Below are positions 1-64,000 of a stretch of DNA of 64,000 nucleotides, piece by piece. How positions within the stretch are numbered: position 1 is the stretch's first letter; every line of letters starts with the position of its first letter. The DNA comes from a virus: the IMG/VR virus record IMGVR_UViG_3300025120_000025, positions 1 through 64,000 of that record. One strand, 5' to 3'. The notes beneath the pieces were generated by a model that searched no databases, had not been told where the DNA came from, and saw nothing but the letters and a program-made list of their open reading frames with translations. The translations under genes were made by a program, and so were the position numbers.

Positions 1-96
1 AAAAAGGGAACTTCTATTGGTAGACACCCTATAACATCTACAATGAATAAAAGTAAACGTAGAAGTTTTAAAAAATATATAGGACAAGGTAGATAG
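1..96 (+). CDS. C-terminal end of an unidentified upstream gene (partial)
   Basis: Frame 1 is open from the first base to a TAG stop at 94-96, directly against the next ATG at 97. The 31 visible residues are strongly basic, with a KSKRRSFKKY stretch and a terminal GQGR. In T4-like genomes this place is usually held by a baseplate or head-completion gene (53, 5 or 4), but too little is visible to choose. The tight stop/start spacing and the shared direction support a real gene end rather than a chance open frame. Confidence 0.55.
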   Translation, partial: KKGTSIGRHPITSTMNKSKRRSFKKYIGQGR

Positions 97-393
97 ATGC
101 CAGAGGTAACTAGAGTTGGATTAGACAAACACGTTGGTCATGCAAGTCCAACTCCAAATCCATTTCATCAAACTGCATACTCAGATGGTTCGCCTAATGT
201 GTTTACGAATAGTGCGAAGACTACAAGAAAAGGTGATAAGACTAGTTGCGGTGATCCGGCAACCGGTTGTAGTTCTACAGTGTTTGTGAATAATAAAGGT
301 GTGCATAGAAAAGGTGATGCAACTGGTGGTCATGGATCGTGGGTTGCTAATAAGAGTGCTTCAGGTTCATCTAATGTATTCGCTGGCGGATAA
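97..393 (+). CDS. gp5.4: PAAR-repeat tail spike tip protein (gp5.4-like)
   Basis: A 98-residue protein, almost the length of T4 gp5.4 (97). It has the glycine, histidine and proline pattern of PAAR proteins, with HVGHASPTPNPFH near the N-terminus and GVHRKGDATGGHG about 50 residues later. PAAR proteins cap the central baseplate spike as a sharp metal-stabilised cone that first touches the cell membrane. It lies directly upstream of the gp25 and gp6 wedge genes, as expected for a baseplate gene. Function is inferred from family pattern and context. Confidence 0.85.
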   Translation: MPEVTRVGLDKHVGHASPTPNPFHQTAYSDGSPNVFTNSAKTTRKGDKTSCGDPATGCSSTVFVNNKGVHRKGDATGGHGSWVANKSASGSSNVFAGG

Positions 394-397
394 GAGG

Positions 398-405
398 TAT
401 AAATA
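398..405 (+). promoter_or_regulatory. Late promoter (TATAAATA) before gp25
   Basis: Exact T4 late-promoter core TATAAATA, followed by CTAG, close to the extended T4 form TATAAATACTATT. It sits between the AAGAGG ribosome site (392-397) and the gp25 ATG at 411, so RNA starting here would begin at about the start codon. The 16 bases 396-411 recur exactly before gene 13 (23631-23646). Confidence 0.6.
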
Positions 406-410
406 CTAGT

Positions 411-815
411 ATGGCAACGACTGTAACAAGAAAAACTGCTGATTTTAGCGACTTAGACTTCAACTTTACTAGATTGAGTAGTACTAGTGATGTGGCGAAG
501 AAGACTGACGTAGAAGCAGTAAAGCAGTCAATGAAAGCACTAATACAAACAAATTATTTCGATAGACCTTTTCATCCAGAATTAGGTTGCTCTGTTGCAG
601 GATTATTATTTGAAAATAACACTCCGATGACACAAAGAAGTATTAGAAAGTCAGTCGAAGAAGTTATACAAAATCACGAACCTAGAGCAGAAATTACGCA
701 AGTCGATGTAACAGATGGTTCAGATAACAATGAATATAGAGTGAGAATTTATTTTTATGTAGTTAATCATACACAGCAAGAGGTATTCGAAACCTACTTG
801 ACAAGGACACGCTAA
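411..815 (+). CDS. gp25: Baseplate wedge subunit gp25
   Basis: 134 residues (T4 gp25 is 132). The GPW/gp25 family signature is clear: YFDRPFHPELGC at about residues 49-60 followed by VAGLLFEN. gp25 joins gp6 and gp53 in the core of each baseplate wedge and triggers sheath assembly; the same fold is used in contractile injection systems. The ATG at 411 has AAGAGG about 13 bases upstream. The stop overlaps the gp6 start (TAATG), so the two genes are probably translationally coupled. Confidence 0.93.
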   Translation: MATTVTRKTADFSDLDFNFTRLSSTSDVAKKTDVEAVKQSMKALIQTNYFDRPFHPELGCSVAGLLFENNTPMTQRSIRKSVEEVIQNHEPRAEITQVDVTDGSDNNEYRVRIYFYVVNHTQQEVFETYLTRTR

Positions 816-2782
816 TGGCACAGACAACTAAAAGACTACGAGTTACAGAACTCGACTTTGATGAAATTAAAACAAATTTGAAAACTCATATGCAATCGCA
901 AGATGCTTTCAGAGATTATAACTTTGAAGGTTCTGCGATGAATACATTGCTAGACGTATTATCTTACAATACACACTATAATGCAATATATGGTAATATG
1001 GTAGCAAACGAGATGTTTCTTGATAGTGCCGTTAAGAGAGATAGTGTCGTTTCACTTGCCAAACATTTAGGATATACACCTCGCTCTTCAGTTTCATCTA
1101 CTGCTAGATTGAACGTAACAGTCAATTCACCTAGTGGTAGTCCTGCTACTTTGACTATGCCTAAGGGTACAGTCTTTAGAGCAAGAGTATCTGGAACTAA
1201 CTATCAATTTGTAAACTTATCAGCAACTACTATTACACCTACTGAAGGAGTTTATCAATTCACTAACTTAGATGTTAAAGAAGGAACACTTCTAAACTTA
1301 CAATATACTAAAGATAGTAATACTACATCTCAAAGATTTTTACTAGACGAACCAAATATTGATATCACTACATTAAAAGTAACAATTCAAACTAGCGTAA
1401 CTGATATAACACAAAACACATTTACTGAAGCAAGTAATATTTTAGATATTGGCGCACTAAGTAAAGTGTATTTCTTAGACGCAGTAGAGAGTGGTCACTA
1501 TGAAGTAACATTTGGTGATGATGTTCTAGGTCAAGCACTTGCAGATGGTAATATCGTAATCTTAGAGTATGTTGTATGTAATGAAGAGGATCCTAATGGT
1601 GCTTCAGATTTCACATTACAATCTGCAATTGGTGGTTCTACTAATGCTACAATAACTACAGTTATTAATGCACAGAATGGCGGTCCTAGAGAGACTTTAG
1701 AAAGTATTAAATTTAATGCTCCTAAGTATTACTCATCACAAAATCGTGCAGTTACCGCAGAAGACTTCAAAGTTATTCTACCTAAGTTATATAATAACGT
1801 AGATACTATGCAAGTGTGGGGCGGTGAAGATAATGATCCACCTGTTTATGGTAAAGTCTTTATGGCAATCAAACCTAAAACAGGAAAAACATTGACAACA
1901 TCTACAAAGAATGCTATTAAGTCAACTTATCTTGCAGGTAAAACAATGGTATCAATCACACCAGAAATTGTAGACGCTGGATATATCTGCATTCTACCTA
2001 CAATTAATGTATATTGGAATCCAAACATTACATCTGCATCTTCTACAGAGATAGCAACTAAAGTTCGTAATGTAGTTGAAACATATGCTCAGAACGACAT
2101 TAAGAATTTTGATAGTGTCTTCAGATATTCTCAGTTCGTGAATAGAATTGACCTTGCTGATCCTGGTATCGTTTCTAACGTCACAACGATTAGATGTGAG
2201 AGACACTTTGATGCCATTCTAAATCAAGAAAGTAAGTACACGTTAAATTTCTATAATCCATTATTCACTCAAGGTGCTGGTGCGCCTACTAACTTATCAT
2301 CAACTGGTTTCACTATCGCCGGCAGAACACAGACACTTTATCTAGATGATGATGGCGCTGGTAATATTCGTTCATATTATCTTGAAGAAGGTTCATCAAC
2401 AAAAGTTATTGTTAATGCAACGCAAGGTGCTATTGATTACGCCGCAGGAAAGATTATTATTGACCAACTAAATATCTCTAGTACAGTTGTTGATGGTGGT
2501 GAAGTTGAGATATTTGTAACACTTAACTCTAATGATATTGTGAGTGTTCGTGAAATTCTTCTTATGATTAATCCATTGACAGTTGTTGTAAATACAATCG
2601 TTGATAAAGTAGCAACTGGAGAATCCTCTGCAGGTGTTGAATATATTACTACATCAAGTAGTGAACTAAGTAAGACTGGAGGAACAGGTGCCGCAGGACA
2701 AACTTCTACTATATCAGTTGGTAGTGGTTCGTCTAGTTCATCAAGTTCTTCAGGAAGCGGTAGCAGTGGAAGCAGTTATTAA
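815..2782 (+). CDS. gp6: Baseplate wedge subunit gp6
   Basis: 655 residues, matching T4 gp6 (660). The N-terminal half (LDFDEIKTNLKTHMQSQDAF and DYNFEGSAMNTLLDVLSYNT) is the conserved gp6/J-like wedge signature of contractile tails. gp6 forms the inner ring that links the six wedges. The last 35 or so residues are an unusual Ser/Gly tract (a run of seven serines, then GSGSSGSSY) that looks disordered. It overlaps gp25 upstream and the next gene downstream by TAATG junctions, consistent with assembly of one complex from a coupled operon. Confidence 0.93.
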   Translation: MAQTTKRLRVTELDFDEIKTNLKTHMQSQDAFRDYNFEGSAMNTLLDVLSYNTHYNAIYGNMVANEMFLDSAVKRDSVVSLAKHLGYTPRSSVSSTARLNVTVNSPSGSPATLTMPKGTVFRARVSGTNYQFVNLSATTITPTEGVYQFTNLDVKEGTLLNLQYTKDSNTTSQRFLLDEPNIDITTLKVTIQTSVTDITQNTFTEASNILDIGALSKVYFLDAVESGHYEVTFGDDVLGQALADGNIVILEYVVCNEEDPNGASDFTLQSAIGGSTNATITTVINAQNGGPRETLESIKFNAPKYYSSQNRAVTAEDFKVILPKLYNNVDTMQVWGGEDNDPPVYGKVFMAIKPKTGKTLTTSTKNAIKSTYLAGKTMVSITPEIVDAGYICILPTINVYWNPNITSASSTEIATKVRNVVETYAQNDIKNFDSVFRYSQFVNRIDLADPGIVSNVTTIRCERHFDAILNQESKYTLNFYNPLFTQGAGAPTNLSSTGFTIAGRTQTLYLDDDGAGNIRSYYLEEGSSTKVIVNATQGAIDYAAGKIIIDQLNISSTVVDGGEVEIFVTLNSNDIVSVREILLMINPLTVVVNTIVDKVATGESSAGVEYITTSSSELSKTGGTGAAGQTSTISVGSGSSSSSSSSGSGSSGSSY

Positions 2783-5649
2783 TGGCATTCAACCTCGACA
2801 ACGACCTTATCAAAGGTAAGATATCTTCAGTTATATCTGAACAATTACCTGAGTTTGTTCAATCAGACCATCCTACGTTTATCACGTTTTTAGATGCGTA
2901 TTATGAGTGGTTGGAACAACATGGTAATGCAGTTGAGGTTACAAGAAACGCAAAAATATATAATGATATTGATTTAACTGTCGATGCATTTGTTGGTTAC
3001 TTCAAAAAGAATTATCTTGTAGATATTCCTGATACAGTAACAAACGATAAGAGAACACTTCTTAAAAATATTAAGAACTTTTATCAAGCAAAAGGTACTG
3101 ATAAGTCAGTCATTCTACTCTTTAGAATGTTGTTTAATGAAGAAGTCAGTATTTACTATCCAAAGAGAGATATGTTACGGGTTTCTGATGGGCAGTTCTC
3201 TACAGATATCATTCTTAATTTAAAAAACGTAACAGGACCTATTTCAGACATTGTAGGTGCTAGTGTTATTCAAGCAAATAACCCATCTCAAAGTACTATC
3301 AATCTTGCAAGTGGCGGAGTTGAAAACTTCTTAGGTCTTCAAGTTGGTGTAGATACAGTTTATCAGTTATCATTAACTCAGAATAGTGTGAACGGAACTT
3401 TTGTTGCTGGACAAGAAGTCACAATTTCTACAGTAAATGGAACTGTCACTGGAATTATTGATGAAATCATTACTGATGTCAATATAACAACCTCTGGTGC
3501 TTACTTCACTGCTGGAGATGCACTAGTCACAAAGAACGTCACACCATTTATTCTCAAAGAAGATGGTGATAATATTTTAACTGAAGATAGTAAAACTCTT
3601 ATAACCGAAGAGATAGGAACTGCGGCCGCCTTTGATATTACATCTGTTGGTAAAGGTAAAATCGACAAGTATCTCATAGAAACTAAAGGTAAAGGTTATG
3701 TAGTAGGAGACGCACTTACATATACAAACTTTGGTCAAGGTTCTAGTGCTTCATCTAAAGTTGCAAGAGTTGAAGGTAGATTGATACAAGAGAGTAGTGG
3801 AGATGGTGTATTATTAGAAAACGGTCATAGTATTCTTGCTGGAAACTTAGTTGAACTAGTCAAAGAAGATGGTGATAATCTCTTAATGGAAGATGGTGGT
3901 AAAGTTATTCCTGAAACTGCAGACTTCTCTGGTGAAGTACATGAAATACTTATAGTCAATGAAGGTAATAACTACGACCAGTTACCTACAGTTTCTATCA
4001 CATCTACAAATGGTACAGGTGCAACTATATTTGCTACCTCTTCAAATGTAGGAAGAATAACTGGAATAGCAAGAACCAATTTAGGTAGTGGGTATACTCA
4101 AGCACCTCTTGTTACTTCTGATACAAATATGATATTAGAAGATATAACTGGAACATTTGTTGCTGGCGAAGCACTTACTTCACAACCTTACAGACAATTA
4201 AAAGAAGATACTGGTGGTATTAAACTAGAAACAGGAGACTTTTTAATTAGCGAAAATGCAGTTGTAGAGAATGGTATTATTACTACTATTGATACAACAA
4301 GGTCTCTATATAAAGTAAAACCTGACACTGCACTAGATAAATTTGATATATCACCAAGAAGAGGAAGAGTTACAGGAGGCACATCTGGTGCTACTGCAAC
4401 TATATTTCAAAGTTCTCCTGCGACTATTACTCCAGTTGTTGGAACACTATCTACAAGTGAAGGTGTTCTTACAGGTGCAGATGGACGTATTTCAGAAAGT
4501 TCTAAGAGTATTCAAGATAGTAAATACTTTCAAGATTTTTCTTACGTTATTAAAGTTGGTAACTCAATTAATATATGGAGAGATGCAGTCAAGAGAATAT
4601 TGCATCCAGTAGGTCTTGCACTATTCGGTGAAGTTTCTGTTCAAACTTCTGTTCGTGCTTCAGTGTATGGGGGTTCTGATGTAAGACTAAATGCTAATGA
4701 TCCTAGATTTAAACAAATTTTACAACTTATCAATATTTCAAGACAAGTATTATCAGTACCTAAAGAACAAAAGATAGAATTAGAAATTTTTGTTGAAGCA
4801 GTAAAGACTACAATGTTCCCAACTAGAGTTATGAAAGAAAGTGATGGTGCTATACTTCTAGAAGATAGTAATGAAACTATGTCTAATAAAGGCGCACAAT
4901 TCTTACTTGGAGAAGATAGTATTAATGGAACAGAAAAAGGTAGTGGTCTATTACCTACTTTGATATTCCCTCGTAGTCCAACACCTATGACTAATATTGA
5001 TGCTACAATGCAATTACTAAAAGAAATTATTCTGTTAATAAAAAATGTTTCAGTGAAAGCAGATGTAGAACTACCTTCAATAGGTTCTTCTGCAACACCA
5101 GATGTTACGATTATTATTGCCGCTTTTGAAGAGTTCGTTCAAGAGTTGACTGTAAATACTTCAGTTAAGCATCAAATAGAAATATATAAACAACTATCAC
5201 AAGTTGCAGTAGCAATTCAAAGAGCAGTTGTTTTACTGTTGCCAACTATTACTTCTAGCGATAAAGCATTAGTACAGGCAAGTTCAAAACTTCATATAAT
5301 CTCTCAGTTGGGATTAGAAGATGCACATCTACACGAATCCTATGGTTCTGCTCGATTAGGAAGCACAGGATATTCATTAGACAGATTTAAATTTTTGTTC
5401 CCACCTTACTCGGCAGGAACGAGACAAATCGACCGTGGTGGTCGTATACATAGAGCAACGTACAACAGTGCGAAACTCACAGCGAACTATAGTGGAAGTA
5501 ATTCTGCAAATAATACATATTGGGATGGACCTGCAAATACAAACATATCGCACCTATCTGAATATTTAATCGCTGATGACTTGGTAAACTACCCAGGAAG
5601 AAAGACACCTTTAGTATTTGATAGTGAAATCTTTCTACGAAGTAGTTAA
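2782..5649 (+). CDS. gp7: Large baseplate wedge/structural protein, gp7-like by position
   Basis: A 955-residue protein in the gene 7 position between gp6 and gp8. The N-terminus (about residues 25-130) has FLDAYYEWLEQHGNAVEV and ILLFRMLFNEEVSIYYPKRD, conserved in large baseplate proteins of marine T4-like phages. The middle carries beta-rich insert modules: two GSGY-type repeats (VNEGNNYDQLPTVSI and LGSGYTQAPLVTS), a VTGGTSGATATI module, and several acidic motifs of the type LKEDGDNILTED. These modules also occur in other structural genes here. T4 gp7 is 1032 residues. Assignment to gp7 rests on position and size more than on recognised homology. Confidence 0.65.
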   Translation: MAFNLDNDLIKGKISSVISEQLPEFVQSDHPTFITFLDAYYEWLEQHGNAVEVTRNAKIYNDIDLTVDAFVGYFKKNYLVDIPDTVTNDKRTLLKNIKNFYQAKGTDKSVILLFRMLFNEEVSIYYPKRDMLRVSDGQFSTDIILNLKNVTGPISDIVGASVIQANNPSQSTINLASGGVENFLGLQVGVDTVYQLSLTQNSVNGTFVAGQEVTISTVNGTVTGIIDEIITDVNITTSGAYFTAGDALVTKNVTPFILKEDGDNILTEDSKTLITEEIGTAAAFDITSVGKGKIDKYLIETKGKGYVVGDALTYTNFGQGSSASSKVARVEGRLIQESSGDGVLLENGHSILAGNLVELVKEDGDNLLMEDGGKVIPETADFSGEVHEILIVNEGNNYDQLPTVSITSTNGTGATIFATSSNVGRITGIARTNLGSGYTQAPLVTSDTNMILEDITGTFVAGEALTSQPYRQLKEDTGGIKLETGDFLISENAVVENGIITTIDTTRSLYKVKPDTALDKFDISPRRGRVTGGTSGATATIFQSSPATITPVVGTLSTSEGVLTGADGRISESSKSIQDSKYFQDFSYVIKVGNSINIWRDAVKRILHPVGLALFGEVSVQTSVRASVYGGSDVRLNANDPRFKQILQLINISRQVLSVPKEQKIELEIFVEAVKTTMFPTRVMKESDGAILLEDSNETMSNKGAQFLLGEDSINGTEKGSGLLPTLIFPRSPTPMTNIDATMQLLKEIILLIKNVSVKADVELPSIGSSATPDVTIIIAAFEEFVQELTVNTSVKHQIEIYKQLSQVAVAIQRAVVLLLPTITSSDKALVQASSKLHIISQLGLEDAHLHESYGSARLGSTGYSLDRFKFLFPPYSAGTRQIDRGGRIHRATYNSAKLTANYSGSNSANNTYWDGPANTNISHLSEYLIADDLVNYPGRKTPLVFDSEIFLRSS

Positions 5650-5656
5650 AAAGTCT

Positions 5657-5664
5657 TATAAATA
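5657..5664 (+). promoter_or_regulatory. Late promoter (TATAAATA) before gp8
   Basis: Exact TATAAATA in the 50-base gap between the 955-residue gene and gp8. The ribosome site AGAGAGGA and the ATG at 5700 follow at a normal leader distance. Confidence 0.75.
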
Positions 5665-5667
5665 ATG

Positions 5668-5683
5668 TAATAAGTACTTATTA
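5668..5683. repeat. 16-base perfect palindrome in the gp8 leader
   Basis: TAATAAGTACTTATTA reads the same on both strands. It lies 3 bases after the late-promoter core and therefore near the expected start of the gp8 transcript. It could be a weak RNA hairpin or a protein site, or chance in AT-rich DNA. Confidence 0.4.
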
Positions 5684-5699
5684 ATTAAGAGAGGATAAA

Positions 5700-7058
5700 A
5701 TGGCCGCAATCATTACCAACAAGTTCCGTATTCACAATGCCGAGCAATACATCGAAGCATTCAGTGAAAGTGCTGGAACAAAAATATATCTTTTCATCGG
5801 TAGACCACAATCGTGGACCGATGATACCTCTCCTCCTACTCCTGCAGACAATAACGACACAGCGTTTAATGCGTATGACGATATGGTAGCAATGAAGCGT
5901 GTGGCATCTACAGATATCACACACGCAGTAGTAAGAAGAGATTGGGTTTCAGGAACTACATATGACGAATACGCACATGACTATTCATCAACAAATACTG
6001 CAAACTCAGGAGCAACTAGTTTATTCGCCGCAACATTTTATGTGTTGACTGACGATTATAACGTATACAAAGTAATCCACAATGATGGAAATACTGCTAG
6101 TACAGTTAAACCGACTGGCACTTCAACTGGTTATATCACGACTGCAGACGGATACATTTGGAAATATATGTATACTGTATCTGCCGCTGATGCACTGAAG
6201 TTCTTGTCAACTGACTTTATGCCTATCAGATACATTGCTTCTGATCCAGGCGCTGGACAACCGTACAAAGCACAGTTCGATACTGCCGCTGCCGCTGTTG
6301 CTGGTCAAATCAAGCAGATTAAAATTACTAACGCTGGTTCTGGATACAGTTCTGCACCAACAATCACTATTACTGGTGATGGTGCTAGTGCAACTGCAAC
6401 AGCAACAGTCTCAGGTGGTAACATTACTGCAATCACTATTACTAATACTGGTTCTAATTATACTCAAGCGAGTATCACTGTATCAGGTGGTGGAGGTTCT
6501 TCTGGAGCAGTGAAAGCAATTATCTCGCCTCCAGGTGGTCACTCAAGTTCTGCAGTAGATGAACTAGGTGGTTTCTATGTTATGAATAATGTAAGACTAG
6601 AATATGCTGATGGTTCTGGAGACTTCCCTGTTTCTAACGACTATCGTAGAATTGGTCTTGTTCGTGATCCACTTAATCATGGAACTACAGTAGTATCAAC
6701 TGCAACAACTTTGTCTGCAACGAAATCACTAACACTTCAATCTGGTGGTCTATCTGGAACATTTGCAACTGACGAAACACTCACAGGTGGTTCTTCTAGT
6801 GCTTCTGCAAAAGTAATTGACTGGAATGCATCAACAAGAGTGCTAAGATATTATCAAGATATCAATACTGGATTTGTGGCATTCACAGGTTCTGAAACCG
6901 TGAGTGGTGGTACATCATCTGCATCTGGAACTATTTCAGCATTGAATAATCCAGAAGTCGCAGTAGACAGTGGTGATATTATGTACATAGAACATCGTAG
7001 ACCTATTAATCGTGCTTCGGATCAGATTGAAGACATTAAATTGGTTATTGAATTCTAG
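5700..7058 (+). CDS. gp8: Baseplate wedge subunit gp8 with inserted repeat modules
   Basis: 452 residues against 334 in T4. The N-terminus has the gp8 pattern (ITNKFRIHNAEQYIEAF, FIGRPQSW, VVRRDW, GYIWKYMYTV), and the C-terminus DIMYIEHRRPI...ASDQIEDIKLVIEF matches the conserved gp8 end. The extra length comes from inserts: a GSGYSSAPTITITGDGASA-type repeat pair at about residues 207-275 and a GGSSSASAKV module at about 350-415. gp8 is a dimeric wedge protein between gp6/gp7 and gp10. The ATG at 5700 follows AGAGAGGA. Confidence 0.9.
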   Translation: MAAIITNKFRIHNAEQYIEAFSESAGTKIYLFIGRPQSWTDDTSPPTPADNNDTAFNAYDDMVAMKRVASTDITHAVVRRDWVSGTTYDEYAHDYSSTNTANSGATSLFAATFYVLTDDYNVYKVIHNDGNTASTVKPTGTSTGYITTADGYIWKYMYTVSAADALKFLSTDFMPIRYIASDPGAGQPYKAQFDTAAAAVAGQIKQIKITNAGSGYSSAPTITITGDGASATATATVSGGNITAITITNTGSNYTQASITVSGGGGSSGAVKAIISPPGGHSSSAVDELGGFYVMNNVRLEYADGSGDFPVSNDYRRIGLVRDPLNHGTTVVSTATTLSATKSLTLQSGGLSGTFATDETLTGGSSSASAKVIDWNASTRVLRYYQDINTGFVAFTGSETVSGGTSSASGTISALNNPEVAVDSGDIMYIEHRRPINRASDQIEDIKLVIEF

Positions 7059-7061
7059 ACT

Positions 7062-7091
7062 AAATACTATTAACAAATATAGTATTTTTTT
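7062..7091 (+). terminator. AT-rich hairpin with T-run after gp8
   Basis: A 9-bp stem AAATACTAT / ATAGTATTT (7062-7070 with 7079-7087), an 8-base loop and a run of Ts to 7091. The stem is AT-rich and so probably a weak or partial intrinsic terminator between gp8 and the next large gene. Confidence 0.5.
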
Positions 7092-7115
7092 AGAGAAGAT
7101 ATCGGAGCAATATAA

Positions 7116-10100
7116 ATGGCAGTTATAGACTTTAATGTAGACCCCTACTATGATGATTTTGAGGGAACTACTGGTGCAAAATCAAAGGACTTTCATCGTG
7201 TTCTCTTTCGACCTGGATTTCCAGTTCAGGCGAGAGAGTTAACTCAATTACAATCAATCTTACAAAATCAGATTGAAAAGCATGGGCGACACGTTTTCAA
7301 AGAAGGTTCTATGGTTATTCCAGGAGACCTTGCATATGATATGCAATACGACTTTATTAAAGTTCAGTCAACATTTAATGCACAAAACGTAGAAAGTTAC
7401 AGAGCAGACTTTGTAAATAAGATTGTTACAGGTTCTGAAAGTGGTGTTAAAGCGAGAGTTATTGGAACACTTGCGGCCACCTCGACTACTCCATTAACAC
7501 TATATGTAAAATATGAAGATAGTGGCACATCTAATGAGGCCATTGCTTTTTTAATAGGTGAAAATGTAACATCTCTGAATGCTGACAATACAACTGCTAA
7601 AAACGCTCTATTATCTACAAATCAAACTACAGAATTGACGGCATCTTTATTTACTACTGGTACCGTCAATTCTTCTAACAACCTCAGCGCCGCCGGTGCT
7701 TTACTAAACAAATTCGATAGGTCTGCCGTACTTGCCGCAGGCACAAGCGATACTGTGGGTAGAGGTTCTGCAATTCAAATTCAAGCAGGTGTTTATTTTA
7801 TTAATGGGTTCTTTGTACAAAATGACGCACAAAGTATACTACTTGATAATTATTCACCTTATCCTTCTTATCGTATCGGGTTTCAAGTTACTCAATCAAC
7901 TACAACACCTGAAGAAGATGCGACATTAAAAGATAATGCTCAAGGTTCATCTAACTATGCCGCTCCAGGCGCACACAGATATAAGATTACATTAACACTA
8001 GTTAAGAAAGAATTGACTGCAAGTGATGATGTAAACTTTGTCGAACTAACAAGAGTAGAAGACGGTCAGATTTCTAAGATGACCGACAAAGCAACTTATA
8101 ACTTTTTACAAGAAGAGTTTGCTAGAAGAACTTACGATGAAAGTGGCGACTATGAAGTAAAACCATTTAGATTAGATGTTCGTGAACACTTAGCATCTGG
8201 TTCAAATAGAGGCGTTTGGTCTTCTGCCGAAACAGGCGATGCGGCAAAACTTGCTCTAGGTGTAGAACCTGGTAAAGCATACGTTCAAGGTTATGAAGTT
8301 GAATCCCAAATAACAAAATTTATCAATACCCCTAAACCACGAACATTCAATAGTGTAGTTGATACTCCAATTCAAACAGATGTTGGTAACTTTGTTCTTG
8401 TAAAAAATCTTAAAGGTCTTCCTGATATTAATGATTTTCCAGAAGTTTTTATTTACGACAACTTCATTGCTGGTAATGGAGGTGGAGGTGCCGCCGCACC
8501 AATCGGTACTTGTAACATTCGTGGTATTCAATTACATGATGGTGACTTTACTGGAACTATCTCAGATGTAAAATATAAATTAGGCATCTTTGATATTCAA
8601 ATGAATGATGGTAAAGATTTTGCTAGAGATGCAAGAGCATTCGGAGATAATACTGATCCGGATAATGCGACATTCTCTTGTAATATCAATCCAAAACTTA
8701 TTACGCTTTCTGGTACTGTAACAACTACCGCAGACCCTACTGTAGTTGGCGTAGGTACTCTATTCTTATCTCAACTTAGAGCAGGCGATAGACTGTTCGT
8801 AAATGATGTTGATGTTGGTGAAGTCGCCGCAACAGGTACCTTTAACAATCTTAGTATTGAATTAGGAGGAAATGCTCTTTCTAATATTGCTGGCGGTACG
8901 GTAAAACGTATGTCTGCAGAACTTCTAAGACCTCATCAGAAAATTCTAGTGTTTCCAACTGGATACTTTAGAACAAGAAAAATTCGTGGTAGTGATGCAC
9001 AGAATCCAGATAATGTATTATCTTCAACTTATACAGTAAGAAGACAACTTACAACTCAAAATATTACTGCTGGACAATTAACTTTCACAGTTCCATCTAA
9101 CGAAAGTTTTGCATCTGTATCTAACTTACAAAACTTTGTATTAATAGCGAGTTCTGCAGGTACAGGTACTCTTGCTACTGCTAACGTAGGCGCAGTCATA
9201 CCACTTGTCGCCTCAGACTTAGCATTAACAAACTCTAATAGAACACTTACAATCAGTAATGTCAATAGTAAGACACTACCTAGTGGTGCTAGTCCTGTTA
9301 ATGGTGTTACTTGTACTCTAGTTGCTTCTGTTACAATCACAGGTGCCGCTGGAGCAGAGAAACAAAAAGCACTACAGTCTAACCAAACAGTACAGATAAC
9401 AACTCAAGGCGCCGTACAAAAAACAGAAATAACTCTCGGTAAAGCAGATGGTTACGCATTGAAGTCTGTTAAAATGGCGGCAGACTTTAGTACAAATGCA
9501 ACTGCAACTTCTCAAGATATTACAGATAGATACGAATTTGATAATGGTCAAAGAGATGCATTTTACGACTTAGCAAGAATTAGTCTGAAACCTGGTCGTC
9601 CAGCACCAACTGGTCGTATTCTAGTAACATTCGATTACTTCACTCATGCTGGTGGTGATTATTTCTCAGTAGACAGTTACGATGGTATTGTTTCTTATGA
9701 AAGTATTCCATCATATACTTCACCTGATGGCGATGGTGATACTTACGATTTGAGAGATTGTCTAGACTTTAGACCAAGAATTGATGACGCTGGTGTAAAC
9801 TTTACATCTTCAGGCGCATCTGCAACTGAACTACCTATGGTAGGTACAAACTTCAATGCAGACTTCTCATACTTCTTAGGACGTATTGATAAGATTGCAA
9901 TGAACTTTGATGGAAGTCTTATAAGAATTCCTGGTGTTCCTGATATTAATCCTAAACCACCACTCGACCTTGGTAAAGCAATGACACTTTTTGAAGTGAC
10001 AATGAAACCTTATGTTGTCAATACTTCAGAAGTCTTATCTAAAAAAATTAAAAACAGACGCTATACAATGCGTGACATTGGTCGTCTTGAAACAAGAATT

Positions 10101-13100
10101 TCAAATCTTGAAGAAGTTAGTTCACTTAATTTGCTAGAAAAAGCAACAACAGACTTGTTAATACCTGATGTAGATGGTAATCCACGTTTAAAAAATGGAT
10201 TCATCGTAGATAATTTCAAAGGTCATGGTATTGGTAATGTAGGATCGCCTGATTATCGTGTCGCAGTAGATATGAAACGTAGACTTGCAAGACCTATGGC
10301 GCATACTGAAATTGCAACTATGACAGAAACTTTAGATAACGACACTGCAAGAACATCTGCTTTTTATAGAAAGCATAAAGATGGCGTTATTACACTTGAC
10401 TATAGCGACATAGAATATATAAAAAATCCATATGCTACAGATAGTATGGAAGTTAATGCATATAAAGTCAATCCATTTACTGGTGAGATGATACTTACAC
10501 CTGCTTCTGATGATTGGAAAAGTACAACTCGTAGACCAGACTTGGTTGTTGTAGATGATAATAACTTTGATGCAATTCAATTCTTAGCAGATGAAATTGG
10601 TGTTGAAGGTACAGTTTGGGAAGCATGGCAAGATAACTGGTTTGGAGAACAAATATTTACTGGAGAACAAGTAATCGGTTCTTCTCAGCAAGGTGGTTGG
10701 AATGGTAACATTCTACAACAAACTGGCACACAACAAGTTGGACAAGTACAAACTGGCGTTGAAACTAAACTTTTAAATAGCACAGTTGATAAAGCAATGG
10801 GTGATAGAATTGTAGATATGTCTATGATTCCATATATGCGTGAAATACCTATTCATGTTCATGCAGATTTGATGAAACCTTCTACAAGAGTGCAACCTTT
10901 CTTTGATAATGTGAATGTTTCTGTCTATGTTAAACCAGACGATAAGTTTACAGTCACATCAACAAATAGAACAGATTTTAATTTTTCACCATTAGCAGAC
11001 CCCGGATCACAAGCAGATACAGATGAAGGTCGTTTCTTTGGAACATTTGCTGATCCAGATTCCGCTGTTGCATATCCTGCACAAGCATTTGGAATTGGTG
11101 ATGTAGTACGAAATAATGTTCACACTGCAACTAGTATATCAGGCGCCGCCAAATCTGGCAATACAGTTACTATAACTGCATCAAGTGTATCGGGTATAGC
11201 AGTTGGTCATCTCGTAACTTTCGCAAATGTCGGTGGTGCTACAGAACTTAACACTGGTAAATATAGAGTAGAAAGCGTAAACACTTCAGCAAACACATTT
11301 ACAATCGTAAACAGTGATGCAACTGGTACTGTAATCGCTACACTGACTTCATATACCTCAGGTGGTACTGTTACTAGATTACAAGCATCTGGTGTTGTAA
11401 CTTATCAAGGACCAGATAGCACAGAAAATGCAGATGGTATGCCAGTTACAATTCATATTGCAAACATTAAGAATGGATTTGCAATATCTGACCAATTAAC
11501 TGGTGCAGTAGACAATGCACTTGGCGTCAAGAATTTATGTAGTATATCTTCTATCAACGGAGTAAGTACTGCAACATCAACTGATGTATATAAAAACTTA
11601 AAACAGTTTGGTGATACTCTGCTTACAGATGCAGAAGGCACCTTCACTGGTGTATATGTTGTACCAGACACAGAAGCAGTTAAATTTAGAACTGGAGATA
11701 GAGTATTACGTTTAATTGATAATTTAACAAACTCAGTTGATATTGGTATTCATACTACAAAAGCAGAAAGAATATTCCGTGCAACTGGTATGAACGAGAC
11801 AAAAGAAGAAACAATTTTATCTCTAAGACAAGCAGAGTTTGTTCGTGACCGTGTACAAAACAACCGAGAAATAACAAGAAATATTAGCGGTTCAACAAGA
11901 TTTCAGAGAACTTCAAGAGTTCAACCGCCTCCATCTTCAGATGGTGGAGGAGGTAACTTCGGCGGTGATGGCGGTAATGGTGGACCAGGTTGCGGCGCAC
12001 ACGATCCTCTTGCTCAAACATTCACTATATCTGAAGCAAAAGATGGAGTGATGATTTCAAAAGTAGATTTGTTCTTTGACCTAGCAGGTACAAGACCTAT
12101 TCTCATACAAATTGTAAATACTAAAGATGGATTTCCTTCAGAGAAGATTGTTACGCAGACAACTATTCCAGTAGCAGATGTTAAAACTTCTACAGATGCT
12201 TCAGTTGCAACAACTGTTGTGTTTGATAGTCCTGCATTTTTACAACAAGATACAACTTACGCACTACTAGTTAAAGTTGACGAACCTGGATGTAAAGTAT
12301 TCTTCTCAGAACTTGGGGGTAGCAATCTAGGCGATAATAGAACAGTAAGTAGAAACCCACTGACTGGTACGATGTTCTTATCTCAAAATGGTGACACATG
12401 GACACCTCAACAAACTAGAGATATGAAGTTAACATTTTATCGTGCATCGTTTGTTGGTAACGTAGCGACCGTAAACTTTAACAATGGTAGAAATGGATTT
12501 GTAACATTAAATACTAACCCATTTGAAACCGCACCAAACACAAATAAAGTTCGTGTTACACAAAGAAATCATGGATTTGTAGCAACTGATACAGTTAATA
12601 TTGCCAATGTGGCCGATGGATTCTACGGTGCTAATTCAACTACTGCTGGTATACCAGCATCAGAGTTAAATGGAACACATACAGTTGTAGCACCAGTTAC
12701 AATGGATTCATATGTAATCGAAATTACAGGTGCAAATGTTACAGGTGGTATTTCTGGATTATCTTCAGACACAGTTGGAGGTGCTAATATTCTAGCAACA
12801 AGAAATATACTTGCAGATATTGTGCAACCTTCAATTACTAATATACGTTTTTCTGAAACAACTCTAACATATGATATGAATATTGTATCAAGAACTGGTG
12901 GAACCTTCACTGGATTTAAACCAGTACCAGAAAATGTAAACAAAGAGTTTGACAGTACTAAAGTTATATTCTCAAATGATAATCAAAGTGCGACTGTTGG
13001 ATATTCTGCACAATTAAGAGCAAACTTATCTACAACTAACGACTTTGTATCACCTATGATTGATGGTCAAAGAGTATCACTATGTTGTATCTCAAATAGA

Positions 13101-13796
13101 ATTAACAACTTAGTAGAAACTGACGTAAATCTATCTACACACGATGATAGAGTTGCAGTGAATAATGATAGTAATGTTGCTTTCTCTGCTACAAATAGTA
13201 ATATAACTACAACAAACTCTGCCGCAAGAGCATTATTCGATACACTTGATATTGGTAAATTCATTACTGTAACTGGTAGTGCAAATGCAAACAATAGACT
13301 AAAGTATCAAATTACAAATTACAAAAATGATGGAACTACTGCAACAATATCAGTAACACCAGCACCTGGAACAAATGAGAATGCAGGAACTGGAACAACC
13401 ATAACTCAGCATGAGAAGTTCTTAGGCGATATTGCACCAAAAGGAGCAACGAATGGGGCAAATTATCTTACAAGAAGATTTACCTTAGAGAATCCTTCTA
13501 CTGCAATTAAAATATTGTATGAAGCAAATAGACCTACTTCATGTACTATCGAAGTTTATCGTAAAGTTATCACAGATGGTTCAGAGCAAACATTCGACAC
13601 AATACCATGGACTTTGATTCCTATTGAGCAAACAGACAGTGCAGATGGTAGTCCAACGACTTTCAAAGAGAGAACACATTTAGTATCTGACTTAGCAGAA
13701 TTTTCTGCAGTAGCAATCAAGATAGTTATGAAGTCAACTAACACAGCGTTTGTACCGAAGATAAAGAATTTAAGGGTAATTGCATTGGCACTATAA
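7116..13796 (+). CDS. Giant baseplate/tail-fibre protein with DUF4815-type N-terminus
   Basis: 2226 residues, the largest gene in the window. The N-terminus (DFNVDPYYDDFE, FHRVLFRPGFPVQARELTQLQ, QNQIEKHGRHVFKEGS at about residues 5-75) is the pattern of DUF4815 virion proteins, which in marine T4-like phages follow gp8 and stand in the place of T4 genes 9-11. A Pro/Gly-rich linker (about 1604-1627) separates it from a C-terminal part that begins DPLAQTF and is beta-rich. Probably a trimeric baseplate-attached fibre base or adhesin (inference). The ATG at 7116 follows CGGAGC. Stop and next start overlap (TAATG). Confidence 0.8.
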   Translation: MAVIDFNVDPYYDDFEGTTGAKSKDFHRVLFRPGFPVQARELTQLQSILQNQIEKHGRHVFKEGSMVIPGDLAYDMQYDFIKVQSTFNAQNVESYRADFVNKIVTGSESGVKARVIGTLAATSTTPLTLYVKYEDSGTSNEAIAFLIGENVTSLNADNTTAKNALLSTNQTTELTASLFTTGTVNSSNNLSAAGALLNKFDRSAVLAAGTSDTVGRGSAIQIQAGVYFINGFFVQNDAQSILLDNYSPYPSYRIGFQVTQSTTTPEEDATLKDNAQGSSNYAAPGAHRYKITLTLVKKELTASDDVNFVELTRVEDGQISKMTDKATYNFLQEEFARRTYDESGDYEVKPFRLDVREHLASGSNRGVWSSAETGDAAKLALGVEPGKAYVQGYEVESQITKFINTPKPRTFNSVVDTPIQTDVGNFVLVKNLKGLPDINDFPEVFIYDNFIAGNGGGGAAAPIGTCNIRGIQLHDGDFTGTISDVKYKLGIFDIQMNDGKDFARDARAFGDNTDPDNATFSCNINPKLITLSGTVTTTADPTVVGVGTLFLSQLRAGDRLFVNDVDVGEVAATGTFNNLSIELGGNALSNIAGGTVKRMSAELLRPHQKILVFPTGYFRTRKIRGSDAQNPDNVLSSTYTVRRQLTTQNITAGQLTFTVPSNESFASVSNLQNFVLIASSAGTGTLATANVGAVIPLVASDLALTNSNRTLTISNVNSKTLPSGASPVNGVTCTLVASVTITGAAGAEKQKALQSNQTVQITTQGAVQKTEITLGKADGYALKSVKMAADFSTNATATSQDITDRYEFDNGQRDAFYDLARISLKPGRPAPTGRILVTFDYFTHAGGDYFSVDSYDGIVSYESIPSYTSPDGDGDTYDLRDCLDFRPRIDDAGVNFTSSGASATELPMVGTNFNADFSYFLGRIDKIAMNFDGSLIRIPGVPDINPKPPLDLGKAMTLFEVTMKPYVVNTSEVLSKKIKNRRYTMRDIGRLETRISNLEEVSSLNLLEKATTDLLIPDVDGNPRLKNGFIVDNFKGHGIGNVGSPDYRVAVDMKRRLARPMAHTEIATMTETLDNDTARTSAFYRKHKDGVITLDYSDIEYIKNPYATDSMEVNAYKVNPFTGEMILTPASDDWKSTTRRPDLVVVDDNNFDAIQFLADEIGVEGTVWEAWQDNWFGEQIFTGEQVIGSSQQGGWNGNILQQTGTQQVGQVQTGVETKLLNSTVDKAMGDRIVDMSMIPYMREIPIHVHADLMKPSTRVQPFFDNVNVSVYVKPDDKFTVTSTNRTDFNFSPLADPGSQADTDEGRFFGTFADPDSAVAYPAQAFGIGDVVRNNVHTATSISGAAKSGNTVTITASSVSGIAVGHLVTFANVGGATELNTGKYRVESVNTSANTFTIVNSDATGTVIATLTSYTSGGTVTRLQASGVVTYQGPDSTENADGMPVTIHIANIKNGFAISDQLTGAVDNALGVKNLCSISSINGVSTATSTDVYKNLKQFGDTLLTDAEGTFTGVYVVPDTEAVKFRTGDRVLRLIDNLTNSVDIGIHTTKAERIFRATGMNETKEETILSLRQAEFVRDRVQNNREITRNISGSTRFQRTSRVQPPPSSDGGGGNFGGDGGNGGPGCGAHDPLAQTFTISEAKDGVMISKVDLFFDLAGTRPILIQIVNTKDGFPSEKIVTQTTIPVADVKTSTDASVATTVVFDSPAFLQQDTTYALLVKVDEPGCKVFFSELGGSNLGDNRTVSRNPLTGTMFLSQNGDTWTPQQTRDMKLTFYRASFVGNVATVNFNNGRNGFVTLNTNPFETAPNTNKVRVTQRNHGFVATDTVNIANVADGFYGANSTTAGIPASELNGTHTVVAPVTMDSYVIEITGANVTGGISGLSSDTVGGANILATRNILADIVQPSITNIRFSETTLTYDMNIVSRTGGTFTGFKPVPENVNKEFDSTKVIFSNDNQSATVGYSAQLRANLSTTNDFVSPMIDGQRVSLCCISNRINNLVETDVNLSTHDDRVAVNNDSNVAFSATNSNITTTNSAARALFDTLDIGKFITVTGSANANNRLKYQITNYKNDGTTATISVTPAPGTNENAGTGTTITQHEKFLGDIAPKGATNGANYLTRRFTLENPSTAIKILYEANRPTSCTIEVYRKVITDGSEQTFDTIPWTLIPIEQTDSADGSPTTFKERTHLVSDLAEFSAVAIKIVMKSTNTAFVPKIKNLRVIALAL

Positions 13797-14023
13797 TGAG
13801 CAATAGACATATACAAATTGAAGGATCACAAACACTAGTAAGAGAAAGATATAGTGGTGGTATTGTTAATACTTCTACTAGTGAGTATCACACATATATG
13901 TCAGTTCAAAGAGGTAAACAATCTCAAAAGATTAAAATGCAGACTATGTGTGATGAACTAAATACTCTTAAAGATGAAATGAGTGAAATAAAAAGTATGT
14001 TAAGACAGATATTGGAGAAATAA
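13796..14023 (+). CDS. Small protein with C-terminal coiled coil, unknown role
   Basis: 75 residues. The first half has no recognisable motif; the last 30 residues (CDELNTLKDEMSEIKSMLRQILEK) form heptads typical of a short trimeric or dimeric coiled coil. It overlaps the giant structural gene upstream by TAATG and is one base from the next gene, so it is translated with them. It could be a fibre connector or assembly factor; that is inference only. Confidence 0.65.
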   Translation: MSNRHIQIEGSQTLVRERYSGGIVNTSTSEYHTYMSVQRGKQSQKIKMQTMCDELNTLKDEMSEIKSMLRQILEK

Positions 14024-14024
14024 T

Positions 14025-14306
14025 ATGGCAGTTACAGCAGTAAACGCAACAGATAGCATCGATGTTTGGAGAAGTAAAACTAATACAATTTCTACTACTC
14101 TAGGCGATCCTGCGGCACTAACAACGTCTGCAAATAACGTAGTCGCTGGTATTAACGAATTAGATAATGAGCAAGGAACTTTAAGTTCGCTAAACACTAC
14201 TGCAAAAGGTAATCTAGTAGTAGCAATCAATGAGATGAAAACAACTCTAGATAACGCCACTGGCGGTCAAGCGATACCAAGACCTGCTCTGATTGCGATG
14301 GCATAA
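14025..14306 (+). CDS. Short fibre-associated structural protein, copy 1 of a paralogue pair
   Basis: 93 residues. It shares with the next gene the arrangement W-R-x-K-TN, LGDPAAL, then two helices each ending in NxVxAINE (NVVAGINELDNEQGTLSSLNTT, LVVAINEM). The same NLVxAINE pattern occurs in tail-fibre-type proteins of marine myophages. The stop overlaps the next start (TAATG), so the two paralogues are probably made in fixed ratio. The function is not recognised; a virion role is inferred from place. Confidence 0.65.
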   Translation: MAVTAVNATDSIDVWRSKTNTISTTLGDPAALTTSANNVVAGINELDNEQGTLSSLNTTAKGNLVVAINEMKTTLDNATGGQAIPRPALIAMA

Positions 14307-14638
14307 TGGCGGTTATAGACTTTAGTAGATTAATTAGTTTCAAGCAGTGGTTTGATAGAACAAATCAATTAGGGTCTAATACAGGCGATCCTGCAGTGAT
14401 TAACGCTGACTTAGGTAGTAATCTAGTCAATGCAATCAATGTAGTTCATACCGACTTGGGTAACAAGGCGGCATTAAACACTGAAGTAACAACAAACTTA
14501 GTTGAAGCAATGAATGATTTGAATGCTACAATTAGTAGATTTCGATTAAACGAAGGTGAACCACAAGCATATGATATGCATCCTCAAGCAGTATTTGGTA
14601 CTGATAGTGATTTTGATGCACATGGTATGGTTGAATAA
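14306..14638 (+). CDS. Short fibre-associated structural protein, copy 2 of a paralogue pair
   Basis: 110 residues, paralogous to the upstream 93-residue protein: FKQWFDRTNQLG, TGDPAVINADLGSNLVNAINVVH and TNLVEAMNDLN align with its TN...GDPA...NVVAGINE pattern. It has an extra C-terminal tail of about 30 residues with a PQAYDMHPQAVFG stretch. No enzymatic motif is seen. A virion or fibre-base role is inferred from position in the adhesin region. Confidence 0.65.
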   Translation: MAVIDFSRLISFKQWFDRTNQLGSNTGDPAVINADLGSNLVNAINVVHTDLGNKAALNTEVTTNLVEAMNDLNATISRFRLNEGEPQAYDMHPQAVFGTDSDFDAHGMVE

Positions 14639-14641
14639 ATA
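14634..14641 (+). promoter_or_regulatory. Possible variant late promoter (AATAAATA)
   Basis: AATAAATA differs from the late core TATAAATA at one base and overlaps the stop of the preceding gene. The ribosome site AGAGGA and the ATG at 14665 follow. Weaker than the exact copies elsewhere. Confidence 0.35.
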
Positions 14642-14664
14642 GAAATATAAAGTAGAGGAAAAAA

Positions 14665-15000
14665 ATGGCAAACGATTTTCAAAATGCTATATCAAACAAT
14701 ATAGGAACAGGTCGAACTGATTTATATACTACACCTTCTGCCGTTGGCAAAAGAAGTATGTTGATTGGTCTAGAACTTGCTAATATTAGTGGTAGTGCGA
14801 TTACAGTAGATGTCGATGTCTATGATGCTTCTGCAACCGCATATGTTACAATGGGCAACGACCTTGCGATACCTGCTAACTCAACATTATCATTCATATC
14901 TGGACAAAAAATTGTTCTATCGAATGGCGATAAAGTAGCAGTCACATCAAGTGCGAGTGCATCATTGAATGCGATTGCAAGTATCTTAGAGGACATCTAA
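14665..15000 (+). CDS. Small beta-rich virion protein, unknown role
   Basis: 111 residues with alternating hydrophobic strands (LIGLELANISGSAITVDVDVYD, DLAIPANSTLSFISGQKIVLSNGDKVAV), suggesting a single beta-sandwich. It resembles in layout the 108-residue protein at 16720-17046 (an N-terminal strand, a DVYD/LLINDG edge, PAN, a sequence ending in a beta strand). It is separated by 2 bases from the long fibre-like gene downstream. No known family is recognised. Confidence 0.65.
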   Translation: MANDFQNAISNNIGTGRTDLYTTPSAVGKRSMLIGLELANISGSAITVDVDVYDASATAYVTMGNDLAIPANSTLSFISGQKIVLSNGDKVAVTSSASASLNAIASILEDI

Positions 15001-15002
15001 AC

Positions 15003-16682
15003 ATGAAATATGTAGGCGCACAACCGAGAGTATCAGGCAATAGATTAAATGGTGGTACAATTACCAACTTTGCATCAACTGGTATTGACGATAATGCAAC
15101 AGGAACAAAGATTACAGTTGTTGATGCGTCAACAACCTTTACTGGTAACATACTACCTGAAGCAGATAGTACAAGAAGTCTAGGTGCAACTGGCACTAGA
15201 TTTCTAAATCTATTTGTCGATGATGTTACAGCAACAACTTCTTTAAGTGTTCCTACGATTAATGTTGGTACTGCTTTACTACCTGATGCAAATGATGGTG
15301 CAGATTTAGGATCAACATCAAAAGGTTTCTCAGACTTATATCTTGCAGACAGTGCAGTAATTAAATTTGGTAATGACCAAGACGTAACGCTTACACATAC
15401 TCCTGATGTTGGACTTACACTTAATACTAAATTAATTGTTTCTGGAGACTTTGAAGCAAACTCTGGTTCACAGACACAAAATCTTGTCGTAACTGGTGGT
15501 ACACCAATATTAACAATTAAAGATAATAACACAGCGACAACTGCCGCTGATGCAGAGATTGCATTTGTAGATAGTGCGAATACTACACAAGCACAAGTTG
15601 GTATTGAAAATAATAAACTAATGCTCATCACTGAAGATGATGATGCAGGTGCTTCTGGTATCACACTAGGACTCGGCACAAGAACTACACATTTACCATT
15701 TCAACAAATGGATGAAAGTGGTAGCATAGTAGTAAGAGTTAATGCACAGACAAACATTGCGTTCAATAACAGTGGTACAATCACAGGTGGGGGTTCATCA
15801 TTCTCTGCAGTAAACGCAAATGACGTAATTACAGTATCAGGTGCTGGACAAGCATCAAATAACAAAGAATTTAGAGTTACAGCAAAAGCAGGAGATGTGC
15901 TTACAGTTGTAGCAGATGGAGGCGCATTACCTGCTACAGAGAGTGCTGGAGCAACAGTTACAGTCACGCAGAACCGTGTTAGAAACTTAAAGATAGCAAA
16001 CACCGTCAACGCAACTTCATATACTGCACCTCAATCAGATAATACAGATAGAGTATCAACTACCAAGTATGTAAGAACTGCAATCGCAAATATGCTAGAC
16101 AGTTCACCAGCGGCACTTGATACATTAAACGAACTTGCCGCCGCTATCAACGATGATGCAAACTTTGCAACGACAATCAATACAAGCATAGCAACAAAAG
16201 TAAACAGAGATTTTGATAACTTAACTGCGACAGGAACAGAAGCACTAAATGATGCCATCGGTGGGTTTGCAGGTGGTACAATGACATTCCCTGGAACAGG
16301 AAATACCATTGCTCTTGACCATGACGATGCAAATAATCACTTTGATATTACAGTTGCTTTGAATGATCCCGTAATTACAGTGACAACAACTGGTGCCGTA
16401 ACTGGTACTGCAAACGCAACGATGACAGATTTACAAAACACTACTATTAGTGTAGCAACAACATTAGCATCTGGAGCAGTTGCGGCGGCGTCACTAGACC
16501 AAACAGGTGCCGCTACTAATATGATTAAAGGATTAACACAAGCAACGAGTATTCAAAATGCAGATGAGTTTATTATTTCTGACGCATCAGATAGTGGTGC
16601 GTTGAAGAGAGTAGCAAGGTCTTTGGTTGCCCCTCCAGGGTTATCAGAAGATTTAGGTTTCTTTGCGATAGCGATGTCGTAA
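15003..16682 (+). CDS. Tail-fibre-like protein with repeated LGS/LGATG modules
   Basis: 559 residues. Near the N-terminus are two copies of a fibre repeat: LPEADSTRSLGATGTRFLNLFVD and LLPDANDGADLGSTSKGFSDLYL, then SAVIKFGNDQDVTLTH. Such repeats are common in tail-fibre and peptidase-linked fibre proteins of marine myophages. The rest is Thr/Ala/Asn-rich beta structure, with a helical patch (SPAALDTLNELAAAIN) as found in fibre stalks. The start at 15003 is 2 bases after the preceding stop. Probably part of the host-recognition fibre (inference). Confidence 0.75.
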   Translation: MKYVGAQPRVSGNRLNGGTITNFASTGIDDNATGTKITVVDASTTFTGNILPEADSTRSLGATGTRFLNLFVDDVTATTSLSVPTINVGTALLPDANDGADLGSTSKGFSDLYLADSAVIKFGNDQDVTLTHTPDVGLTLNTKLIVSGDFEANSGSQTQNLVVTGGTPILTIKDNNTATTAADAEIAFVDSANTTQAQVGIENNKLMLITEDDDAGASGITLGLGTRTTHLPFQQMDESGSIVVRVNAQTNIAFNNSGTITGGGSSFSAVNANDVITVSGAGQASNNKEFRVTAKAGDVLTVVADGGALPATESAGATVTVTQNRVRNLKIANTVNATSYTAPQSDNTDRVSTTKYVRTAIANMLDSSPAALDTLNELAAAINDDANFATTINTSIATKVNRDFDNLTATGTEALNDAIGGFAGGTMTFPGTGNTIALDHDDANNHFDITVALNDPVITVTTTGAVTGTANATMTDLQNTTISVATTLASGAVAAASLDQTGAATNMIKGLTQATSIQNADEFIISDASDSGALKRVARSLVAPPGLSEDLGFFAIAMS

Positions 16683-16686
16683 GTAT

Positions 16687-16694
16687 TATAAATA
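16687..16694 (+). promoter_or_regulatory. Late promoter (TATAAATA)
   Basis: Exact TATAAATA just after the fibre gene stop, 26 bases before the ATG at 16720. A ribosome site AAGGA lies between. Confidence 0.7.
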
Positions 16695-16719
16695 TGAGTA
16701 TAGATAAGGATTAACAAAT

Positions 16720-17046
16720 ATGGCAACAGGTATTTTTAAAAATGCAAAGGTAAGTGGAGCGGCAACATCAGTTGCGACATTATACGCAGTACCGTCAGGT
16801 AAGTATAGTACACTTCACTCAATTTTCATCACAAACAGATACAATCTTGAAGATTTGTATGTGAACCTATTAATTAACGATGGATCAACAGATTACTATG
16901 TAGCATATCTGTTACCAGTGCCTGCTAACTTGGGCGCAATAATCGAAAGACCTATTAATTTACAATCAACTGAAACCTTGAAAGTACAAGCATCAAGAGC
17001 AAGTTCTATTGACATTGTTGCCAATTTAATAGAATTCACAGTATAA
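16720..17046 (+). CDS. Small beta-rich virion protein, unknown role
   Basis: 108 residues. The core pattern is VATLYAVPSGKYSTLHSIF, LLINDGSTDYYVAYLLPVPAN and ETLKVQASRASSIDIVANLIEF, i.e. a compact beta-sandwich. Similar small proteins sit among fibre genes in marine T4-like phages. It is a possible distant relative of the 111-residue protein at 14665. A late promoter lies directly upstream, so it is expressed with the virion genes. Confidence 0.65.
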   Translation: MATGIFKNAKVSGAATSVATLYAVPSGKYSTLHSIFITNRYNLEDLYVNLLINDGSTDYYVAYLLPVPANLGAIIERPINLQSTETLKVQASRASSIDIVANLIEFTV

Positions 17047-17061
17047 CGAGAGAGATAACAG

Positions 17062-19449
17062 ATGCCATATATTGGAAGAACTAAATCAAACAACATTCGA
17101 ACTCAGAGGTTCATTGCCGATGGTGTTCGTAAGATATATCAGACAGAGTTTATACCTGTTAGTGATAATCAGTTATCAATATATATTGATGGCGTCTATC
17201 TTAACGACCAAGACTTTGTTTTCAAACACCCAAATAAAGTACTACTATCTGATGCACCTGCAAACGGTGCAGAAGTTGTTATTCAAGCACTTAAAGCATC
17301 TGAATATCAATCAGTTCGTTCTAAAACTTATGTAGCGAGTGGTTCACAAAGAATATTCTCATGTGGATTTACTCCACCTGATGAGTATTCAATTATTGTT
17401 ACAAAGAATGGCGACATTCTTCAAGATAAAGATTATGTAGTTCAAGGTAGTAAAGTTGTACTAACAAGTATGCCTTCTACTGGTCAAGAGATTGAAATTC
17501 GTGGTATCTATGATATCATCGATCCTTCTGGTAACGCACAAGCATCTAACTCACTCTCTATTAAAAGAACAAGAGGTATAACAGACGGATTTCAAAACAT
17601 TATGCCTATGCATCAAAAGAATGATGCAGAAAATAATCTACTAGTCTTTAGAGGTGGAGCGTCTGCTTCAGTCATGTCTAATCACAACGAATATGCTATC
17701 GTAAACGACTACAAGTATGTTCACGAAAGCAGATTATCAGAAAATATTCCTATCGAATTTAGAGGTCTAAAAGGTACAACATATTCTAATCTGTCACGAA
17801 GAGTGCAGATGGCAAAACATATCAGTGGTGTTCCTACTACTATCAACGCAACTCCTACTTCCTCTGGTACTTCTGGATATTCAAACGCAAATAATCTAGA
17901 AGCAAGAGGTGGTTCTGGTCAAGGATTCAGAGTTAACATTACAACTTCTGGTGGACAAGTAACAAACGTAGCAATCAATACTACCCTAGCAGGTGGCGAC
18001 TTTGCATATGGTTATCAAGCAAACGAAGTTCTAACAATTATTCAAGCAGGTTCTACGAACAATGCTACAGTGACAATCACTGCAGTAACAGACAGAAACG
18101 GTCAAAAGTACTTTGATGTAAATAATCATCATTGGGATCCAGCAAATAACACATATCAAAAAGAAACAACTTATACATACTCAGCGGATGAAGCAGATTT
18201 AATCGTTGCCGTAGATGGTATTATTCAACCATTTAATCAATACTCTGTAGTATCTGCAGACTTCAACGAAGGTTCAGGAGCATCTAATCAAGTTGTAAAC
18301 ATTGGTTCATATGTTGGTGTTGATGATACTGCATCTAAAATTGAAATTAGAGATTTAAAAGAATTAGTATCTAATGCAGACGCAGTTCTATTAGCAGACA
18401 CAGTAATATCAAGAGCAGTATGGGTCTCAAACGGGTCTGCCGCCGCATTTAATACTTCATCAGGTACAGAAACCACACATGGTTCATTTACAAACTTAGC
18501 GGCAAACGCCGCAAACGAAGAATGCTTCTTAGTTATTGTCGATGGTATTATTCAGGATAGAGATACATGGTCAATTTCTACAACTACTTTAACAGTTGGT
18601 GGTTCACCAGGTTCATCTGACCAATCAGTCAGAGTTGAATTGATTTACTTTGAAACACTAATACCTTCTGGTTCACATAATACACAAGACTGTTTGCAAG
18701 TTACAATGACTGGTAACGCAACAACTGGTCTTGGTGACCATCAGTTTATTAGACTACTTGACAGAGCAACTGGACTAAAAGAAATACATCCATCTTCAGA
18801 TGATTGTGTCATTGTAGACGTTAATGGCGTTTACCAGAACGATGATGCATACTTCATCGATAAGAACAAATTGTGCTTCTTTGATACAGTAGATAATCCA
18901 GCATTCGGCGCAATCGTCAATGTTAAAGTTCTAAAAGGCACAGAAGTTGTCGCCGCTAATAGAAGAAAAGTACAATTAAGAGGTACTGGTAGTGCGACAC
19001 AATTTACACTACCGTTTACATCAACTACAACTCCAAAAGATTTTGGTATTCTTGTATCAGTCAATGGTAAAATGCTTAGAGATGAAGAATTTGCTCTTGC
19101 ATCAACTACATTAACATTCAATGTCGCACCTGCTAACGATGCATTTATTGAAGTACAAGGCATCTTTGACATTACAACATACACTGGTGCTTCTTCAGCA
19201 ACCGACTTAGAAACTAGAAAACTAGAGTTTACTTGTAACGGGTCGCAACAAATATTTGACTTATCAGATTTAGTTTTTGAGAAACACGCATATGGTACCG
19301 TTCAAGATACATACAATGAACAAAAAATACTAATTTTTTATGAGGGAGAGTTGCAAGACCCAACTAAATATATAATAGTAGGAAATAAATTATACTTAAC
19401 TACACTACCTGTTAATGAAACAAAGGTAGAAGTCGTAAGGTTCATATAA
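17062..19449 (+). CDS. Tail-fibre protein with repeated strand-turn modules
   Basis: 795 residues built from repeats of one module: a strand, then SIYIDGVYLNDQDFVF, SIIVTKNGDILQDKDYVV, DLIVAVDGIIQPFNQYSV, FLVIVDGIIQDRDTWSI, DCVIVDVNGVYQNDDAYF, DFGILVSVNGKMLRDEEFAL and ILIFYEGELQDPTKYII. At least seven copies are visible. This [V/I]DGxxQ-x-Y module is typical of phage fibre N-terminal and stalk domains (T7 gp17-like). A GSGQGFRVNITTSGG insert lies near residues 290-345. Probably a fibre shaft or adaptor (inference). Confidence 0.75.
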   Translation: MPYIGRTKSNNIRTQRFIADGVRKIYQTEFIPVSDNQLSIYIDGVYLNDQDFVFKHPNKVLLSDAPANGAEVVIQALKASEYQSVRSKTYVASGSQRIFSCGFTPPDEYSIIVTKNGDILQDKDYVVQGSKVVLTSMPSTGQEIEIRGIYDIIDPSGNAQASNSLSIKRTRGITDGFQNIMPMHQKNDAENNLLVFRGGASASVMSNHNEYAIVNDYKYVHESRLSENIPIEFRGLKGTTYSNLSRRVQMAKHISGVPTTINATPTSSGTSGYSNANNLEARGGSGQGFRVNITTSGGQVTNVAINTTLAGGDFAYGYQANEVLTIIQAGSTNNATVTITAVTDRNGQKYFDVNNHHWDPANNTYQKETTYTYSADEADLIVAVDGIIQPFNQYSVVSADFNEGSGASNQVVNIGSYVGVDDTASKIEIRDLKELVSNADAVLLADTVISRAVWVSNGSAAAFNTSSGTETTHGSFTNLAANAANEECFLVIVDGIIQDRDTWSISTTTLTVGGSPGSSDQSVRVELIYFETLIPSGSHNTQDCLQVTMTGNATTGLGDHQFIRLLDRATGLKEIHPSSDDCVIVDVNGVYQNDDAYFIDKNKLCFFDTVDNPAFGAIVNVKVLKGTEVVAANRRKVQLRGTGSATQFTLPFTSTTTPKDFGILVSVNGKMLRDEEFALASTTLTFNVAPANDAFIEVQGIFDITTYTGASSATDLETRKLEFTCNGSQQIFDLSDLVFEKHAYGTVQDTYNEQKILIFYEGELQDPTKYIIVGNKLYLTTLPVNETKVEVVRFI

Positions 19450-19462
19450 AAAAGGTAGAAAA

Positions 19463-19990
19463 ATGGCACTGACAAAATTAACAAAACACATCGTTTATGG
19501 AGCGACTATCGTTCAATGTAGATTTAAGGACCTTTCTAATCTAGATACGACCGCTACTGCGGCAACAGCATGGGATAATATGACGATTACTCCTCAATAT
19601 TCAGATAGTATATTAGAAGTTAGATTTAGTGGAACTATGTCAAACCTTACTGATAATTCTGCTCCCAATTCAGGAACTTTCGATATCAATCAGATTAATC
19701 TAATTATGGATATTAATGGTCAAACTGAATATATTATAAACAATGCCGCCTCAACTGCATCTGGTGATATGGCATATTCTACATCTGCTGGTCGTAGAGA
19801 AGGTAAAGCGGTTAATATGTTCCATAGACATTTACCTGGAACTACAAACCAACAAACTATTACTATGCAAACATCTAGAGGTTCTTCTCATGGTGGTGGT
19901 AACTTACAGTGTAGGTCGGGATTCTTAATGGCAAAAGAAGTTGCAGGAGGTATTCTAACAGGTACACCTGGTAATGCTTTCGTTAACTAA
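19463..19990 (+). CDS. Fibre-tip-like paralogue 1 of 5 (HxH-containing)
   Basis: 175 residues, first of five tandem paralogues. All begin MxLxKxxKxxxxG, have a TPQYSDSILE-like strand at about residue 45, a long strand region, and a C-terminal FHRHLPGTTNQQTITMQT-like segment. This copy keeps one HxH (HRH) and SSHGGG. HxH pairs bind iron in the needle tip of T4 gp37; a similar receptor-binding tip role is inferred. It is the most divergent of the five. The ribosome site AAAAAGG precedes the ATG. Confidence 0.65.
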   Translation: MALTKLTKHIVYGATIVQCRFKDLSNLDTTATAATAWDNMTITPQYSDSILEVRFSGTMSNLTDNSAPNSGTFDINQINLIMDINGQTEYIINNAASTASGDMAYSTSAGRREGKAVNMFHRHLPGTTNQQTITMQTSRGSSHGGGNLQCRSGFLMAKEVAGGILTGTPGNAFVN

Positions 19991-20010
19991 ATAGTGATAA
20001 GGTATGTATA

Positions 20011-20535
20011 ATGGCACTGAAAAAAGTAAAGAAGTCTATAGTATTTGGTTCAGTTCTTGTGGCACACTATGGAAGAGATATATCAGACTTGACAACATCA
20101 AGTGCAAGTTTTGTACAGTGGGGAGAGGATATAGTTTTACAAATGCAATTTAGTGATAGTCACTTAGAACTAGTAACAACTGGTAGTGTAACAGTAGACA
20201 CTACCGCACCAGCAGGTGGAAACTATGGTAATCTTAAATATGCAGTAAATGGACAAGATGAATATTTTTTAAGAGGTATTGCAGGCGCCAACCCTTCAAG
20301 GGCAGGTGGTCACAATCATCAGAACCAACAATTTGGTGAAGACAATGGTAGACAAAATTGGAGAAGTTTTGGGTCTAGTACGGCACTTTATATGAACCAT
20401 ATACATAGACCAGGTAGTACAAACGAACAGACAGTGCAAACTTGGGGAAGTATGTCTGGTGGTATCCAGTTGACTTTTCAAGAAGGATTTACTACAGTGA
20501 CAGAAATTGCAGGAGAAGGATACAATCTAACATGA
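20011..20535 (+). CDS. Fibre-tip-like paralogue 2 of 5 (HxH-containing)
   Basis: 174 residues. It is closest to copy 3: both share SRAGGHNHQNQQFGEDNGRQNWR-type sequence (about residues 95-120) and MNHIH at about residue 130, giving two HxH motifs (HNH, HIH). The C-terminal half ends FQEGFTTVTEIAGEGYNLT, very like copy 3. A 61-base stretch at 20304-20364 is nearly identical to copy 3 in DNA, so the duplication is recent or maintained by recombination. A receptor-binding or fibre-tip role is inferred. Confidence 0.65.
   Translation: MALKKVKKSIVFGSVLVAHYGRDISDLTTSSASFVQWGEDIVLQMQFSDSHLELVTTGSVTVDTTAPAGGNYGNLKYAVNGQDEYFLRGIAGANPSRAGGHNHQNQQFGEDNGRQNWRSFGSSTALYMNHIHRPGSTNEQTVQTWGSMSGGIQLTFQEGFTTVTEIAGEGYNLT
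20304..20364 (+). repeat. 61-base block shared with paralogue 3
   Basis: The block runs from AGGTGGTCACAATCATC to the start of NWR and differs from 20851-20911 by a single base by eye. It encodes GGHNHQNQQFGE(D/N)NGRQNW. The genes around it are far more divergent. Confidence 0.8.
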
Positions 20536-20554
20536 GGAATATGAGGAAAAACAA

Positions 20555-21085
20555 ATGGCACTAACTAAAGTAACAAAACACGTTGTGTTCGGTTCAGTTC
20601 TGATTGCACACTACGGAAGAGATTTTGGAGACGTATCTACGGTATCTGCAACATTTGCACAATGGGGTACAGATACTTCAGTGACACCACAATATACAGA
20701 TAGTCATCTTGAACTAGTATGTACTGGATCAGTTCGAAATGATTCCACTGGTAACACAACTGGCGAACACTATGGCGCCGCTCAGTTTGTTGTGAATGGT
20801 TCAGTAGAATATATTCAAAGAGGACTACTTGGAGGTAATCCAAGCAGGTCAGGTGGTCACAATCATCAGAACCAACAATTTGGTGAAAACAATGGTAGAC
20901 AAAATTGGAGACATTTTGGTAGTGGTAGTGCTATATACATGAACCATATTCATGCACCTGCCTCAACGAATGCTCAAGTAGTAAAAACAGAAGTAGCGTG
21001 TGAGAATGCTGGTCCTAATTTTATATTCGAAGAAGGATATCTAACTATTAGTGAAATCGCCGGCAATCACTATAACTTGACATAA
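20555..21085 (+). CDS. Fibre-tip-like paralogue 3 of 5 (HxH-containing)
   Basis: 176 residues. It has GGHNHQNQQFGENNGRQNWR at about residues 99-118, MNHIHAPASTNAQ, and the ending SEIAGNHYNLT. HxH motifs HNH and HIH are both present. The first 25 residues (VTKHVVFGSVLIAHYGRDFG) closely match copy 2, while the region at about 30-95 is much more divergent, i.e. a conserved frame with a variable middle. AGGAAAAAC precedes the ATG. Confidence 0.65.
   Translation: MALTKVTKHVVFGSVLIAHYGRDFGDVSTVSATFAQWGTDTSVTPQYTDSHLELVCTGSVRNDSTGNTTGEHYGAAQFVVNGSVEYIQRGLLGGNPSRSGGHNHQNQQFGENNGRQNWRHFGSGSAIYMNHIHAPASTNAQVVKTEVACENAGPNFIFEEGYLTISEIAGNHYNLT
20851..20911 (+). repeat. 61-base block shared with paralogue 2
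   Basis: Partner of the block at 20304-20364, with one visible base difference. It encodes the HNH-containing segment of paralogue 3. Confidence 0.8.
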
Positions 21086-21097
21086 AAGGATAATAAA

Positions 21098-21643
21098 ATG
21101 GCATTAACAAGAGTAACAAAACATATCATACATGGGTCACTATTAGTCCAGTTCAAGTATACAGAGAATACTGGTGATTTTGATATCAGTTCTTCACAAA
21201 GTACGTTCACTGAAATAAACAGTAAAAATATTGTGATGACGCCACAGTATGCGGATTCTATCTTAGAAGATAGTGCTTCTATGACTGTTAAGATGCAACA
21301 TAGTTCTGATAATGTAACAGATACAATAACAACTGCTTTGTTTGTAAATGGTAATAATGAATTTGAAGCGATTGATTTAATAGGGTTTCAACCATATGGT
21401 AATGGTCACTCTCATTCAGGTGGTCGTAACGATAGAACAGCACCAACAAGAAGACACGGTCATGTAAGAAATATGGCAGCGGCCGCTGGATTTACTCATG
21501 CATTTACTCCTGCATCAACAAATGCTCAGGATCAAGATATTCGATGTAAAAACTCTGCTACCAGAAATATTAGAATTCGTGACTTCTTCTTTATTAGTAA
21601 AGAAATTTCTATTGGTCTCGCAACTTCTGGTTCACAGAACTAG
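21098..21643 (+). CDS. Fibre-tip-like paralogue 4 of 5 (HxH-containing)
   Basis: 181 residues. It pairs with copy 5: both have PYGNGHSHSGGRNDRTAPTR followed by RHGHV (about residues 99-124) and a FTHAFTPASTNA segment. HxH motifs HSH and HGH are present. The N-terminus (TKHIIHGSLLVQFKYTENTGDF) is again conserved and the region at about 25-95 differs. A role as fibre tip or adhesin is inferred from place and from the HxH pattern known in T4 gp37. Confidence 0.65.
   Translation: MALTRVTKHIIHGSLLVQFKYTENTGDFDISSSQSTFTEINSKNIVMTPQYADSILEDSASMTVKMQHSSDNVTDTITTALFVNGNNEFEAIDLIGFQPYGNGHSHSGGRNDRTAPTRRHGHVRNMAAAAGFTHAFTPASTNAQDQDIRCKNSATRNIRIRDFFFISKEISIGLATSGSQN
21391..21467 (+). repeat. 77-base block shared with paralogue 5
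   Basis: The block from ACCATATGGTAAT to CATGTAA is nearly identical to 21973-22049 (four differences by eye). It encodes the PYGN(G/N)HSH(S/T)GGRNDR and RRHGHV segment. Confidence 0.8.
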
Positions 21644-21679
21644 ATTGACTTTTAGTTTTGTCTATCAAAGGAATTTATA

Positions 21680-22249
21680 ATGCCGTTACACAAAATAACG
21701 AAACAGTCAGTAAAAGGTTGTCTATTAGTACAGTTTAAATATGAAGAAAATGAAGGCGAATGGTCACACGCTTCTGGTTCAAATGTTTTTGCGACAGTTA
21801 ATAATAAAAACATTACTCTTACCCCACAATATCCAACTTCTATTATTGAATTTAGTTGTTCGTTCACCATTCGAGGATCGCAATCATCACAGAACTCATC
21901 TCACACATTTGAATCAAGATTATTAGCAAACGGACAAGAAGAATATCTCTCGATTGATGTTGGTGGTTATGAACCATATGGTAATAATCACTCTCATACA
22001 GGTGGTCGTAACGATAGAACTGCACCAACAAGAAGACACGGTCATGTAACTAATAGTGCATACAGTGCAGGATTTACTCATGCATTTATTCCTAGAGCAA
22101 CAAATGCAATTATATTAGAGGTACAAGCAAGAAGTACTACCGACATGGATTTTATTGTTGCTGATTTGTTTATGATTGCAAAAGAAATTGGAATACCTGA
22201 AGATAGGGTGGCAGGCGGTTCTGGAAGTATTACACATGATGGTGTATAA
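21680..22249 (+). CDS. Fibre-tip-like paralogue 5 of 5 (HxH-containing)
   Basis: 189 residues, the longest copy. It shares PYGNNHSHTGGRNDRTAPTR and RHGHV with copy 4 and has FTHAFIPRATNA. The C-terminus is extended (GIPEDRVAGGSGSITHDGV). HxH motifs HSH and HGH are present. The start at 21680 follows AAAGGAA. Its stop overlaps a late-promoter core, so it probably ends one late transcription unit. Confidence 0.65.
   Translation: MPLHKITKQSVKGCLLVQFKYEENEGEWSHASGSNVFATVNNKNITLTPQYPTSIIEFSCSFTIRGSQSSQNSSHTFESRLLANGQEEYLSIDVGGYEPYGNNHSHTGGRNDRTAPTRRHGHVTNSAYSAGFTHAFIPRATNAIILEVQARSTTDMDFIVADLFMIAKEIGIPEDRVAGGSGSITHDGV
21973..22049 (+). repeat. 77-base block shared with paralogue 4
   Basis: Partner of 21391-21467. 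It encodes the HSH and HGH motifs of paralogue 5. Confidence 0.8.
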
Positions 22250-22262
22250 ATAGATATAAATA
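22245..22262 (+). promoter_or_regulatory. Two tandem late-promoter cores (TATAAATA)
   Basis: Two exact TATAAATA copies at 22245-22252 and 22255-22262, the first overlapping the stop of fibre paralogue 5. They lie about 40-55 bases before the ATG at 22301, which has TAGGAG as its ribosome site. Confidence 0.7.
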
Positions 22263-22300
22263 ATGATGTTATCAAATTATGAAATTAGGAGTTTAAAACT

Positions 22301-23176
22301 ATGGTAGACGCAAATACATTAAAGAAAACTGTTGGTCCAAAATCAGTAGAGGAACTAAGAAGAAAAGGTCCTCCTACTAGAGAAGAAATGGAAGCAGTTA
22401 TGGCGAAAGGCGCAATGGGTATTGCCGCCACAGATGAAGAATTAAATATTCTAGTAGAATATCATGCAAAATATAAACGTGCAGATAATTTAGGGAATAT
22501 GTTAGCAATTCTATACCCGAATTGTGATTGGTCATTAAACACAGTAGTAGGAGCAGATTGGAATGTAGCAGATAGTGGATTGCATCCAGGTGCTTTAGAA
22601 GCAGTAGAGTGGGATGAAGATAACCCATTACCTAAACCAACCTTTGCAGAACTAAAAAAGTTAAGACCTTATGTACAAGATATTCTAGACCAACAAGCAT
22701 ATCTAGATATGCGTAGAGCAAACTATCCTGGCGAAAATGAGATGATTAGAGCATTGTGGGAATATATACTTGAAGGTAATGATGTTGGTGTTAATGCATT
22801 ACAAGCAAGAAGAATTGCAACAAAGAAAAGATTTCCTAAACCAGAAAATAAACACTGGATGGTACAGTCAGAAGAATATCTAAAGATTTTTCCTAATTCA
22901 CCTGAAGATATTCTAAGAGATGTTGATGAAGCAACAATGCAAAAGATTGCTTTTAATCCTCACTTAGAAGCAGAAGATGCACTACCATTAAGTACAAAAT
23001 TATCACTTGAAGAAAGAATGGAAAAAGTTCTTGACGCAAGAGGATTCAATCCAGAGGAAGTTATCAATAGAACTATCACTCTGGAAGACGTTGATAAAGA
23101 AGAAGCACGATTGGAATCAAAGGGCGTTGATGTCAACGCACAAGAGACTGCTTCAGATGAAGAAACCAAAGAGTAA
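22301..23176 (+). CDS. Unknown protein in the tail region, possible fibre assembly or structural factor
   Basis: 291 residues, charged and helical, not beta-rich like its neighbours. Residues at about 110-175 (FAELKKLRPYVQDILDQQAYLDMRRANYPGENEMIRALWEYI, in segments) recall the YPxxxxxLxAL motif of phage tail and fibre-assembly proteins. The C-terminus is acidic (TASDEETKE). It lies between the fibre paralogues and the neck genes, where T4 has wac. It may be a chaperone or a minor structural protein; no firm family is recognised. Confidence 0.55.
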   Translation: MVDANTLKKTVGPKSVEELRRKGPPTREEMEAVMAKGAMGIAATDEELNILVEYHAKYKRADNLGNMLAILYPNCDWSLNTVVGADWNVADSGLHPGALEAVEWDEDNPLPKPTFAELKKLRPYVQDILDQQAYLDMRRANYPGENEMIRALWEYILEGNDVGVNALQARRIATKKRFPKPENKHWMVQSEEYLKIFPNSPEDILRDVDEATMQKIAFNPHLEAEDALPLSTKLSLEERMEKVLDARGFNPEEVINRTITLEDVDKEEARLESKGVDVNAQETASDEETKE

Positions 23177-23187
23177 GGAGAAATATC

Positions 23188-23583
23188 ATGCCAATCAAAA
23201 ACGGTAAACTTATTCTACAAAGAGAAGTATCTGACTTTTCCGAAAGGTTCACAGTTGATCCAGCAAATTTGTTATCAGTAGGAACGGTTGTCTCTATGGC
23301 ATCATCTGGTAACTTTGAGATAGCAGTATCTTCTGGAAATACTGATGGTCGTGTTATCGGAGTTATTTACTCTCTTGATAGAACAGTTAATCCATATGTT
23401 GCCCTAAAGGGTAGATGTATTGTTAATGTACGAGGTGCAGTCGCAAAAGGTGACATTTTAATTCTTTCAGCATATCAAGGTATGTTAGAAACAAATAACG
23501 GCGCCGACTTTAGTGCTATTAAAGCAAGGTCATTAACAGTGAATTCACTTCAACATGGACAAGTTGAGTGCGTTCTAGCATAA
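23188..23583 (+). CDS. Small beta-barrel structural protein, unknown role
   Basis: 131 residues. The pattern LSVGTVVSMASSGNFEIAVSS, GRVIGVIYSLD, VALKGRCIVNVRGAVAKGDILILSAYQG resembles the beta-barrel of phage decoration or fibre-cap proteins (strand, VIGV, then V-x-GxVxxGD-x-L). AAGGAG precedes the ATG at 23188, 11 bases after the previous stop. It is followed by a strong hairpin, so it probably ends its transcription unit. Confidence 0.6.
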   Translation: MPIKNGKLILQREVSDFSERFTVDPANLLSVGTVVSMASSGNFEIAVSSGNTDGRVIGVIYSLDRTVNPYVALKGRCIVNVRGAVAKGDILILSAYQGMLETNNGADFSAIKARSLTVNSLQHGQVECVLA

Positions 23584-23623
23584 TTAGATAATAATAAAAA
23601 GACTATAGTTTAAAACTCTATTT

Positions 23624-23678
23624 TCTCCAAGGTATAAATACTAGTAAGAATAGACTAGATATACCTTGGAGATTTTTT
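23624..23678 (+). promoter_or_regulatory. Inverted repeat that embeds a late promoter, a T-run and the gene 13 ribosome site
   Basis: TCTCCAAGGTATA (23624-23636) is perfectly complementary to TATACCTTGGAGA (23660-23672). The loop contains a further 5-bp stem (CTAGT/ACTAG), and six Ts follow (23673-23678), then the gene 13 ATG at 23679. The ribosome site TTGGAG lies in the 3' arm. The late core TATAAATA (23633-23640) overlaps the 5' arm. Read-through RNA should form the hairpin, ending transcription or hiding the ribosome site; RNA started at the late promoter would lack the 5' arm. Confidence 0.75.
23633..23640 (+). promoter_or_regulatory. Late promoter (TATAAATA) before gene 13
   Basis: Exact TATAAATA followed by CTAGTA, identical over 16 bases (23631-23646) to the gp25 promoter. 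The expected transcript start is near 23645-23647, inside the hairpin loop. Confidence 0.75.
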
Positions 23679-24623
23679 ATGGCAAACCCTACAAGTAGAA
23701 GTACGTTACAAGAGTACTGTTTACGCCGTCTCGGTAAAGGCGTCATTGATATCAACGTATCAACTGACCAGATAGATGATAGAACTGACGAAGCAATACA
23801 GTATTTTCAGGATTATCACTTTGATGGTGTAGAGAGAACATATCTCAAGCACAAAGTAACGGCAACGACATTAACAGTTTCGGACTCTTCAGTTTTCACT
23901 CTGAAAGAGAAAATTACAGGTGGCACATCTGGTGCTACTGCATTTATACACGATGCACCGACTTCAACAACTATTCGTGTTAAAAATGAACTCGGCGACT
24001 TTCAAGCAAATGAAACTCTAACTGGCGCAGTAAGTTCAGCGACACAAACATTAACATCAATCTCAGCAGGAGATATTAAAAATGGTTATGTTACAACTAA
24101 TGATGCCGTTATGGGTGTTGTTAGAGTGTTTCCATTTGCAGATAGAGCAAACATAGATATGTTTGATACAAGATATCAGTTGAGACTAAATGAGATTTTT
24201 GACCTAGCAAATGCTAGTGTTCTTTATTATAATATGGTACAAAGACACTTATCTCTCATAGAAGAGACTTTAACAAGTAACCCTCCTCTACGATTTAACA
24301 GACATACTGACAGAATTTATGTTGATATGGATTGGGATGCAGATATTAATGTCGATGAGTATCTTATATTCGAAGCATATCGTATATTAGACCCGTCAAC
24401 TTACTCTGATGTATATAACGACTTGTTCTTGAAAAAATATCTAACAGCATTAATCAAGTTACAATGGGGTAACAATTTAAGTAAATTTTCTGGAGTTCAA
24501 ATGCCAGGTGGCGTAACTCTTGATGGTGTGCGTATTATGCAAGAAGCAACCGAAGAGATTAATAAAATAGAAGAAGAAATGTCACTCAGATATGAATTAC
24601 CAGTAAACATGATGGTAGGATGA
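23679..24623 (+). CDS. gp13: Neck protein gp13
   Basis: 314 residues (T4 gp13 is 309). The N-terminal LQEYCLRRLGKGVIDINVS and QIDDRTDEAIQYFQDYHFDG are the conserved gp13 signature of T4-like phages. gp13 forms the ring that closes the filled head and joins it to the tail together with gp14. At about residues 63-131 there is a beta-rich insert (GGTSGATAFIHD and GDFQANETLTGAVSSAT) also found in baseplate genes here. The ribosome site lies in the 3' arm of the upstream hairpin, so expression is probably limited to late RNA. Confidence 0.9.
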   Translation: MANPTSRSTLQEYCLRRLGKGVIDINVSTDQIDDRTDEAIQYFQDYHFDGVERTYLKHKVTATTLTVSDSSVFTLKEKITGGTSGATAFIHDAPTSTTIRVKNELGDFQANETLTGAVSSATQTLTSISAGDIKNGYVTTNDAVMGVVRVFPFADRANIDMFDTRYQLRLNEIFDLANASVLYYNMVQRHLSLIEETLTSNPPLRFNRHTDRIYVDMDWDADINVDEYLIFEAYRILDPSTYSDVYNDLFLKKYLTALIKLQWGNNLSKFSGVQMPGGVTLDGVRIMQEATEEINKIEEEMSLRYELPVNMMVG

Positions 24624-24627
24624 TTAC

Positions 24628-25473
24628 ATGGCACTTAACGCTCATTTCGACCAAGGTGGTGGATTAGACAGTTCTGGTTTTAGTGCAGAACAATCATTAA
24701 TTCAAAATCTTTATACAGAAGCAATTAAGATTTATGGATTTGATGTATTTTATATTCCACGAACACTTGTAAACGTAGACAAAATATTTGAAGAAGACGA
24801 ACTATCTAAGTTCACTTCCGCTCACTCTATAGAAATGTATCTACAAAGCGTAGATGGATTTGAGGGTGAAGGTGACTTCTTATCTAAGTTTGGTGTTGAG
24901 ATACGAGATAGAGCAAGTTTTGTAGTAGTTAAATCTAGATGGACTGAAGCAGTAGATGATAATGCATCACTTATCATTGAGGGTCGACCTAACGAAGGCG
25001 ACTTGATTTACTTTCCGCTCACAAAAGGTTTATTCGAAATATCTTTTGTCGAACATGAGAATATATTCTATCAAGCAAATAACATATACACATATCGAAT
25101 AGACGTAGAAAGATTTGTATATAGTAGTGAGAAGATTGATACCGGTATTGCCGCTATTGATGCAATCGAAGATGCACGTTCTACTGATGCTCTTACATAC
25201 GAGTTAATTGAAGAGAACTTAATCATACAAGAAAATGGCGATCCTCTATTAACCGAAAGTGGTAATAGAGTAAGAAATGAAGTAAGTGGTGCGATGATAC
25301 TAGAGAATGGATTTAGAATAATCAAAGAAGATTATAACTTATCAACTACAACCACTCCTGCAACGACTGCCGCTTCAATAGAACCTTTAGCGAGAAACGA
25401 TGACTTTGGTCTAAGTGCAGATGATATTATAGACTTTAGCACAAGCAACCCATTTGGTGAGGTACAGAGATAA
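24628..25473 (+). CDS. gp14: Neck protein gp14
   Basis: 281 residues (T4 gp14 is 256). The start (QSLIQNLYTEAIKIYGFDVFYIPRTLVN, in segments) and the ending STSNPFGEVQR fit gp14 of T4-like phages. It works with gp13 at the head-tail connector. The extra length is explained by an insert at about residues 190-235 with acidic LIIQENGDPLLTESGNR and MILENGFRIIKED motifs, the same kind found in the large gp7-like protein. The last base of its stop is the first base of the gp15 start. Confidence 0.9.
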   Translation: MALNAHFDQGGGLDSSGFSAEQSLIQNLYTEAIKIYGFDVFYIPRTLVNVDKIFEEDELSKFTSAHSIEMYLQSVDGFEGEGDFLSKFGVEIRDRASFVVVKSRWTEAVDDNASLIIEGRPNEGDLIYFPLTKGLFEISFVEHENIFYQANNIYTYRIDVERFVYSSEKIDTGIAAIDAIEDARSTDALTYELIEENLIIQENGDPLLTESGNRVRNEVSGAMILENGFRIIKEDYNLSTTTTPATTAASIEPLARNDDFGLSADDIIDFSTSNPFGEVQR

Positions 25474-26243
25474 TGTTAGGACAAAATCATTTTTATCACG
25501 AAACAGTTCGTAGATGTGTTATTGCATTTGGTAGTGTATTTAATGATATACAAGTTCACAGAAAAAATGCAGATGGATCAGTCGCACAATCTTTGAAGAT
25601 ACCTCTCGCATATGGACCTAAACAAAAGTTCTTAGCACGTTTGTATGAAAACCCAAGTTTAACAAATACACATCAAATTACTTTACCTAGAATGGGGTTT
25701 GAGATTACTGGTTTTACTTATGACGGACAAAGAAAAGTAAATAAACTTAATGTTAAAAGAAATTTAAGTACAGGTAATAATGTAAAGCGACAGTATACAT
25801 CAGTGCCATATAACTTTAACTTTTCACTATTCATTATGGCAAAGAACCAAGAAGATGCTTTACAAATAGTAGAACAAATACTACCTTTCTTTACTCCAGC
25901 ATACACTTTGACTATTAATGCAGTTCCTGACATGAACATCAAAGATGACTTTCCTCTTATACTTGATGGATTAAGTTATGAAGATGATTATGAAGGAGAT
26001 TTTGCGTCACGAAGAAGTATCATATATACTATGACGTTTACAGCAAAAGTTAATTTTTATGGACCAATAAGTGAGCAAGGTGTGATTAAAACAGTAGTAG
26101 CAGATGCATTTTTAGACAATGCCGCTATAGCAGGTACGTCATCAACTGTAACATCTAGATTGACTACTACGCCGAATCCAACATCTGCCGATAGTGATGA
26201 TGATTATGGATTTACAGAGACTTGGACGGAACCTAACGGTTAA
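25473..26243 (+). CDS. gp15: Tail sheath stabiliser / tail completion protein gp15
   Basis: 256 residues (T4 gp15 is 272). LGQNHFYHETVRRCVIAFG, FNDIQVHRK, and KIPLAYGPKQKFLARLYENP match the gp15 pattern. gp15 forms the hexameric ring at the top of the tail, holding the last sheath ring and offering the binding face for gp13/gp14. The order 13-14-15 is as in T4. The C-terminus is a disordered Thr/Ser/Asp-rich tail. Confidence 0.92.
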   Translation: MLGQNHFYHETVRRCVIAFGSVFNDIQVHRKNADGSVAQSLKIPLAYGPKQKFLARLYENPSLTNTHQITLPRMGFEITGFTYDGQRKVNKLNVKRNLSTGNNVKRQYTSVPYNFNFSLFIMAKNQEDALQIVEQILPFFTPAYTLTINAVPDMNIKDDFPLILDGLSYEDDYEGDFASRRSIIYTMTFTAKVNFYGPISEQGVIKTVVADAFLDNAAIAGTSSTVTSRLTTTPNPTSADSDDDYGFTETWTEPNG

Positions 26244-26257
26244 GGAAATTATGATAA

Positions 26258-26683
26258 ATGCCAAAGATAAGCGATGAAACAGAGGTATCGTTACCACTCA
26301 GAAATATGATTAGTATGATTGCTGGTGCATCTCTAGCAACGTGGGCGTATTTTGGATTGGTAGAGAGACTAAATAAATTAGAAACTAACTATACTATGCA
26401 AACCGCAGACGTTCAAATGAACACCGAGTTCAGAATAAAATGGCCGAGGGGTGATATGGGAAGTTTACCCGCCGATAGTGAACAGTTTATGTTGATAGAA
26501 CACCTCGCAGGTGAACTAGAAAAGTTGCAAGAAGAAATTGAAACGGGTCAAGCACCATTTGACCAACAACAGAAATTGACGCTAGAGTTCTACGAAAAAA
26601 GAATTAATTCAATGGAAGAACAGATAGAAAAACTCAAAGATGCTCAATTGCAGGAAAAAGCAAGAAATGGAAATGGGCATTAG
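26258..26683 (+). CDS. Membrane-anchored coiled-coil protein, unknown role
   Basis: 141 residues. One hydrophobic segment (MISMIAGASLATWAYFGLV, about residues 18-36) is followed by charged heptads and a long coiled coil (about 85-135, with QFMLIEHLAGELEKLQEEIE and KRINSMEEQIEKLKDAQ). WPRGDMGSLPAD lies between. Short anchored coiled-coil proteins between gp15 and terminase are known in marine T4-like phages, without a known role. Confidence 0.65.
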   Translation: MPKISDETEVSLPLRNMISMIAGASLATWAYFGLVERLNKLETNYTMQTADVQMNTEFRIKWPRGDMGSLPADSEQFMLIEHLAGELEKLQEEIETGQAPFDQQQKLTLEFYEKRINSMEEQIEKLKDAQLQEKARNGNGH

Positions 26684-26685
26684 AA

Positions 26686-26940
26686 ATGATTGAAACAGGA
26701 ATAGTATTATTGATGTTCTTTGGCGCACCAGCAACGCTTAAAGAATATACACTGAGAGACGGACTAAGCGAATGTCTCAAAGCAAAAAGAACGATTGAAC
26801 GAAATGTAAAATCGCCAGGCGCAGAAGAATATAAAGGTTCTATGCGACTAGCGTGTAAGAAACTTAAAGTAGAAGTCGATAGTGATAATAGAATTATTAG
26901 ATTTGTTGATGATGTAGATAGGGTTCTTGGACCCCAATAA
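26686..26940 (+). CDS. Small protein with hydrophobic N-terminus, unknown role
   Basis: 84 residues, 2 bases after the preceding stop. The first 15 or so residues (IETGIVLLMFFGAPATL) may be a signal or membrane segment; the rest is charged, with two Cys (SECLKAKR and RLACKKLKV) that could pair. Its position beside the anchored coiled-coil protein suggests a shared envelope-related job. No family is recognised. Confidence 0.6.
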   Translation: MIETGIVLLMFFGAPATLKEYTLRDGLSECLKAKRTIERNVKSPGAEEYKGSMRLACKKLKVEVDSDNRIIRFVDDVDRVLGPQ

Positions 26941-26952
26941 AGGAGACCCACA

Positions 26953-27324
26953 GTGGCAACTAAAACAGTATTAAATACAACAGACACCAGAGCAACATTT
27001 TCTGTATCAGGAGATTTTACTGCAGGTTCAGTAGATATCGACTTAGATGTAGATACTCTTGGTAGAGATGAAACTGCAACTGATCCTTCTTGTTCTATAC
27101 TTCAGATAGATTATGATAATAATGTAGGAGACATACAAGTTTATCGTGTAACTGAACCTAACTTAACTACAGTGTTTACTTTTAGTGGAGAAGGTACAGG
27201 TTCGATTATTAATACTGGACAAGTAGGACTTTCTGCAGAACCTGCAAAAGATTTAAGAATTTTTATTGAAGATGGAACTGTGACGATTACTTTGAAAAAA
27301 GAATCCGGTTTCACACAATTATAA
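26953..27324 (+). CDS. Small beta-rich structural protein with GTG start
   Basis: 123 residues. The start is GTG at 26953, supported by AAAGGAG seven bases upstream; no ATG fits. It is beta-rich (FTAGSVDIDLDVDTLG, CSILQIDYDNNVGDIQVYRV) and ends VTITLKKESGFTQL. That ending resembles the 118-residue protein before gp21 (CILVLKKLTGYAGI), so the two are probable paralogues and perhaps head or tail decoration proteins. Confidence 0.65.
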   Translation: MATKTVLNTTDTRATFSVSGDFTAGSVDIDLDVDTLGRDETATDPSCSILQIDYDNNVGDIQVYRVTEPNLTTVFTFSGEGTGSIINTGQVGLSAEPAKDLRIFIEDGTVTITLKKESGFTQL

Positions 27325-27332
27325 GGTGTGAT

Positions 27333-27764
27333 ATGAGTAAAATTGATGATAAACTAAATCGAGTATTCGACATAGCAGAACAATTACCAAGAAATGATAT
27401 AACACCTTCAACGCATTTACCAGTAGTAGATGCGACTAAAGAAGACAAAGATGCTGACTATGAACTAGCAAGAAACAACTTTCACTTACTAATAGAGAAA
27501 GGTAATACTGCAATCGAAGGTATATTACAACTAGCGAGAGAAGCAGAGAATCCACGTTCATATGAAGTAGCAGGACAATTAATTAAAACAGTTAGTGATG
27601 TTACGCAAGATTTGATGAAACTACAAAAGAATATGAAAGACTTAAATAAAGTAGAAGACAATGCACCCAAGAATGTAACAAACGCATTATTTGTTGGATC
27701 AACTGCAGAGTTGCAAAAATTAATTAAGGGCGAGAAAGAAATAAAGGTGGTAGACAATGAGTGA
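27333..27764 (+). CDS. gp16: Small terminase subunit gp16
   Basis: 143 residues (T4 gp16 is 164). The conserved core is LARNNFHLLIEKGNTAIEGIL, AREAENPRSYEVAGQLIKTV and DVTQDLMKLQK. gp16 forms a ring that recognises DNA and stimulates the gp17 ATPase during packaging. It is directly upstream of gp17 with one small gene between, as in other marine T4-like phages. Its stop overlaps the next gene by 8 bases. Confidence 0.92.
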   Translation: MSKIDDKLNRVFDIAEQLPRNDITPSTHLPVVDATKEDKDADYELARNNFHLLIEKGNTAIEGILQLAREAENPRSYEVAGQLIKTVSDVTQDLMKLQKNMKDLNKVEDNAPKNVTNALFVGSTAELQKLIKGEKEIKVVDNE

Positions 27765-28014
27765 TTTTGATTTTGGTTTTACAGCGGTAGATGAAGATGA
27801 ACTAGAAGTTGTTCAGAAAGCATCAGCAAATGCAGAAAGTAATGCCTCGCAAGTAAACAAGTTAGAAAATAAAGTAGATAAAATCTACAACGCAGTTCTT
27901 CCTCTGTTATCTAATTTAAAAAAGAATCCAGAGAAAGATTATATATATTGGCCAAATCGTAATTTGAAGATTGACCAATTTGAAGTAGTACTACAGAAGA
28001 TTATAAATGAGTGA
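27757..28014 (+). CDS. Small conserved coiled-coil protein between terminase genes
   Basis: 85 residues. It begins DFDFGFTAVDEDEL, continues with a short coiled coil (NASQVNKLENKVDKIYNAVLP), and ends with NPEKDYIYWPNR and an amphipathic helix. This pattern is conserved between genes 16 and 17 in marine T4-like phages. It overlaps gp16 and gp17 by 8 bases each, which suggests coupled translation and a terminase-related role. The function is unknown. Confidence 0.75.
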   Translation: MSDFDFGFTAVDEDELEVVQKASANAESNASQVNKLENKVDKIYNAVLPLLSNLKKNPEKDYIYWPNRNLKIDQFEVVLQKIINE

Positions 28015-29635
28015 TAATTATTTAGGAAATCCTAATCTTAAAAAAACGAATGTTCAGCAAGAATTTACTGCAGAACAAATCGAAGAGTATGTTAAGTGTT
28101 CTAAAGACCCTGGATACTTTATCGAAAAGTATATTAAGATTGTTAATCTTGATGAAGGTTTTATTCCATTTGAGATGTATTCATTTCAAAAGAAGATGGT
28201 TAAAACTTTTCACAAGAATAGATTTTCTATTTGTAAAATACCTAGACAGTCTGGTAAGTCAACTACAGTTTGTTCTTACATTCTGTGGTATGCACTATTT
28301 AATCCTACTGTCAACTGTGCCATTCTTGCAAACAAAGGCGCACTAGCAAGAGACTTACTTGCAAAAATTCATATGTCATATGAAGCACTACCTGAATGGT
28401 TACAACAAGGTATCAAAGAATGGAACAAAGGTTCTATTGTATTAGAGAACGACAGTAAGATTATTGCATCATCAACTTCATCAAGTGCGGTTCGTGGTGG
28501 ATCATATAACTTAGTATTTCTAGATGAGTTTGCATTTGTTCCTTTTAATCTTGCAGAAGATTTCTTTCGCTCAGTTTATCCTACTATCACTTCTGGTAAA
28601 AACACAAAAGTTATGGTTGTATCTACACCGAATGGTATGAACCACTTCTATAAGATGTGGGTAGATGCTGAAGAGAAGAGAAGTAATTATGCGACTATTG
28701 AAGTTGAATGGGATGATATTCCAGGTAGAGGCGCAAGATTTAAAGAAGAGACAATCAAAAATACTTCACCAGAACAATGGCAACAAGAATTTGAGTGTCA
28801 GTTCCTAGGTTCAAGTAATACACTAATTAATCCTAATGCACTAAGAAATCTAGCATATGTGCAACCTGAGTACAATAAGAACGATGTAACTGTCTATGAG
28901 AAGGCGCAAGAAGGACATTCATATGTTTGTACAGTTGACGTTGCAAGGGGCGTAGGAATCGACTACAGTGCGTTTACGGTTATAGATATCACAGAGATGC
29001 CTTTCAAAGTTGTATGTAAGTACAAGAGTAATGAAATATCTCCTTTGATGTACCCTACAGTCATCAATCAGATGGCAACTCATTATAATCAAGCATATGT
29101 GCTTGTTGAGGTCAATGACATAGGTCAGCAAGTCGCCGATATTCTAAATAATGAGATAGAATACGAAAATCTATTATCTACCCAATGGAAAGGTAGAGCA
29201 GGACAAGTTTTAGGAGGCGGATTCGGAGGTGGTAATAACACACTAGGTGTTCGTACAACAGGTCAAATGAAACGACTAGGTTGTAGTAATCTGAAAAACC
29301 TCATAGAAGAAAATAAGTTAATCATTCAAGATTTTGATACGATTAACGAACTATCAACTTTTGTAAGTAGAAAAGGTTCTTACGAAGCACAAGAAGGTAG
29401 TCACGATGATTTGGTTATGTGTTTAGTGATGTTTGCATGGTTAAGTGGACAACCGTATTTCAAAGAGTTTGCAGAAACAGACATACGACAAAAACTATAT
29501 AAAGAGAAGATGCAGGCGATAGAAGATGAACTAACTCCATTTGGGTTTGTAACCGGAGGCGACAGCAATGATGCTGAAACCTTTGTAGAAGATGGAGATA
29601 GATGGTCAGTAGTTAATCAAAGTAGCAATTGGTAA
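28007..29635 (+). CDS. gp17: Large terminase subunit gp17
   Basis: 542 residues (T4 gp17 is 610). The packaging ATPase has Walker A RQSGKST (80-86) and Walker B LVFLDEF (169-175); VVSTPNG follows as the coupling motif. The C-terminal nuclease has TVDVARGVGIDYSAF (D311), VEVNDIG and GSHDDLV, which supply the acidic metal-binding residues. The protein cuts the concatemer and pumps DNA into the prohead. All key residues look intact. Confidence 0.96.
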   Translation: MSDNYLGNPNLKKTNVQQEFTAEQIEEYVKCSKDPGYFIEKYIKIVNLDEGFIPFEMYSFQKKMVKTFHKNRFSICKIPRQSGKSTTVCSYILWYALFNPTVNCAILANKGALARDLLAKIHMSYEALPEWLQQGIKEWNKGSIVLENDSKIIASSTSSSAVRGGSYNLVFLDEFAFVPFNLAEDFFRSVYPTITSGKNTKVMVVSTPNGMNHFYKMWVDAEEKRSNYATIEVEWDDIPGRGARFKEETIKNTSPEQWQQEFECQFLGSSNTLINPNALRNLAYVQPEYNKNDVTVYEKAQEGHSYVCTVDVARGVGIDYSAFTVIDITEMPFKVVCKYKSNEISPLMYPTVINQMATHYNQAYVLVEVNDIGQQVADILNNEIEYENLLSTQWKGRAGQVLGGGFGGGNNTLGVRTTGQMKRLGCSNLKNLIEENKLIIQDFDTINELSTFVSRKGSYEAQEGSHDDLVMCLVMFAWLSGQPYFKEFAETDIRQKLYKEKMQAIEDELTPFGFVTGGDSNDAETFVEDGDRWSVVNQSSNW

Positions 29636-29638
29636 ACG

Positions 29639-29646
29639 TATAAATA
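29639..29646 (+). promoter_or_regulatory. Late promoter (TATAAATA) before gp18
   Basis: Exact TATAAATA in the 66-base gap between gp17 and gp18. CGGGAG precedes the gp18 ATG at 29702. Confidence 0.75.
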
Positions 29647-29701
29647 ATAATGTAAATGAACTACGACTTTATTTTAAAGATATAAAACGGGAGTAAATAA
29701 A

Positions 29702-31615
29702 ATGGCATTTCAACTTTCACCAGGCGTTCTAGTACGAGAAATCGACTTGACACAGGTTGTGCCAGCAGTAGCAACCTCACCAGGCGCCTATGCAGGTGTT
29801 TTTCAGTGGGGACCTGTAGACGAGGTAATTAATGTAGGTTCAGAGAACGAATTAGTAGAAAAATTCGGTCAACCTGATGCAAGTACATTTTCTTACTTCT
29901 TTACTGCGGCAAACTTTCTGTCATATGGGTCTAATCTTCAAGTGGTTAGAGCGGCGACAGGCAATACCAATGCGGCACAAGACGGCAGTGGTTTCCTAAT
30001 TAAGAATGAATCCCACTACGATACACTAGGCGCTTCAGCAGTTGCTAGTGGACTCGGAGATTGGGGAGCGAAGTATCCAGGAACTTTGGGTAATTCAATC
30101 AAAGTATCAGTTTGTATGAATGCAAACTCATATTCACAGACAAACGTAACAACAACGACTGCAAACACAGCATCGGGTTCGACTACAATAGCAGTAGTTG
30201 CCGCCGCTAATTTGATTGCAGGAGATATCGTTACTTTCGCTGGTCATACGACAGAATATGAAATTACTGGTATTTCAACAAACACACTCACTATCAGAGA
30301 AAAAGGTAAGACAACAGGTCTTACTCAAGCAGTAGATGGATCAAGTTCTGCAATCAACGTATCAGTAAAATGGTTTTTTGCTGACGATTTTGACGGCGCA
30401 CCAGGAACATCTGCACAAGCAACAGCAAGAGGTGGAGCGAATGACGAAATTCATGTAGTCGTAATTGACGAAGATGGATTGTGGTCTGAAACTGCAGGAA
30501 CAGTTCTTGAGAAGTTTTCAAATCTCTCAGTTGCAAGTGACGCTAAAAAATCTGATGGTACTGTAAATTTCTATAAAGACCACATCAATACATATTCAAG
30601 ATATATTTGGTGGGGTGACCATCACACTGATTTCGACAGTGATGTAGGTGCCGCCGCTGGATTACTGAATAACACTTTCTCACACACTGGCAGAAAACCT
30701 CAATATGTTTCACTTGCTGGTGGTACTGATGATAACGCACCAACTGATGGTGAACTTCAAACTGCATTTATTCACTTTGCAAATGATGAAAAGTATGATG
30801 TTTCACTAATTCCAGTAGGTCCTGTATCAGGTACAGTAGCAAAGTACGTTGTCGATAACGTAGCAGAAATCAGAAAAGACTGTATGGTATTCTTATCACC
30901 AGAACTTGCTGATGCTCAAGCAACAGACGCCGCTACACAGATTGTAGACTTCAGAAATGTGGGTGCTAATATTAACTCATCTTTCGCAGTCATGGACAGT
31001 GGTTGGAAATATCAATATGACAGATACAACGATGTGTATCGTTACATTCCTTTGAATGGTGACGTTGCTGGTTGTTGTGTTAGAACAGACTTAGTTGCTG
31101 ATCCTTTCTTTAGTCCTGCTGGATTTAATAGAGGTCAGATTAAAAATGCAGTTAAAGTTGCATTCTCACCGACTAAAGCAGAGAGAGATACGCTTTATAA
31201 AAAGCAAATCAATCCAGTTGTCGCATTCCCTGGACAAGGCGTAACATTGTTTGGAGACAAAACTATGTTGACTTCACCAAGTGCATTCGATAGAATTAAT
31301 GTAAGAAGACTTTTCATTGTTCTAGAAAAAGCGATTGCCACAGCGGCGAAGTTCCAGTTGTTTGAATTCAATGATACATTCACTAGAGCGAACTTTAGAA
31401 ATCTTGTAGAACCTTTCTTACGAGACATTCAAGGTCGTAGAGGTATCATCGACTTTAAAGTTGTGTGTGATACAACTAATAATACACCTGCCGTTATTGA
31501 TGGTAATGAATTCAGAGCAGATATCTTTGTTAAACCTGCAAGGTCTATCAACTTTATTACACTGACTTTTGTTGCAACAAGAACAGGAATCAGTTTCGAA
31601 GAGACTGGTGTATAA
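29702..31615 (+). CDS. gp18: Tail sheath protein gp18
   Basis: 637 residues (T4 gp18 is 659). LSPGVLVREIDLT at the start, PGAYAGVFQWGPVDEV, and the C-terminal RRLFIVLEKAIATAAKFQLFEFND, TRANFRNLVEPFLRDIQGR and PARSINFITLTFVATR are the sheath signature. The protein forms the contractile outer tube. A variable beta domain (about residues 150-215) is expected on the outside. Its own late promoter lies just upstream, in keeping with a need for many copies. Confidence 0.96.
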   Translation: MAFQLSPGVLVREIDLTQVVPAVATSPGAYAGVFQWGPVDEVINVGSENELVEKFGQPDASTFSYFFTAANFLSYGSNLQVVRAATGNTNAAQDGSGFLIKNESHYDTLGASAVASGLGDWGAKYPGTLGNSIKVSVCMNANSYSQTNVTTTTANTASGSTTIAVVAAANLIAGDIVTFAGHTTEYEITGISTNTLTIREKGKTTGLTQAVDGSSSAINVSVKWFFADDFDGAPGTSAQATARGGANDEIHVVVIDEDGLWSETAGTVLEKFSNLSVASDAKKSDGTVNFYKDHINTYSRYIWWGDHHTDFDSDVGAAAGLLNNTFSHTGRKPQYVSLAGGTDDNAPTDGELQTAFIHFANDEKYDVSLIPVGPVSGTVAKYVVDNVAEIRKDCMVFLSPELADAQATDAATQIVDFRNVGANINSSFAVMDSGWKYQYDRYNDVYRYIPLNGDVAGCCVRTDLVADPFFSPAGFNRGQIKNAVKVAFSPTKAERDTLYKKQINPVVAFPGQGVTLFGDKTMLTSPSAFDRINVRRLFIVLEKAIATAAKFQLFEFNDTFTRANFRNLVEPFLRDIQGRRGIIDFKVVCDTTNNTPAVIDGNEFRADIFVKPARSINFITLTFVATRTGISFEETGV

Positions 31616-31619
31616 GGGA

Positions 31620-31627
31620 TAAATAAA
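31620..31627 (+). promoter_or_regulatory. Variant late promoter (GATAAATA) before gp19
   Basis: GATAAATA differs from the core at the first base only. It lies between gp18 and the gp19 ATG at 31648, with TAGGAG as the ribosome site. Confidence 0.5.
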
Positions 31628-31647
31628 GGTAAATAGGAGCAAATACA

Positions 31648-32217
31648 ATGGCAACAATTTCAGACTTTAAATCCCGTATGATTGGTGGGGGTGCTAGAGC
31701 AAACCAGTTTAGAGCAACGCTAACTTTTCCGGCATATGTGTCGGGAGCAGTAGCAGGTGTAGCAGGCAGAGACAGTGAGTTCTTGTGCCGAGGTGCCGCA
31801 CTACCTGGTTCAACAATAGGTAACACACCTGTCAACTATAGGGGACGTGTAGTAAACTTTGGTGGAGAGAGAACTTTCACACCTTGGACTGTCACAATCT
31901 ATAATGATACATCTTTTGCAATTCGTGACGCATTAGAAATCTGGCAGAATGGTATCAACAACGTAGTAACAAATAGAGGTAGACAATTTCCTGCCGAATA
32001 TCTTGTTGATTTACGCATTGACCATCTTGACAGAAATGACGATGTTCTAAAATCGTACTTAATTAAAGATGCATATCCAACTAACATTGGTGAGATTGCA
32101 CTTGACTTTGGTACAAACGATGCGATTGCAGAGTTTACTTGTGAATTTACATATCAATTCTTTGAAAGTGTTGGTGGTCGTTTCGGTGGTAATGTAACCG
32201 CTGATACTACTGCTTAA
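31648..32217 (+). CDS. gp19: Tail tube protein gp19
   Basis: 189 residues (T4 gp19 is 163). SDFKSRMIGGGARANQFRATLTFP at the N-terminus, the FLCRGAALPGSTIGNTPVNYRGR strand pair and TFTPWTVTIYNDTSFAIRDALE are the tube signature of T4-like phages. Hexameric rings of gp19 build the inner tube through which DNA passes. The gene follows gp18 as in T4. Confidence 0.95.
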   Translation: MATISDFKSRMIGGGARANQFRATLTFPAYVSGAVAGVAGRDSEFLCRGAALPGSTIGNTPVNYRGRVVNFGGERTFTPWTVTIYNDTSFAIRDALEIWQNGINNVVTNRGRQFPAEYLVDLRIDHLDRNDDVLKSYLIKDAYPTNIGEIALDFGTNDAIAEFTCEFTYQFFESVGGRFGGNVTADTTA

Positions 32218-32266
32218 TACCTAACAAAGTTTTCAGATATAATATGATTTAGTGGAGAAAATATAA

Positions 32267-33778
32267 ATGGCAGTAAAACTATTTGGATTCGAAATTTCAA
32301 GACCTGGAGGGGAGGGTAGTGTCAAACAAGACATTATTCTTCCATCTCCTGACGATGGTGTACAAACCGTTTCTGGTGGTGCTTTTGGTACATATGTAGA
32401 CCAAGGATACGCATCTAGAAACGAAGCAGACCTAATCAAAAAGTATCGGGAAATTTCTATGCATCCTGAGTGCGAAGCGGCGATTGATGATATTATCAAC
32501 GAAGCAATCGTATCAGATGAAGATAGACAAGTCGATATAATGTTAGATGATGTTAATCTTTCGAATTCAATCAAGAAAAAAATTAAAGAAGAATTTGATT
32601 TAATTCTACGAATGCTTGATTTTAATAAGCGTTCACATGAATTATTCAAGCGTTGGTATGTTGATGGTAGAGTATACTTTCACAAAGTAGTGGACTCTGC
32701 TAATAAGACTTCCGGCATTCAAAAATTAAGAATTATTGATCCACGTTCAATTAAGTTTGTTCGTGAGGTTCAAAAAGATGATAAGAGAGAACTTGAAAAA
32801 GGTGTCTCTACAATTAAGAGTATCAAAGAATACTTCTTATATTCAGAAGGTAGCGTCATGGGTCCAACTATGACTGCATCAAAAAATGCTATTGCTCTTA
32901 CAAAAGATAGCGTTGCTTATATACCTTCTGGTTTAACAGACATGAACAATAATATTGTTCTTGGTTACTTGCATAAAGCAATCAAACCTGTTAATCAATT
33001 AAGAATGATGGAAGATGCACTTGTTATCTATCGTATCGCAAGGGCACCTGAAAGAAGAGTGTTCTATGTAGATGTTGGTAACTTACCTAAGTTAAAAGCA
33101 GAACAGTATCTAAAAGATATTATGAACAACTTTAAGAACAAGTTAGTTTATGATGGTGATACTGGCGAAGTCAAAGACGATAAAAAGTTTATGAATATGC
33201 TTGAAGACTTTTGGATGCCACGAAGAGAAGGCGGAAGAGGTACAGAGATTAGCACATTAGGTGGTGGTCAGAACCTCGGTGAGATTGAAGATGTTGAGTA
33301 TTTTAAGAAGAAGATGTTCTTAGCACTTAATGTACCGCAGTCTCGTATGCAACCTGAAAGTGGTTTTCAGTTAGGTAGAGCAACAGAGATTAATCGTGAT
33401 GAATTAAAGTTTACTAAATTTGTCGGTCGTTTGCGTAAAAAGTTTAATGAAGTATTTCAAGACTTGTTGCGTACACAGTTAATACTTAAAAATATTATTA
33501 CTCAAGACGAATGGGAAACAATTAAAGAAGACATTCATTATGATTATGTAAAAGATAATCAATTCTCTGAACTTAAAGACCAAGAGATATTGAGAGAAAG
33601 ATTAGCACTGGTTCGTGATGCAGATGAATATATCGGCAAGTATTACAGTGTGACTTGGATTAGAAAAAATATTCTGAAACAAAATGACGCTGAAATTGAT
33701 GCGATAAATAATCAAATACAAGCAGAAGTTCCAGACGAAGAAGAAACGCCTAATGATGACGATGATGGAGGATTTTAA
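32267..33778 (+). CDS. gp20: Portal vertex protein gp20
   Basis: 503 residues (T4 gp20 is 524). Conserved segments include CEAAIDDIINEAIV, DGRVYFHKVVD, LRMMEDALVIYRIARAPERRVFYVDVGN, LPKLKAEQYLKDIMN, LEDFWMPRREGGRGTEISTL and RATEINRDELKFTKFV. The dodecamer forms the DNA portal and starts head assembly. The C-terminus is very acidic (DEEETPNDDDDGG). TAGTGGAG precedes the ATG. No exact late core is seen directly upstream. The stop overlaps the next gene. Confidence 0.96.
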   Translation: MAVKLFGFEISRPGGEGSVKQDIILPSPDDGVQTVSGGAFGTYVDQGYASRNEADLIKKYREISMHPECEAAIDDIINEAIVSDEDRQVDIMLDDVNLSNSIKKKIKEEFDLILRMLDFNKRSHELFKRWYVDGRVYFHKVVDSANKTSGIQKLRIIDPRSIKFVREVQKDDKRELEKGVSTIKSIKEYFLYSEGSVMGPTMTASKNAIALTKDSVAYIPSGLTDMNNNIVLGYLHKAIKPVNQLRMMEDALVIYRIARAPERRVFYVDVGNLPKLKAEQYLKDIMNNFKNKLVYDGDTGEVKDDKKFMNMLEDFWMPRREGGRGTEISTLGGGQNLGEIEDVEYFKKKMFLALNVPQSRMQPESGFQLGRATEINRDELKFTKFVGRLRKKFNEVFQDLLRTQLILKNIITQDEWETIKEDIHYDYVKDNQFSELKDQEILRERLALVRDADEYIGKYYSVTWIRKNILKQNDAEIDAINNQIQAEVPDEEETPNDDDDGGF

Positions 33779-33972
33779 TGGCAAAAGAAAAAGTAAACGC
33801 AATGGTTAAAGATATTACAGATAAAAATCTAGTAGATGCAGAAACAAAGTTTCAATCTGTGATGAACGATAAGATTGCAAGTCAACTTGCAACAGCAAAA
33901 GAAACACTATCTAAAACAATTTTTAATGACAAAGGCGAGTTAGATTTAGAGAAAACAGTACCTCAGGAGTAA
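33778..33972 (+). CDS. Small prohead core protein, gp67-like by position
   Basis: 64 residues (T4 gp67 is 80), starting inside the gp20 stop (TAATG). It is highly charged and helical: VKDITDKNLVDAETKFQSVMNDKIASQL and AKETLSKTIFNDKG (in segments). In T4, genes 67 and 68 sit between 20 and 21 and encode internal core proteins cut by gp21. Position and character support a core role; similarity to gp67 itself cannot be shown by eye. Confidence 0.6.
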   Translation: MAKEKVNAMVKDITDKNLVDAETKFQSVMNDKIASQLATAKETLSKTIFNDKGELDLEKTVPQE

Positions 33973-33978
33973 TAACAA

Positions 33979-35568
33979 ATGTCTGTCACATTCACCCAAG
34001 TAAGAAACACGATAGACTTATCTGAAAAAATTAAGATTGGTTCAGGTGAGAAAGTTGTGAAGACTGATAAAATTGGTCGTAGTAAAAAGATTGAATTCAC
34101 TATCACATCAAAAGCAGGTAAGTTTTTTGCTTACTTTGATGGAGAGAAGTACGCCGGATCATATAAGAAACAAGCAGACGTTGAAAAAATTGCAAAAGAT
34201 TACTTAAAACTTGTGGGTGAAGAGTTGCAAGAAAATCGTGCAAAACGTGATGCAATGAAAGCAATGGGCATGAGAAGAGGTAAAGATTCCGCTGATGTTG
34301 ATAATGATGCAACAGACGATGACCAAAAAGCGGCAGACAAAAACATTATGGTTCAGTTGCGTAAAGTAATTACATTAAGAGGTATGAAACCTGTCACATT
34401 CGATAATGGCAAAAAAGCAAAAATTAATCCAAACGATGCACAGAAAATGCTATCAATATATCAAGGATTGAAACCAGCATCAAAATTACAATTACAAAAA
34501 GTATTATCGAAGTCACCACAAGATTTTGCGAAAGCAGTGAAACAACTTAAAGAAAACGAATTCTTTGACGAAGACATTACTGAAGCAAAGTCTGCTACAG
34601 GTTACGAAATTTTTCACAAAGATTACTCATCTGCAATGCAACACGCTACTGATTTTGCAAAGAAGAAAGGTCAAGAGATTGATCCGAACGAGATTGATAG
34701 CAAAGTTGCAACAGGACCTAAGAAACCTTCTAAGGGTAAAGAAAACTCATTCAACCTCAAAACTAAAAAAGGTAAGTCGTGGTCTGTGCAAGTATACAAC
34801 ATGGGTAATAAGTACGAACTTAATATGTACTTAACTTCAGAAAATGATCCACTTAAAGAAGCAGTTAAATACAAATTTGTTGCCGTAGATACCAAAGGTA
34901 AAATCATTGGGTTCTCATCTAAGCAATCTGATGCAAAAGATATGGCGAAAAGAAACAATGGTGTTTTTCATAAGTTGAAAGAACCTATGTCACCAAAGGT
35001 TGGAGATAAAGAAGTCAACAGACCTTTCAATCCTGTACTCAAGGCACAAGTCGAAATTGATGAAGGTATGAAGATGGACGATCCTAAGTTAATCAAGATA
35101 TTTGATAAACTAAAGAAAGGTTCTAAGATTAAGATTAAGCATGATTCCACACTAGAAAGAGGTAAAGACTTTATCTCTTATACTGTGACTGCAAAGAATA
35201 TCGTAGGTAAAGGTAAGCGTTTTGAACAAGAGAAGATTACATTAAAGAACGATGACAATCCTACTGGTATGAAGAAGTATCTCTATAATAGAGATGGAAA
35301 AGTTACTATGGCCGCAGGCGACATGGCAGTATCTATTGCTGATATTAGAGAAGCAGTTGAGATTGACGAAAGTATGATGTCTAGAATTCATCAGATGGTT
35401 TCAGATGGTGCGAGTGCTAAAGAAATTGCAGATGAGATTGCAAAGATGAGACCAGCAAGTAAAGTAAATATTAAAACAATACAAAAATTAATAAAAGGAT
35501 TCAAAGACGATATGTCAGAGAGAGTTCAAAAAAACATTACATTTAAAAGTTTCGTAAAACAACTTTAA
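33979..35568 (+). CDS. Lysine-rich protein in the prohead cluster, likely internal or core protein
   Basis: 529 residues, very rich in Lys and Asp/Glu. Several modules are visible: KIEFTITSKAGKFFAYFDGEKYAGS (about 35-60), KVITLRGMKPVTFDNGKKAKINPNDAQKML (about 127-157), an ATGYEIFHKDYSSAMQHATDFA domain (about 206-228), KGSKIKIKHDSTLERGKDFISYTV (about 390-415) and a helical end (MSRIHQMVSDGASAKEIADEIA). It ends KNITFKSFVKQL. No such large gene lies here in T4. Position between gp20 and gp21 suggests a scaffold or internal head protein, perhaps cut by gp21 (inference). Confidence 0.6.
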   Translation: MSVTFTQVRNTIDLSEKIKIGSGEKVVKTDKIGRSKKIEFTITSKAGKFFAYFDGEKYAGSYKKQADVEKIAKDYLKLVGEELQENRAKRDAMKAMGMRRGKDSADVDNDATDDDQKAADKNIMVQLRKVITLRGMKPVTFDNGKKAKINPNDAQKMLSIYQGLKPASKLQLQKVLSKSPQDFAKAVKQLKENEFFDEDITEAKSATGYEIFHKDYSSAMQHATDFAKKKGQEIDPNEIDSKVATGPKKPSKGKENSFNLKTKKGKSWSVQVYNMGNKYELNMYLTSENDPLKEAVKYKFVAVDTKGKIIGFSSKQSDAKDMAKRNNGVFHKLKEPMSPKVGDKEVNRPFNPVLKAQVEIDEGMKMDDPKLIKIFDKLKKGSKIKIKHDSTLERGKDFISYTVTAKNIVGKGKRFEQEKITLKNDDNPTGMKKYLYNRDGKVTMAAGDMAVSIADIREAVEIDESMMSRIHQMVSDGASAKEIADEIAKMRPASKVNIKTIQKLIKGFKDDMSERVQKNITFKSFVKQL

Positions 35569-35584
35569 TGAACGAATGTAATCT

Positions 35585-35592
35585 TATAAATA
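35585..35592 (+). promoter_or_regulatory. Late promoter (TATAAATA)
   Basis: Exact TATAAATA in the gap before the 118-residue gene (ATG 35617), probably also serving gp21. Confidence 0.75.
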
Positions 35593-35616
35593 ATAGTAAG
35601 ATAAAAGGGTAAACAA

Positions 35617-35973
35617 ATGGCAATAGGAGCAACCAATCTAAAAGTCACCAAAACCACTAATGTAGTGCGTGTGACTGGAGGTGCCGGAAACGTGGCAATC
35701 GATATCGACCACGCAAGTTTTCTGGTGACTAATCAAACTGCAAGTAACCCGACAGTAGGTATTAAAGAAATTTACTGGTCAGGAGATGTTACAATAGAAT
35801 CCGCTACTACTGGAACCATCAGATTTGATTCCGGTGGTGTTACAGCAGGTCACTTTATACTACCAGTAACAGACACAACTGATAGCGATGAGAATGTTAA
35901 AGTTACTCTTGCTACTGGTTCTGGAACGTGCATCTTAGTACTGAAAAAATTAACAGGATATGCAGGTATCTAA
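35617..35973 (+). CDS. Small beta-rich structural protein, unknown role
   Basis: 118 residues, beta-rich (VVRVTGGAGNVAIDIDHASFLV, GDVTIESATTGTIRFDSGG) and ending CILVLKKLTGYAGI, which resembles the end of the 123-residue protein at 26953. It lies between the internal-protein candidate and the protease gp21, with a late promoter upstream. It may be a head decoration or vertex-associated protein. No named family is recognised. Confidence 0.65.
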   Translation: MAIGATNLKVTKTTNVVRVTGGAGNVAIDIDHASFLVTNQTASNPTVGIKEIYWSGDVTIESATTGTIRFDSGGVTAGHFILPVTDTTDSDENVKVTLATGSGTCILVLKKLTGYAGI

Positions 35974-35975
35974 AC

Positions 35976-36623
35976 ATGAAACTTATTAGAGAAGAACTTA
36001 GTAACACAAACTTTTTAGTTGAGGAAAAAGACGGCAAGAAGAAATACTTTATTGAAGGTGTCTTCATGCAGGCAGACCTCAAAAACAGAAATGGACGGAG
36101 ATATCCGAAGTCAGTAATGGAGACAGAAGTCAAGCGTTACACGACTGAAAATATCGATAAGAACAGAGCGTTCGGTGAGTTGGGACATCCTGATGGACCA
36201 ACAATCAATCTTGAAAGAGTATCGCACATGATTACAGACCTATCTATGGATGGTTCTAATGTTATGGGTAGAGCAAAAATTATGGAAACTCCATATGGTA
36301 AGATTGTTAAGAATTTGATGGACGAGGGCGCAACCTTGGGCGTATCTTCAAGAGGAATGGGTTCCCTTAAACAAGGAAAAGACGGTTCTTCAGAAGTGCA
36401 AGGAGATTTCTATCTTGCAACCGCCGCCGATATCGTAGCAGACCCATCTGCACCTGATGCATTTGTTAATGGCATCATGGAGAATAAAGAATGGGTATGG
36501 GATAGCGGTCTCATCAAAGAAGTGAATATCGAAGGATACAAAAGAGATATTAAAAATGCTAGTATGAATTCTCTGGAAGAAGCAAAACTAAAAGCATTTA
36601 ATGATTTCTTGGGTAAACTTTAA
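35976..36623 (+). CDS. gp21: Prohead core protease gp21
   Basis: 215 residues from the ATG at 35976 (T4 gp21 is 212). A longer open frame from 35928 would overlap the preceding gene by 46 bases; the ATG at 35976, two bases after that stop, gives the usual length. GVFMQADLKNRNGRRYP, RAFGELGHPDGPTINLERVSHMI and TLGVSSRGMGSL carry the catalytic His (in ELGHP) and Ser (in SSRG) of the herpesvirus-like S78/U9 protease family. It cleaves scaffold and capsid proteins during maturation. Confidence 0.93.
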   Translation: MKLIREELSNTNFLVEEKDGKKKYFIEGVFMQADLKNRNGRRYPKSVMETEVKRYTTENIDKNRAFGELGHPDGPTINLERVSHMITDLSMDGSNVMGRAKIMETPYGKIVKNLMDEGATLGVSSRGMGSLKQGKDGSSEVQGDFYLATAADIVADPSAPDAFVNGIMENKEWVWDSGLIKEVNIEGYKRDIKNASMNSLEEAKLKAFNDFLGKL

Positions 36624-36626
36624 CCT

Positions 36627-36634
36627 TATAAATA
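36627..36634 (+). promoter_or_regulatory. Late promoter (TATAAATA) before gp22
   Basis: Exact TATAAATA four bases after the gp21 stop; TAGGAGTG and the gp22 ATG at 36661 follow. Confidence 0.75.
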
Positions 36635-36660
36635 ATAGACAAAACATATAGGAGTGTCAA

Positions 36661-37896
36661 ATGTCAGTAGAAGATAAAATCAAAGAGTTGCTAGAAGCAT
36701 CTCAGAATGCCAACGCTCCTGCAGATAATCTAGAAGAAAAAGCACCTGCTGGTGTTGAAGATTTAGGTCCTGCAGTGGATAAACCAGAGGCAAAATCTGG
36801 TCCAGACGCTGGTAAGAAAAGTAAAAAAGCGGCAGTGCCGGGTGGTGAAGCGAACAAAGGTGAGCAGAAAATCAAACCAGGTGCTACTAAAGTAAAAGAA
36901 GATGATGAAGCAGACGAAGATTTAGAAGCGATTGCTGATGAAGTACTTGCTGATGAAGATTTAGAAGTAGTTGCTGAAAAGAAAACTGTTGCTAAAGAAG
37001 AAGAAGATGACGAAGACGAAGACGAAGCATCTGATGACGATGAAGAAGACGGCGACAAAGAAATGGGTGAAATGAAAGACAAAATTCTTAATGCTATGAA
37101 GCATATGGATAAAAAAGGTCTTAAAGCATCTTATAACTTAGTCTCTTCTATGGCAAAGAAAATGAATCCAACTAAAGAAGACCTTGATATGTCATCTGAC
37201 ATTGATGCGTTAACTGAAGGTTCTGATTTGTCAGACGAATTCAAAGCAAAAGCAAAAACCGTATTTGAAGCGGCAGTAACAGCAAAACTTGGCGAGAAGA
37301 TTGTTGAGTTGGAAGAGCATTATCAAACACAAATTAACGAAGAAACTGTGAAAGTACAAGAAGACTTGACAGACAAAGTAGATACATATCTTTCTTATGT
37401 TGTTGAGCAGTGGACAAAAGATAACGAACTCGCTATTGAGCGTGGTCTAAAATCTGAAATCACAGAAGATTTCATTGTTTCATTGAAGAAAGTATTCGAA
37501 GAGCATTACATTGATGTTCCAGAAGAAAAGTATGACGTAATGGCAGAACAGCAAGATAAGATTGCTTCACTAGAAGAAAAACTTAATGAAGAAATCGCTA
37601 AAAATGCTGAAAGCATGAAGTCAGTAAATGAAGCAAAGAAAGCATCTAAGTTAGAAGAAATGTCTAAAGATTTAACTGATACTCAAAAAGAGAAGTTAGT
37701 TGGTCTTGCAGAAGGCGTTACATTCTCTGATGTAGATACTTTCGAAAAAGAATTGGAAACACTCAAAGAGAGTTATTTTCCAAAGGTTGCCAAACCTATC
37801 GAAGAGGACGAAATTGCTGTTGAAGAAGTTGAAGCAGTCAATGTAACCGGTGAGATGAAAGACTATGTTTCTGCAATCTCCAGAACAATTAAGTGA
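36661..37896 (+). CDS. gp22: Prohead scaffold protein gp22
   Basis: 411 residues (T4 gp22 is 269). The N-terminal third is low-complexity and acidic (about residues 75-140, with runs of Glu/Asp), while the C-terminal part has the long helical scaffold pattern: LSDEFKAKAKTVFEAAVTAKL, YLSYVVEQWTKDNELAIERG, LKSEITEDFIVSLKKVFEEHYI. It forms the inner core around which gp23 assembles and is then degraded by gp21. The extended acidic N-terminus is typical of marine relatives. Confidence 0.93.
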   Translation: MSVEDKIKELLEASQNANAPADNLEEKAPAGVEDLGPAVDKPEAKSGPDAGKKSKKAAVPGGEANKGEQKIKPGATKVKEDDEADEDLEAIADEVLADEDLEVVAEKKTVAKEEEDDEDEDEASDDDEEDGDKEMGEMKDKILNAMKHMDKKGLKASYNLVSSMAKKMNPTKEDLDMSSDIDALTEGSDLSDEFKAKAKTVFEAAVTAKLGEKIVELEEHYQTQINEETVKVQEDLTDKVDTYLSYVVEQWTKDNELAIERGLKSEITEDFIVSLKKVFEEHYIDVPEEKYDVMAEQQDKIASLEEKLNEEIAKNAESMKSVNEAKKASKLEEMSKDLTDTQKEKLVGLAEGVTFSDVDTFEKELETLKESYFPKVAKPIEEDEIAVEEVEAVNVTGEMKDYVSAISRTIK

Positions 37897-37926
37897 TAAG
37901 GCACTTGTGGCGAAAGTCGCAATTTA

Positions 37927-37934
37927 TATAAATA
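37927..37934 (+). promoter_or_regulatory. Late promoter (TATAAATA) before gp23
   Basis: Exact TATAAATA in the 76-base gap before the major capsid gene; the ribosome site CGAGGAG lies just before the ATG at 37973. Confidence 0.8.
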
Positions 37935-37972
37935 ATAAGACGTATATAGTTAAATAACGAGGAGATAAACAA

Positions 37973-39250
37973 ATGTTTTTAACAGAAAACCTTCAACAGA
38001 AGTGGGGTCCTGTTCTTGAGCATCCTGATTTACCAAAAATCGGCGATAGTTATAAGAAGGCAGTCACAACTGTTATCTTGGAAAACCAAGAAAAAGCAAT
38101 GAAAGAAGAGCGTGGAATGCTCCACGAAGCGGCACCGGTTAACGATGCGGCGACAATGCCAGACACTGGTGGCGTAGCAAAATTCGACCCAATCTTGATT
38201 TCGCTTGTTCGTAGAGCAATGCCTAATCTGATTGCGTATGATATCTGTGGTGTTCAACCAATGACAGGTCCAACTGGACTTATCTTTGCAATGAAATCAC
38301 GCTACTCTACACAAGGTGGTACAGAAGCACTACAAGCAGAAGCAGACACAGATTTCTCTGGTCTTGGTACTCATGCTAACAGCAATCCAGTGGAAGCACC
38401 ATTCACAACTGGTACTGGTGCAACAACCGCTAACGGTGAAGCACTTGGAGATGGTTCTGTCTCTATGGGTAACTCTGGTCATTTCAATGAAATGGCATTC
38501 TCAATCGAGAAAACTTCAGTAACAGCAAAGACAAGAGCGTTGAAAGCAGAATACACTCTTGAACTTGCACAAGACTTGAAAGCAGTTCATGGTCTTGACG
38601 CTGAAACTGAACTCGCTAATATCCTTTCAGCAGAAATTCTTGCTGAAATCAACAGAGAAGTTGTTCGTACTGTGTACTCATCTGCTAAAGCAGGCGCACA
38701 AGCAGGTGCAGTTGCATCCGCTGGTACTTTCGACTTAGACACCGACTCAAATGGTCGTTGGTCAGTTGAGCGTTTCAAGGGTCTATTGTTCCAAATCGAA
38801 AGAGATGCGAACACTATTGCACAAGATACTCGTAGAGGAAAAGGTAATTTCATTATCACTTCTTCAGACGTAGCATCTGCACTTGCAATGGCAGGCGTTC
38901 TTGATTACACTCCAGCACTTCAGAGCAACCTGACTGTAGATGACACTGGCAATACTCTTGCTGGTACTATCAACGGTGGATTGAAAGTTTACATCGATCC
39001 TTATTCAGCAAACGATTCTGATAGCAACCAGTTCTACTGTGTTGGTTATAAAGGTGCTAACGCATATGACGCTGGTATGTTCTACTGCCCATATGTACCT
39101 CTACAGATGGTAAGAGCAGTTGGAGAAAATACTTTCCAACCTAAGATTGGATTTAAGACAAGATACGGTCTTGTTTCTAACCCATTCACTTCTATCTCTG
39201 CAGACAGCAACGCATACTACAGATTGACTAAAGTTACTAACTTAATGTAA
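37973..39250 (+). CDS. gp23: Major capsid protein gp23
   Basis: 425 residues (T4 gp23 is 521; marine forms are shorter). LVRRAMPNLIAYDICGVQPMTGPTGLIFAMKSRY, FNEMAFSIEKTSVTAKTRALKAEYTLELAQDLKAVHG and RRGKGNFIITSSDVASAL (in segments) are the gp23 signature. HK97-fold hexamers build the head shell. The N-terminal 50 or so residues should be removed by gp21. It has its own late promoter and a strong terminator just downstream, fitting very high expression. Confidence 0.97.
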   Translation: MFLTENLQQKWGPVLEHPDLPKIGDSYKKAVTTVILENQEKAMKEERGMLHEAAPVNDAATMPDTGGVAKFDPILISLVRRAMPNLIAYDICGVQPMTGPTGLIFAMKSRYSTQGGTEALQAEADTDFSGLGTHANSNPVEAPFTTGTGATTANGEALGDGSVSMGNSGHFNEMAFSIEKTSVTAKTRALKAEYTLELAQDLKAVHGLDAETELANILSAEILAEINREVVRTVYSSAKAGAQAGAVASAGTFDLDTDSNGRWSVERFKGLLFQIERDANTIAQDTRRGKGNFIITSSDVASALAMAGVLDYTPALQSNLTVDDTGNTLAGTINGGLKVYIDPYSANDSDSNQFYCVGYKGANAYDAGMFYCPYVPLQMVRAVGENTFQPKIGFKTRYGLVSNPFTSISADSNAYYRLTKVTNLM

Positions 39251-39281
39251 TCTAAGTTGCTCCAATAAAGGGAGAGATTAA

Positions 39282-39311
39282 AGGGGTGGTCTTCGGATCG
39301 CCCCTTTTTTT
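39282..39311 (+). terminator. Strong intrinsic terminator after gp23
   Basis: A 10-bp stem AGGGGTGGTC / GATCGCCCCT (39282-39291 with 39296-39305, two G-T pairs) closes a TTCG tetraloop and is followed by seven Ts. It ends the capsid transcript. Confidence 0.93.
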
Positions 39312-39315
39312 ATGA

Positions 39316-39323
39316 TATAAATA
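39316..39323 (+). promoter_or_regulatory. Late promoter (TATAAATA) after the gp23 terminator
   Basis: Exact TATAAATA five bases after the terminator T-run, restarting late transcription for the 193-residue tube-like gene (ATG 39351, ribosome site ATAGGA). Confidence 0.75.
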
Positions 39324-39350
39324 GTAGTATCAATAAAGATAGGAACTACT

Positions 39351-39932
39351 ATGGCATATGATAAGAATATAACTATAACGAATTGGACCGATAACCCAGC
39401 GGCATCTAATCTCAATTTCTTAGCACCATCTCAGTTTGTATTCACAATGCAAAGATTAGGTGGAGTGGCATTCACTTGTCAAACTGCTAACATTCCTAAT
39501 ATATCGTTACAACCTAGCATACAATATGCAAGAGTAAAAGACACTCCGATTCCTGGAGATACTATTAGTTATGGTGATTTAATAATTACATTTTTGATTG
39601 ATGAGAATATGACAAACTTCAAAGCACTAGCAGATTGGATGATACAAATCACTGCAGACTTAGACACAGAAGATTATAATGCTTATATTAATAGACAACC
39701 AGGATATCCAGAAGCAGGCAATCAACAACTTAAACCTATTGCGCCTACGATGTCAGATGCTACGTTGACTATTACCGATAGCAACAACAACGCAAACGTA
39801 GAAATTCGCTATAACGACCTATTCCCAACATCTTTAGAAGCACTACAATTCGACATTACTGATACAAGTATGCCATATCTTACCGCAACTGCATCATTCA
39901 CCTTCTCTAAATATGAGATGGTTAAAATTTAG
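39351..39932 (+). CDS. Tail-tube-like structural protein (gp19-type fold)
   Basis: 193 residues. LAPSQFVFTMQRLGGVAFTCQTANIPNISL, TPIPGDTISYGDLIITFLIDENM and the ending MPYLTATASFTFSKYEMVKI (in segments) follow the strand pattern of tail-tube-fold proteins. It differs clearly from gp19 at 31648. It could be the tube initiator or terminator, or another tube-fold baseplate protein; T4 gp3 is not excluded. It sits alone between the gp23 terminator and the uvsY promoter, with its own late promoter, so it belongs to the late set. Confidence 0.7.
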   Translation: MAYDKNITITNWTDNPAASNLNFLAPSQFVFTMQRLGGVAFTCQTANIPNISLQPSIQYARVKDTPIPGDTISYGDLIITFLIDENMTNFKALADWMIQITADLDTEDYNAYINRQPGYPEAGNQQLKPIAPTMSDATLTITDSNNNANVEIRYNDLFPTSLEALQFDITDTSMPYLTATASFTFSKYEMVKI

Positions 39933-39935
39933 TTC

Positions 39936-39964
39936 TTGACATTTAATTAAACTTCTGTTATAAT
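39936..39964 (+). promoter_or_regulatory. Consensus sigma70-type promoter before uvsY
   Basis: TTGACA (39936-39941), 17-base spacer, TATAAT (39959-39964): perfect consensus. It begins the recombination and accessory operon. The uvsY ATG at 39987 has GAGG upstream. Confidence 0.9.
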
Positions 39965-39986
39965 GATAGTTTGAAATGAGGTACAT

Positions 39987-40430
39987 ATGGTAGATTTAGA
40001 TAAATTACAGACAATGTGGCGTGAAGATGCTAAGTTAGATGATATCGAATTGGGTAAAGAAGCACTGAATGTAGCAAGTCTACACGCTAAATACATTACC
40101 ATTCTAAGCACTGCTAAACTCAATTTAAGAAAAGAACAAAGCGACTACGCTAAGTTAAGAAGATATAAGTGGCGATACTATAGGGGCGAACTAAATCAGT
40201 ATGAATTAAAAGACCTAGGTTGGGAACAATGGCAAGGTGCTAAACCACTAAAGAATGAAATGGATGAACAGTTAGAAGGCGACTTTGATTTAATTAAAAA
40301 GAAAGACAAAGTTGCATATTGGGAAACTATTGTGAGTTTTCTAGAATATGTCATGCGAAGTATCAACTCAAGAGGTTGGGATATTAAGAATGCAATCGAA
40401 TGGCATAAATTTACGAATGGAGTAATGTAA
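39987..40430 (+). CDS. uvsY: Recombination mediator UvsY
   Basis: 147 residues (T4 UvsY is 137). It is helical and charged, with KLRRYKWRYYRGEL in the middle and a C-terminal VAYWETIVSFLEYVMRSINSRGWDIKNAIEW that matches the UvsY ending. UvsY loads the recombinase UvsX onto gp32-coated single-stranded DNA. It is the first gene after the consensus promoter; its stop overlaps the next ATG (TAATG). uvsX itself is not in this window. Confidence 0.9.
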   Translation: MVDLDKLQTMWREDAKLDDIELGKEALNVASLHAKYITILSTAKLNLRKEQSDYAKLRRYKWRYYRGELNQYELKDLGWEQWQGAKPLKNEMDEQLEGDFDLIKKKDKVAYWETIVSFLEYVMRSINSRGWDIKNAIEWHKFTNGVM

Positions 40431-40615
40431 TGGGAATGACAACATCTGCCCTTTCGGGTACACCTAAAATCTGGCAATGCAGTGTTTGTGGAGAATATTA
40501 TTTTGAAAGTGAAAAGGGAGAACTACAAGAAGATTACATCTGCGAAAATTGCGGTGCGTCTTATACTAGTTTTATCGATATAACAGATGATTACAATAAT
40601 CGTATCAAAGATTAA
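40430..40615 (+). CDS. Small zinc-ribbon (rubredoxin-like) protein
   Basis: 61 residues. WQCSVCGEYYF and YICENCGASY supply two CxxC pairs about 22 residues apart, the zinc-ribbon or rubredoxin-like knuckle arrangement. It begins in the uvsY stop and overlaps the uvsW start by 29 bases, so all three are coupled. Role unknown; T4 has small uvsY.-1/-2 genes in the same place. It may bind nucleic acid or the recombination proteins (inference). Confidence 0.75.
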   Translation: MGMTTSALSGTPKIWQCSVCGEYYFESEKGELQEDYICENCGASYTSFIDITDDYNNRIKD

Positions 40616-42038
40616 TGATGTCTTTATGACAGTTGATTGTGAAGATGCTGGTGTAAAATACGAGTTATCTGACTTCTTCACGTTCAAAGTTCCAGGCGCA
40701 GAATTCATGCCTACTTTTCGTAATAAGATGTGGGATGGAAAAATACGTCTATTTAATATGTGGACTAGTCAACTGTATATAGGTCTCACAGAGCATCTAG
40801 AAGAGTTTTGCAAAACTAGAGGTTACACTCTGGTGGGTCAAGATACAGTTATACCTAAACAAAACATATCTACAGAAGATGTAGTAAAAGCACTAGTTGA
40901 TTTGAAATTACCTTTCAACCCTAGAAATTATCAAGTAGATGCAATTCGTGATGGAATCAATGATAAAAGATTAGTCATGCTATCACCTACTGGTTCAGGT
41001 AAATCTCTTATAATCTATAGTCTAACTCAACTAGGAACTACAGGTCGAGTGCTTATAGTTGTACCTACTACATCTCTCGTAGAGCAAATGTATAAAGACT
41101 TTGCTGACTATGGATATGATGTAGAGACTAACTGTCATAAGATATACTCTGGACATGATAAAAACACAGATAAAAGAATAGTAATCACTACATGGCAATC
41201 TGTATACAAATTACCTAAGAAGTGGTTTGCTGATTACAAGATGGTCATAGGTGATGAAGCACACTTATTCAAAGCAACATCACTCAAAACACTAATGGAA
41301 AAGACAGAGAATGCAGTAATGCGTTTCGGCACTACTGGTACTCTAGATGATACTAAAACACATAAGTTAATGCTAGAAGGATTATTCGGTCCTGTTCGTA
41401 GATTTACAACATCAAAACAGTTAATGAAAGATGGTCAACTCGCTAAGTTGAAGATTACTTGCTTAATGTTAAATTATAGTGATGATGTGCGCCAGGCAAA
41501 TAAGAAACTTTCTTACCAAGAAGAGATGGACTTTTTAGTATCATACACACATAGAAATACCTTTATACGCAATCTTGCGTTAGAGCAAACAGGAAATTCA
41601 CTTCTACTCTTTCAATATGTAGAAAAGCATGGTAGAATTTTATATGATATGATTAAAGAAAAAGCAGGAAACAGAAAAGTATTCTTTGTGCATGGTGGAG
41701 TAGGAGCAAATGAGAGGGAGGATATTCGTGCGATTACCGAGCAAGAACATGATGCAATCATTGTTGCGAGTTATGGTACTTTTAGTACTGGCATTAATAT
41801 TAGAAATCTTCATAATATCATTTTTGCAAGTCCTAGTAAGTCCAAAATCAGAAATCTTCAGTCTATTGGGCGTGGTCTTCGGTTAGGAGATGATAAAGAT
41901 GAAGCACAATTATTTGATATATCAGATGATATGTCTTGGAAACAAAGAACAAATTATACGCTTGAACACGCCGTTGAACGTATAAAGATATATAATGAAG
42001 AGAAGTTTAAGTACAAAACAGTAAAGGTTAAAATATGA
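40587..42038 (+). CDS. uvsW: Recombination and repair helicase UvsW
   Basis: 483 residues (T4 UvsW is 503). The N-terminal domain (VDCEDAG, MWDGKIRLFN) is followed by SF2 helicase motifs: I PTGSGKS (134-140), II GDEAH (222-226), III FGTTGTL, and VI SIGRGLRLG. UvsW unwinds branched DNA and R-loops and helps end origin-dependent replication. The start at 40587 lies inside the zinc-ribbon gene; it gives the same distance to the DCE motif as T4 UvsW. Confidence 0.95.
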   Translation: MITIIVSKINDVFMTVDCEDAGVKYELSDFFTFKVPGAEFMPTFRNKMWDGKIRLFNMWTSQLYIGLTEHLEEFCKTRGYTLVGQDTVIPKQNISTEDVVKALVDLKLPFNPRNYQVDAIRDGINDKRLVMLSPTGSGKSLIIYSLTQLGTTGRVLIVVPTTSLVEQMYKDFADYGYDVETNCHKIYSGHDKNTDKRIVITTWQSVYKLPKKWFADYKMVIGDEAHLFKATSLKTLMEKTENAVMRFGTTGTLDDTKTHKLMLEGLFGPVRRFTTSKQLMKDGQLAKLKITCLMLNYSDDVRQANKKLSYQEEMDFLVSYTHRNTFIRNLALEQTGNSLLLFQYVEKHGRILYDMIKEKAGNRKVFFVHGGVGANEREDIRAITEQEHDAIIVASYGTFSTGINIRNLHNIIFASPSKSKIRNLQSIGRGLRLGDDKDEAQLFDISDDMSWKQRTNYTLEHAVERIKIYNEEKFKYKTVKVKI

Positions 42039-42514
42039 CATTACCTATCAAACTACTAAAACTATCAAATGGAGATAGTCTAGTTGCACAGATTGACGTT
42101 AAAGAGAACGAAGATTATGTAACACTCAAAGCACCAGTTAAGATTGTACGATGGATGTCTCCTGGTAAAGAAGGCGCATATGAAAATGCTACTTTTGGTC
42201 CATGGGAATCGTTCTCAGATGAGCAAACTTTTCATATTAGCAAAAATAAAATTATTACCTTGACAGAACCTCGAAAAGATGTTAAAGTATACTATACTCA
42301 ACTTCTAGATAAATTAGCAGAAGAACCTGCAGAGAAATTATCTGCACCTACATTAGAAGATGAAATAGAGAATGAAGAAGAAAGAAAGATGAAACACCTG
42401 AAGAGATTACATAACATGGTAGAAGACCTGAATGAGACCTTAGGGTTAAACGATACTGATAAGGAAGATGTTCTAGAGTATCTTTATAACAAGGACAAGA
42501 TAACAGTTCACTAA
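42035..42514 (+). CDS. Sm-like small phage protein
   Basis: 159 residues. The N-terminal half has the strand pattern of Sm/LSm-like phage proteins: IKLLKLSNGDSLVAQIDVKEN, VTLKAPVKIVRW, and ATFGPWESFSDEQTFHISKNKIITL. The same layout occurs in the 99-residue protein at 62281. The C-terminal part is helical and acidic. It overlaps UvsW by four bases (ATGA). Possibly RNA-binding or a protein adaptor; the Sm assignment is by pattern, not by search. Confidence 0.6.
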   Translation: MTLPIKLLKLSNGDSLVAQIDVKENEDYVTLKAPVKIVRWMSPGKEGAYENATFGPWESFSDEQTFHISKNKIITLTEPRKDVKVYYTQLLDKLAEEPAEKLSAPTLEDEIENEEERKMKHLKRLHNMVEDLNETLGLNDTDKEDVLEYLYNKDKITVH

Positions 42515-42592
42515 GAAAGGTTATTCTGAAAAGGGAACACCCCTATTATACACACGATAACATACGTTGTCAATAGAAAACAAGGAAAGATT

Positions 42593-43150
42593 ATGGCAAA
42601 AGCGAAAAGTAAAAAAGAACATTACGTTAACAACAAAGAGTTCTTAGAAGCACTAATAGACTACAAGAAAGTATGCGATGAGCATAAGGCGAGAGAAGAA
42701 CTTAAACCACCTGTAACACGATACCTTGGTGAATGTTTCTTGAAGATTGCACAACACCTATCATACCGACCTAACTTTATTAATTATACATATAAGCATG
42801 ATATGATATCAGATGGTATTGAGAACTGCTTAATGTATCTACACAATTTCAATCCAGAGAAATCTAAAAACCCATTTGCATATTTTACGCAAATTATTTA
42901 CTATGCATTCTTGCGTAGAATTCAGAAAGAAAAAAAGCAGACTGAACTAAAAAAGAAGTTAATTCAAAACATGGTTGTAGATGATAGTATGGTTACTGCA
43001 GACCATGACGATACGCAGTATAGTAATCAATACCTTGAGTTCTTACAAGATAATATGTACAATGATGACCCTATGGCAGTGCAGGATATGAAAGATGCAG
43101 TTAAAGATAAGAAAGAACGCAAAGGTGCTTTAGACGAATTTATGGAGTAA
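42593..43150 (+). CDS. gp55: Late-transcription sigma factor gp55
   Basis: 185 residues, the same length as T4 gp55. PVTRYLGECFLKIAQHLSYRPNF, DMISDGIENCLMYLHNFNPEKSKNPFAYFTQIIYYAFLRRIQKEKKQ (in segments) is the sigma region 2-like core that recognises the -10 element. gp55 directs host RNA polymerase to TATAAATA promoters, of which many exact copies precede the virion genes here, with the gp45 clamp as activator. A short gap of 78 bases precedes it; CAAGGAAAG is the ribosome site. Confidence 0.95.
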   Translation: MAKAKSKKEHYVNNKEFLEALIDYKKVCDEHKAREELKPPVTRYLGECFLKIAQHLSYRPNFINYTYKHDMISDGIENCLMYLHNFNPEKSKNPFAYFTQIIYYAFLRRIQKEKKQTELKKKLIQNMVVDDSMVTADHDDTQYSNQYLEFLQDNMYNDDPMAVQDMKDAVKDKKERKGALDEFME

Positions 43151-43153
43151 TAG

Positions 43154-44626
43154 ATGAAAAGCAAAAGAGTATGTGTACTAGGTGCTGGTAACGCAGGATT
43201 AATGGCGGCACTTATATTGAAAATAGAACGACCAGGACTTGATGTTTATGTTGTAGGTTCATCAGAAATAGGTATCGTAGGTGTTGGCGAAAGTAGCACA
43301 GAACACGTTAATTATTTTAGAGACTTACTTGGCGTATCAGTTCAAGATTTTGTCACAGAAAGTGGTTGTACCTTTAAGTATGGTGTAGACTTTCAAGGTT
43401 GGACCGATAAGAGATATATTCACTCTCTTACTGCGAATGACGATGGTATTCGTACAGACCCTTATCACACCGAACCAGAAGAATTATTCATGTATACAAA
43501 CATGAGTGCGAATTGCGATCCATTAGATTTAGTTCAACCTACACAATTAAACTATGAAGTTTCTGAAACAGATAATTTTCCTAATCAGTTTCACTTTGAC
43601 ACACAGAAGTTTAATAAATTTCTTCATACACAGATAAAAAAACGTGGTATTAGATATTATGATGATATTATTAGTTCAGTAAAGGTAAGTGAATGGGGCG
43701 ATTGTGAAGCGATTGAAAGTGAAAGTACAAGATATGAGGCAGACATCTTTGTTGATGCTAGTGGATTTAAAAGAATTATAGCATCAGAAGTGCCTGGTTT
43801 TGAATTTCATTCTAGACAAGATGAGATGTTTGTAGATAGTGCATTTGCATTTCAGTGTCCGCATGATGAACCAGATAACTATCCAGTATTTACTCAAGCA
43901 CACAAAATGAACTGTGGTTGGATGTGGAGAATACCTACGTCTGAACGTATGGGTAATGGTTATGCATATAGTTCAAAGCATATCTCATATGAAGATGCAG
44001 TCGAAGAAGTAACAGAGAAACTAGGGTTTAGACCAAATGTTGGTAAGACTTTCAAATTTGAAGCAGGTAATTATAAAAGAACATGGGTAGGCAATACAGT
44101 ACTGATTGGTCTATCATCACACTTTTACGAACCTTTAGAAGCAACTGCAATCGGTGTTGGCATATCACAAGCAAGAGTATTAGCGAACTATATTAATTCG
44201 TCTACCATATCTAAAAATACATACAATACAATAATTCAAGATTTATTTGAACAAGTATTTGCTTTTGTGAGACTACACTATGTAAACTGTCATGCAGATA
44301 CACCTTTTTGGCAAGATGTATCTAAGTCAATTATACCGCCAGAAGTGAAAAAATATCTTGACATTACTAGTGAACGTGTGCTATTATTAGAAGATGTTGG
44401 AAATATAAGTGGTGCAGTCACCACAGAAAATAGAATATTTGGGGCACATAACTGGAATCAAGTACTGTATGCATTAGGGTTTTTATCAGAAGAAGTTCTT
44501 AAAGACCATGTACAAGCATATGGACATATTCCTAGACGTAGAAAATTTAAAGATTTTGACGATGTGATCCCACATAAACAATTAATTGATAAATGGAACA
44601 ATAATGAAAATAGCATTAGTAACTGA
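43154..44626 (+). CDS. Flavin-dependent (tryptophan-type) halogenase
   Basis: 490 residues. The FAD-binding GAGNAG (10-15) and GVGES (43-47) lie at the N-terminus. The halogenase signature GWxWxIP is present as GWMWRIP (255-261). Lys75 in TFKYGV is at the place of the catalytic lysine of PrnA, and Glu329 in EPLEA at the place of the second catalytic residue. It should need reduced FAD, oxygen and chloride or bromide to halogenate an aromatic substrate. PrnA-like genes are known in some cyanophages; the substrate is unknown. It begins three bases after gp55 and overlaps gp47. Confidence 0.88.
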   Translation: MKSKRVCVLGAGNAGLMAALILKIERPGLDVYVVGSSEIGIVGVGESSTEHVNYFRDLLGVSVQDFVTESGCTFKYGVDFQGWTDKRYIHSLTANDDGIRTDPYHTEPEELFMYTNMSANCDPLDLVQPTQLNYEVSETDNFPNQFHFDTQKFNKFLHTQIKKRGIRYYDDIISSVKVSEWGDCEAIESESTRYEADIFVDASGFKRIIASEVPGFEFHSRQDEMFVDSAFAFQCPHDEPDNYPVFTQAHKMNCGWMWRIPTSERMGNGYAYSSKHISYEDAVEEVTEKLGFRPNVGKTFKFEAGNYKRTWVGNTVLIGLSSHFYEPLEATAIGVGISQARVLANYINSSTISKNTYNTIIQDLFEQVFAFVRLHYVNCHADTPFWQDVSKSIIPPEVKKYLDITSERVLLLEDVGNISGAVTTENRIFGAHNWNQVLYALGFLSEEVLKDHVQAYGHIPRRRKFKDFDDVIPHKQLIDKWNNNENSISN

Positions 44627-45671
44627 TACACACTTTGGAGCAAGAAACGATAGCGAAGTCTTTAATAATTATTTCTTTAAGTTTTATGACAATGTTTTCT
44701 TTCCATATCTAGAGAAACATAATATCAAAACGTGCATACATCTAGGCGATATAACAGATAGACGTAAGTTTATAAACTTCAAGACATTACATAAGTTTAG
44801 AAAAGATTTTGTATGGCGTCTAGGTAGTATGGGTATAGACACTCATGTTATTATAGGCAACCACGATACATACTTTAAGAACACAAACGAAGTAAACAGT
44901 ATGGAAACATTGTTCACATCATTCGATGGTAAGTTAGAACCTTGGATTTATACAGAAGCATCTGAAGTAGAATTTGATGGATGTAAGATATTGTTTGTGC
45001 CTTGGATATGTGATGATAATCGTGAAAGAACTATGAACACTATTGATGAGACTGATGCACAAGTTCTTATGGGTCATTTAGAAGTCAAAGGTTTTACAAT
45101 GTATCGTGGGTTCACAAACTTTGACCATGGATTAGACAGAAGTATATTCAAGAAGTTTGATTGTGCATTTAGTGGTCACTTTCATCATAAATCAACTCAA
45201 GACAATATTACATATCTAGGTAATCCATATCAAATGACATGGTCTGACTATGGTGATAAACGTGGGTTTCACATATTCGATACAGAAACTAGAGAGATTG
45301 AATTTATTGAGAATCCGTATTCTATATTCAAGAAGTTAGAATATAATGATAGAGATAAGTCATATGAAGACTTTGATGCAAGTGATTTCAAAGACCATTT
45401 TGTAAAGGTGGTAGTAATAAACAAAATCAATGCGAAAATGTTTGACAAAGTAATAGATAAACTGTATAATGCAGATGTACATGAAATTAATATTATTGAA
45501 GATTTTACAGATTTCAATGCTACTTTTGTTGATGATAAGAATTTACAGTTAGACGATACTTTATCCTTGCTACATAGTTACGTTGATGAAGTTGACACTA
45601 CTGCGAACAAAGAACGAATAAAAAATGACATGAAACGATTATATGTTGAAGCGAGTAATCAAACAGTATGA
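44604..45671 (+). CDS. gp47: Recombination nuclease subunit gp47 (Mre11-like)
   Basis: 355 residues from the ATG at 44604 (T4 gp47 is 339). The frame is open from 44586, but MKIALVTDTHFG at 44604 gives the normal start. Phosphoesterase motifs are intact: DTH (8-10), GDITDRR, GNHDTY, and GHFHH. With gp46 it resects DNA ends for recombination-dependent replication. It overlaps the halogenase by 23 bases and gp46 by four. A perfect consensus promoter lies inside it. Confidence 0.95.
   Translation: MKIALVTDTHFGARNDSEVFNNYFFKFYDNVFFPYLEKHNIKTCIHLGDITDRRKFINFKTLHKFRKDFVWRLGSMGIDTHVIIGNHDTYFKNTNEVNSMETLFTSFDGKLEPWIYTEASEVEFDGCKILFVPWICDDNRERTMNTIDETDAQVLMGHLEVKGFTMYRGFTNFDHGLDRSIFKKFDCAFSGHFHHKSTQDNITYLGNPYQMTWSDYGDKRGFHIFDTETREIEFIENPYSIFKKLEYNDRDKSYEDFDASDFKDHFVKVVVINKINAKMFDKVIDKLYNADVHEINIIEDFTDFNATFVDDKNLQLDDTLSLLHSYVDEVDTTANKERIKNDMKRLYVEASNQTV
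45442..45470 (+). promoter_or_regulatory. Intragenic consensus promoter inside gp47
   Basis: TTGACA (45442-45447), 17-base spacer, TATAAT (45465-45470), a perfect sigma70 consensus within coding sequence, about 200 bases before gp46. It may give extra gp46 and downstream transcripts. Confidence 0.5.
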
Positions 45672-47386
45672 TAAAATTTGAATATGTAAGGTGGCGCAAT
45701 TTTCTATCTACAGGAAATCAATTCACCGAAATTGAAGTATGTAAATCACCAACGACACTTGTAGTTGGTTCAAATGGTTCTGGTAAGTCTACATTCATAG
45801 ATGCTCTATGTTTTGCATTGTTTAATAAACCTTTTCGTAAGATTAAGATTGGTCAGTTAATCAATTCAATTAACATGAAAGATGCACTAGTAGAAGTTGA
45901 ATTCAGTATTGGTTCTTCTCAGTATAAAGTAAGAAGAGGATTAAAACCTAATCTGTTTGAAATTTATCAGAACAATATCTTAATTAATCAAGATGCGGCA
46001 ACGAAAGACTATCAAGAGTTTTTAGAGAAACAGATACTAAAACTAAACTATAAGTCTTTCACTCAAATTGTTGTTCTTGGTTCATCGACTTTTATACCCT
46101 TTATGCAACTACCAGCACCTCATCGTAGAGAGATTATTGAAGATTTACTTGACATTCAAATATTCACACGAATGAATGATATTCTCAAAGGTGAGTTGTT
46201 ACAAGTTGGTTCAGAGTATAAAGATGCAGAGAGTAAACTGTCGGTTGTTCGACAGTCAATCGATTTGCAAGAAGACTACTTGGAGCGAATAGATGAGCAA
46301 CGTAAGAAATCGACAGAGGAAATTAACGAGCGAATTGTCAAGGCGAAGAACACAATACATGAATACACAGAAGAAGTCTCCGAAAAACAACGAACTATCG
46401 CTGAATTACAACGAAGCATTGAAGACGAGGAATCAATTACACGCAGAAAAAATAAAATAAACTCATTACAAGACCAGATGAAGCGAACACAAAAGAAAGT
46501 TGCGAATGATATTACATTCTATAGAGATAATGATGAGTGTAGTACTTGTAAGCAAGATATTCCTGTATCATTTAAAGAAGATGTAATCAAAGCAAGAACT
46601 GCTAAACTACAAGAGATTGAAGTGGCATCTGTTGATTTAGATAGAAAATGGGATGATACAAATACTAGATTGAATGAGATACATGAAGTTCAAAAGAAAG
46701 TAACTTGGCAACAACAATCTATTAATGATAGACAAGTTCGTATTCAAGCAGAGAACAGAAGCATTGCAGAATGGAATACAGACATTGAACGTGCGAATGC
46801 TATAGCATTAAATGATGAAGAACATCAAAACAAACTTGTTACTATGAGAGAAGAAGAACGTCAAGTATCTGACACAAAGAATACATTGAACGACAAAAGA
46901 TATTACTCAGAGATATCAGCAAACTTACTCAAAGATACTGGTATCAAAACTAAGATTATAAATCAATATCTACCAGTCATCAATCATTATGTAAATCATT
47001 TTCTACAAGCACTTGACTTCTTTGTTCAGTTTAATCTTGATGGTTCATTCAAAGAAACAATCAAGTCTAGACATAGAGATGATTTTAGTTACGCATCATT
47101 CTCTGAAGGCGAGAAGTTGAGAATTGATTTATCACTATTGTTTACTTGGCGTACTATTGCAAAGATGAAAAATTCAACTAACACAAATCTATTGATACTA
47201 GACGAAGTGTTTGATAGTTCATTAGACGCAAATGGTACAGAAGAGTTTTTAAAAATCCTAAATACTATGGACAAAGGAATCAATGCATTTGTCATATCGC
47301 ATAAAGGTGACACATTGTTTGACAAGTTTACAAACACAGTTCGTTTTGCGAAACCAAATAATTATTCTAGAATTGAGGCACAATGA
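45668..47386 (+). CDS. gp46: Recombination nuclease subunit gp46 (Rad50-like)
   Basis: 572 residues (T4 gp46 is 560). Walker A GSNGSGKST (34-42), a long coiled coil (about 175-430) with the zinc hook CSTC (291-294), the signature FSEGEKLRIDLSL, and Walker B NLLILDEVFDSSLD are all present. It forms the ATPase arm of the gp46/47 complex that processes double-strand ends. ATGA overlaps link it to gp47 and to the deformylase gene. Confidence 0.96.
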   Translation: MIKFEYVRWRNFLSTGNQFTEIEVCKSPTTLVVGSNGSGKSTFIDALCFALFNKPFRKIKIGQLINSINMKDALVEVEFSIGSSQYKVRRGLKPNLFEIYQNNILINQDAATKDYQEFLEKQILKLNYKSFTQIVVLGSSTFIPFMQLPAPHRREIIEDLLDIQIFTRMNDILKGELLQVGSEYKDAESKLSVVRQSIDLQEDYLERIDEQRKKSTEEINERIVKAKNTIHEYTEEVSEKQRTIAELQRSIEDEESITRRKNKINSLQDQMKRTQKKVANDITFYRDNDECSTCKQDIPVSFKEDVIKARTAKLQEIEVASVDLDRKWDDTNTRLNEIHEVQKKVTWQQQSINDRQVRIQAENRSIAEWNTDIERANAIALNDEEHQNKLVTMREEERQVSDTKNTLNDKRYYSEISANLLKDTGIKTKIINQYLPVINHYVNHFLQALDFFVQFNLDGSFKETIKSRHRDDFSYASFSEGEKLRIDLSLLFTWRTIAKMKNSTNTNLLILDEVFDSSLDANGTEEFLKILNTMDKGINAFVISHKGDTLFDKFTNTVRFAKPNNYSRIEAQ

Positions 47387-47940
47387 TACTACCACTAACA
47401 AATCCACATGACGTTAAGAACTTAGGCGCACCGCCTGAATTTGATTTTCTAAACCCTATTGTTGAACCTGTAGAACTTGCAGATAGACTGTGGGAGAACA
47501 TGAAACACTATAATGGTGTAGGACTATCTGCTACGCAAGTAGGTATTCATACTAAAGTGTTTGTGATGGGTAGAGATGATTTTCGTATGAATGTTTTTAA
47601 TCCTAAAGTTATTCAGATATCACCTGAACTACAAGCATTCAAAGAAGGTTGTTTAACATGGCCATTCTTAATGTTATCAATTAGAAGACCTGTAGATTGC
47701 ACTATAACATACTACAATGAACACAACGAAGCAAAGAACATCAAACTACAAGATATGTCTGCTAGAGTATTCTTACATGAGTATGACCATATGTTAGGCA
47801 TTGATTTCACACAGAGAGCATCTAAACTAGCACTAGATATTGGTATGAAGAAAAGAGATAAGATGTTAAAAAAATTGGAGCGATCCGGAAAGTTAGAGAA
47901 AGCAGATGGAGACACTTACTCAATACCACAGACTTCCTAA
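47383..47940 (+). CDS. def: Peptide deformylase
   Basis: 185 residues. All three motifs are visible: GVGLSATQ (45-52, usual GxGLAAxQ), EGCLTW (88-93, usual EGCLS), and HEYDH (132-136), giving the Cys and two His metal ligands and the catalytic Glu. It removes the formyl group from new proteins. Phage-encoded deformylases are known in marine phages. ATGA overlap with gp46; the next gene begins 35 bases before its stop. Confidence 0.92.
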   Translation: MILPLTNPHDVKNLGAPPEFDFLNPIVEPVELADRLWENMKHYNGVGLSATQVGIHTKVFVMGRDDFRMNVFNPKVIQISPELQAFKEGCLTWPFLMLSIRRPVDCTITYYNEHNEAKNIKLQDMSARVFLHEYDHMLGIDFTQRASKLALDIGMKKRDKMLKKLERSGKLEKADGDTYSIPQTS

Positions 47941-48442
47941 AGAAGACGAAATCGTATCACAAGGTTTAGAACTGTTTAGTTGGGATACTGCTATTGAAAA
48001 TTTTGAAGCATCTGTAGCAGAACGAAAAAAGTATTCTGACTTTGTTCAACGTGGTGTGAGAGTTGTGGGTATTGAGGATGAAGATGATGAAACAAAGTTT
48101 AATATGTTACCTACACTTGTTTCTCATCATGCAGAACTAATACCAGTCGTTCAAGAAATGAGAAAAGTGTTAGAATTTAAACACAATGTCAAAGACCCAC
48201 ATAGAGTTAATTGTCATATGTTTATATCACTGGTATCACACTCACAATGCTTTGACTGGCACAGTGATTATGATAACACATACATCTGGCAGATAAAGGG
48301 TAGAACAAAATGGTACACTGGTGAAGATGATGCCATACTTGAACCAAATGATATGATATATATTCCACACGGAAAGATGCACAGATTAGAAATTATAGAA
48401 CCAAGAATATCAGTAAGTTTCAGCATTGAGAGAAAGGTATAA
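47906..48442 (+). CDS. Cupin/JmjC-like Fe(II) oxygenase candidate
   Basis: 178 residues. The C-terminal half has the double-stranded beta-helix pattern with metal ligands: CFDWHSDYDNTYIWQIKG (H119 and D121) and YIPHGKMHRLEI (H155 or H159), then PRISVSFSIE with R167. This fits cupin_8/JmjC-like hydroxylases that use 2-oxoglutarate. The substrate is not known. It overlaps the deformylase gene by 35 bases. First of four such enzymes in the block up to 53.8 kb. Confidence 0.7.
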   Translation: METLTQYHRLPKEDEIVSQGLELFSWDTAIENFEASVAERKKYSDFVQRGVRVVGIEDEDDETKFNMLPTLVSHHAELIPVVQEMRKVLEFKHNVKDPHRVNCHMFISLVSHSQCFDWHSDYDNTYIWQIKGRTKWYTGEDDAILEPNDMIYIPHGKMHRLEIIEPRISVSFSIERKV

Positions 48443-48443
48443 T

Positions 48444-49577
48444 ATGGAAGAAGCAATGAAAGATTGGCAGAAAGGATATCAGTTAGATTATCTAAAAGAG
48501 ATTACTGCCGAGTACGATAATTATAATAAATACACCGATAGTCCTTTTGCACAGTTCAAGAAGAATAACGTAGCAGACTTTTTAGATAAAGGTACTCTAC
48601 GCAAAGCAGGCGATGCTTGGATTAATATTAAAGAAGCAAAAGTTCGTTCTAAGATTACGATGCATGGAACTGGACCTATCATCGGTTATAAAGAACCTGG
48701 TGATGTTATAATTGAAAATATTTCTCAGTACACAGAGAATGTAAAAAACTATATCGGAGCATATTCTAATAGAAGTTGCTGGTTGTTTGGTTGGGCAGAA
48801 GATGAAAAGTTTATTCATTTTGCTGAAGATTGTGGGTTTGAGTATGTTGGTAGTAAAATAACGACATTTGCAGAGATTTATAGCGTATACTATCGTAATT
48901 CTAGTATATCCTTCGAGGATCGTTCACACACGCTCATAGACGGCGCTGAGGCGGTTAACATCAAGAAGTGTACATTTGATAACATCGAAACATCGTTTAT
49001 CGTCACTGAACTAGAAAATATCCAACAAGAATACACAAATCACTACTCAAATTACAATAAGAAAGGATCATGGTCAGCAATATCTCTCAGAGGTTACAGA
49101 CCAGATGCATCTTTTATTGCAAAACCAGTAGAGATGAATAAGAAATGGAAAGCAGATAACGATACATGGGAAGAATGGCAATGTGAAGATACCCCATTGC
49201 GTGAAAAGTTTCCTTATGTAAATGAACTTATTTCGAAGATACCTACTGATAGGGTCGAACGGATTAGATTTATGTCTCTCGTACCAGGAGGTGGAGAATT
49301 GAGTAGACATACTGACCAAGTCGATCCTGACTTAGGTGTTGCAGACGGAAGAATTATGAGACTACATATTCCAGTAATTACAAATCCTAAGATGGAGTTT
49401 ACTTCATGGAATATGCATGGTCAGAAACATAATGTAAATATGAAAGAAGGTGAACTGTGGTACCTCGATATTCGAAAACCACACATGGCAGTGAATAATG
49501 GTGATGATATCAGAATTCATTTAGTAGTGGATGTAGAAGCAAATGATAAATGCAGACGATTATTTAGCGTTAGTTGA
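48444..49577 (+). CDS. GNAT-like domain fused to aspartyl/asparaginyl hydroxylase-like domain
   Basis: 377 residues from the ATG at 48444, with AAAGG as ribosome site (an upstream in-frame ATG at 48426 lies inside the previous gene). The N-terminal part (about 1-150) has a GNAT acetyltransferase-like layout ending FAEDCGFEYVGSKITTFAEIYSVYYR. The C-terminal part has SRHTDQVDPD (H289, D291), RLHIPV, KPHMAVNNG (H347) and R357, the pattern of aspartyl/asparaginyl beta-hydroxylase-type oxygenases. The GNAT call is weaker than the hydroxylase call. It overlaps the next gene by 35 bases. Confidence 0.7.
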   Translation: MEEAMKDWQKGYQLDYLKEITAEYDNYNKYTDSPFAQFKKNNVADFLDKGTLRKAGDAWINIKEAKVRSKITMHGTGPIIGYKEPGDVIIENISQYTENVKNYIGAYSNRSCWLFGWAEDEKFIHFAEDCGFEYVGSKITTFAEIYSVYYRNSSISFEDRSHTLIDGAEAVNIKKCTFDNIETSFIVTELENIQQEYTNHYSNYNKKGSWSAISLRGYRPDASFIAKPVEMNKKWKADNDTWEEWQCEDTPLREKFPYVNELISKIPTDRVERIRFMSLVPGGGELSRHTDQVDPDLGVADGRIMRLHIPVITNPKMEFTSWNMHGQKHNVNMKEGELWYLDIRKPHMAVNNGDDIRIHLVVDVEANDKCRRLFSVS

Positions 49578-50310
49578 AGATTGGGTCGACCCTTATGATG
49601 CACCCGTTATTGAGATGCATGATGACATTCATGTTGTTCGTGACGATTTGCTTCCTGCTGGTAGTAAGATTAGGTTCATCGACAAACTCATTAGAGATAC
49701 CGAATGCGAAGAATGGGTATTTGGAGGAAGCAACAAAGTTGGTTGGGGTCCTATTTCTTTAGCGTATGTTTGTAAAAAATATAATAAGAATTCAACTTGC
49801 TTTTGGGCGGCACGAAAAGAACCAACATGGCATCAAGAAAAATATCTTGAATACGGAGGTAATATTGAATGGGTGAAGATGGGAATGTTAAATGTTACTC
49901 TGTCAAAAGCAGAGCATTATCGCAGAGAGAGTCCGAAGACCCGAAAGACGTTGCCTTTAGGACTAGAACACGATTGGGTGCTAGGAAGTATAGTGAAAGT
50001 ATCGCAGTCGCTACCTCTAGTGCCAGACGTAATATGGACAGTAGGATCAAGCGGAACTCTGAACCGAGGGTTGCAACTTGCATTCCCAGAGTCCGAAGTT
50101 CATGTGATACAGACGGGTCATAAACTTAGTGAGAGACAGATTGGTAGAGCAATCTTACATGAAGTACCTTATAAGTTTGATAAACCAGTAAAAGAGGAAG
50201 AAGCACCACCTTTTCCTTCTGCGCCTGAATATGATGCGAAAGCATGGAAAGTGATAAAAGAAAATATGAACAATAGTAAAACTAATTTATTTTGGAATGT
50301 AGCGGCATGA
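49543..50310 (+). CDS. PLP-dependent enzyme fold (ACC deaminase / cysteine synthase-like), short form
   Basis: 255 residues. VVRDDLLPAGSKIRFIDKLI (K42) resembles the KREDL-GGxK segment that carries the PLP lysine of ACC-deaminase-type enzymes. GGSNKVGWGPISLAYVCKKY follows the helix after it, and VIWTVGSSGTLNRGLQLAF (GSSGT, 168-172) resembles the phosphate-binding loop. The protein is shorter than family members (about 300-340). It may be an active lyase or a degenerate form. Overlaps both neighbours; the substrate is unknown. Confidence 0.6.
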   Translation: MINADDYLALVEDWVDPYDAPVIEMHDDIHVVRDDLLPAGSKIRFIDKLIRDTECEEWVFGGSNKVGWGPISLAYVCKKYNKNSTCFWAARKEPTWHQEKYLEYGGNIEWVKMGMLNVTLSKAEHYRRESPKTRKTLPLGLEHDWVLGSIVKVSQSLPLVPDVIWTVGSSGTLNRGLQLAFPESEVHVIQTGHKLSERQIGRAILHEVPYKFDKPVKEEEAPPFPSAPEYDAKAWKVIKENMNNSKTNLFWNVAA

Positions 50311-50855
50311 GAAAGCAAATCGATTATGTAGATGATTTGTTTACTGATGAGTTTATTCAAGAAGTATCAACTAAGTATCATACAAATTTATTTGAATATG
50401 GCAACGTATCTAATAATCCTAATGATGCAATCTTTTGGTCATCTAGACGTTTGAATGATAATTCACCGATTACAGATTGTTGGCATCAAAAGAAAATACT
50501 TGATGTTATATCTGACTATTATAAATTTAAAACTTTCAAAGTAGACAATCAAAATATCTATATCAATGGTCAGACATATAAGTTAGATGGTTCAATGCAT
50601 ATCGATAGTGGTCATAGAACTGATCCTGATGCACACATGACAATCTTGTATATGGTAAACTGGCAAGATGCAGGCATACAAGGTTTTGAAACAAATATGG
50701 GTATTGTTCCATTCAAGGCAGGTAGAGTTGTGATTTTCAACTCAATAATGTCACATAGAGGACTATCTACTGAAAGCGTGAATAATCTAAGAATGACATT
50801 AACTTGGAAAAGTTGCGAAATAGTACTTGACAAAACTAGTCCTTTAGTGTTATAA
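50307..50855 (+). CDS. 2-oxoglutarate/Fe(II) oxygenase
   Basis: 182 residues from the ATG at 50307, which overlaps the previous stop (ATGA); a longer in-frame start at 50292 is inside the previous gene. GSMHIDSGHRTDPDAHMTILYMVN carries H98 and D100; IFNSIMSHRGLS carries H150; NLRMTLTWK carries R162 for 2-oxoglutarate. This is the usual 2OG-FeII layout of phage prolyl-hydroxylase-like proteins. The substrate is unknown. Its last bases contain a near-consensus promoter. Confidence 0.8.
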   Translation: MRKQIDYVDDLFTDEFIQEVSTKYHTNLFEYGNVSNNPNDAIFWSSRRLNDNSPITDCWHQKKILDVISDYYKFKTFKVDNQNIYINGQTYKLDGSMHIDSGHRTDPDAHMTILYMVNWQDAGIQGFETNMGIVPFKAGRVVIFNSIMSHRGLSTESVNNLRMTLTWKSCEIVLDKTSPLVL

Positions 50856-50856
50856 T
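50827..50856 (+). promoter_or_regulatory. Near-consensus promoter at the end of the oxygenase gene
   Basis: TTGACA (50827-50832), 18-base spacer, TATAAT (50851-50856). The preceding bases TAGTAC match those before the promoter at 53797. The -10 box overlaps the ATG of the 75-residue gene, so RNA from here would mainly serve the methyltransferase at 51079. Confidence 0.55.
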
Positions 50857-51082
50857 GAAAACTTATATACACGTTAATCAACATAAGATTAGAGCAAACA
50901 AAAAACATGGTACCAATGAACCTGTCATCACTATCAAAAAAGGTAGAACGAACACATATTGTCATGCAGTTAAAATACATGGCGACAGTGTAGTGAGATA
51001 TGGTGGTAGCGAAAAACCTATTCTCTCTTGCGGTGCAAGAGTAGTAATAGAAACTGACAATGAAGTAGAGGTTATTGAATGA
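50855..51082 (+). CDS. Small basic protein, unknown
   Basis: 75 residues: MKTYIHVNQHKIRANKKHG, then alternating strands (EPVITIKKGRTNTYCHAVKI, CGARVVIETDNEVEVIE). Small beta-rich basic proteins of this kind are conserved beside enzymes in marine phages without a known function. It overlaps both neighbours (TAATG and ATGA), so it is probably translated with the methyltransferase. Confidence 0.65.
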   Translation: MKTYIHVNQHKIRANKKHGTNEPVITIKKGRTNTYCHAVKIHGDSVVRYGGSEKPILSCGARVVIETDNEVEVIE

Positions 51083-52635
51083 AGCATTTTTACGAGAGAA
51101 ATAGTTATCTATTAGAACACGAAGTCAATAAGACATTCGAAGAAGTTCTATGGATGTCCGATGAAGATTTTAGAACATGGTTGCGTGATATGCGTAGAGA
51201 AGTCGTTTATTCATGGGATACTCTCGGTCTACCCCCTAGAGTTGGTTGGTCAGAAGATAAGATTATTGACCAGTTTAATAAGATGTCTAGTTTCAACGTA
51301 AAAGACTTTGAATGCTTTAATGAAGAAACTAATGACACAGATGTTATTAGAAATACTAGTGTTATAGGTAATGCCGCCAATCAGTTCTTTCCTACAATGA
51401 TGAAGACTAAGATTGTGTATAATGATATAAGTAAAGCAAAGAGCATCTACGACCATTTTGTAGACGAAGACTTATTTCAAAAGGTATACACATATGGACA
51501 TAGACATTTCAAGAGAGATAGTTTTTATCACTATTCTAATCCTGTCAAGTTGGATGATGTACTAGATTTCGAAAATCAAAAGTACAAAGTAAAATCTGGC
51601 GTAGACTTTATTAACTGGTTTGAGAAAGTAGGAAGACAATACGATACACACGACTATTGGTTGAAACCTGATAAAGAAGAAGAGTATACAGGTTATGATG
51701 ATAAACTTAGAGGTGTTAATTGGGCATCTTTAACTAGAGAAGAAATTGAGAAATTAGATATTCCTGAGAACTGTAAAGTAAACATGAAAGATGATATGAA
51801 TGTATATCAAATTATGTTTTTTAAAAAAGGTCAAAAGATTTTTCCTCTAGGTTTCAAACCATTTCGTATTTCATGGTGTCAATATGCCGTGAACTTTCCA
51901 CCATTAACTGCAAAGTATCTCTATGAAAAATATACCGAACACTTTAAAGAACAGTCTACTATTCGTATTTGGGATCCTAGTGCTGGTTGGGGTGGTCGTA
52001 TTCTCGGTGCTATGTCTGTTCGTGATGACCGCTCTATACATTATATTGGTACTGATCCCAACACTGACCACACTGTTGTATTGGAAGATGGTACCAAATC
52101 AACAAAGTATGAAGAACTAGCGAGATTTTTCAATGAAAAAACATACAGAGGCAACGGACTCTTCCCACACACAAACACATACGAGATACATCAAGTCGGT
52201 TCAGAGACCTTTGAGTGTGAGGAAAACTCTCTCGACATGGTATTCACTTCCCCACCATATTTCGCCAAAGAGGCGTACAGTGATGACGAAGAACAATCAT
52301 ACAAGAAGTTCGACCAATACGAAACGTGGGTAGAAGGTTTTCTGAGACCTACATTAGAGAATGCTTACAAGTATCTTAAAAGCGACAGATACTTGCTCTG
52401 GAACATTGCTGATGCTAAATTTGGTAACACTATGCTTCCACTAGAATCCGATAGCATAAATATATGTAAGAACCTAGGGTTTGAATATGTGACTATGTTG
52501 AAAATGGCACTTGCTCAAATGCCTGGCGGTAATAGAGTAGATGAGGAGACAGGTAAACCACGAGCAAAGAATTTTTGTAAAGTGAATGGTATCTGGTTAA
52601 AATATGAACCAATCTTTGTTTTTAGAAAGTCGTAA
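51079..52635 (+). CDS. DNA amino-methyltransferase with long N-terminal extension
   Basis: 518 residues. The C-terminal domain has motif I DPSAGWGGRILGA (299-311), IGTDPN and the catalytic motif IV TSPPYF (390-395), the pattern of N6-adenine or N4-cytosine DNA methyltransferases. The first 270 residues form a separate domain (WLRDMRREVVYSWDTLGLPP, NTSVIGNAANQFFPTMMKTK, a MFFKKGQKIFPLGFKPFRISW link) with no recognised family. No restriction enzyme is seen nearby, so it is probably an orphan methylase for protecting or marking phage DNA. Confidence 0.8.
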   Translation: MKHFYERNSYLLEHEVNKTFEEVLWMSDEDFRTWLRDMRREVVYSWDTLGLPPRVGWSEDKIIDQFNKMSSFNVKDFECFNEETNDTDVIRNTSVIGNAANQFFPTMMKTKIVYNDISKAKSIYDHFVDEDLFQKVYTYGHRHFKRDSFYHYSNPVKLDDVLDFENQKYKVKSGVDFINWFEKVGRQYDTHDYWLKPDKEEEYTGYDDKLRGVNWASLTREEIEKLDIPENCKVNMKDDMNVYQIMFFKKGQKIFPLGFKPFRISWCQYAVNFPPLTAKYLYEKYTEHFKEQSTIRIWDPSAGWGGRILGAMSVRDDRSIHYIGTDPNTDHTVVLEDGTKSTKYEELARFFNEKTYRGNGLFPHTNTYEIHQVGSETFECEENSLDMVFTSPPYFAKEAYSDDEEQSYKKFDQYETWVEGFLRPTLENAYKYLKSDRYLLWNIADAKFGNTMLPLESDSINICKNLGFEYVTMLKMALAQMPGGNRVDEETGKPRAKNFCKVNGIWLKYEPIFVFRKS

Positions 52636-53284
52636 TCTTTTTGTAAACCCTCCAGTTGATTTTGAAGATTGGGGTAATTTCGATTATGATAAAGCGTTTG
52701 GCATTGACAAGTATTGTTACAATGCATACAGGCACTTTATCTTACCTTATCTAACAGACCCAACTAATCAAACTATTGTTGATATTAACACCGGTAAAGG
52801 TTGTGGTATCGCTGGACTCAAGAGAGAGTTTGGTTTTAAAAAGTGTATCGGATTTACAGGTTCAACTCAATTACTACATCACTGCAAAGATATATGGAAT
52901 GAAAAAGGTCTATCATTCTATAAAGACTTCATCTTGTCTAAGCAAGGTAAAGCAGACTTTCTATTTTCATATGAAGCATTCGAAGATTATGATAATAAGA
53001 GTGCATTACTACTTAGACTATCACAAGCACTAAATGAAGACGGAATTTTAGTTATCATACAATCAACTTTCAATGATTATGAATATCACAGTTATGAGAA
53101 TATTCTAGAGAATGTACATGGACTTAAAAAATTATCATCTCAAGATATATCTGCCCATGTACTACAAGGAATCAAACAATTTGAACACCACAACGATGGT
53201 TCGATGTCTATTATGCATTCAAGATTTAGTAAAAACTTAACGAGACATGAGTATAAAATTATGGCAAGTGTATTTCAGAGATGA
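52604..53284 (+). CDS. SAM-dependent methyltransferase-like protein
   Basis: 226 residues. The class I fold is suggested by TIVDINTGKGCGIAGLKREFG (motif I, about 58-78), KKCIGFTGSTQLLHHCKDIW, KADFLFSYEAFED and LSQALNEDGILVII. The glycine loop is DINTGKGCG rather than DxGxGxG, so SAM binding is likely but not certain. The substrate is unknown. It overlaps the DNA methyltransferase by 32 bases and the next oxygenase by four. Confidence 0.6.
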   Translation: MNQSLFLESRNLFVNPPVDFEDWGNFDYDKAFGIDKYCYNAYRHFILPYLTDPTNQTIVDINTGKGCGIAGLKREFGFKKCIGFTGSTQLLHHCKDIWNEKGLSFYKDFILSKQGKADFLFSYEAFEDYDNKSALLLRLSQALNEDGILVIIQSTFNDYEYHSYENILENVHGLKKLSSQDISAHVLQGIKQFEHHNDGSMSIMHSRFSKNLTRHEYKIMASVFQR

Positions 53285-53787
53285 CAACAGTTTCAGTATT
53301 TGAAAATTTTCTATCATACGATGATTTATTTAATGTGAAAGAACTATCGAATGAAATCTATTATAGTCCAGACGCTTGTAAAAGTACTAATGCTGGTTGG
53401 ACTAAAGCAGTAATAGGTAATAGTTTTCCTGTTGTTTGTTGTAAGATAGAAGATGAAAAGTTATTAGAAGTTCTACAGAAAAAGATAGATGAAACTGCAA
53501 ATGAGTATGAGATAAAATCTGCAAGTTTTTTCTATTGGACAGAATTCAGTTATATACCTTGGCACGATGATGCAGGTCACGATGCGGCAATGACAATATA
53601 CTTATCCGACCACGATGAAAATGATGGTGGATATTTCATGTATAAAAGACAAGAAGAGATTGTAGCAATACCACCAGTAATGAATAGAGCAATACTTCAA
53701 GTAGAAGGCGTACCACATTCGACCACTGCATTGAATTCTAGGTCACCTATACGAAAAACAATTCAAATATTTCTTCAAAAAAAGTAA
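53281..53787 (+). CDS. 2-oxoglutarate/Fe(II) oxygenase (prolyl-hydroxylase-like)
   Basis: 168 residues. FSYIPWHDDAGHDAAMTIYLSD carries H95 and D97, GVPHSTTALN carries H146, and IRKTIQIF carries R158, the full 2OG-FeII set. N-terminal SVFENFLSYDDLFNV is the common opening of this family. ATGA overlap with the methyltransferase-like gene. It is the last gene of the long operon; a promoter follows 10 bases later. Confidence 0.8.
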   Translation: MTTVSVFENFLSYDDLFNVKELSNEIYYSPDACKSTNAGWTKAVIGNSFPVVCCKIEDEKLLEVLQKKIDETANEYEIKSASFFYWTEFSYIPWHDDAGHDAAMTIYLSDHDENDGGYFMYKRQEEIVAIPPVMNRAILQVEGVPHSTTALNSRSPIRKTIQIFLQKK

Positions 53788-53796
53788 AAATAGTAC

Positions 53797-53825
53797 TTGA
53801 CATACTAAATAGTTTATGGTATAGT
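53797..53825 (+). promoter_or_regulatory. Near-consensus promoter before the tiny membrane gene
   Basis: TTGACA (53797-53802), 17-base spacer, TATAGT (53820-53825), preceded by TAGTAC. ATGATG stands at 53832, where transcription should start. Confidence 0.8.
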
Positions 53826-53831
53826 TTACCT

Positions 53832-53975
53832 ATGATGATATTTAAAAGTATTTGGTTCGGACTAACTCTTCCCTTTAGACTGATTTATTGGTTGATTTGT
53901 TGTATTTTTGCAACATATTTTATGATTTTCAGTTTATTTTGCATTATTGCCATAATTAGTGTGGTTTTCGCTTGA
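53832..53975 (+). CDS. Tiny membrane protein (47 residues)
   Basis: An open frame of 47 residues that fills the otherwise empty gap between the operon and the VWA gene: MMIFKSIWFGLTLPFRLIYW, then a long hydrophobic run (WLICCIFATYFMIFSLFCII) and AIISVVFA. It has one or two membrane segments with a basic N-terminal side. It lies just after a good promoter and has no ribosome site, so it would be leaderless. Its stop overlaps the -35 box of the next promoter. Not certain to be translated. Confidence 0.5.
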   Translation: MMIFKSIWFGLTLPFRLIYWLICCIFATYFMIFSLFCIIAIISVVFA

Positions 53976-54000
53976 CATATACATTAAAATATGCGATAAT
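53972..54000 (+). promoter_or_regulatory. Promoter before the VWA gene
   Basis: TTGACA (53972-53977), 17-base spacer, GATAAT (53995-54000). Three tandem ATGs begin at 54007, near the expected transcript start. Confidence 0.8.
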
Positions 54001-54030
54001 GTTTACATGATGATGAGAAAAGAGGTTGAT

Positions 54031-56343
54031 GTGAAAAACAATGTTAAAGAAATAAAGTCAGTACTAGCAAAATTACTTGCCACTGAAAATCTATCTGTAG
54101 AATTCGCTAATGTCGAGACTGCAAGTTTCGATGTTGAAAAACGTATTTTGCGTATTCCTACAATGAAAGATATCAGTGATGAAGTATTAGACTTGTTTGT
54201 TGGTCACGAAGTTTCTCACGCACTATACACTCCAATAGAGGGTCTAGAAAAACTCGCTGACAAACCTAAGAATTTTCACTCTTTTGTAAACGTAGTCGAA
54301 GATGTTCGTATTGAGCGACTAATTCAAAAGAAGTATCCTGGTCTGAGAAAACCTTTCTTTAATGCCTATGCTAAGTTGAAAGCAGATAACTTTTTCAAAC
54401 TTGATGGTATGAATGTTGCTGACCTTCTTCTTATCGACAGAATGAATGTTAAAGCAAAACTCGGTACACAAATCGATATTCCTTTCGATAGTGTAGAAGA
54501 AGAGTTTATGACCAGAGCAAAAACTACTGAGACTTTCGATGAAGTCTTTGCTCTTGCTGAAGAACTTTATGAGTATTGTCAAGATGAGTTAGAGAAAAAA
54601 AAGCAAGATGATCCTGAGCAAGTCGACCAGTATTTGACTTCAATGCCAATGTCTGGTGAGAATGAGAACGAAGAAGATTTTCAAGAACAAGACACTGCAC
54701 AGTCTGATGACAATCAAGAAGAGACTGGTAGTGAGAGTGAGCAATCAAAACCTGATACTGAAGAAGATGAAAATTCAAAAGAAGGTACAGATGTTCGTTC
54801 AAATGCTACTGAAAAGAGTGATGATGAAGGTGATGAAGGTGCAGAGACAAAACCTGTTCCAAAATCAAACATGACCGAAGACATTGCGAAAACAGAAGGT
54901 CTTACTCCTGGTGCGAAATCACTAACTGACCTTGCTACTCAACAATCTACTAAAGATATGGTTGAGACTGACACTAACAAGCAAGTTCGTTATTTTGATG
55001 TTCCTAAAGTTCTTAAAATCAATGACTACATTGTTCCTTTTCAAGAGATTAAAAAGAAACTTTATGACCATTGGAATGTTACTCCTGGTTCAAAAAATGA
55101 GACAACTCTTTCTAAGAATGTAAAAGAATTCAAGAAAGAAAATGAAAAAGTTATCAACTATTTGCATAAAGAATTCGAAATGAAAAAGCAGGCAGATAGA
55201 TATGCGAGAGCGACTACTGCCAGAACTGGTGTTCTGAATGTAAATAAGTTACACTCATACAAGTATAATGATGATATCTTCCTAAAGAAAAATATTATTC
55301 CTAATGGTAAAGACCACGGTATGGTTTTCTTTCTTGACTGGTCTGGTTCAATGGCAGATAATATGCATGGTACTATGCAACAGTTGATTAACCTTGCACT
55401 CTTTTGTAAGAAGGCGCAAATTCCTTTCGCCGCTTATGGGTTCTCTTCTGAGTATGCTAAGAACAACCTTTCACAAGAAGCAAAAATGATGCGTCAATCA
55501 AGAAATATGCACGAAGCAAACATTGAAAATATTTCTCTTCTTGAATTGTTCAGTGAGAAAATGACTTCAAAAGAATTCAATGATGCTCTCGGTGTTGCTA
55601 ATGCAATCGGTTCTATGTACGATAGAAAAAGCAGAGGCGACTATGCATGGTGGGGTCTTCCTCGTGATATGTATCTTGGTGGTACACCTCTTAATCATTG
55701 TATCGTACTTGCTACTAGATTAATAAAAGAATTCAAGCAAAGAAATAATGTGCAGATTGTTAGTACATCATTTTTAACTGATGGTTCAAGTCACTCTATC
55801 GATGGCGTTGTTGGTTATCAAAAAGACCGTGACGATGTTTCCCGAATGAGACATAATGATGATACTTATCGTCAAGCAGGTACTTTGATCCTGCGAGATG
55901 GTCAAAATCAAGTTGCTATCAAAAACAATAGTAAATGGTCAAGTGTCGATAGTAATGATATTACAAAAGGTTTGTACAAGTTGCTGAAAATATCAACTGG
56001 TGCTAATACAACTGGTTTCTTTGTCGCTGGTCGTAATGAAATTCGTTATGCTTGGTCACTGTACTTTGCAGATTGGACTAATAGAGATGATGATATGGCA
56101 GTCAGTTTTGACCACTGGAAAAAAGTCTTAACAAGAGATAATGCTACCACTTCTACAAAGTCTGGTCTTGATGAACTGTACATAATCAAAGGTGGTAAAG
56201 CACTTGAGGTTGTAGATGAAGGTCTTGGTGATGATATGAATGGTGCTTCAAAGCAAAAACTAACTACCGCATTCAAGAGAATGGGTCGTGGTAAACTAAA
56301 GAATAGGGTAATCCTACAAAAGTTTATCGAAAATATAGCATAA
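54031..56343 (+). CDS. VWA (CobT/MoxR-partner-like) protein with HExxH motif
   Basis: 770 residues from GTG at 54031, chosen because AAGAGG lies five bases upstream and the promoter -10 at 53995 makes the earliest ATG (53959) impossible. An in-frame ATG at 54007 remains possible if leaderless. The N-terminal domain has HEVSH (59-63), a metalloprotease-like HExxH with nearby VEDVRIERL. An acidic disordered linker spans about 212-273. The C-terminal VWA domain has the MIDAS motif DWSGSM (436-441). It is paired with the AAA+ gene downstream, as in CobT/CobS or MoxR/VWA systems. Confidence 0.8.
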   Translation: MKNNVKEIKSVLAKLLATENLSVEFANVETASFDVEKRILRIPTMKDISDEVLDLFVGHEVSHALYTPIEGLEKLADKPKNFHSFVNVVEDVRIERLIQKKYPGLRKPFFNAYAKLKADNFFKLDGMNVADLLLIDRMNVKAKLGTQIDIPFDSVEEEFMTRAKTTETFDEVFALAEELYEYCQDELEKKKQDDPEQVDQYLTSMPMSGENENEEDFQEQDTAQSDDNQEETGSESEQSKPDTEEDENSKEGTDVRSNATEKSDDEGDEGAETKPVPKSNMTEDIAKTEGLTPGAKSLTDLATQQSTKDMVETDTNKQVRYFDVPKVLKINDYIVPFQEIKKKLYDHWNVTPGSKNETTLSKNVKEFKKENEKVINYLHKEFEMKKQADRYARATTARTGVLNVNKLHSYKYNDDIFLKKNIIPNGKDHGMVFFLDWSGSMADNMHGTMQQLINLALFCKKAQIPFAAYGFSSEYAKNNLSQEAKMMRQSRNMHEANIENISLLELFSEKMTSKEFNDALGVANAIGSMYDRKSRGDYAWWGLPRDMYLGGTPLNHCIVLATRLIKEFKQRNNVQIVSTSFLTDGSSHSIDGVVGYQKDRDDVSRMRHNDDTYRQAGTLILRDGQNQVAIKNNSKWSSVDSNDITKGLYKLLKISTGANTTGFFVAGRNEIRYAWSLYFADWTNRDDDMAVSFDHWKKVLTRDNATTSTKSGLDELYIIKGGKALEVVDEGLGDDMNGASKQKLTTAFKRMGRGKLKNRVILQKFIENIA

Positions 56344-56389
56344 AAATGAAAAAAAATGCATTATTTGCCATAAAAAGTGAAAATAGTGC

Positions 56390-56419
56390 TTGACAAACTA
56401 CTAAGAATAATGCTATAAT
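56390..56419 (+). promoter_or_regulatory. Consensus promoter before the AAA+ gene
   Basis: TTGACA (56390-56395), 18-base spacer, TATAAT (56414-56419), preceded by TAGTGC. ATGATGAGAAAAG follows at 56428, the same leader as before the VWA gene. Confidence 0.85.
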
Positions 56420-56448
56420 AAATTATAATGATGAGAAAAGGTGATAAT

Positions 56449-57621
56449 ATGATGAATAAACGTGATGACTATATTGCGAAAGCAAAAGAACTGTTCAATG
56501 GTAAGAATGATTTTACCAGAGCAGAATTGGTTACTGTAGCAAATGAGATGGGTATGAAATATGCTCCGTCTTGGATTGTTAAAAATGACGAGTACAAAAT
56601 AGGTAACGGTTTGTATTCACTAATTGGTGGCAGTGTAATGCCTGAAACAAAGGTTGATGCAGTAATGCAAAACATTCAAGTTCCAGAACAACCACAAGCG
56701 AAAAAAACTATCGCAGTGAGTGATACTACTATTCACAACTTGATTCCTCAAGTCTATGCGAACTATGTTCCTTTTGGTCAGTTCCAAGATGTTCGAAGCA
56801 TCATTCGTTCTAAAATGTTCTACCCTATTTTCTGCACTGGTCTATCAGGTAATGGTAAGACCATGATGTTCGAACAAGTGTGTGCAATGCTCAAAAGAGA
56901 ATTCTTTAGAGTTAACATTACTATCGAAACCGATGAAGATGATTTACTCGGTGGGTATAGACTTGTCGATGGTGAGACTGTCTGGTATGATGGTCCAGTT
57001 ATCCAAGCAATGAAAGCAGGCGGTGTTCTGCTTCTAGATGAGATTGACCTTGCATCAAACAAGATTATGTGTTTGCAACCAATCCTAGAAGGCGGTGGTG
57101 TTCTTCTCAAGAAGATTAACCAGTTCGTAGAACCAACACCTGGTTTTCAGATTGTAGCAACTGCCAATACTAAAGGTAAGGGTTCAGAAGATGGTCGTTT
57201 CATCGGCACTAACATTCTGAACGAGGCGTTCCTTGAAAGGTTCCCTATTACAATCGAACAAGATTATCCTGCAGTCGCTATTGAGAAAAAGATTGTCTCA
57301 AAAGAACTGATTGCAGTCGATAAAGAAGATGAGGACTTTGCTGATAAACTTGTCAAGTGGGCAGATATTATCAGAAAGACTTTCCTCGATGGAGGAATCG
57401 ATGAGTTGATTGCAACTCGTAGACTAGTCCACATCGTTAAAGCATATTCCGTCTTTGGTGACAGAATGAAAGCGATACAAATGTGTATCAATCGTTTTGA
57501 CGATGAAACAAAATCAGCGTTCATCGACCTTTACACAAAGGTAGATGCTGATGCAGTCAATACTGATTTCGGTGAAAGTGAAGTTGCACCAAAAGAAGAT
57601 GTTGACAAAACACCGTTTTAA
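56449..57621 (+). CDS. cobS: CobS/MoxR-like AAA+ ATPase
   Basis: 390 residues from the ATG at 56449, which has AAAAGG seven bases upstream; the frame is open from 56428 (leaderless alternative). Walker A GLSGNGKT (131-138), Walker B VLLLDEID (193-200), a sensor-1 segment IVATANTKGKG, and NEAFLERFPITIEQDYP are typical of the CobS/MoxR clade. The N-terminal 60 residues resemble a small helix-turn-helix. In cyanophages this gene is annotated cobS; a role in cobalt insertion is unproven. It probably works on or with the VWA protein upstream. Confidence 0.85.
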   Translation: MMNKRDDYIAKAKELFNGKNDFTRAELVTVANEMGMKYAPSWIVKNDEYKIGNGLYSLIGGSVMPETKVDAVMQNIQVPEQPQAKKTIAVSDTTIHNLIPQVYANYVPFGQFQDVRSIIRSKMFYPIFCTGLSGNGKTMMFEQVCAMLKREFFRVNITIETDEDDLLGGYRLVDGETVWYDGPVIQAMKAGGVLLLDEIDLASNKIMCLQPILEGGGVLLKKINQFVEPTPGFQIVATANTKGKGSEDGRFIGTNILNEAFLERFPITIEQDYPAVAIEKKIVSKELIAVDKEDEDFADKLVKWADIIRKTFLDGGIDELIATRRLVHIVKAYSVFGDRMKAIQMCINRFDDETKSAFIDLYTKVDADAVNTDFGESEVAPKEDVDKTPF

Positions 57622-57630
57622 GAGTATACT
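57602..57630 (+). promoter_or_regulatory. Promoter before the 84-residue gene
   Basis: TTGACA (57602-57607, inside the cobS end), 17-base spacer, TATACT (57625-57630). Confidence 0.75.
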
Positions 57631-57644
57631 TAAAACACTTGATA

Positions 57645-57665
57645 GAGACTACATTGTGTAGTCTC
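57645..57665 (+). promoter_or_regulatory. 5' leader hairpin
   Basis: GAGACTACA / TGTAGTCTC form a perfect 9-bp stem with a TTG loop, about 8 bases after the expected transcript start at 57637 and about 30 bases before the ATG at 57697. No T-run follows, so it is not a terminator. It may stabilise the RNA's 5' end. Confidence 0.65.
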
Positions 57666-57696
57666 GCAAATACATTATATAAGGAGCGAACTTATA

Positions 57697-57951
57697 ATGA
57701 CAAAAGCAAAAACGTCTGTAAAGACAAAAATTATGAATGCACTTTCAACAGGTGCTTCATTCACCACTAAACAACTTGCAAGAAAAGCAAACACTAATAC
57801 AGTGAATGTTGCAAGGCGTGTACATGACCTTCGTTTCGAAGGCAACATGATTTATGCTAACCCTACCGGTAAAGGTAGCACTGTAGCGTATCGTGTAGGT
57901 ACACCATCTAAGGCAGTTATCGCCGCTGGTCTTCAAGCACTAGCATCGTAA
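57697..57951 (+). CDS. Small winged-helix-like protein
   Basis: 84 residues. SVKTKIMNALSTGASFTTKQLARKANTNTVNVARRVHDLRFEGN (in segments) reads as helix, turn, recognition helix, then a two-strand wing (MIYANP...STVAYRVGT): a compact winged helix-turn-helix. It is basic, so DNA binding is plausible. It has its own promoter and leader hairpin and a strong ribosome site (AAGGAG). It could be a regulator of the replication cluster; no target is visible. Confidence 0.7.
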   Translation: MTKAKTSVKTKIMNALSTGASFTTKQLARKANTNTVNVARRVHDLRFEGNMIYANPTGKGSTVAYRVGTPSKAVIAAGLQALAS

Positions 57952-57964
57952 CAGTCTAACGTAT

Positions 57965-58009
57965 GGGCATCGAGGACATCATCTTACATCACCTTTCTCC
58001 TCGGTGCCC
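57965..58009 (+). terminator. Long-stem hairpin after the winged-helix gene
   Basis: GGGCATCGAGGA / TCCTCGGTGCCC form a 12-bp stem (57965-57976 with 57998-58009, one G-T pair) with a 21-base loop. Only a broken T-rich stretch follows (TTACTATTATTTAATTT), so it may be a partial terminator, or an RNA processing or stability element. Confidence 0.5.
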
Positions 58010-58050
58010 TTACTATTATTTAATTTATTATGAAACTAAAAGTGAGAAAT

Positions 58051-58338
58051 ATGAAAAATACTAAGATAGAATACAAGTTCAACGAAAAGAACTTAATAGA
58101 AGAATTCCAAACATACATTGATGCGACCTATAACAAGGGTCACTATTCAAAAGACAAGTTTCAAGCAACCGAGTTCATCATCGATGGTGGACACGGCACA
58201 GGTTTTTGTATCGGCAATGTGCTAAAGTATGCACAACGATATGGCAAAAAGGGTTCTGCTAGTGATGCCCGAAAAGATTTATTAAAAGTCTTACACTATG
58301 CAATTATACAACTGCACATACATGATGAGGATTTATAA
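58051..58338 (+). CDS. DUF3310-like small protein
   Basis: 95 residues from the ATG at 58051, which has GTGAG upstream; an in-frame ATG at 58030 has no ribosome site but cannot be excluded. FIIDGGHGTGFCIGNVLKYAQRYGKKGSASDARKDLLKVLHYAI (in segments) matches the DUF3310 pattern (helix with KYxxRxxxKG then DLxKAxHYL), found in many phages near nucleotide-metabolism and replication genes. The stop overlaps the gp45 start (TAATG). Confidence 0.7.
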   Translation: MKNTKIEYKFNEKNLIEEFQTYIDATYNKGHYSKDKFQATEFIIDGGHGTGFCIGNVLKYAQRYGKKGSASDARKDLLKVLHYAIIQLHIHDEDL

Positions 58339-59003
58339 TGAAAATCAGTAAAAACACTTTTGAGGTTTTGAAAAACTTCAGCGAGATTAATGAGAACCTG
58401 CTCATCAAACCAGGTAACACTTTAGAGACTATTTCAGTGATGAAAAATGTTCTAGCAACTGCGAAAGTCGAAGAGACTTTTGATAAAGAGTTTGCTATCT
58501 ATGATTTGAATTCCTTTCTAAGTGTTCTATCACTTTACGAAGCACCAGACGTTAATTTGTTTGATGACTACTTAACTGTGTCACAAGGCAAAGCAGTTTC
58601 TAAGTTCTGGTATGCTGATCCTAGTTTAGTAGTATCACCGACTAAAGGCATCACTATGCCAAGTAGTGAAGTAAAAGTCCGTATCACTCAATCAACATAT
58701 TCAGATTTATTGAAAGCATCTAATATCATGCAACTATCTGATATCGGTTTGATTAGTGATGGTGATACTATTAATCTTATTGCAACTGATAAGAAGAACC
58801 AAACTTCAAATCAGTTCAATGTTGAAGTAGCAGAAGGCACTGGTAGTAAGTTCTCTATGTACTTCAAGCGTGATAATCTGAGAATGATTCCAGGTGAGTA
58901 TGACTTGATTGTATCAAGTAAGAATATTTCACATTGGGTCAATGCTAACAAGAACTTGCAGTATTGGATTGCTCTAGAGGTCGATAGCACATTTGAAGGT
59001 TAA
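58338..59003 (+). CDS. gp45: Sliding clamp gp45
   Basis: 221 residues (T4 gp45 is 228). KISKNTFEVLKNFSEINENLLIKPGN at the start, AIYDLNSFLSVLSLYEAPDV, and SKFWYADPSLVVSP are typical gp45 segments. The trimer ring holds polymerase gp43 on DNA and also activates gp55-dependent late promoters. Order 45-44-62-regA-43 is as in T4. Confidence 0.95.
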   Translation: MKISKNTFEVLKNFSEINENLLIKPGNTLETISVMKNVLATAKVEETFDKEFAIYDLNSFLSVLSLYEAPDVNLFDDYLTVSQGKAVSKFWYADPSLVVSPTKGITMPSSEVKVRITQSTYSDLLKASNIMQLSDIGLISDGDTINLIATDKKNQTSNQFNVEVAEGTGSKFSMYFKRDNLRMIPGEYDLIVSSKNISHWVNANKNLQYWIALEVDSTFEG

Positions 59004-59017
59004 CACAAAGGATTATT

Positions 59018-59965
59018 ATGGATATTAAAAGTGATGAATTTCTGTGGGTGGAGAAGTATAGACCACAGACTATACAAGATGCTATCTTACCGAAGCATCT
59101 AGAAAATACGTTTCTCCAGTTTGTTGAGAATGGCGAGATTCCTAATCTATTGCTATGTGGGTCTGCAGGTGTCGGTAAGACAACTGTAGCAAAGGCATTA
59201 TGTGAGCAAATGGGTTATGATTGGATCATTCTTAACGGTTCAAGTGAGGGTGATATCGATACCTTACGAACTAAGATTGTCAACTTTGCTAGTACTGTAT
59301 CCTTCAGTGGCAAGGGAAAGGTAGTCATATATGATGAAGCAGATTATTTGACTGCGGTGACGCAACCAGCATTGCGTAACTTCATTGAAGAGTTCAGTAA
59401 GAATTGTCGTTTCATCTTCACTTGTAACTATAAAAACAAAATCATTCCTGCATTGCATAGTAGATGTTCAGTAATTGAGTTTAGTACTCCGAAAGAAGAA
59501 AAACAAAAAATTGCTGGTTCATTTTTCAAGCGTGTTCAAGATATTCTTACTCAAGAGAATGTTCAATTCGAGAATGAGATTGTTGCTAGTATAGTTTCAA
59601 AATTCTTTCCTGACTTCCGCCGTACACTCAACGAACTTCAGAAGATTTCGATTGGTGGTCGCATTGATGCAGAAGCGGCGGGTAATTCAGGCGATGTAGA
59701 AGTAAAAACTGTAATTGGTTATTGTAAGACTAAAGACTTCTCTAGTATGCGTAAATGGGTCGCTGATACTATTCACACCTCTGGTGCTGATGATATCTAT
59801 CGCAAAGTATATGACACTATGAGTGAGCATTTACAACCTGCAAGTATTCCTGCTTGTGTTCTTAAAATAGCAGATTATCAGTATAAGAATGTTCATGTAG
59901 CAGACCAAGAAGTAAATATGGTCGCATTCTTTACGGAAGTGATGGTTGATTGTGAGTTTGCGTAA
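59018..59965 (+). CDS. gp44: Clamp loader ATPase gp44
   Basis: 315 residues (T4 gp44 is 319). WVEKYRPQTIQDAILP, Walker A GSAGVGKT (48-55), Walker B VVIYDEAD (102-109), sensor FIFTCN and the arginine-finger SRC motif (148-150) are all present. Four gp44 subunits and one gp62 load the gp45 clamp. Its stop overlaps the inserted oxygenase gene (TAATG). Confidence 0.96.
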   Translation: MDIKSDEFLWVEKYRPQTIQDAILPKHLENTFLQFVENGEIPNLLLCGSAGVGKTTVAKALCEQMGYDWIILNGSSEGDIDTLRTKIVNFASTVSFSGKGKVVIYDEADYLTAVTQPALRNFIEEFSKNCRFIFTCNYKNKIIPALHSRCSVIEFSTPKEEKQKIAGSFFKRVQDILTQENVQFENEIVASIVSKFFPDFRRTLNELQKISIGGRIDAEAAGNSGDVEVKTVIGYCKTKDFSSMRKWVADTIHTSGADDIYRKVYDTMSEHLQPASIPACVLKIADYQYKNVHVADQEVNMVAFFTEVMVDCEFA

Positions 59966-60657
59966 TGATTATACCTTACTTACATCACGAACTTTTTGCA
60001 CTTAGCAATCAGATATCAACTAGTGTAGAGAACATTGACGGCATTGGTCCAGTAGTTATCATTGATAACTTCTATGCATATCCTGATGATATTCAGTCTA
60101 TGTTACATAGTGCATGGGTACCTAGTTATCACTTGAATGCTAAGTCACGCAACTTCAAAGATTACTATGATTGTAGACATAACATTCAAGTGACGCCTAC
60201 AGAGCATTCTACAGAGCATGAAAGTCAAATGCTCATCAGAGATGTAGCGAAACACAAGTTAAATGTCGAATGTGTAGATAAAGAATATGATTATGCATTC
60301 AACTACTTCAAGTGGATGTCTGAAGATGTTCCTGGTCAAAATATTCAATCTTATCCTCATCAAGATAGTCTTAATCATATTGCCTCTGTTATCTATATGA
60401 ATGACAGTGAGAAGCATGGTACTGCATTTTATTATAATGTACATACAGACCAAGATGAAGTTATTGATATACGAGTAGATGTTGACCAGAATGCAGACTT
60501 AGCAACAGTTATTCCTGCTAGAAAGAATAGATGCATTGTCTATCCTAGTTGGTATGTGCATGGAGCATATATACAAGACCACAGTGAGTGGGTAGATAAC
60601 TGGAGAATATCTCAAGTTTATTTTATGAAGTGTCTGAATAGAGGACCAAAGCGATGA
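59965..60657 (+). CDS. DUF6445-like 2OG-Fe(II) oxygenase inserted between clamp-loader genes
   Basis: 230 residues. VVIIDNFYAYPDDIQSMLHS opens the protein; QSYPHQDSLNHIASVIYMND carries H132 and D134; IVYPSWYVHGAYI carries H199; NWRISQVYF carries R214. This is the DUF6445/prolyl-hydroxylase-like layout with intact metal and 2-oxoglutarate residues. In T4, genes 44 and 62 are adjacent; here this gene is between them, overlapping both (TAATG and ATGA), so it is co-translated with the clamp loader. The substrate is unknown. Confidence 0.75.
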   Translation: MIIPYLHHELFALSNQISTSVENIDGIGPVVIIDNFYAYPDDIQSMLHSAWVPSYHLNAKSRNFKDYYDCRHNIQVTPTEHSTEHESQMLIRDVAKHKLNVECVDKEYDYAFNYFKWMSEDVPGQNIQSYPHQDSLNHIASVIYMNDSEKHGTAFYYNVHTDQDEVIDIRVDVDQNADLATVIPARKNRCIVYPSWYVHGAYIQDHSEWVDNWRISQVYFMKCLNRGPKR

Positions 60658-61034
60658 CACCATTTGATTATATTAAAGCAATCAACTACACAAAAGAACA
60701 AATGATAGTTGATGACATAACAGAAAAAGACTACAATCCCTTTATCGTCAATCGTGGTTTAAGTATGGGTATTGATACTGTACTTCAAGCAAACGAGATG
60801 AATATGCGACATGGTCTGCCGAAGCGTTTACAATTTGACTTTTTACTAAATAGTATTAGTAAGCGAAAGCGATTTGATAAATGGCAAAAAGCAGATAAGA
60901 GTGAAGACTTAGAATATGTCAAAGCATACTACAACTACTCATATCCCAAAGCGATTGCCGCTCTTCAAGTTCTTTCACCTACTCAACTAAATCAGATTAA
61001 GAAAAAGATTAGTAATAAAGGTGGAGTAAAATGA
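60654..61034 (+). CDS. gp62: Clamp loader small subunit gp62
   Basis: 126 residues (T4 gp62 is 187, so a short form). PFDYIKAINYTKEQMIVDD, YNPFIVNRGLSMGIDTVLQANEMN and LPKRLQFDFLLNSISKRKRF are the conserved gp62 segments. It completes the clamp loader with gp44. ATGA overlaps join it to the oxygenase gene upstream and regA downstream. Confidence 0.92.
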   Translation: MTPFDYIKAINYTKEQMIVDDITEKDYNPFIVNRGLSMGIDTVLQANEMNMRHGLPKRLQFDFLLNSISKRKRFDKWQKADKSEDLEYVKAYYNYSYPKAIAALQVLSPTQLNQIKKKISNKGGVK

Positions 61035-61438
61035 ATGAATGGACAGTTGAAAATATGGTCGAGGTACAACTATCTCAACCTGATGATTTTCTAAAAATTA
61101 GAGAAACGCTATCTCGCATAGGGATTGCATCAAAGAAAGATAAGAAATTATATCAGTCTTGTCATATTCTACATAAGCAAGGGCGATACTTCATCGTTCA
61201 CTTTAAAGAATTATTCGGACTAGATGGTAAGCAGACTAACTTTTCAGAAGAAGACCAAAGTCGTAGAAATACGATTGTGAAGTTGCTCAACGATTGGGGA
61301 CTTGTAAAAGTTTTATCTGAAGAAAAGATTGTCACACAGGCACCATTGTCACAAATTAAAGTTATTGCGTTCAAAGAAAAGAGCGAATGGATTTTAGAAA
61401 CTAAATATAACATCGGTAAGAAAAAGCAAGAAGCATAG
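61031..61438 (+). CDS. regA: Translational repressor RegA
   Basis: 135 residues (T4 RegA is 122). VEVQLSQPDDFLKIRETLSRIGIASKKDKKLYQSCHILHKQGRYFIVHFKELFGLDGK (in segments) is the RegA core. In T4 it binds early mRNAs around their start codons, its own among them, and represses translation. It is the last gene of the clamp-loader operon and is followed by a hairpin. Confidence 0.93.
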   Translation: MNEWTVENMVEVQLSQPDDFLKIRETLSRIGIASKKDKKLYQSCHILHKQGRYFIVHFKELFGLDGKQTNFSEEDQSRRNTIVKLLNDWGLVKVLSEEKIVTQAPLSQIKVIAFKEKSEWILETKYNIGKKKQEA

Positions 61439-61492
61439 TATTACCGACATTGAGACTTGTATTATGATAAAAATTGACTATATAATATGTAG

Positions 61493-61520
61493 CACGATGC
61501 CTATGGTAGGGTCGTGTTTT
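61493..61520 (+). terminator. Probable terminator after regA
   Basis: CACGATGCCTA and TAGGGTCGTG pair with one bulge around a TGG loop (about 10 bp), followed by TTTT. A TATAAT sequence at 61481-61486 lies just before it, but no good -35 box is seen. Confidence 0.55.
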
Positions 61521-61552
61521 ATAAATCAGTCTTGCTTAACAAGGAGGCAATT

Positions 61553-62008
61553 ATGACTAACCTTACACAATTAAGGTCGGCGCTTAGTGCGTTTGACCAT
61601 AATCTTCTAACACCATATGCAGTAGGATTCGACCGCACCTTTGATAGGTTGTGGGACTACGCACAACATCAAGCACAATCTACAGGTTTTCCGCCTTACA
61701 ATATTGTAAAGGATAAAGAGAACTCTTACAAGTATCATATCAGTATGGCACTTGCAGGTTTTTCGAAGAAGGACGTTGATGTTCAATTCGAAGATGGATG
61801 TCTGACTATCAAATCTGTAAAGCATGATAAAGAAGAAGAGAACGACCATCTATGGAAAGGAATTTCTAATAGACAGTTTACTCGTAAATTTACACTTGCT
61901 GATGAAGTAGTGGTGAATGGTGCAGAACTTAAAGACGGTATGTTAAATATCGAACTTGAACGTATTGTACCAGAAGAGAAGAAACCTAGAACTATTGAAG
62001 TTAAATAG
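61553..62008 (+). CDS. hsp20: Small heat-shock protein Hsp20
   Basis: 151 residues from the ATG at 61553, which has a very strong ribosome site AAGGAGG; an in-frame ATG at 61514 is less likely. The alpha-crystallin domain is clear: YNIVKDKENSYKYHISMALAGFSKKDVDVQFEDGCLTIKS and FTRKFTLADEVVVNGAELKDGMLNIELER (in segments), with EEKKPRTIEVK at the end. Hsp20 beside gene 43 is a hallmark of marine T4-like phages, perhaps helping scaffold or capsid folding under stress. Confidence 0.93.
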   Translation: MTNLTQLRSALSAFDHNLLTPYAVGFDRTFDRLWDYAQHQAQSTGFPPYNIVKDKENSYKYHISMALAGFSKKDVDVQFEDGCLTIKSVKHDKEEENDHLWKGISNRQFTRKFTLADEVVVNGAELKDGMLNIELERIVPEEKKPRTIEVK

Positions 62009-62063
62009 TATCTACTTCCTGAGCATGAAGATAAACTGCTCACTTTATAATTAGGAGTATATA

Positions 62064-62288
62064 ATGGCGACAAAAAAAGCGACACCAGTGACAGATAAGT
62101 TACAAGCAATGAATGTTCCAATCATTCGTATTAACGACAAAATCACACAACTTGAAAATGAATTGCGTGAAAGACAAACAATGTTACAACAGTATCGAAA
62201 AGCAATCACACAACTAGAAGCAGAAGCAAATGCTATTCTAGGATCGATACAAACTTGTAAAGAATTGACAGAGGTACCAAATGAGTAA
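62064..62288 (+). CDS. Small coiled-coil protein, unknown
   Basis: 74 residues. Basic start (ATKKATPVTDKLQ), then a long coiled coil (NDKITQLENELRERQTMLQQYRKAITQLEAEANAIL, in segments) and TCKELTEVPNE. The ribosome site TTAGGAG precedes the ATG. The end overlaps the next gene by 8 bases. No family is recognised; it may be a partner of the Sm-like protein that follows. Confidence 0.65.
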   Translation: MATKKATPVTDKLQAMNVPIIRINDKITQLENELRERQTMLQQYRKAITQLEAEANAILGSIQTCKELTEVPNE

Positions 62289-62580
62289 TGTAGTAGTGAT
62301 TAAGATGATGAACGGTGAAGAGATTATCACTAAAGTTCACAAAGAAGATGATGAAACAATCCAGTGTGAAAAACCTGCTATCATTATGTTATCCCCAAAT
62401 CAAAATGGCAAAGGTGTTCAAGTCCAAATGGGTCCGTATTCAGCATTCACAGATAAACCGATTGCAGTAAACAAAACAAGTATCATGTATGTTGCTGAAC
62501 CAAACACAGAAATCTTAAATAGTTATAACAAGAACTTTGGAAGTGGACTTATAGTTCCAAATCAAACTATTCTTGGTTAA
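62281..62580 (+). CDS. Sm-like small phage protein (second copy)
   Basis: 99 residues. VVVIKMMNGEEIITKVHKED, IQCEKPAIIMLSP, QVQMGPYSAFTDKPIAVNKTSIMYV follow the same strand order as the 159-residue protein at 42035 (LSNGDSLVAQI, KAPVKI, FGPWESF, NKIITL). Both may adopt a small Sm-like beta barrel. It overlaps the coiled-coil gene by 8 bases and is directly upstream of the gene 43 promoter. Confidence 0.6.
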   Translation: MSNVVVIKMMNGEEIITKVHKEDDETIQCEKPAIIMLSPNQNGKGVQVQMGPYSAFTDKPIAVNKTSIMYVAEPNTEILNSYNKNFGSGLIVPNQTILG

Positions 62581-62601
62581 CACTATTACCGCACATAGGG
62601 G

Positions 62602-62630
62602 TTGACTTTATGTGTGTTTTGTTATATAAT
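62602..62630 (+). promoter_or_regulatory. Promoter before DNA polymerase gene 43
   Basis: TTGACT (62602-62607), 17-base spacer, TATAAT (62625-62630). The gene 43 start follows 27 bases later. Confidence 0.85.
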
Positions 62631-62656
62631 GAGTTTTTATTATTGAGGTACATCTA

Positions 62657-64000
62657 TTGAAATTTTATACTAATGTTCAACAATGGGGCAACAACTTACT
62701 TGTAAGAGGTGTCAACGATGATGGTCAACGTGTCATGCAAAGATACAAAGACTTCTCGCCTACATTGTTTCTAAAGTCACAGAAACCTACGCAGTTCAAA
62801 ACTATTGAGGGTGACTATGTAGAAGATTTCAAACCTGGTTCTATTAAAGAAGCACGACAGTTTCTTGAAGATTACAAAGATGTATCAAACTTCAAAGTAT
62901 ATGGTCAAACTCAATTTCTCTATCAATGGATTTCAGACAACTTCTATGAGCAAGAAGAGATTGCTTTCGATACAAAACAAATATCTGTAATCTCTCTAGA
63001 TATTGAGACTGAAACAGAGTATGGTTTCCCAAACATTCAGACTGCCAATGAAGGCATTCTGCTTATCACAATTCAAGACAATCTAACAAAGAAGTTGATT
63101 ACATGGGGTACGAGAGAGTATCACGGTAAGAACACTGAAGTCGAGTATCGATATTTCGATAGCGAAGCAAAGATGCTGAAAGACTTTATTGCCTGGTTGA
63201 ATGAATTCAAACCTGATGTTATCACTGGTTGGAATACTCGCTTCTTTGATATTCCGTATGTTGTCAATCGTGTCGAGAGAGTACTAGGCGAAGAACAAGT
63301 TCGTTATATCTCGCCTTGGAAGATTGTCAAAAGCGGTAAGATGACTGTCAGAGGTCAAGAGCAACAGTACTATGATATCTTTGGTATCGCTGGTATTGAC
63401 TATCTTGAATTGTTTCGTAAGTATCGTGGTATTGGTTATGAAAGTTTTGCACTTGCACATATTGCAAATGTAGAACTCGGTTCTGAGAAATTAGACCACT
63501 CTGAGTATCAGAACTTCAAAGACTTCTATACTCAAGATTGGACTAAGTTTGTAGACTATAACATTCGTGACGTTGAATTAGTATCTCAACTTGAAGATAA
63601 ACTTGGTCTGATTGAATTACAAATGACGATGGCGTATGACTTTCGTGTGAACTATGAAGATGTATTCTCTCAAGTTCGATGTTGGGATATGCTGATTTAC
63701 AATTATCTAAGACGAAGAGGCGTTGTAATTCCTCCTAAGTCTTTTCATAATAAAGACACTGCTTACGCTGGTGCTTATGTAAAAGACCCTATTGTGGGTC
63801 AACATGATTGGGTTATGTCATTCGATTTGAATTCACTATATCCACACTTGATTATGCAATACAACATATCTCCTGACACTATTACTAATGAAAGACTAGA
63901 TGTTAATGTTGATGACTTGTTAGATAAGCAGTTTGACAACTCAGTATTGAAGCAAAAGAATTTATCAATGGCGGCGAATGGTCAATGTTTTCGTGCAGAT
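62657..64000 (+). CDS. gp43: DNA polymerase gp43, N-terminal half (runs off window)
   Basis: 448 residues are visible from a TTG start at 62657, with GAGGT (62645-62649) seven bases upstream; no ATG fits, as the protein begins KFYTNVQQWGNNLLVRG. Family B motifs: Exo I SLDIETE (D115, E117), Exo II TGWNTRFFDIPYVVNR, Exo III YNIRDVELV, and Pol II SFDLNSLYPHLIMQYN near the end. The frame stays open to base 64000. T4 gp43 has 898 residues, so about half is missing here. It copies the phage genome with the gp45 clamp. Confidence 0.95.
   Translation, partial: MKFYTNVQQWGNNLLVRGVNDDGQRVMQRYKDFSPTLFLKSQKPTQFKTIEGDYVEDFKPGSIKEARQFLEDYKDVSNFKVYGQTQFLYQWISDNFYEQEEIAFDTKQISVISLDIETETEYGFPNIQTANEGILLITIQDNLTKKLITWGTREYHGKNTEVEYRYFDSEAKMLKDFIAWLNEFKPDVITGWNTRFFDIPYVVNRVERVLGEEQVRYISPWKIVKSGKMTVRGQEQQYYDIFGIAGIDYLELFRKYRGIGYESFALAHIANVELGSEKLDHSEYQNFKDFYTQDWTKFVDYNIRDVELVSQLEDKLGLIELQMTMAYDFRVNYEDVFSQVRCWDMLIYNYLRRRGVVIPPKSFHNKDTAYAGAYVKDPIVGQHDWVMSFDLNSLYPHLIMQYNISPDTITNERLDVNVDDLLDKQFDNSVLKQKNLSMAANGQCFRAD

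Follow-up and report, generated by a model that had tools for sequence, protein, structure and literature searches.

The slot between VrlC and the neck genes is known as the host recognition cluster of pelagimyophages (PMC7029224). Two kinds of phage fiber provide further points of comparison. HxH iron sites are a described feature of T4 gp37, and other marine phages have been proposed to have them (PMC11705849). In cyanophage A-1(L), the neck fiber is built of gp82-gp81-gp80 trimers (PMC10966104). Here, we compare with these systems five tandem genes of the window, which is the whole 64,000-nucleotide stretch of DNA that was analyzed and is part of a 102,947-base IMG/VR virus record. We estimate a probability of about 0.6 that the five genes encode small adhesin heads of the virion, TNF-like, trimeric, and host-binding, with loops that are converted between sister copies.

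The virus carries PAAR, gp25, gp6, gp8, VrlC-like, neck, terminase, sheath, tube, and portal genes, and is therefore a T4-like myovirus. By gp6, its nearest cultured phages are Methylophilales phage Melnitz and the Pelagibacter phages Mosig and HTVC008M (43-46% identity). The array has VrlC on one side and the neck genes on the other, and tail fibers are present. The region is thus a host recognition cluster of the T4-like marine myovirus type, and the original prediction that the genes belong to an adhesin region holds. Position and tail-fiber content are the same as in the cluster of pelagimyophages and cyanomyophages (PMC7029224). However, the cluster is compact and syntenic across the window lineage and spans about 9.9 kb (13797-23678), whereas the published one is much longer, with a mean of 44.6 kb in pelagimyophages. 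Two small proteins at 14665-15000 and 16720-17046, which flank a 559-aa tail fiber (15003-16682), belong to one family and both match phrog_1276, as does a Melnitz protein (L077 22374-22706). For the 559-aa fiber itself, alignment with several relatives covers only a part (418 aa at 48% in L057, 438 aa at 39% in L058), which suggests module exchange.

Each of the five ORFs (19463-22249) is preceded by an SD-like AAGG or GAGG element. The proteins share the start MALTKxTKHxVxGS and an ending with KE[IV], and their middles diverge. Copies 2-5 are 27-38% identical to copy 1 in the five-way alignment, in which 16 columns are invariant. The proposed row of adjacent paralogs with like ends and unlike middles is thereby confirmed as a set of homologous ORFs. 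In the 102,947-base record, a profile of the family matches exactly these five copies. Searches with copies 1, 3, and 5 by tblastn against 50,697 phage records returned none at E < 0.01, and the window copies had no significant family in PHROG or Pfam (no PHROG match below 0.05). No relative was found in GTDB genomes, which therefore provide no host clue.

Table. Positions in the window of the five-gene array, its His-loop tracts, and its conserved neighbors
Feature	Coordinates	Strand	Remarks
795-aa structural protein	17062..19449	+	conserved neighbor upstream of array
Copy 1, class A	19463..19990	+	175 aa; HRH at 121-123; loop insert absent
Copy 2, class B	20011..20535	+	174 aa; HNH101, HIH130
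His-loop tract, copy 2	20303..20364	+	98% identity to copy 3
Copy 3, class B	20555..21085	+	176 aa; HNH102, HIH131; AlphaFold2 mean pLDDT 83
His-loop tract, copy 3	20850..20911	+	98% identity to copy 2
Copy 4, class C	21098..21643	+	181 aa; HSH104, HGH120
His-loop tract, copy 4	21390..21467	+	95% identity to copy 5
Copy 5, class C	21680..22249	+	189 aa; HSH104, HGH120; AlphaFold2 mean pLDDT 79, loop residues 103-116 <50
His-loop tract, copy 5	21972..22049	+	95% identity to copy 4
291-aa protein	22301..23176	+	conserved neighbor downstream of array

The same ordered array is present in the 18 related contigs checked, flanked by orthologs of the 795-aa and 291-aa genes. The copies form three groups in the tree, namely A (copy 1), B (copies 2 and 3), and C (copies 4 and 5). 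The array goes back to three ancient classes, arranged A-B-C, and repeated duplication of B and C produced arrays of three (G010, G011), four (G009), or five genes (the remaining contigs). G012 stands apart, with three genes, the first of which is truncated by the contig end. The B or C duplicates of L016, L018, and L021 are closest to one another in the tree (the B pair of L018 is weakly supported), and duplication or homogenization thus occurred more than once. A sixth family match in G014 is copy 1 split over two frames (L013, L035; 4673-5181), owing to a frameshift or an assembly error. In copy 5 of L010 (3098-3649) and L011 (8190-8741), the first-start ORF has an extra MRCTV ahead of PLTKITKK, which is possibly a matter of start-site choice. 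In the comparison of the window with its nearest relative, dN/dS is 0.31-0.66 for the five copies and 0.02-0.24 for most neighbor genes, with two short genes at about 0.48. The values of the copies are in keeping with host-facing proteins whose constraint is relaxed or shifting. All five are below 1, and they do not establish positive selection.

AlphaFold2 monomers of copies 3 and 5 have a confident all-beta jelly-roll core, with poor order in residues 1-10 and in the His-rich insert. Both these models and Foldseek agree with the jelly roll of a TNF-like adhesin head. The PDB matches listed by Foldseek include PLTL and BC2L-C (both TNF-like lectins), Pgp3, the CBD of the short tail fiber gp33 of cyanophage A-1(L) (8ke9, E 3e-4), and other phage tail proteins, and their TM-scores are about 0.5 at best among the matches listed. 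The jelly-roll topology is shared with the N-terminal domain of BC2L-C, PLTL, and the C-terminal domain of Pgp3 (E 4e-5 to 6e-4), but identity is 7-15%. These three are non-phage proteins, and what the window family has in common with them is the predicted fold. The gp33 CBD, although similar in fold, is one domain within a long fiber. In BFVD, a set of predicted viral structures, the family matches stand-alone phage proteins (140-190 aa in general, 157-191 residues for the best, with E as low as 4e-12) and also longer tail fibers.

The family profile also matches two adjacent hypothetical proteins of Melnitz (E = 4.5e-5 for Melnitz_194 and 0.01 for the other). Both in turn match a PHROG tail fiber in its C-terminal part, Melnitz_194 at 1.4e-12 (phrog_6942 'tail fiber protein'). 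Melnitz_194 and Melnitz_195, together with the phrog_6942 C-terminus, resemble the window family in length, in tandem genes, in lying in the same structural genome region, and in the motifs ITPxYxxS and P-[AS]-[ST]-T-[SN]. They lack the N-terminal peptide and the His-rich loop, however, and the sequence tie to known fiber tips, one weak profile match (Melnitz_194), is tentative. Taken together, the fold matches and the Melnitz and PHROG tail-fiber matches point to a fold of the fiber-tip type, here in stand-alone chains. This agrees with the earlier description of the copies as tip-like modules. In the models, the same fold is predicted both for solo proteins and within longer marine-phage tail fibers.

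Short conversion-like tracts homogenize the His-rich loop of neighboring paralogs. In the window, a 62-nt tract is 98% identical between copies 2 and 3, compared with 63% over the whole gene, and a 78-nt tract is 95% identical between copies 4 and 5, compared with 60%. Where residues agree, identical codons are more frequent in the loop than outside it (20/24 vs 35/77 for copies 2 and 3, p = 9e-4; 23/24 vs 34/63 for copies 4 and 5, p = 1e-4). The same codon pattern is seen in class B of L005 (19/19 vs 32/72) and class C of L023 (21/23 vs 37/69). The codon tests are not significant in L010 and L018 (both classes) and in class C of L002 and L005. Sister copies have genome-specific loop signatures in common, such as GHTGGRNNRT in L005, RVAGTRR in L001, and FSHHGGRNDRL in L006. 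Within the close clade, loop nucleotides are nearer to the own-genome partner than to foreign partners (p = 0.003 in B, 2e-4 in C). The own-genome effect in the cores is not significant in B and is about a fifth as large as that of the loop in C. The tracts, the shared codons, the genome-specific signatures, and the own-genome affinity of the loops together argue for local gene conversion. Copy-5 orthologs of L001, L002, L004, L006, and L007 bear a different loop, and window copy 5 bears that of copy 4. From this distribution, we infer the direction from copy 4 to copy 5, and copy 4 is the probable source of the HSH and HGH of window copy 5. The loops were also considered as targets of a diversity-generating retroelement. 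This was rejected, as RVT_1 is absent from the record, which is possibly incomplete, and the loop differences are not A-specific.

Instead of gene conversion, the likeness of the loops could reflect protein-level constraint combined with the few codon choices for His, Asn, and Gln. Two-fold codons are common among the loop residues, and orthologs of different genomes also show a loop excess, albeit so small as to be almost none (0.58-0.63 vs 0.55-0.59). However, within-genome codon identity of the loop is far above this control, at 0.83-1.0 for class B (window, L005) and 0.91-0.96 for class C (L023, window), and both sister copies carry the loop signatures of their own genome. We regard constraint as a very unlikely explanation. 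The homogenized loops suggest a common partner for sister copies, either a receptor or each other, and not separate receptors. This bears on the idea that each copy is made for a different host ligand, so that the array broadens host range. Such a role is compatible with copy cores that differ at 40-60% of positions and with the ancient origin of the classes, but within one virus copies 2 and 3, and likewise 4 and 5, have nearly identical exposed loops. The several receptor specificities of the original prediction are weakened by this homogenization between copies of one genome, and we consider them unlikely. Another arrangement, which appears quite unlikely, is an obligate heterotrimeric head with one chain each of A, B, and C, as in complement C1q. 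Duplicate B and C chains would then be alternative subunits, made interchangeable by loop conversion.

The His residues raise a different question, namely whether the copies are metal-containing needle tips in the style of T4 gp37 and gp12, in which iron or zinc on the trimer axis would be bound by HxH pairs from three chains and the tip thereby stiffened. Besides the HxH motifs, a proposed adhesin role is common to both, and the proposal for other marine phages (PMC11705849) favors the comparison. The five copies contain nine HxH, whereas 1.4 are expected from residue shuffling (p = 2e-4), and 21 other structural or neighboring proteins (9440 aa) contain two; the HxH motifs first noticed are thus a true enrichment. 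One His that ends a core strand (H121 in copy 1, H131 in copy 3, H134 in copy 5) is invariant in classes A and C and nearly so in B. Its HxH partner is retained in nearly all class A copies, as HRH, and in most class B copies, as HIH. In classes A and B, a metal site at this core-strand His is possible. The HxH pairs of the insert are variable and missing from most copy-5 orthologs, and those of window copy 5 look newly acquired. No HxH is found in the copy-5 orthologs of L001, L002, L004, and L006, and many orthologs lack the motif, those of class C above all. Metal binding through HxH pairs is possible, although the pairs are not conserved, and their variability and frequent absence make a metal site conserved in all copies unlikely. 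Moreover, the models predict a TNF-like jelly roll, globular in shape, and not a needle. Neither gp37 nor gp12 was found among the 50 PDB fold matches listed or in PDB sequence-profile searches, which returned nothing credible. The analogy with the gp37 needle is therefore not supported, and metal-stiffened tips seem improbable. Alternatively, five trimers could dock head to tail via the N-terminal peptide into a filament of the neck or tail, with a role more structural than receptor-binding. The A-1(L) neck fiber (PMC10966104) is a precedent for small tandem-encoded proteins, the array adjoins the neck genes, and the shared N-terminal peptide is highly conserved and disordered in the monomer model. 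However, gp80, gp81, and gp82 have no sequence similarity to the window family. The fold matches are tip and lectin domains and the array evolves fast, both of which also speak against a filament, and we find it doubtful.

The reading as adhesin heads, which we prefer, would work as follows. Each chain is predicted to fold as a TNF-like jelly roll and, judging from this fold, would most likely trimerize. The heads may be mounted via the shared N-terminal peptide on the tail-fiber apparatus or on one another, and from this presumed location on the virion they would attach to the host surface. Classes B and C of the ancient A-B-C set were duplicated again and again, and, at the level of sequence, their His-rich loop is copied between adjacent paralogs, leaving one loop type per class per virus. 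The loops of sister copies probably touch one common receptor or one another, which would explain the conversion.

Phage adhesins are usually pictured as diversifying. In this tandem family, the loop is near-identical in sister copies via patch-sized gene conversion, while the scaffolds drift. The fold and the location are of known kinds. Full-text searches, which covered a minority of subscription papers, turned up no account of gene conversion or concerted evolution between tail-fiber paralogs of phages. Judged by this literature, the combination of an ordered A-B-C array and patch-wise loop conversion is new. If confirmed, it would mean that one adapted loop could spread across a multi-head adhesin, and a build of phage tips from mixed paralogs would become testable.

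Follow-up and report, generated by a model that had tools for sequence, protein, structure and literature searches.

The window analysed here comprises 64,000 nucleotides of the viral record IMGVR_UViG_3300025120_000025, which is 102,947 bases long and probably a fragment, so that genes missing from it prove little. Directly 3' of a peptide deformylase (PDF) gene, eight open reading frames (A to H) follow one another on the same strand (Table 1). These had been described in the initial annotation as eight consecutive overlapping or touching genes, and their coordinates bear this out: PDF and A overlap by 35 nt, A and B are separated by 1 nt, and the overlaps amount to 35 nt for B/C, 1 nt for D/E, 4 nt for E/F, 32 nt for F/G and 4 nt for G/H. 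The best start of D, judged from the translation, is the ATG at 50307, which lies within the last four bases of C. The enzyme families that had been named also held up, as the catalytic residues of B, C and F align and HxD...H is kept in A, D and H. A promoter and terminator scan stayed at the level of shuffled sequence (62 vs 54.9, sd 8.3, and 4 vs 4.3, sd 2.3, respectively). The halogenase gene located further upstream is not adjacent to the block, since gp47, gp46 and the deformylase gene lie in between.

Table 1. Features of the A to H block and its upstream flank.
Feature	Position	Strand	Description	Best family evidence
Halogenase	43154..44626	+	Flavin-dependent (tryptophan-type) halogenase; outside module	PF04820, E 1.4e-89
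PDF	47383..47940	+	Peptide deformylase; upstream flank, outside module	PF01327, E 2.7e-30
A-H	47906-53787	+	Eight-ORF block, directly 3' of PDF	
A	47906..48442	+	JmjC/cupin-type 2OG oxygenase	JmjC_2 PF08007, E 6e-7
B	48444..49577	+	GNAT-fold domain (about residues 1-160) and aspartyl/asparaginyl-hydroxylase-type 2OG-Fe(II) oxygenase; core gene	Asp_Arg_Hydrox PF05118, E 4.3e-15 (Pfam profile search)
C	49543..50310	+	Small PLP-dependent enzyme, probably of fold type II, with K42 as the lysine of GSKxR; core gene	phrog_7093, E 1.3e-34
D	50307..50855	+	2OG-Fe(II) oxygenase	2OG-FeII_Oxy_3 PF13640, E 7.2e-4 (below cut-off)
E	50855..51082	+	75-aa protein	phrog_8676, E 7.9e-21
F	51079..52635	+	518-aa amino-type DNA methyltransferase (MTase); core gene	N6_N4_Mtase PF01555, E 1.7e-7, 31.8 bits vs cut-off 26.7; motifs
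G	52604..53284	+	Class-I methyltransferase-like	Methyltransf_23 PF13489, E 3.4e-6
H	53281..53787	+	Small 2OG-Fe(II) oxygenase	PF13640, E 1.6e-4 (below cut-off)

Residues H289, D291, H347 and R357 of B were invariant in all 15 aligned B sequences, and this HxD...H arrangement with its 2OG-binding arginine, together with the profile match, places B in PF05118. The closest solved structure to its oxygenase is L-proline cis-4-hydroxylase (4p7w), at an identity of only about 21% and without the N-terminal GNAT-fold domain that B adds. Next came entries of human AspH, which acts on proteins (E 3e-9 and weaker), and because these come second a protein substrate for B is compatible with the fold. For the GNAT-like part no GNAT-family match was found in Pfam. 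Its predicted model (pLDDT 93.5) matched GNATs with a best Foldseek E of 3e-5, TM-scores of about 0.4-0.55 and a best VIA Z of 11.2 over 135 residues, and among the 50 matches listed per structure search all were judged GNAT-type by title or known identity; as modelled, the domain has a GNAT fold. The canonical coenzyme-A pyrophosphate loop of GNATs follows the pattern [QR]xxGx[GA]. Between beta-4 and alpha-3, a place judged from the predicted model, this pattern was absent in 20 of 20 B sequences, and it occurred at other places in 8 of the 20. Since the loop is not at its expected place, the domain may be something other than an ordinary acetyltransferase. The Mom protein of phage Mu, which modifies DNA and has a GNAT fold, was considered as a possible counterpart of B.

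Gene C itself had no Pfam match, PALP (PF00291) included, and PDB sequence searches with the single C sequence or with its JY30 relative returned nothing useful; for the R6L and JY30 phage relatives, however, PALP scores exceeded the cut-off. A distant cousin, which we call PLP2, is able to replace C in the same slot (profile comparison E 5e-5, but only 68% probability). PLP2-type genes were matched in 346 phage records and C itself in only 3. A free-standing gene of the PLP2 loci, with a weak GNAT match of its own (FR47, 0.071), resembled the N-terminal domain of B in a profile comparison (E 4e-7). For the combined C/PLP2 profile the best PDB match was ACC deaminase (1j0a; E 3e-4), with the lysine motif aligned and with cysteine synthase 5xem nearly tying (E 4.5e-4). 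Compared with ACC deaminase, C is shorter (255 residues) and has relatives that adjoin DNA methylases. The PLP-lysine motif was present in 185 of 193 C/PLP2 matches, counted with duplicates; seven of the eight misses start after the motif and one (L215) retains the lysine. Moreover, the column of K42, the Schiff-base lysine, was invariant in both alignments (A2 and A6). The nearest matches of both the B oxygenase and C/PLP2 use amino-acid substrates.

In F we found motif I (DPSAGWGGR) at residue 299 and TSPPY at 390, and the invariance of TSPPY in 8 of 8 aligned sequences (of 10 planned rows, with L025 and L030 left out), together with the PF01555 match, assigns F to the amino-MTases. Methyl transfer to DNA would be the activity expected of such an enzyme. 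No ParB domain was recognised in F, its N-terminal ~260 residues form a part of its own, and a PDB sequence search gave a weak modification-methylase match only (E 0.11). Judged from phrog_12517 and phrog_498 and from the motifs, F is distantly related to the MTase of R6L and JY30. The R6L and Pam4 forms of this MTase have a PLP domain inserted between motif I and SPPY, which are 320 and 337 residues apart there, as against 69 and 71 residues in JY30 and Vincenzo. The accessible part of the R6L paper names gp1 a CcrM-like methylase, and the words 'pyridoxal' and 'ParB' do not occur in that part.

We then compared gene content over 103 loci, taking the proteins of the window as tblastn queries (threshold 1e-8); the count includes duplicates and many short flanks. 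B was present in 102 of these loci, C in 69 and F in 76; the corresponding numbers for A, D, E, G and H were 21, 24, 13, 19 and 8. With these queries and this threshold distant versions were missed, one example being a 2OG gene between C and F in locus L044. Median identities of B, C and F were 83, 84 and 86%, which means that they are conserved as strongly as the replication genes gp47 (84%) and gp46 (77%), whereas A, D, G and H reached 43-49% (A 43% in the relatives that have it, D and G 49%). E was 89-93% identical in the three close relatives where it was found and was missing from many loci. HxD...H is kept in A, and HxD...H...R in D and in three sequences of H. Both D and H also matched phrog_274 (E 8.7e-18 and 9.6e-10), labelled DNA endonuclease V in PHROGs, and because both keep the 2OG residues we preferred the oxygenase assignment. 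G scored 27.3 bits, just above the PF13489 cut-off of 27. The halogenase was found by tblastn in 12 of 65 loci covering the gp47 region and not in the other 53; it was present in 7 of 7 close relatives covering its place. The window's record also contains a carbamoyltransferase (PF16861), a candidate base carbamoylase, which was seen in no more than 2 of 9 records and was set aside. The eight genes do overlap as described, yet they are not one pathway as had been proposed. Scatter among relatives had been named beforehand as evidence against such a pathway: it is seen for A, D, G, H and the halogenase, which are variable neighbours, while B, C and F mostly do not scatter and travel together.

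To describe this association we kept the best 80 of 202 relatives of LilMcDreamy gp4 and the best 80 of 538 relatives of the C gene of JY30, and called loci distinct after removing only those whose B or C gene had a stretch identical to that of another locus. Among the loci kept, a PLP gene lay downstream of B in 53 of 73 distinct B loci. Where at least 5 kb of downstream sequence was present (n=44 IMG/VR loci), 32 loci had both a PLP gene and F, 6 had F only, 4 were loci with the amino acid:DNA transferase ADDT and 2 had neither in the flank; in one of these two (L087), both a relative of C and an MTase are encoded at other places on the contig. C is not obligatory, since those six loci have B and F without a nearby PLP gene. 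A PALP search of 15 records that were of ADDT type or had no PLP gene near B gave one match, in the record of L087; the search has little power, given that PALP misses even the C of the window. Seen from C, its relatives adjoin an amino-MTase in 90 of 104 distinct loci (L228, with no C match, left out), 76 of them also with ParB, and among the 14 loci that have no MTase inside 2.5 kb, several break off near C. In a simpler form, the PLP-MTase pairing also occurs in bacterial contigs, mostly alphaproteobacterial by title, and in the unrelated cultured phages R6L, JY30, Pam4 and Vincenzo. T4-like markers were present in 89 of the 103 loci, and since much of the synteny comes from related T4-like phages at one site, part of it reflects shared ancestry.

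Relatives of B and C belong to DNA-modification loci or records. B relatives end the ParB-(TET-like)-ADDT loci of Mycobacterium phage LilMcDreamy and its relatives, a layout of thymidine hypermodification; ADDT (PF18724) was above cut-off in 6 of 6 LilMcDreamy-type records checked, LilMcDreamy included, and the BLAST match of the LilMcDreamy B relative covers residues 113-360 only, mostly oxygenase. A PLP2-type gene and ADDT occurred in the same record, not side by side, in the two records checked (a Kuttervirus and Pseudomonas phage Cygsa01), one of which is of the ViI type. Tailoring enzymes are thus common to the B-C-F set and the ADDT/5-hmdU route. According to the accessible part of one report, DNA of Kuttervirus Vi01 and CBA120 carries 5-NeOmdU (PMC11721090). 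ADDT was absent from 16 of 16 records of the non-ADDT type (the window's record, perhaps a fragment, and 15 others) and from R6L, JY30 and Vincenzo, which are described as complete genomes. Because ADDT is missing from the MTase-type records checked, the family of F probably replaces it as the installer. Bulk modification at the nucleotide level found no support, the thymidylate-synthase family (PF00303) having matched 0 of 9 records, which may be fragments. TET-like PF12851 was matched in 0 of 4 possibly fragmentary records, but the control genomes were also without a match. A CmoA/CmoX route was set aside, with neither CmoA (TIGR00740) nor a C5-MTase (PF00145) matched in 3 records that may be fragments.

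Taken together, we consider it likely that B, C and F are the core of a DNA hypermodification module. In this marine T4-like phage, F would start the modification on a DNA base, probably at an exocyclic amino group, after which C and B would remodel an amino-acid-like group carried by the base, and the phage DNA would as a result be hidden from host nucleases. The route may be one that is new to the literature. The initial annotation had suggested a tailoring pathway acting on a protein, nucleic acid or small molecule; it had the kind of pathway right, with DNA as the presumed target, and went too far in including the whole block and the halogenase. Which restriction and CRISPR defences work against a phage depends on the hypermodification of its DNA, and new base chemistry can be drawn from such modifications. 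Should the methylase be the installer, 5-hydroxymethyluracil would not be a requirement for DNA modification of the amino-acid type. A bolder and rather unlikely version of this idea is that what F and related ParB-MTases move onto the base is not the methyl group of SAM but its 3-amino-3-carboxypropyl arm. DNA would in this way gain an alpha-amino acid with neither ADDT nor 5-hmdU involved; C would act on the arm as a PLP enzyme, and B would hydroxylate and acylate it. If true, amino-acid-bearing DNA could be made in a second way, one that is widespread and draws on a cofactor present in every cell.

Other readings of the same genes have to be weighed against the hypermodification module. The intact amino-MTase motifs of F would also suit a plain anti-restriction N6-adenine or N4-cytosine methylase, with C and B in an unrelated pathway and the genes together by shared ancestry. 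Relatives of F and of the JY30 MTase are held by 24 and 25 phage records, as against 3 for C, and the T4-like synteny is fixed at this site, which fits such a view. Nevertheless we regard it as improbable, because the PLP-MTase pairing recurs in R6L, JY30, Pam4, Vincenzo and bacterial contigs, has joined both in one polypeptide by insertion, and because C and an MTase share one record even where C lies away from B (L087). The PLP domains inside the MTase would be well suited to small-molecule channelling, as expected if C prepared a modified SAM-like donor for F to transfer to DNA, B then hydroxylating or acylating the product. There is a precedent for a special donor in CmoA/CmoX, where CmoA makes carboxy-SAM (PMC12783734, accessible part). 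We think this unlikely, since two records with ADDT, in which no such MTase donor is needed, likewise have PLP2-type genes, and CmoA was not matched in the 3 records searched.

A module acting on RNA (tRNA or rRNA) or on a host protein would agree with the AspH matches of the B oxygenase. Proteins are frequent targets of JmjC-type oxygenases and GNATs, and there are RNA methyltransferases with PF01555-like folds. Still, the homologous partners of these genes are ParB, amino-type DNA methylases, TET-like and ADDT genes, which makes such a target very unlikely. Finally, overlapping genes on one strand and a halogenase in every close relative covering its place are what a single pathway of all eight genes plus halogenase, perhaps for a small molecule, would predict. 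According to the accessible part of one study, however, it is usual for marine T4-like phages to carry numerous 2OG oxygenases (14 of 16 cyanophage genomes; PMC3037559). Given also the scatter and far lower conservation of A, D, G and H (8-24 of 103 loci in the tblastn count, which misses distant versions) and a halogenase not found in 53 of 65 loci, this pathway is highly improbable and was rejected.

The hypermodification module that we favour can be compared with known systems. Thymidine hypermodification through 5-hmdU (the ADDT route of ViI and M6) was reportedly described by Lee in 2018 and 2022. Its loci or records contain PLP enzymes of the same fold and members of the B family, and its logic, in which an amino acid is first installed and afterwards sculpted, would be common to the B-C-F module. 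In contrast, the window's record had no match to ADDT, to TET-like proteins (with the control negative too) or to the thymidylate-synthase family, and has an amino-type MTase instead. Among the titles and abstract openings listed we found no description of a B-C-F or ParB-MTase-PLP set; the two papers by Lee may mention it. The accessible part of PMC12783734 describes how CmoA-CmoX-CmoY makes 5-carboxymethylcytosine, with an MTase-fold enzyme opening the hypermodification and ParB-domain proteins on many of the contigs; CmoX belongs to the C5-MTases and CmoY is an amide ligase, whereas F is an amino-type MTase. A third system consists of the ParB-amino-MTase phage proteins (phrog_498) accompanied by phrog_7093 PLP genes, the family that C matches. 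Relative to this set, F has an N-terminal part of its own in place of a recognised ParB domain, and the T4-like phages gain B.

All eight open reading frames of the initial annotation (genes A to H) were found in the order it stated, with neighbours overlapping or touching, in a virus record of 102,947 bases whose make-up is T4-like (gp46, gp47, NrdA/B-like, RecA/UvsX-like and DNA-polymerase-like proteins, recognised by eye). Family names were taken from Pfam, PHROGs and NCBIfam. The proposal that the eight genes form one pathway was not borne out, as conservation and recurrence single out only B (a GNAT fold joined to an aspartyl-hydroxylase-type 2OG oxygenase), C (a small fold-type II PLP enzyme) and F (an amino-type DNA methyltransferase). 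Median identity to eight relatives, covering just the relatives in which a gene was detected, was 83% for B, 84% for C and 86% for F, on a par with gp47 (84%) and gp46 (77%), both replication genes, versus 43-49% for A, D, G and H (two relatives for H), 57% for the halogenase and 64% for the deformylase; the small protein E was 89-93% identical in the three relatives having a detected copy. In a tblastn search with the window's own proteins across 103 loci, with duplicates kept and flanks short in many, B was found in 102, F in 76 and C in 69, and the other block genes in fewer (D 24, A 21, G 19, E 13, H 8). The halogenase, which is reported from T4-like cyanophages (PMC3037559), was detected by tblastn in 12 of 65 loci spanning the gp47 region. 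By these measures the block's core consists of B, C and F. Among the loci seen, the halogenase was confined to close relatives. Elsewhere in the window's record, a carbamoyltransferase adjoins a 2OG oxygenase (of 9 records, 2 had PF16861; the enzyme might carbamoylate a modified base), and further 2OG-oxygenase-like genes occur (see the table).

The predicted model of B (pLDDT 89.5) matched, in its oxygenase part, proline cis-4-hydroxylase (E 2.6e-11) and then human AspH (E 3e-9). With the N-terminal domain modelled alone (pLDDT 93.5), the 50 matches shown were GNAT-type, by title or known family, both in Foldseek (best E 3e-5, TM-scores ~0.4-0.55) and in VIA-align (best Z 11.2, rmsd 3.6, 135 aligned). 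This domain also matched a gene that stands alone in the PLP2 loci described below (E 4e-7, 93% probability) and whose own GNAT match is weak. Since the usual coenzyme-A loop of GNATs was not seen at the expected place in 20 B sequences, the domain may differ from an ordinary acetyltransferase.

We then considered B loci, namely the best 80 of 202 by likeness to gp4 of Mycobacterium phage LilMcDreamy plus loci from other searches; most relatives are metagenomic fragments. A locus was dropped if an identical stretch of B recurred and was otherwise kept as distinct. Among distant T4-like phages, the gene after B is PLP2, which is of fold type II but different from C (C-PLP2 alignment E 5e-5, 68% probability); a 2OG or GNAT-like gene often comes next, together with methylases resembling F. 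C or PLP2 lay downstream of B in 53 of 73 distinct loci, 6 of the 73 being loci with an amino acid:DNA transferase (ADDT). Among the 44 loci with a downstream flank of 5 kb or more, 32 had PLP and F, 6 F alone, 4 were ADDT loci and 2 had neither in the flank. In one F-only locus read gene by gene (L075), F directly overlaps B. As for the two with neither, L087 carries a C relative and a methyltransferase elsewhere on the same 37-kb contig, and L062 gave no match in 19 kb of further sequence searched. Two loci have a dCMP-deaminase-like gene (by eye) between C and F. A second PF01555 methyltransferase, adjoining or near B in four loci of distant phages, has TSLPD or TSVPD at the SPPY position with the DPFxGSG motif intact; it may assist F without being catalytic itself.

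Coordinates of the block and of other features in the window's record and compared loci
Feature	Coordinates	Remark
Eight-gene block, A to H	47906-53787	window
Flavin-dependent halogenase	43154-44626	window; between sigma-55-like gene (by eye) and gp47
Nol/NodU-type carbamoyltransferase adjoining 2OG oxygenase	96332-96829 (L019:11350-13068)	window's record
2OG-oxygenase-like gene	L019:13056-13700	rest of record; PF13759, 1.3e-13
2OG-oxygenase-like genes	L018:18635-19237; L018:19215-19730; L019:14362-14946	rest of record; by eye
dCMP-deaminase-like gene	L044:8264-8722; L096:7598-8062	
Second PF01555 methyltransferase	L024:12565-13260	1.6e-19
Second PF01555 methyltransferase	L021:7306-7989; L027:2556-3224; L028:5571-6242	
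Single polypeptide: ParB / MTase first half / PLP domain / MTase second half	L236:2035-4524	Pseudanabaena phage Pam4
Single polypeptide: ParB / MTase first half / PLP domain / MTase second half	L015:6807-9229	Erythrobacter phage R6L

The B-C-F synteny in part reflects shared T4-like ancestry at one site. Outside T4-like phages, C relatives adjoin an amino-methyltransferase that in most cases comes with a ParB domain: among distinct loci, the viral ones drawn from the best 80 of at least 538 by likeness to C of phage JY30, such a methyltransferase lay within 2.5 kb in 90 of 104, with ParB too in 76, and several of the 14 others end close to C. In R6L and Pam4 the PLP domain is inserted inside the methyltransferase, where 320 and 337 residues separate motif I from SPPY; in JY30 and Mycobacterium phage Vincenzo, with spacings of 69 and 71, the PLP enzyme is a separate gene adjoining the methyltransferase, that of Vincenzo being of the PLP2 type. 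The R6L paper names the fused protein a CcrM-like methylase.

B, too, has relatives beside genes of DNA modification. LilMcDreamy gp4 (30% identity over ~250 residues, mostly oxygenase) neighbours a ParB protein, gp2, which has a Tet_JBP match below threshold (0.0022) and the PHROG label 'queuine tRNA-ribosyltransferase', and gp3, an ADDT over the cut-off (2.7e-12). This layout of ParB, TET-like, ADDT and B was repeated in IMG/VR in L036 (LilMcDreamy itself), L037, L039, L040 and L041, two of which (L039, L041) are almost the same; L042 has it without a TET-like match. The ADDT cut-off was exceeded in all six of these records and reached in 0 of 16 others in the same profile search. For Rhodococcus phage Tonitrus, a comparable locus of five genes has been put forward as a possible system of thymidine hypermodification (PMC11955845). 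PLP2-type genes matched 346 phage records, mainly, by name, of Salmonella (158), Vibrio (61), Klebsiella (44), Escherichia (29) and Dickeya (19) phages; most matches cover part of the query, with 80% coverage in 2 of the 346. Both records checked, those of aagejoakim (Kuttervirus, Ackermannviridae) and Pseudomonas phage Cygsa01, also encode an ADDT, separated from the PLP gene by roughly 9 and 18 kb. In the DNA of the Kuttervirus phages Vi01 and CBA120, 5-NeOmdU is reported in ~40% of thymidines (PMC11721090).

B and the PLP enzymes are each found together with two kinds of opener, ADDT or an amino-type methyltransferase. Since R6L, JY30 and Vincenzo, with records labelled as complete genomes, lack ADDT, the methyltransferase family probably occupies ADDT's position. 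The substrate of ViI-type PLP enzymes is reportedly (Lee, in 2022) an amino acid that the DNA already carries. A PLP enzyme and a proline-hydroxylase-like 2OG enzyme are both compatible with an amino-acid substrate, though B also resembles the protein-acting AspH. Given that SAM itself bears an amino acid, a bold and speculative reading would have F's family move the aminocarboxypropyl arm of SAM. A precedent for this is TYW2 of wybutosine synthesis, in which a methyltransferase fold performs aminocarboxypropyl transfer.
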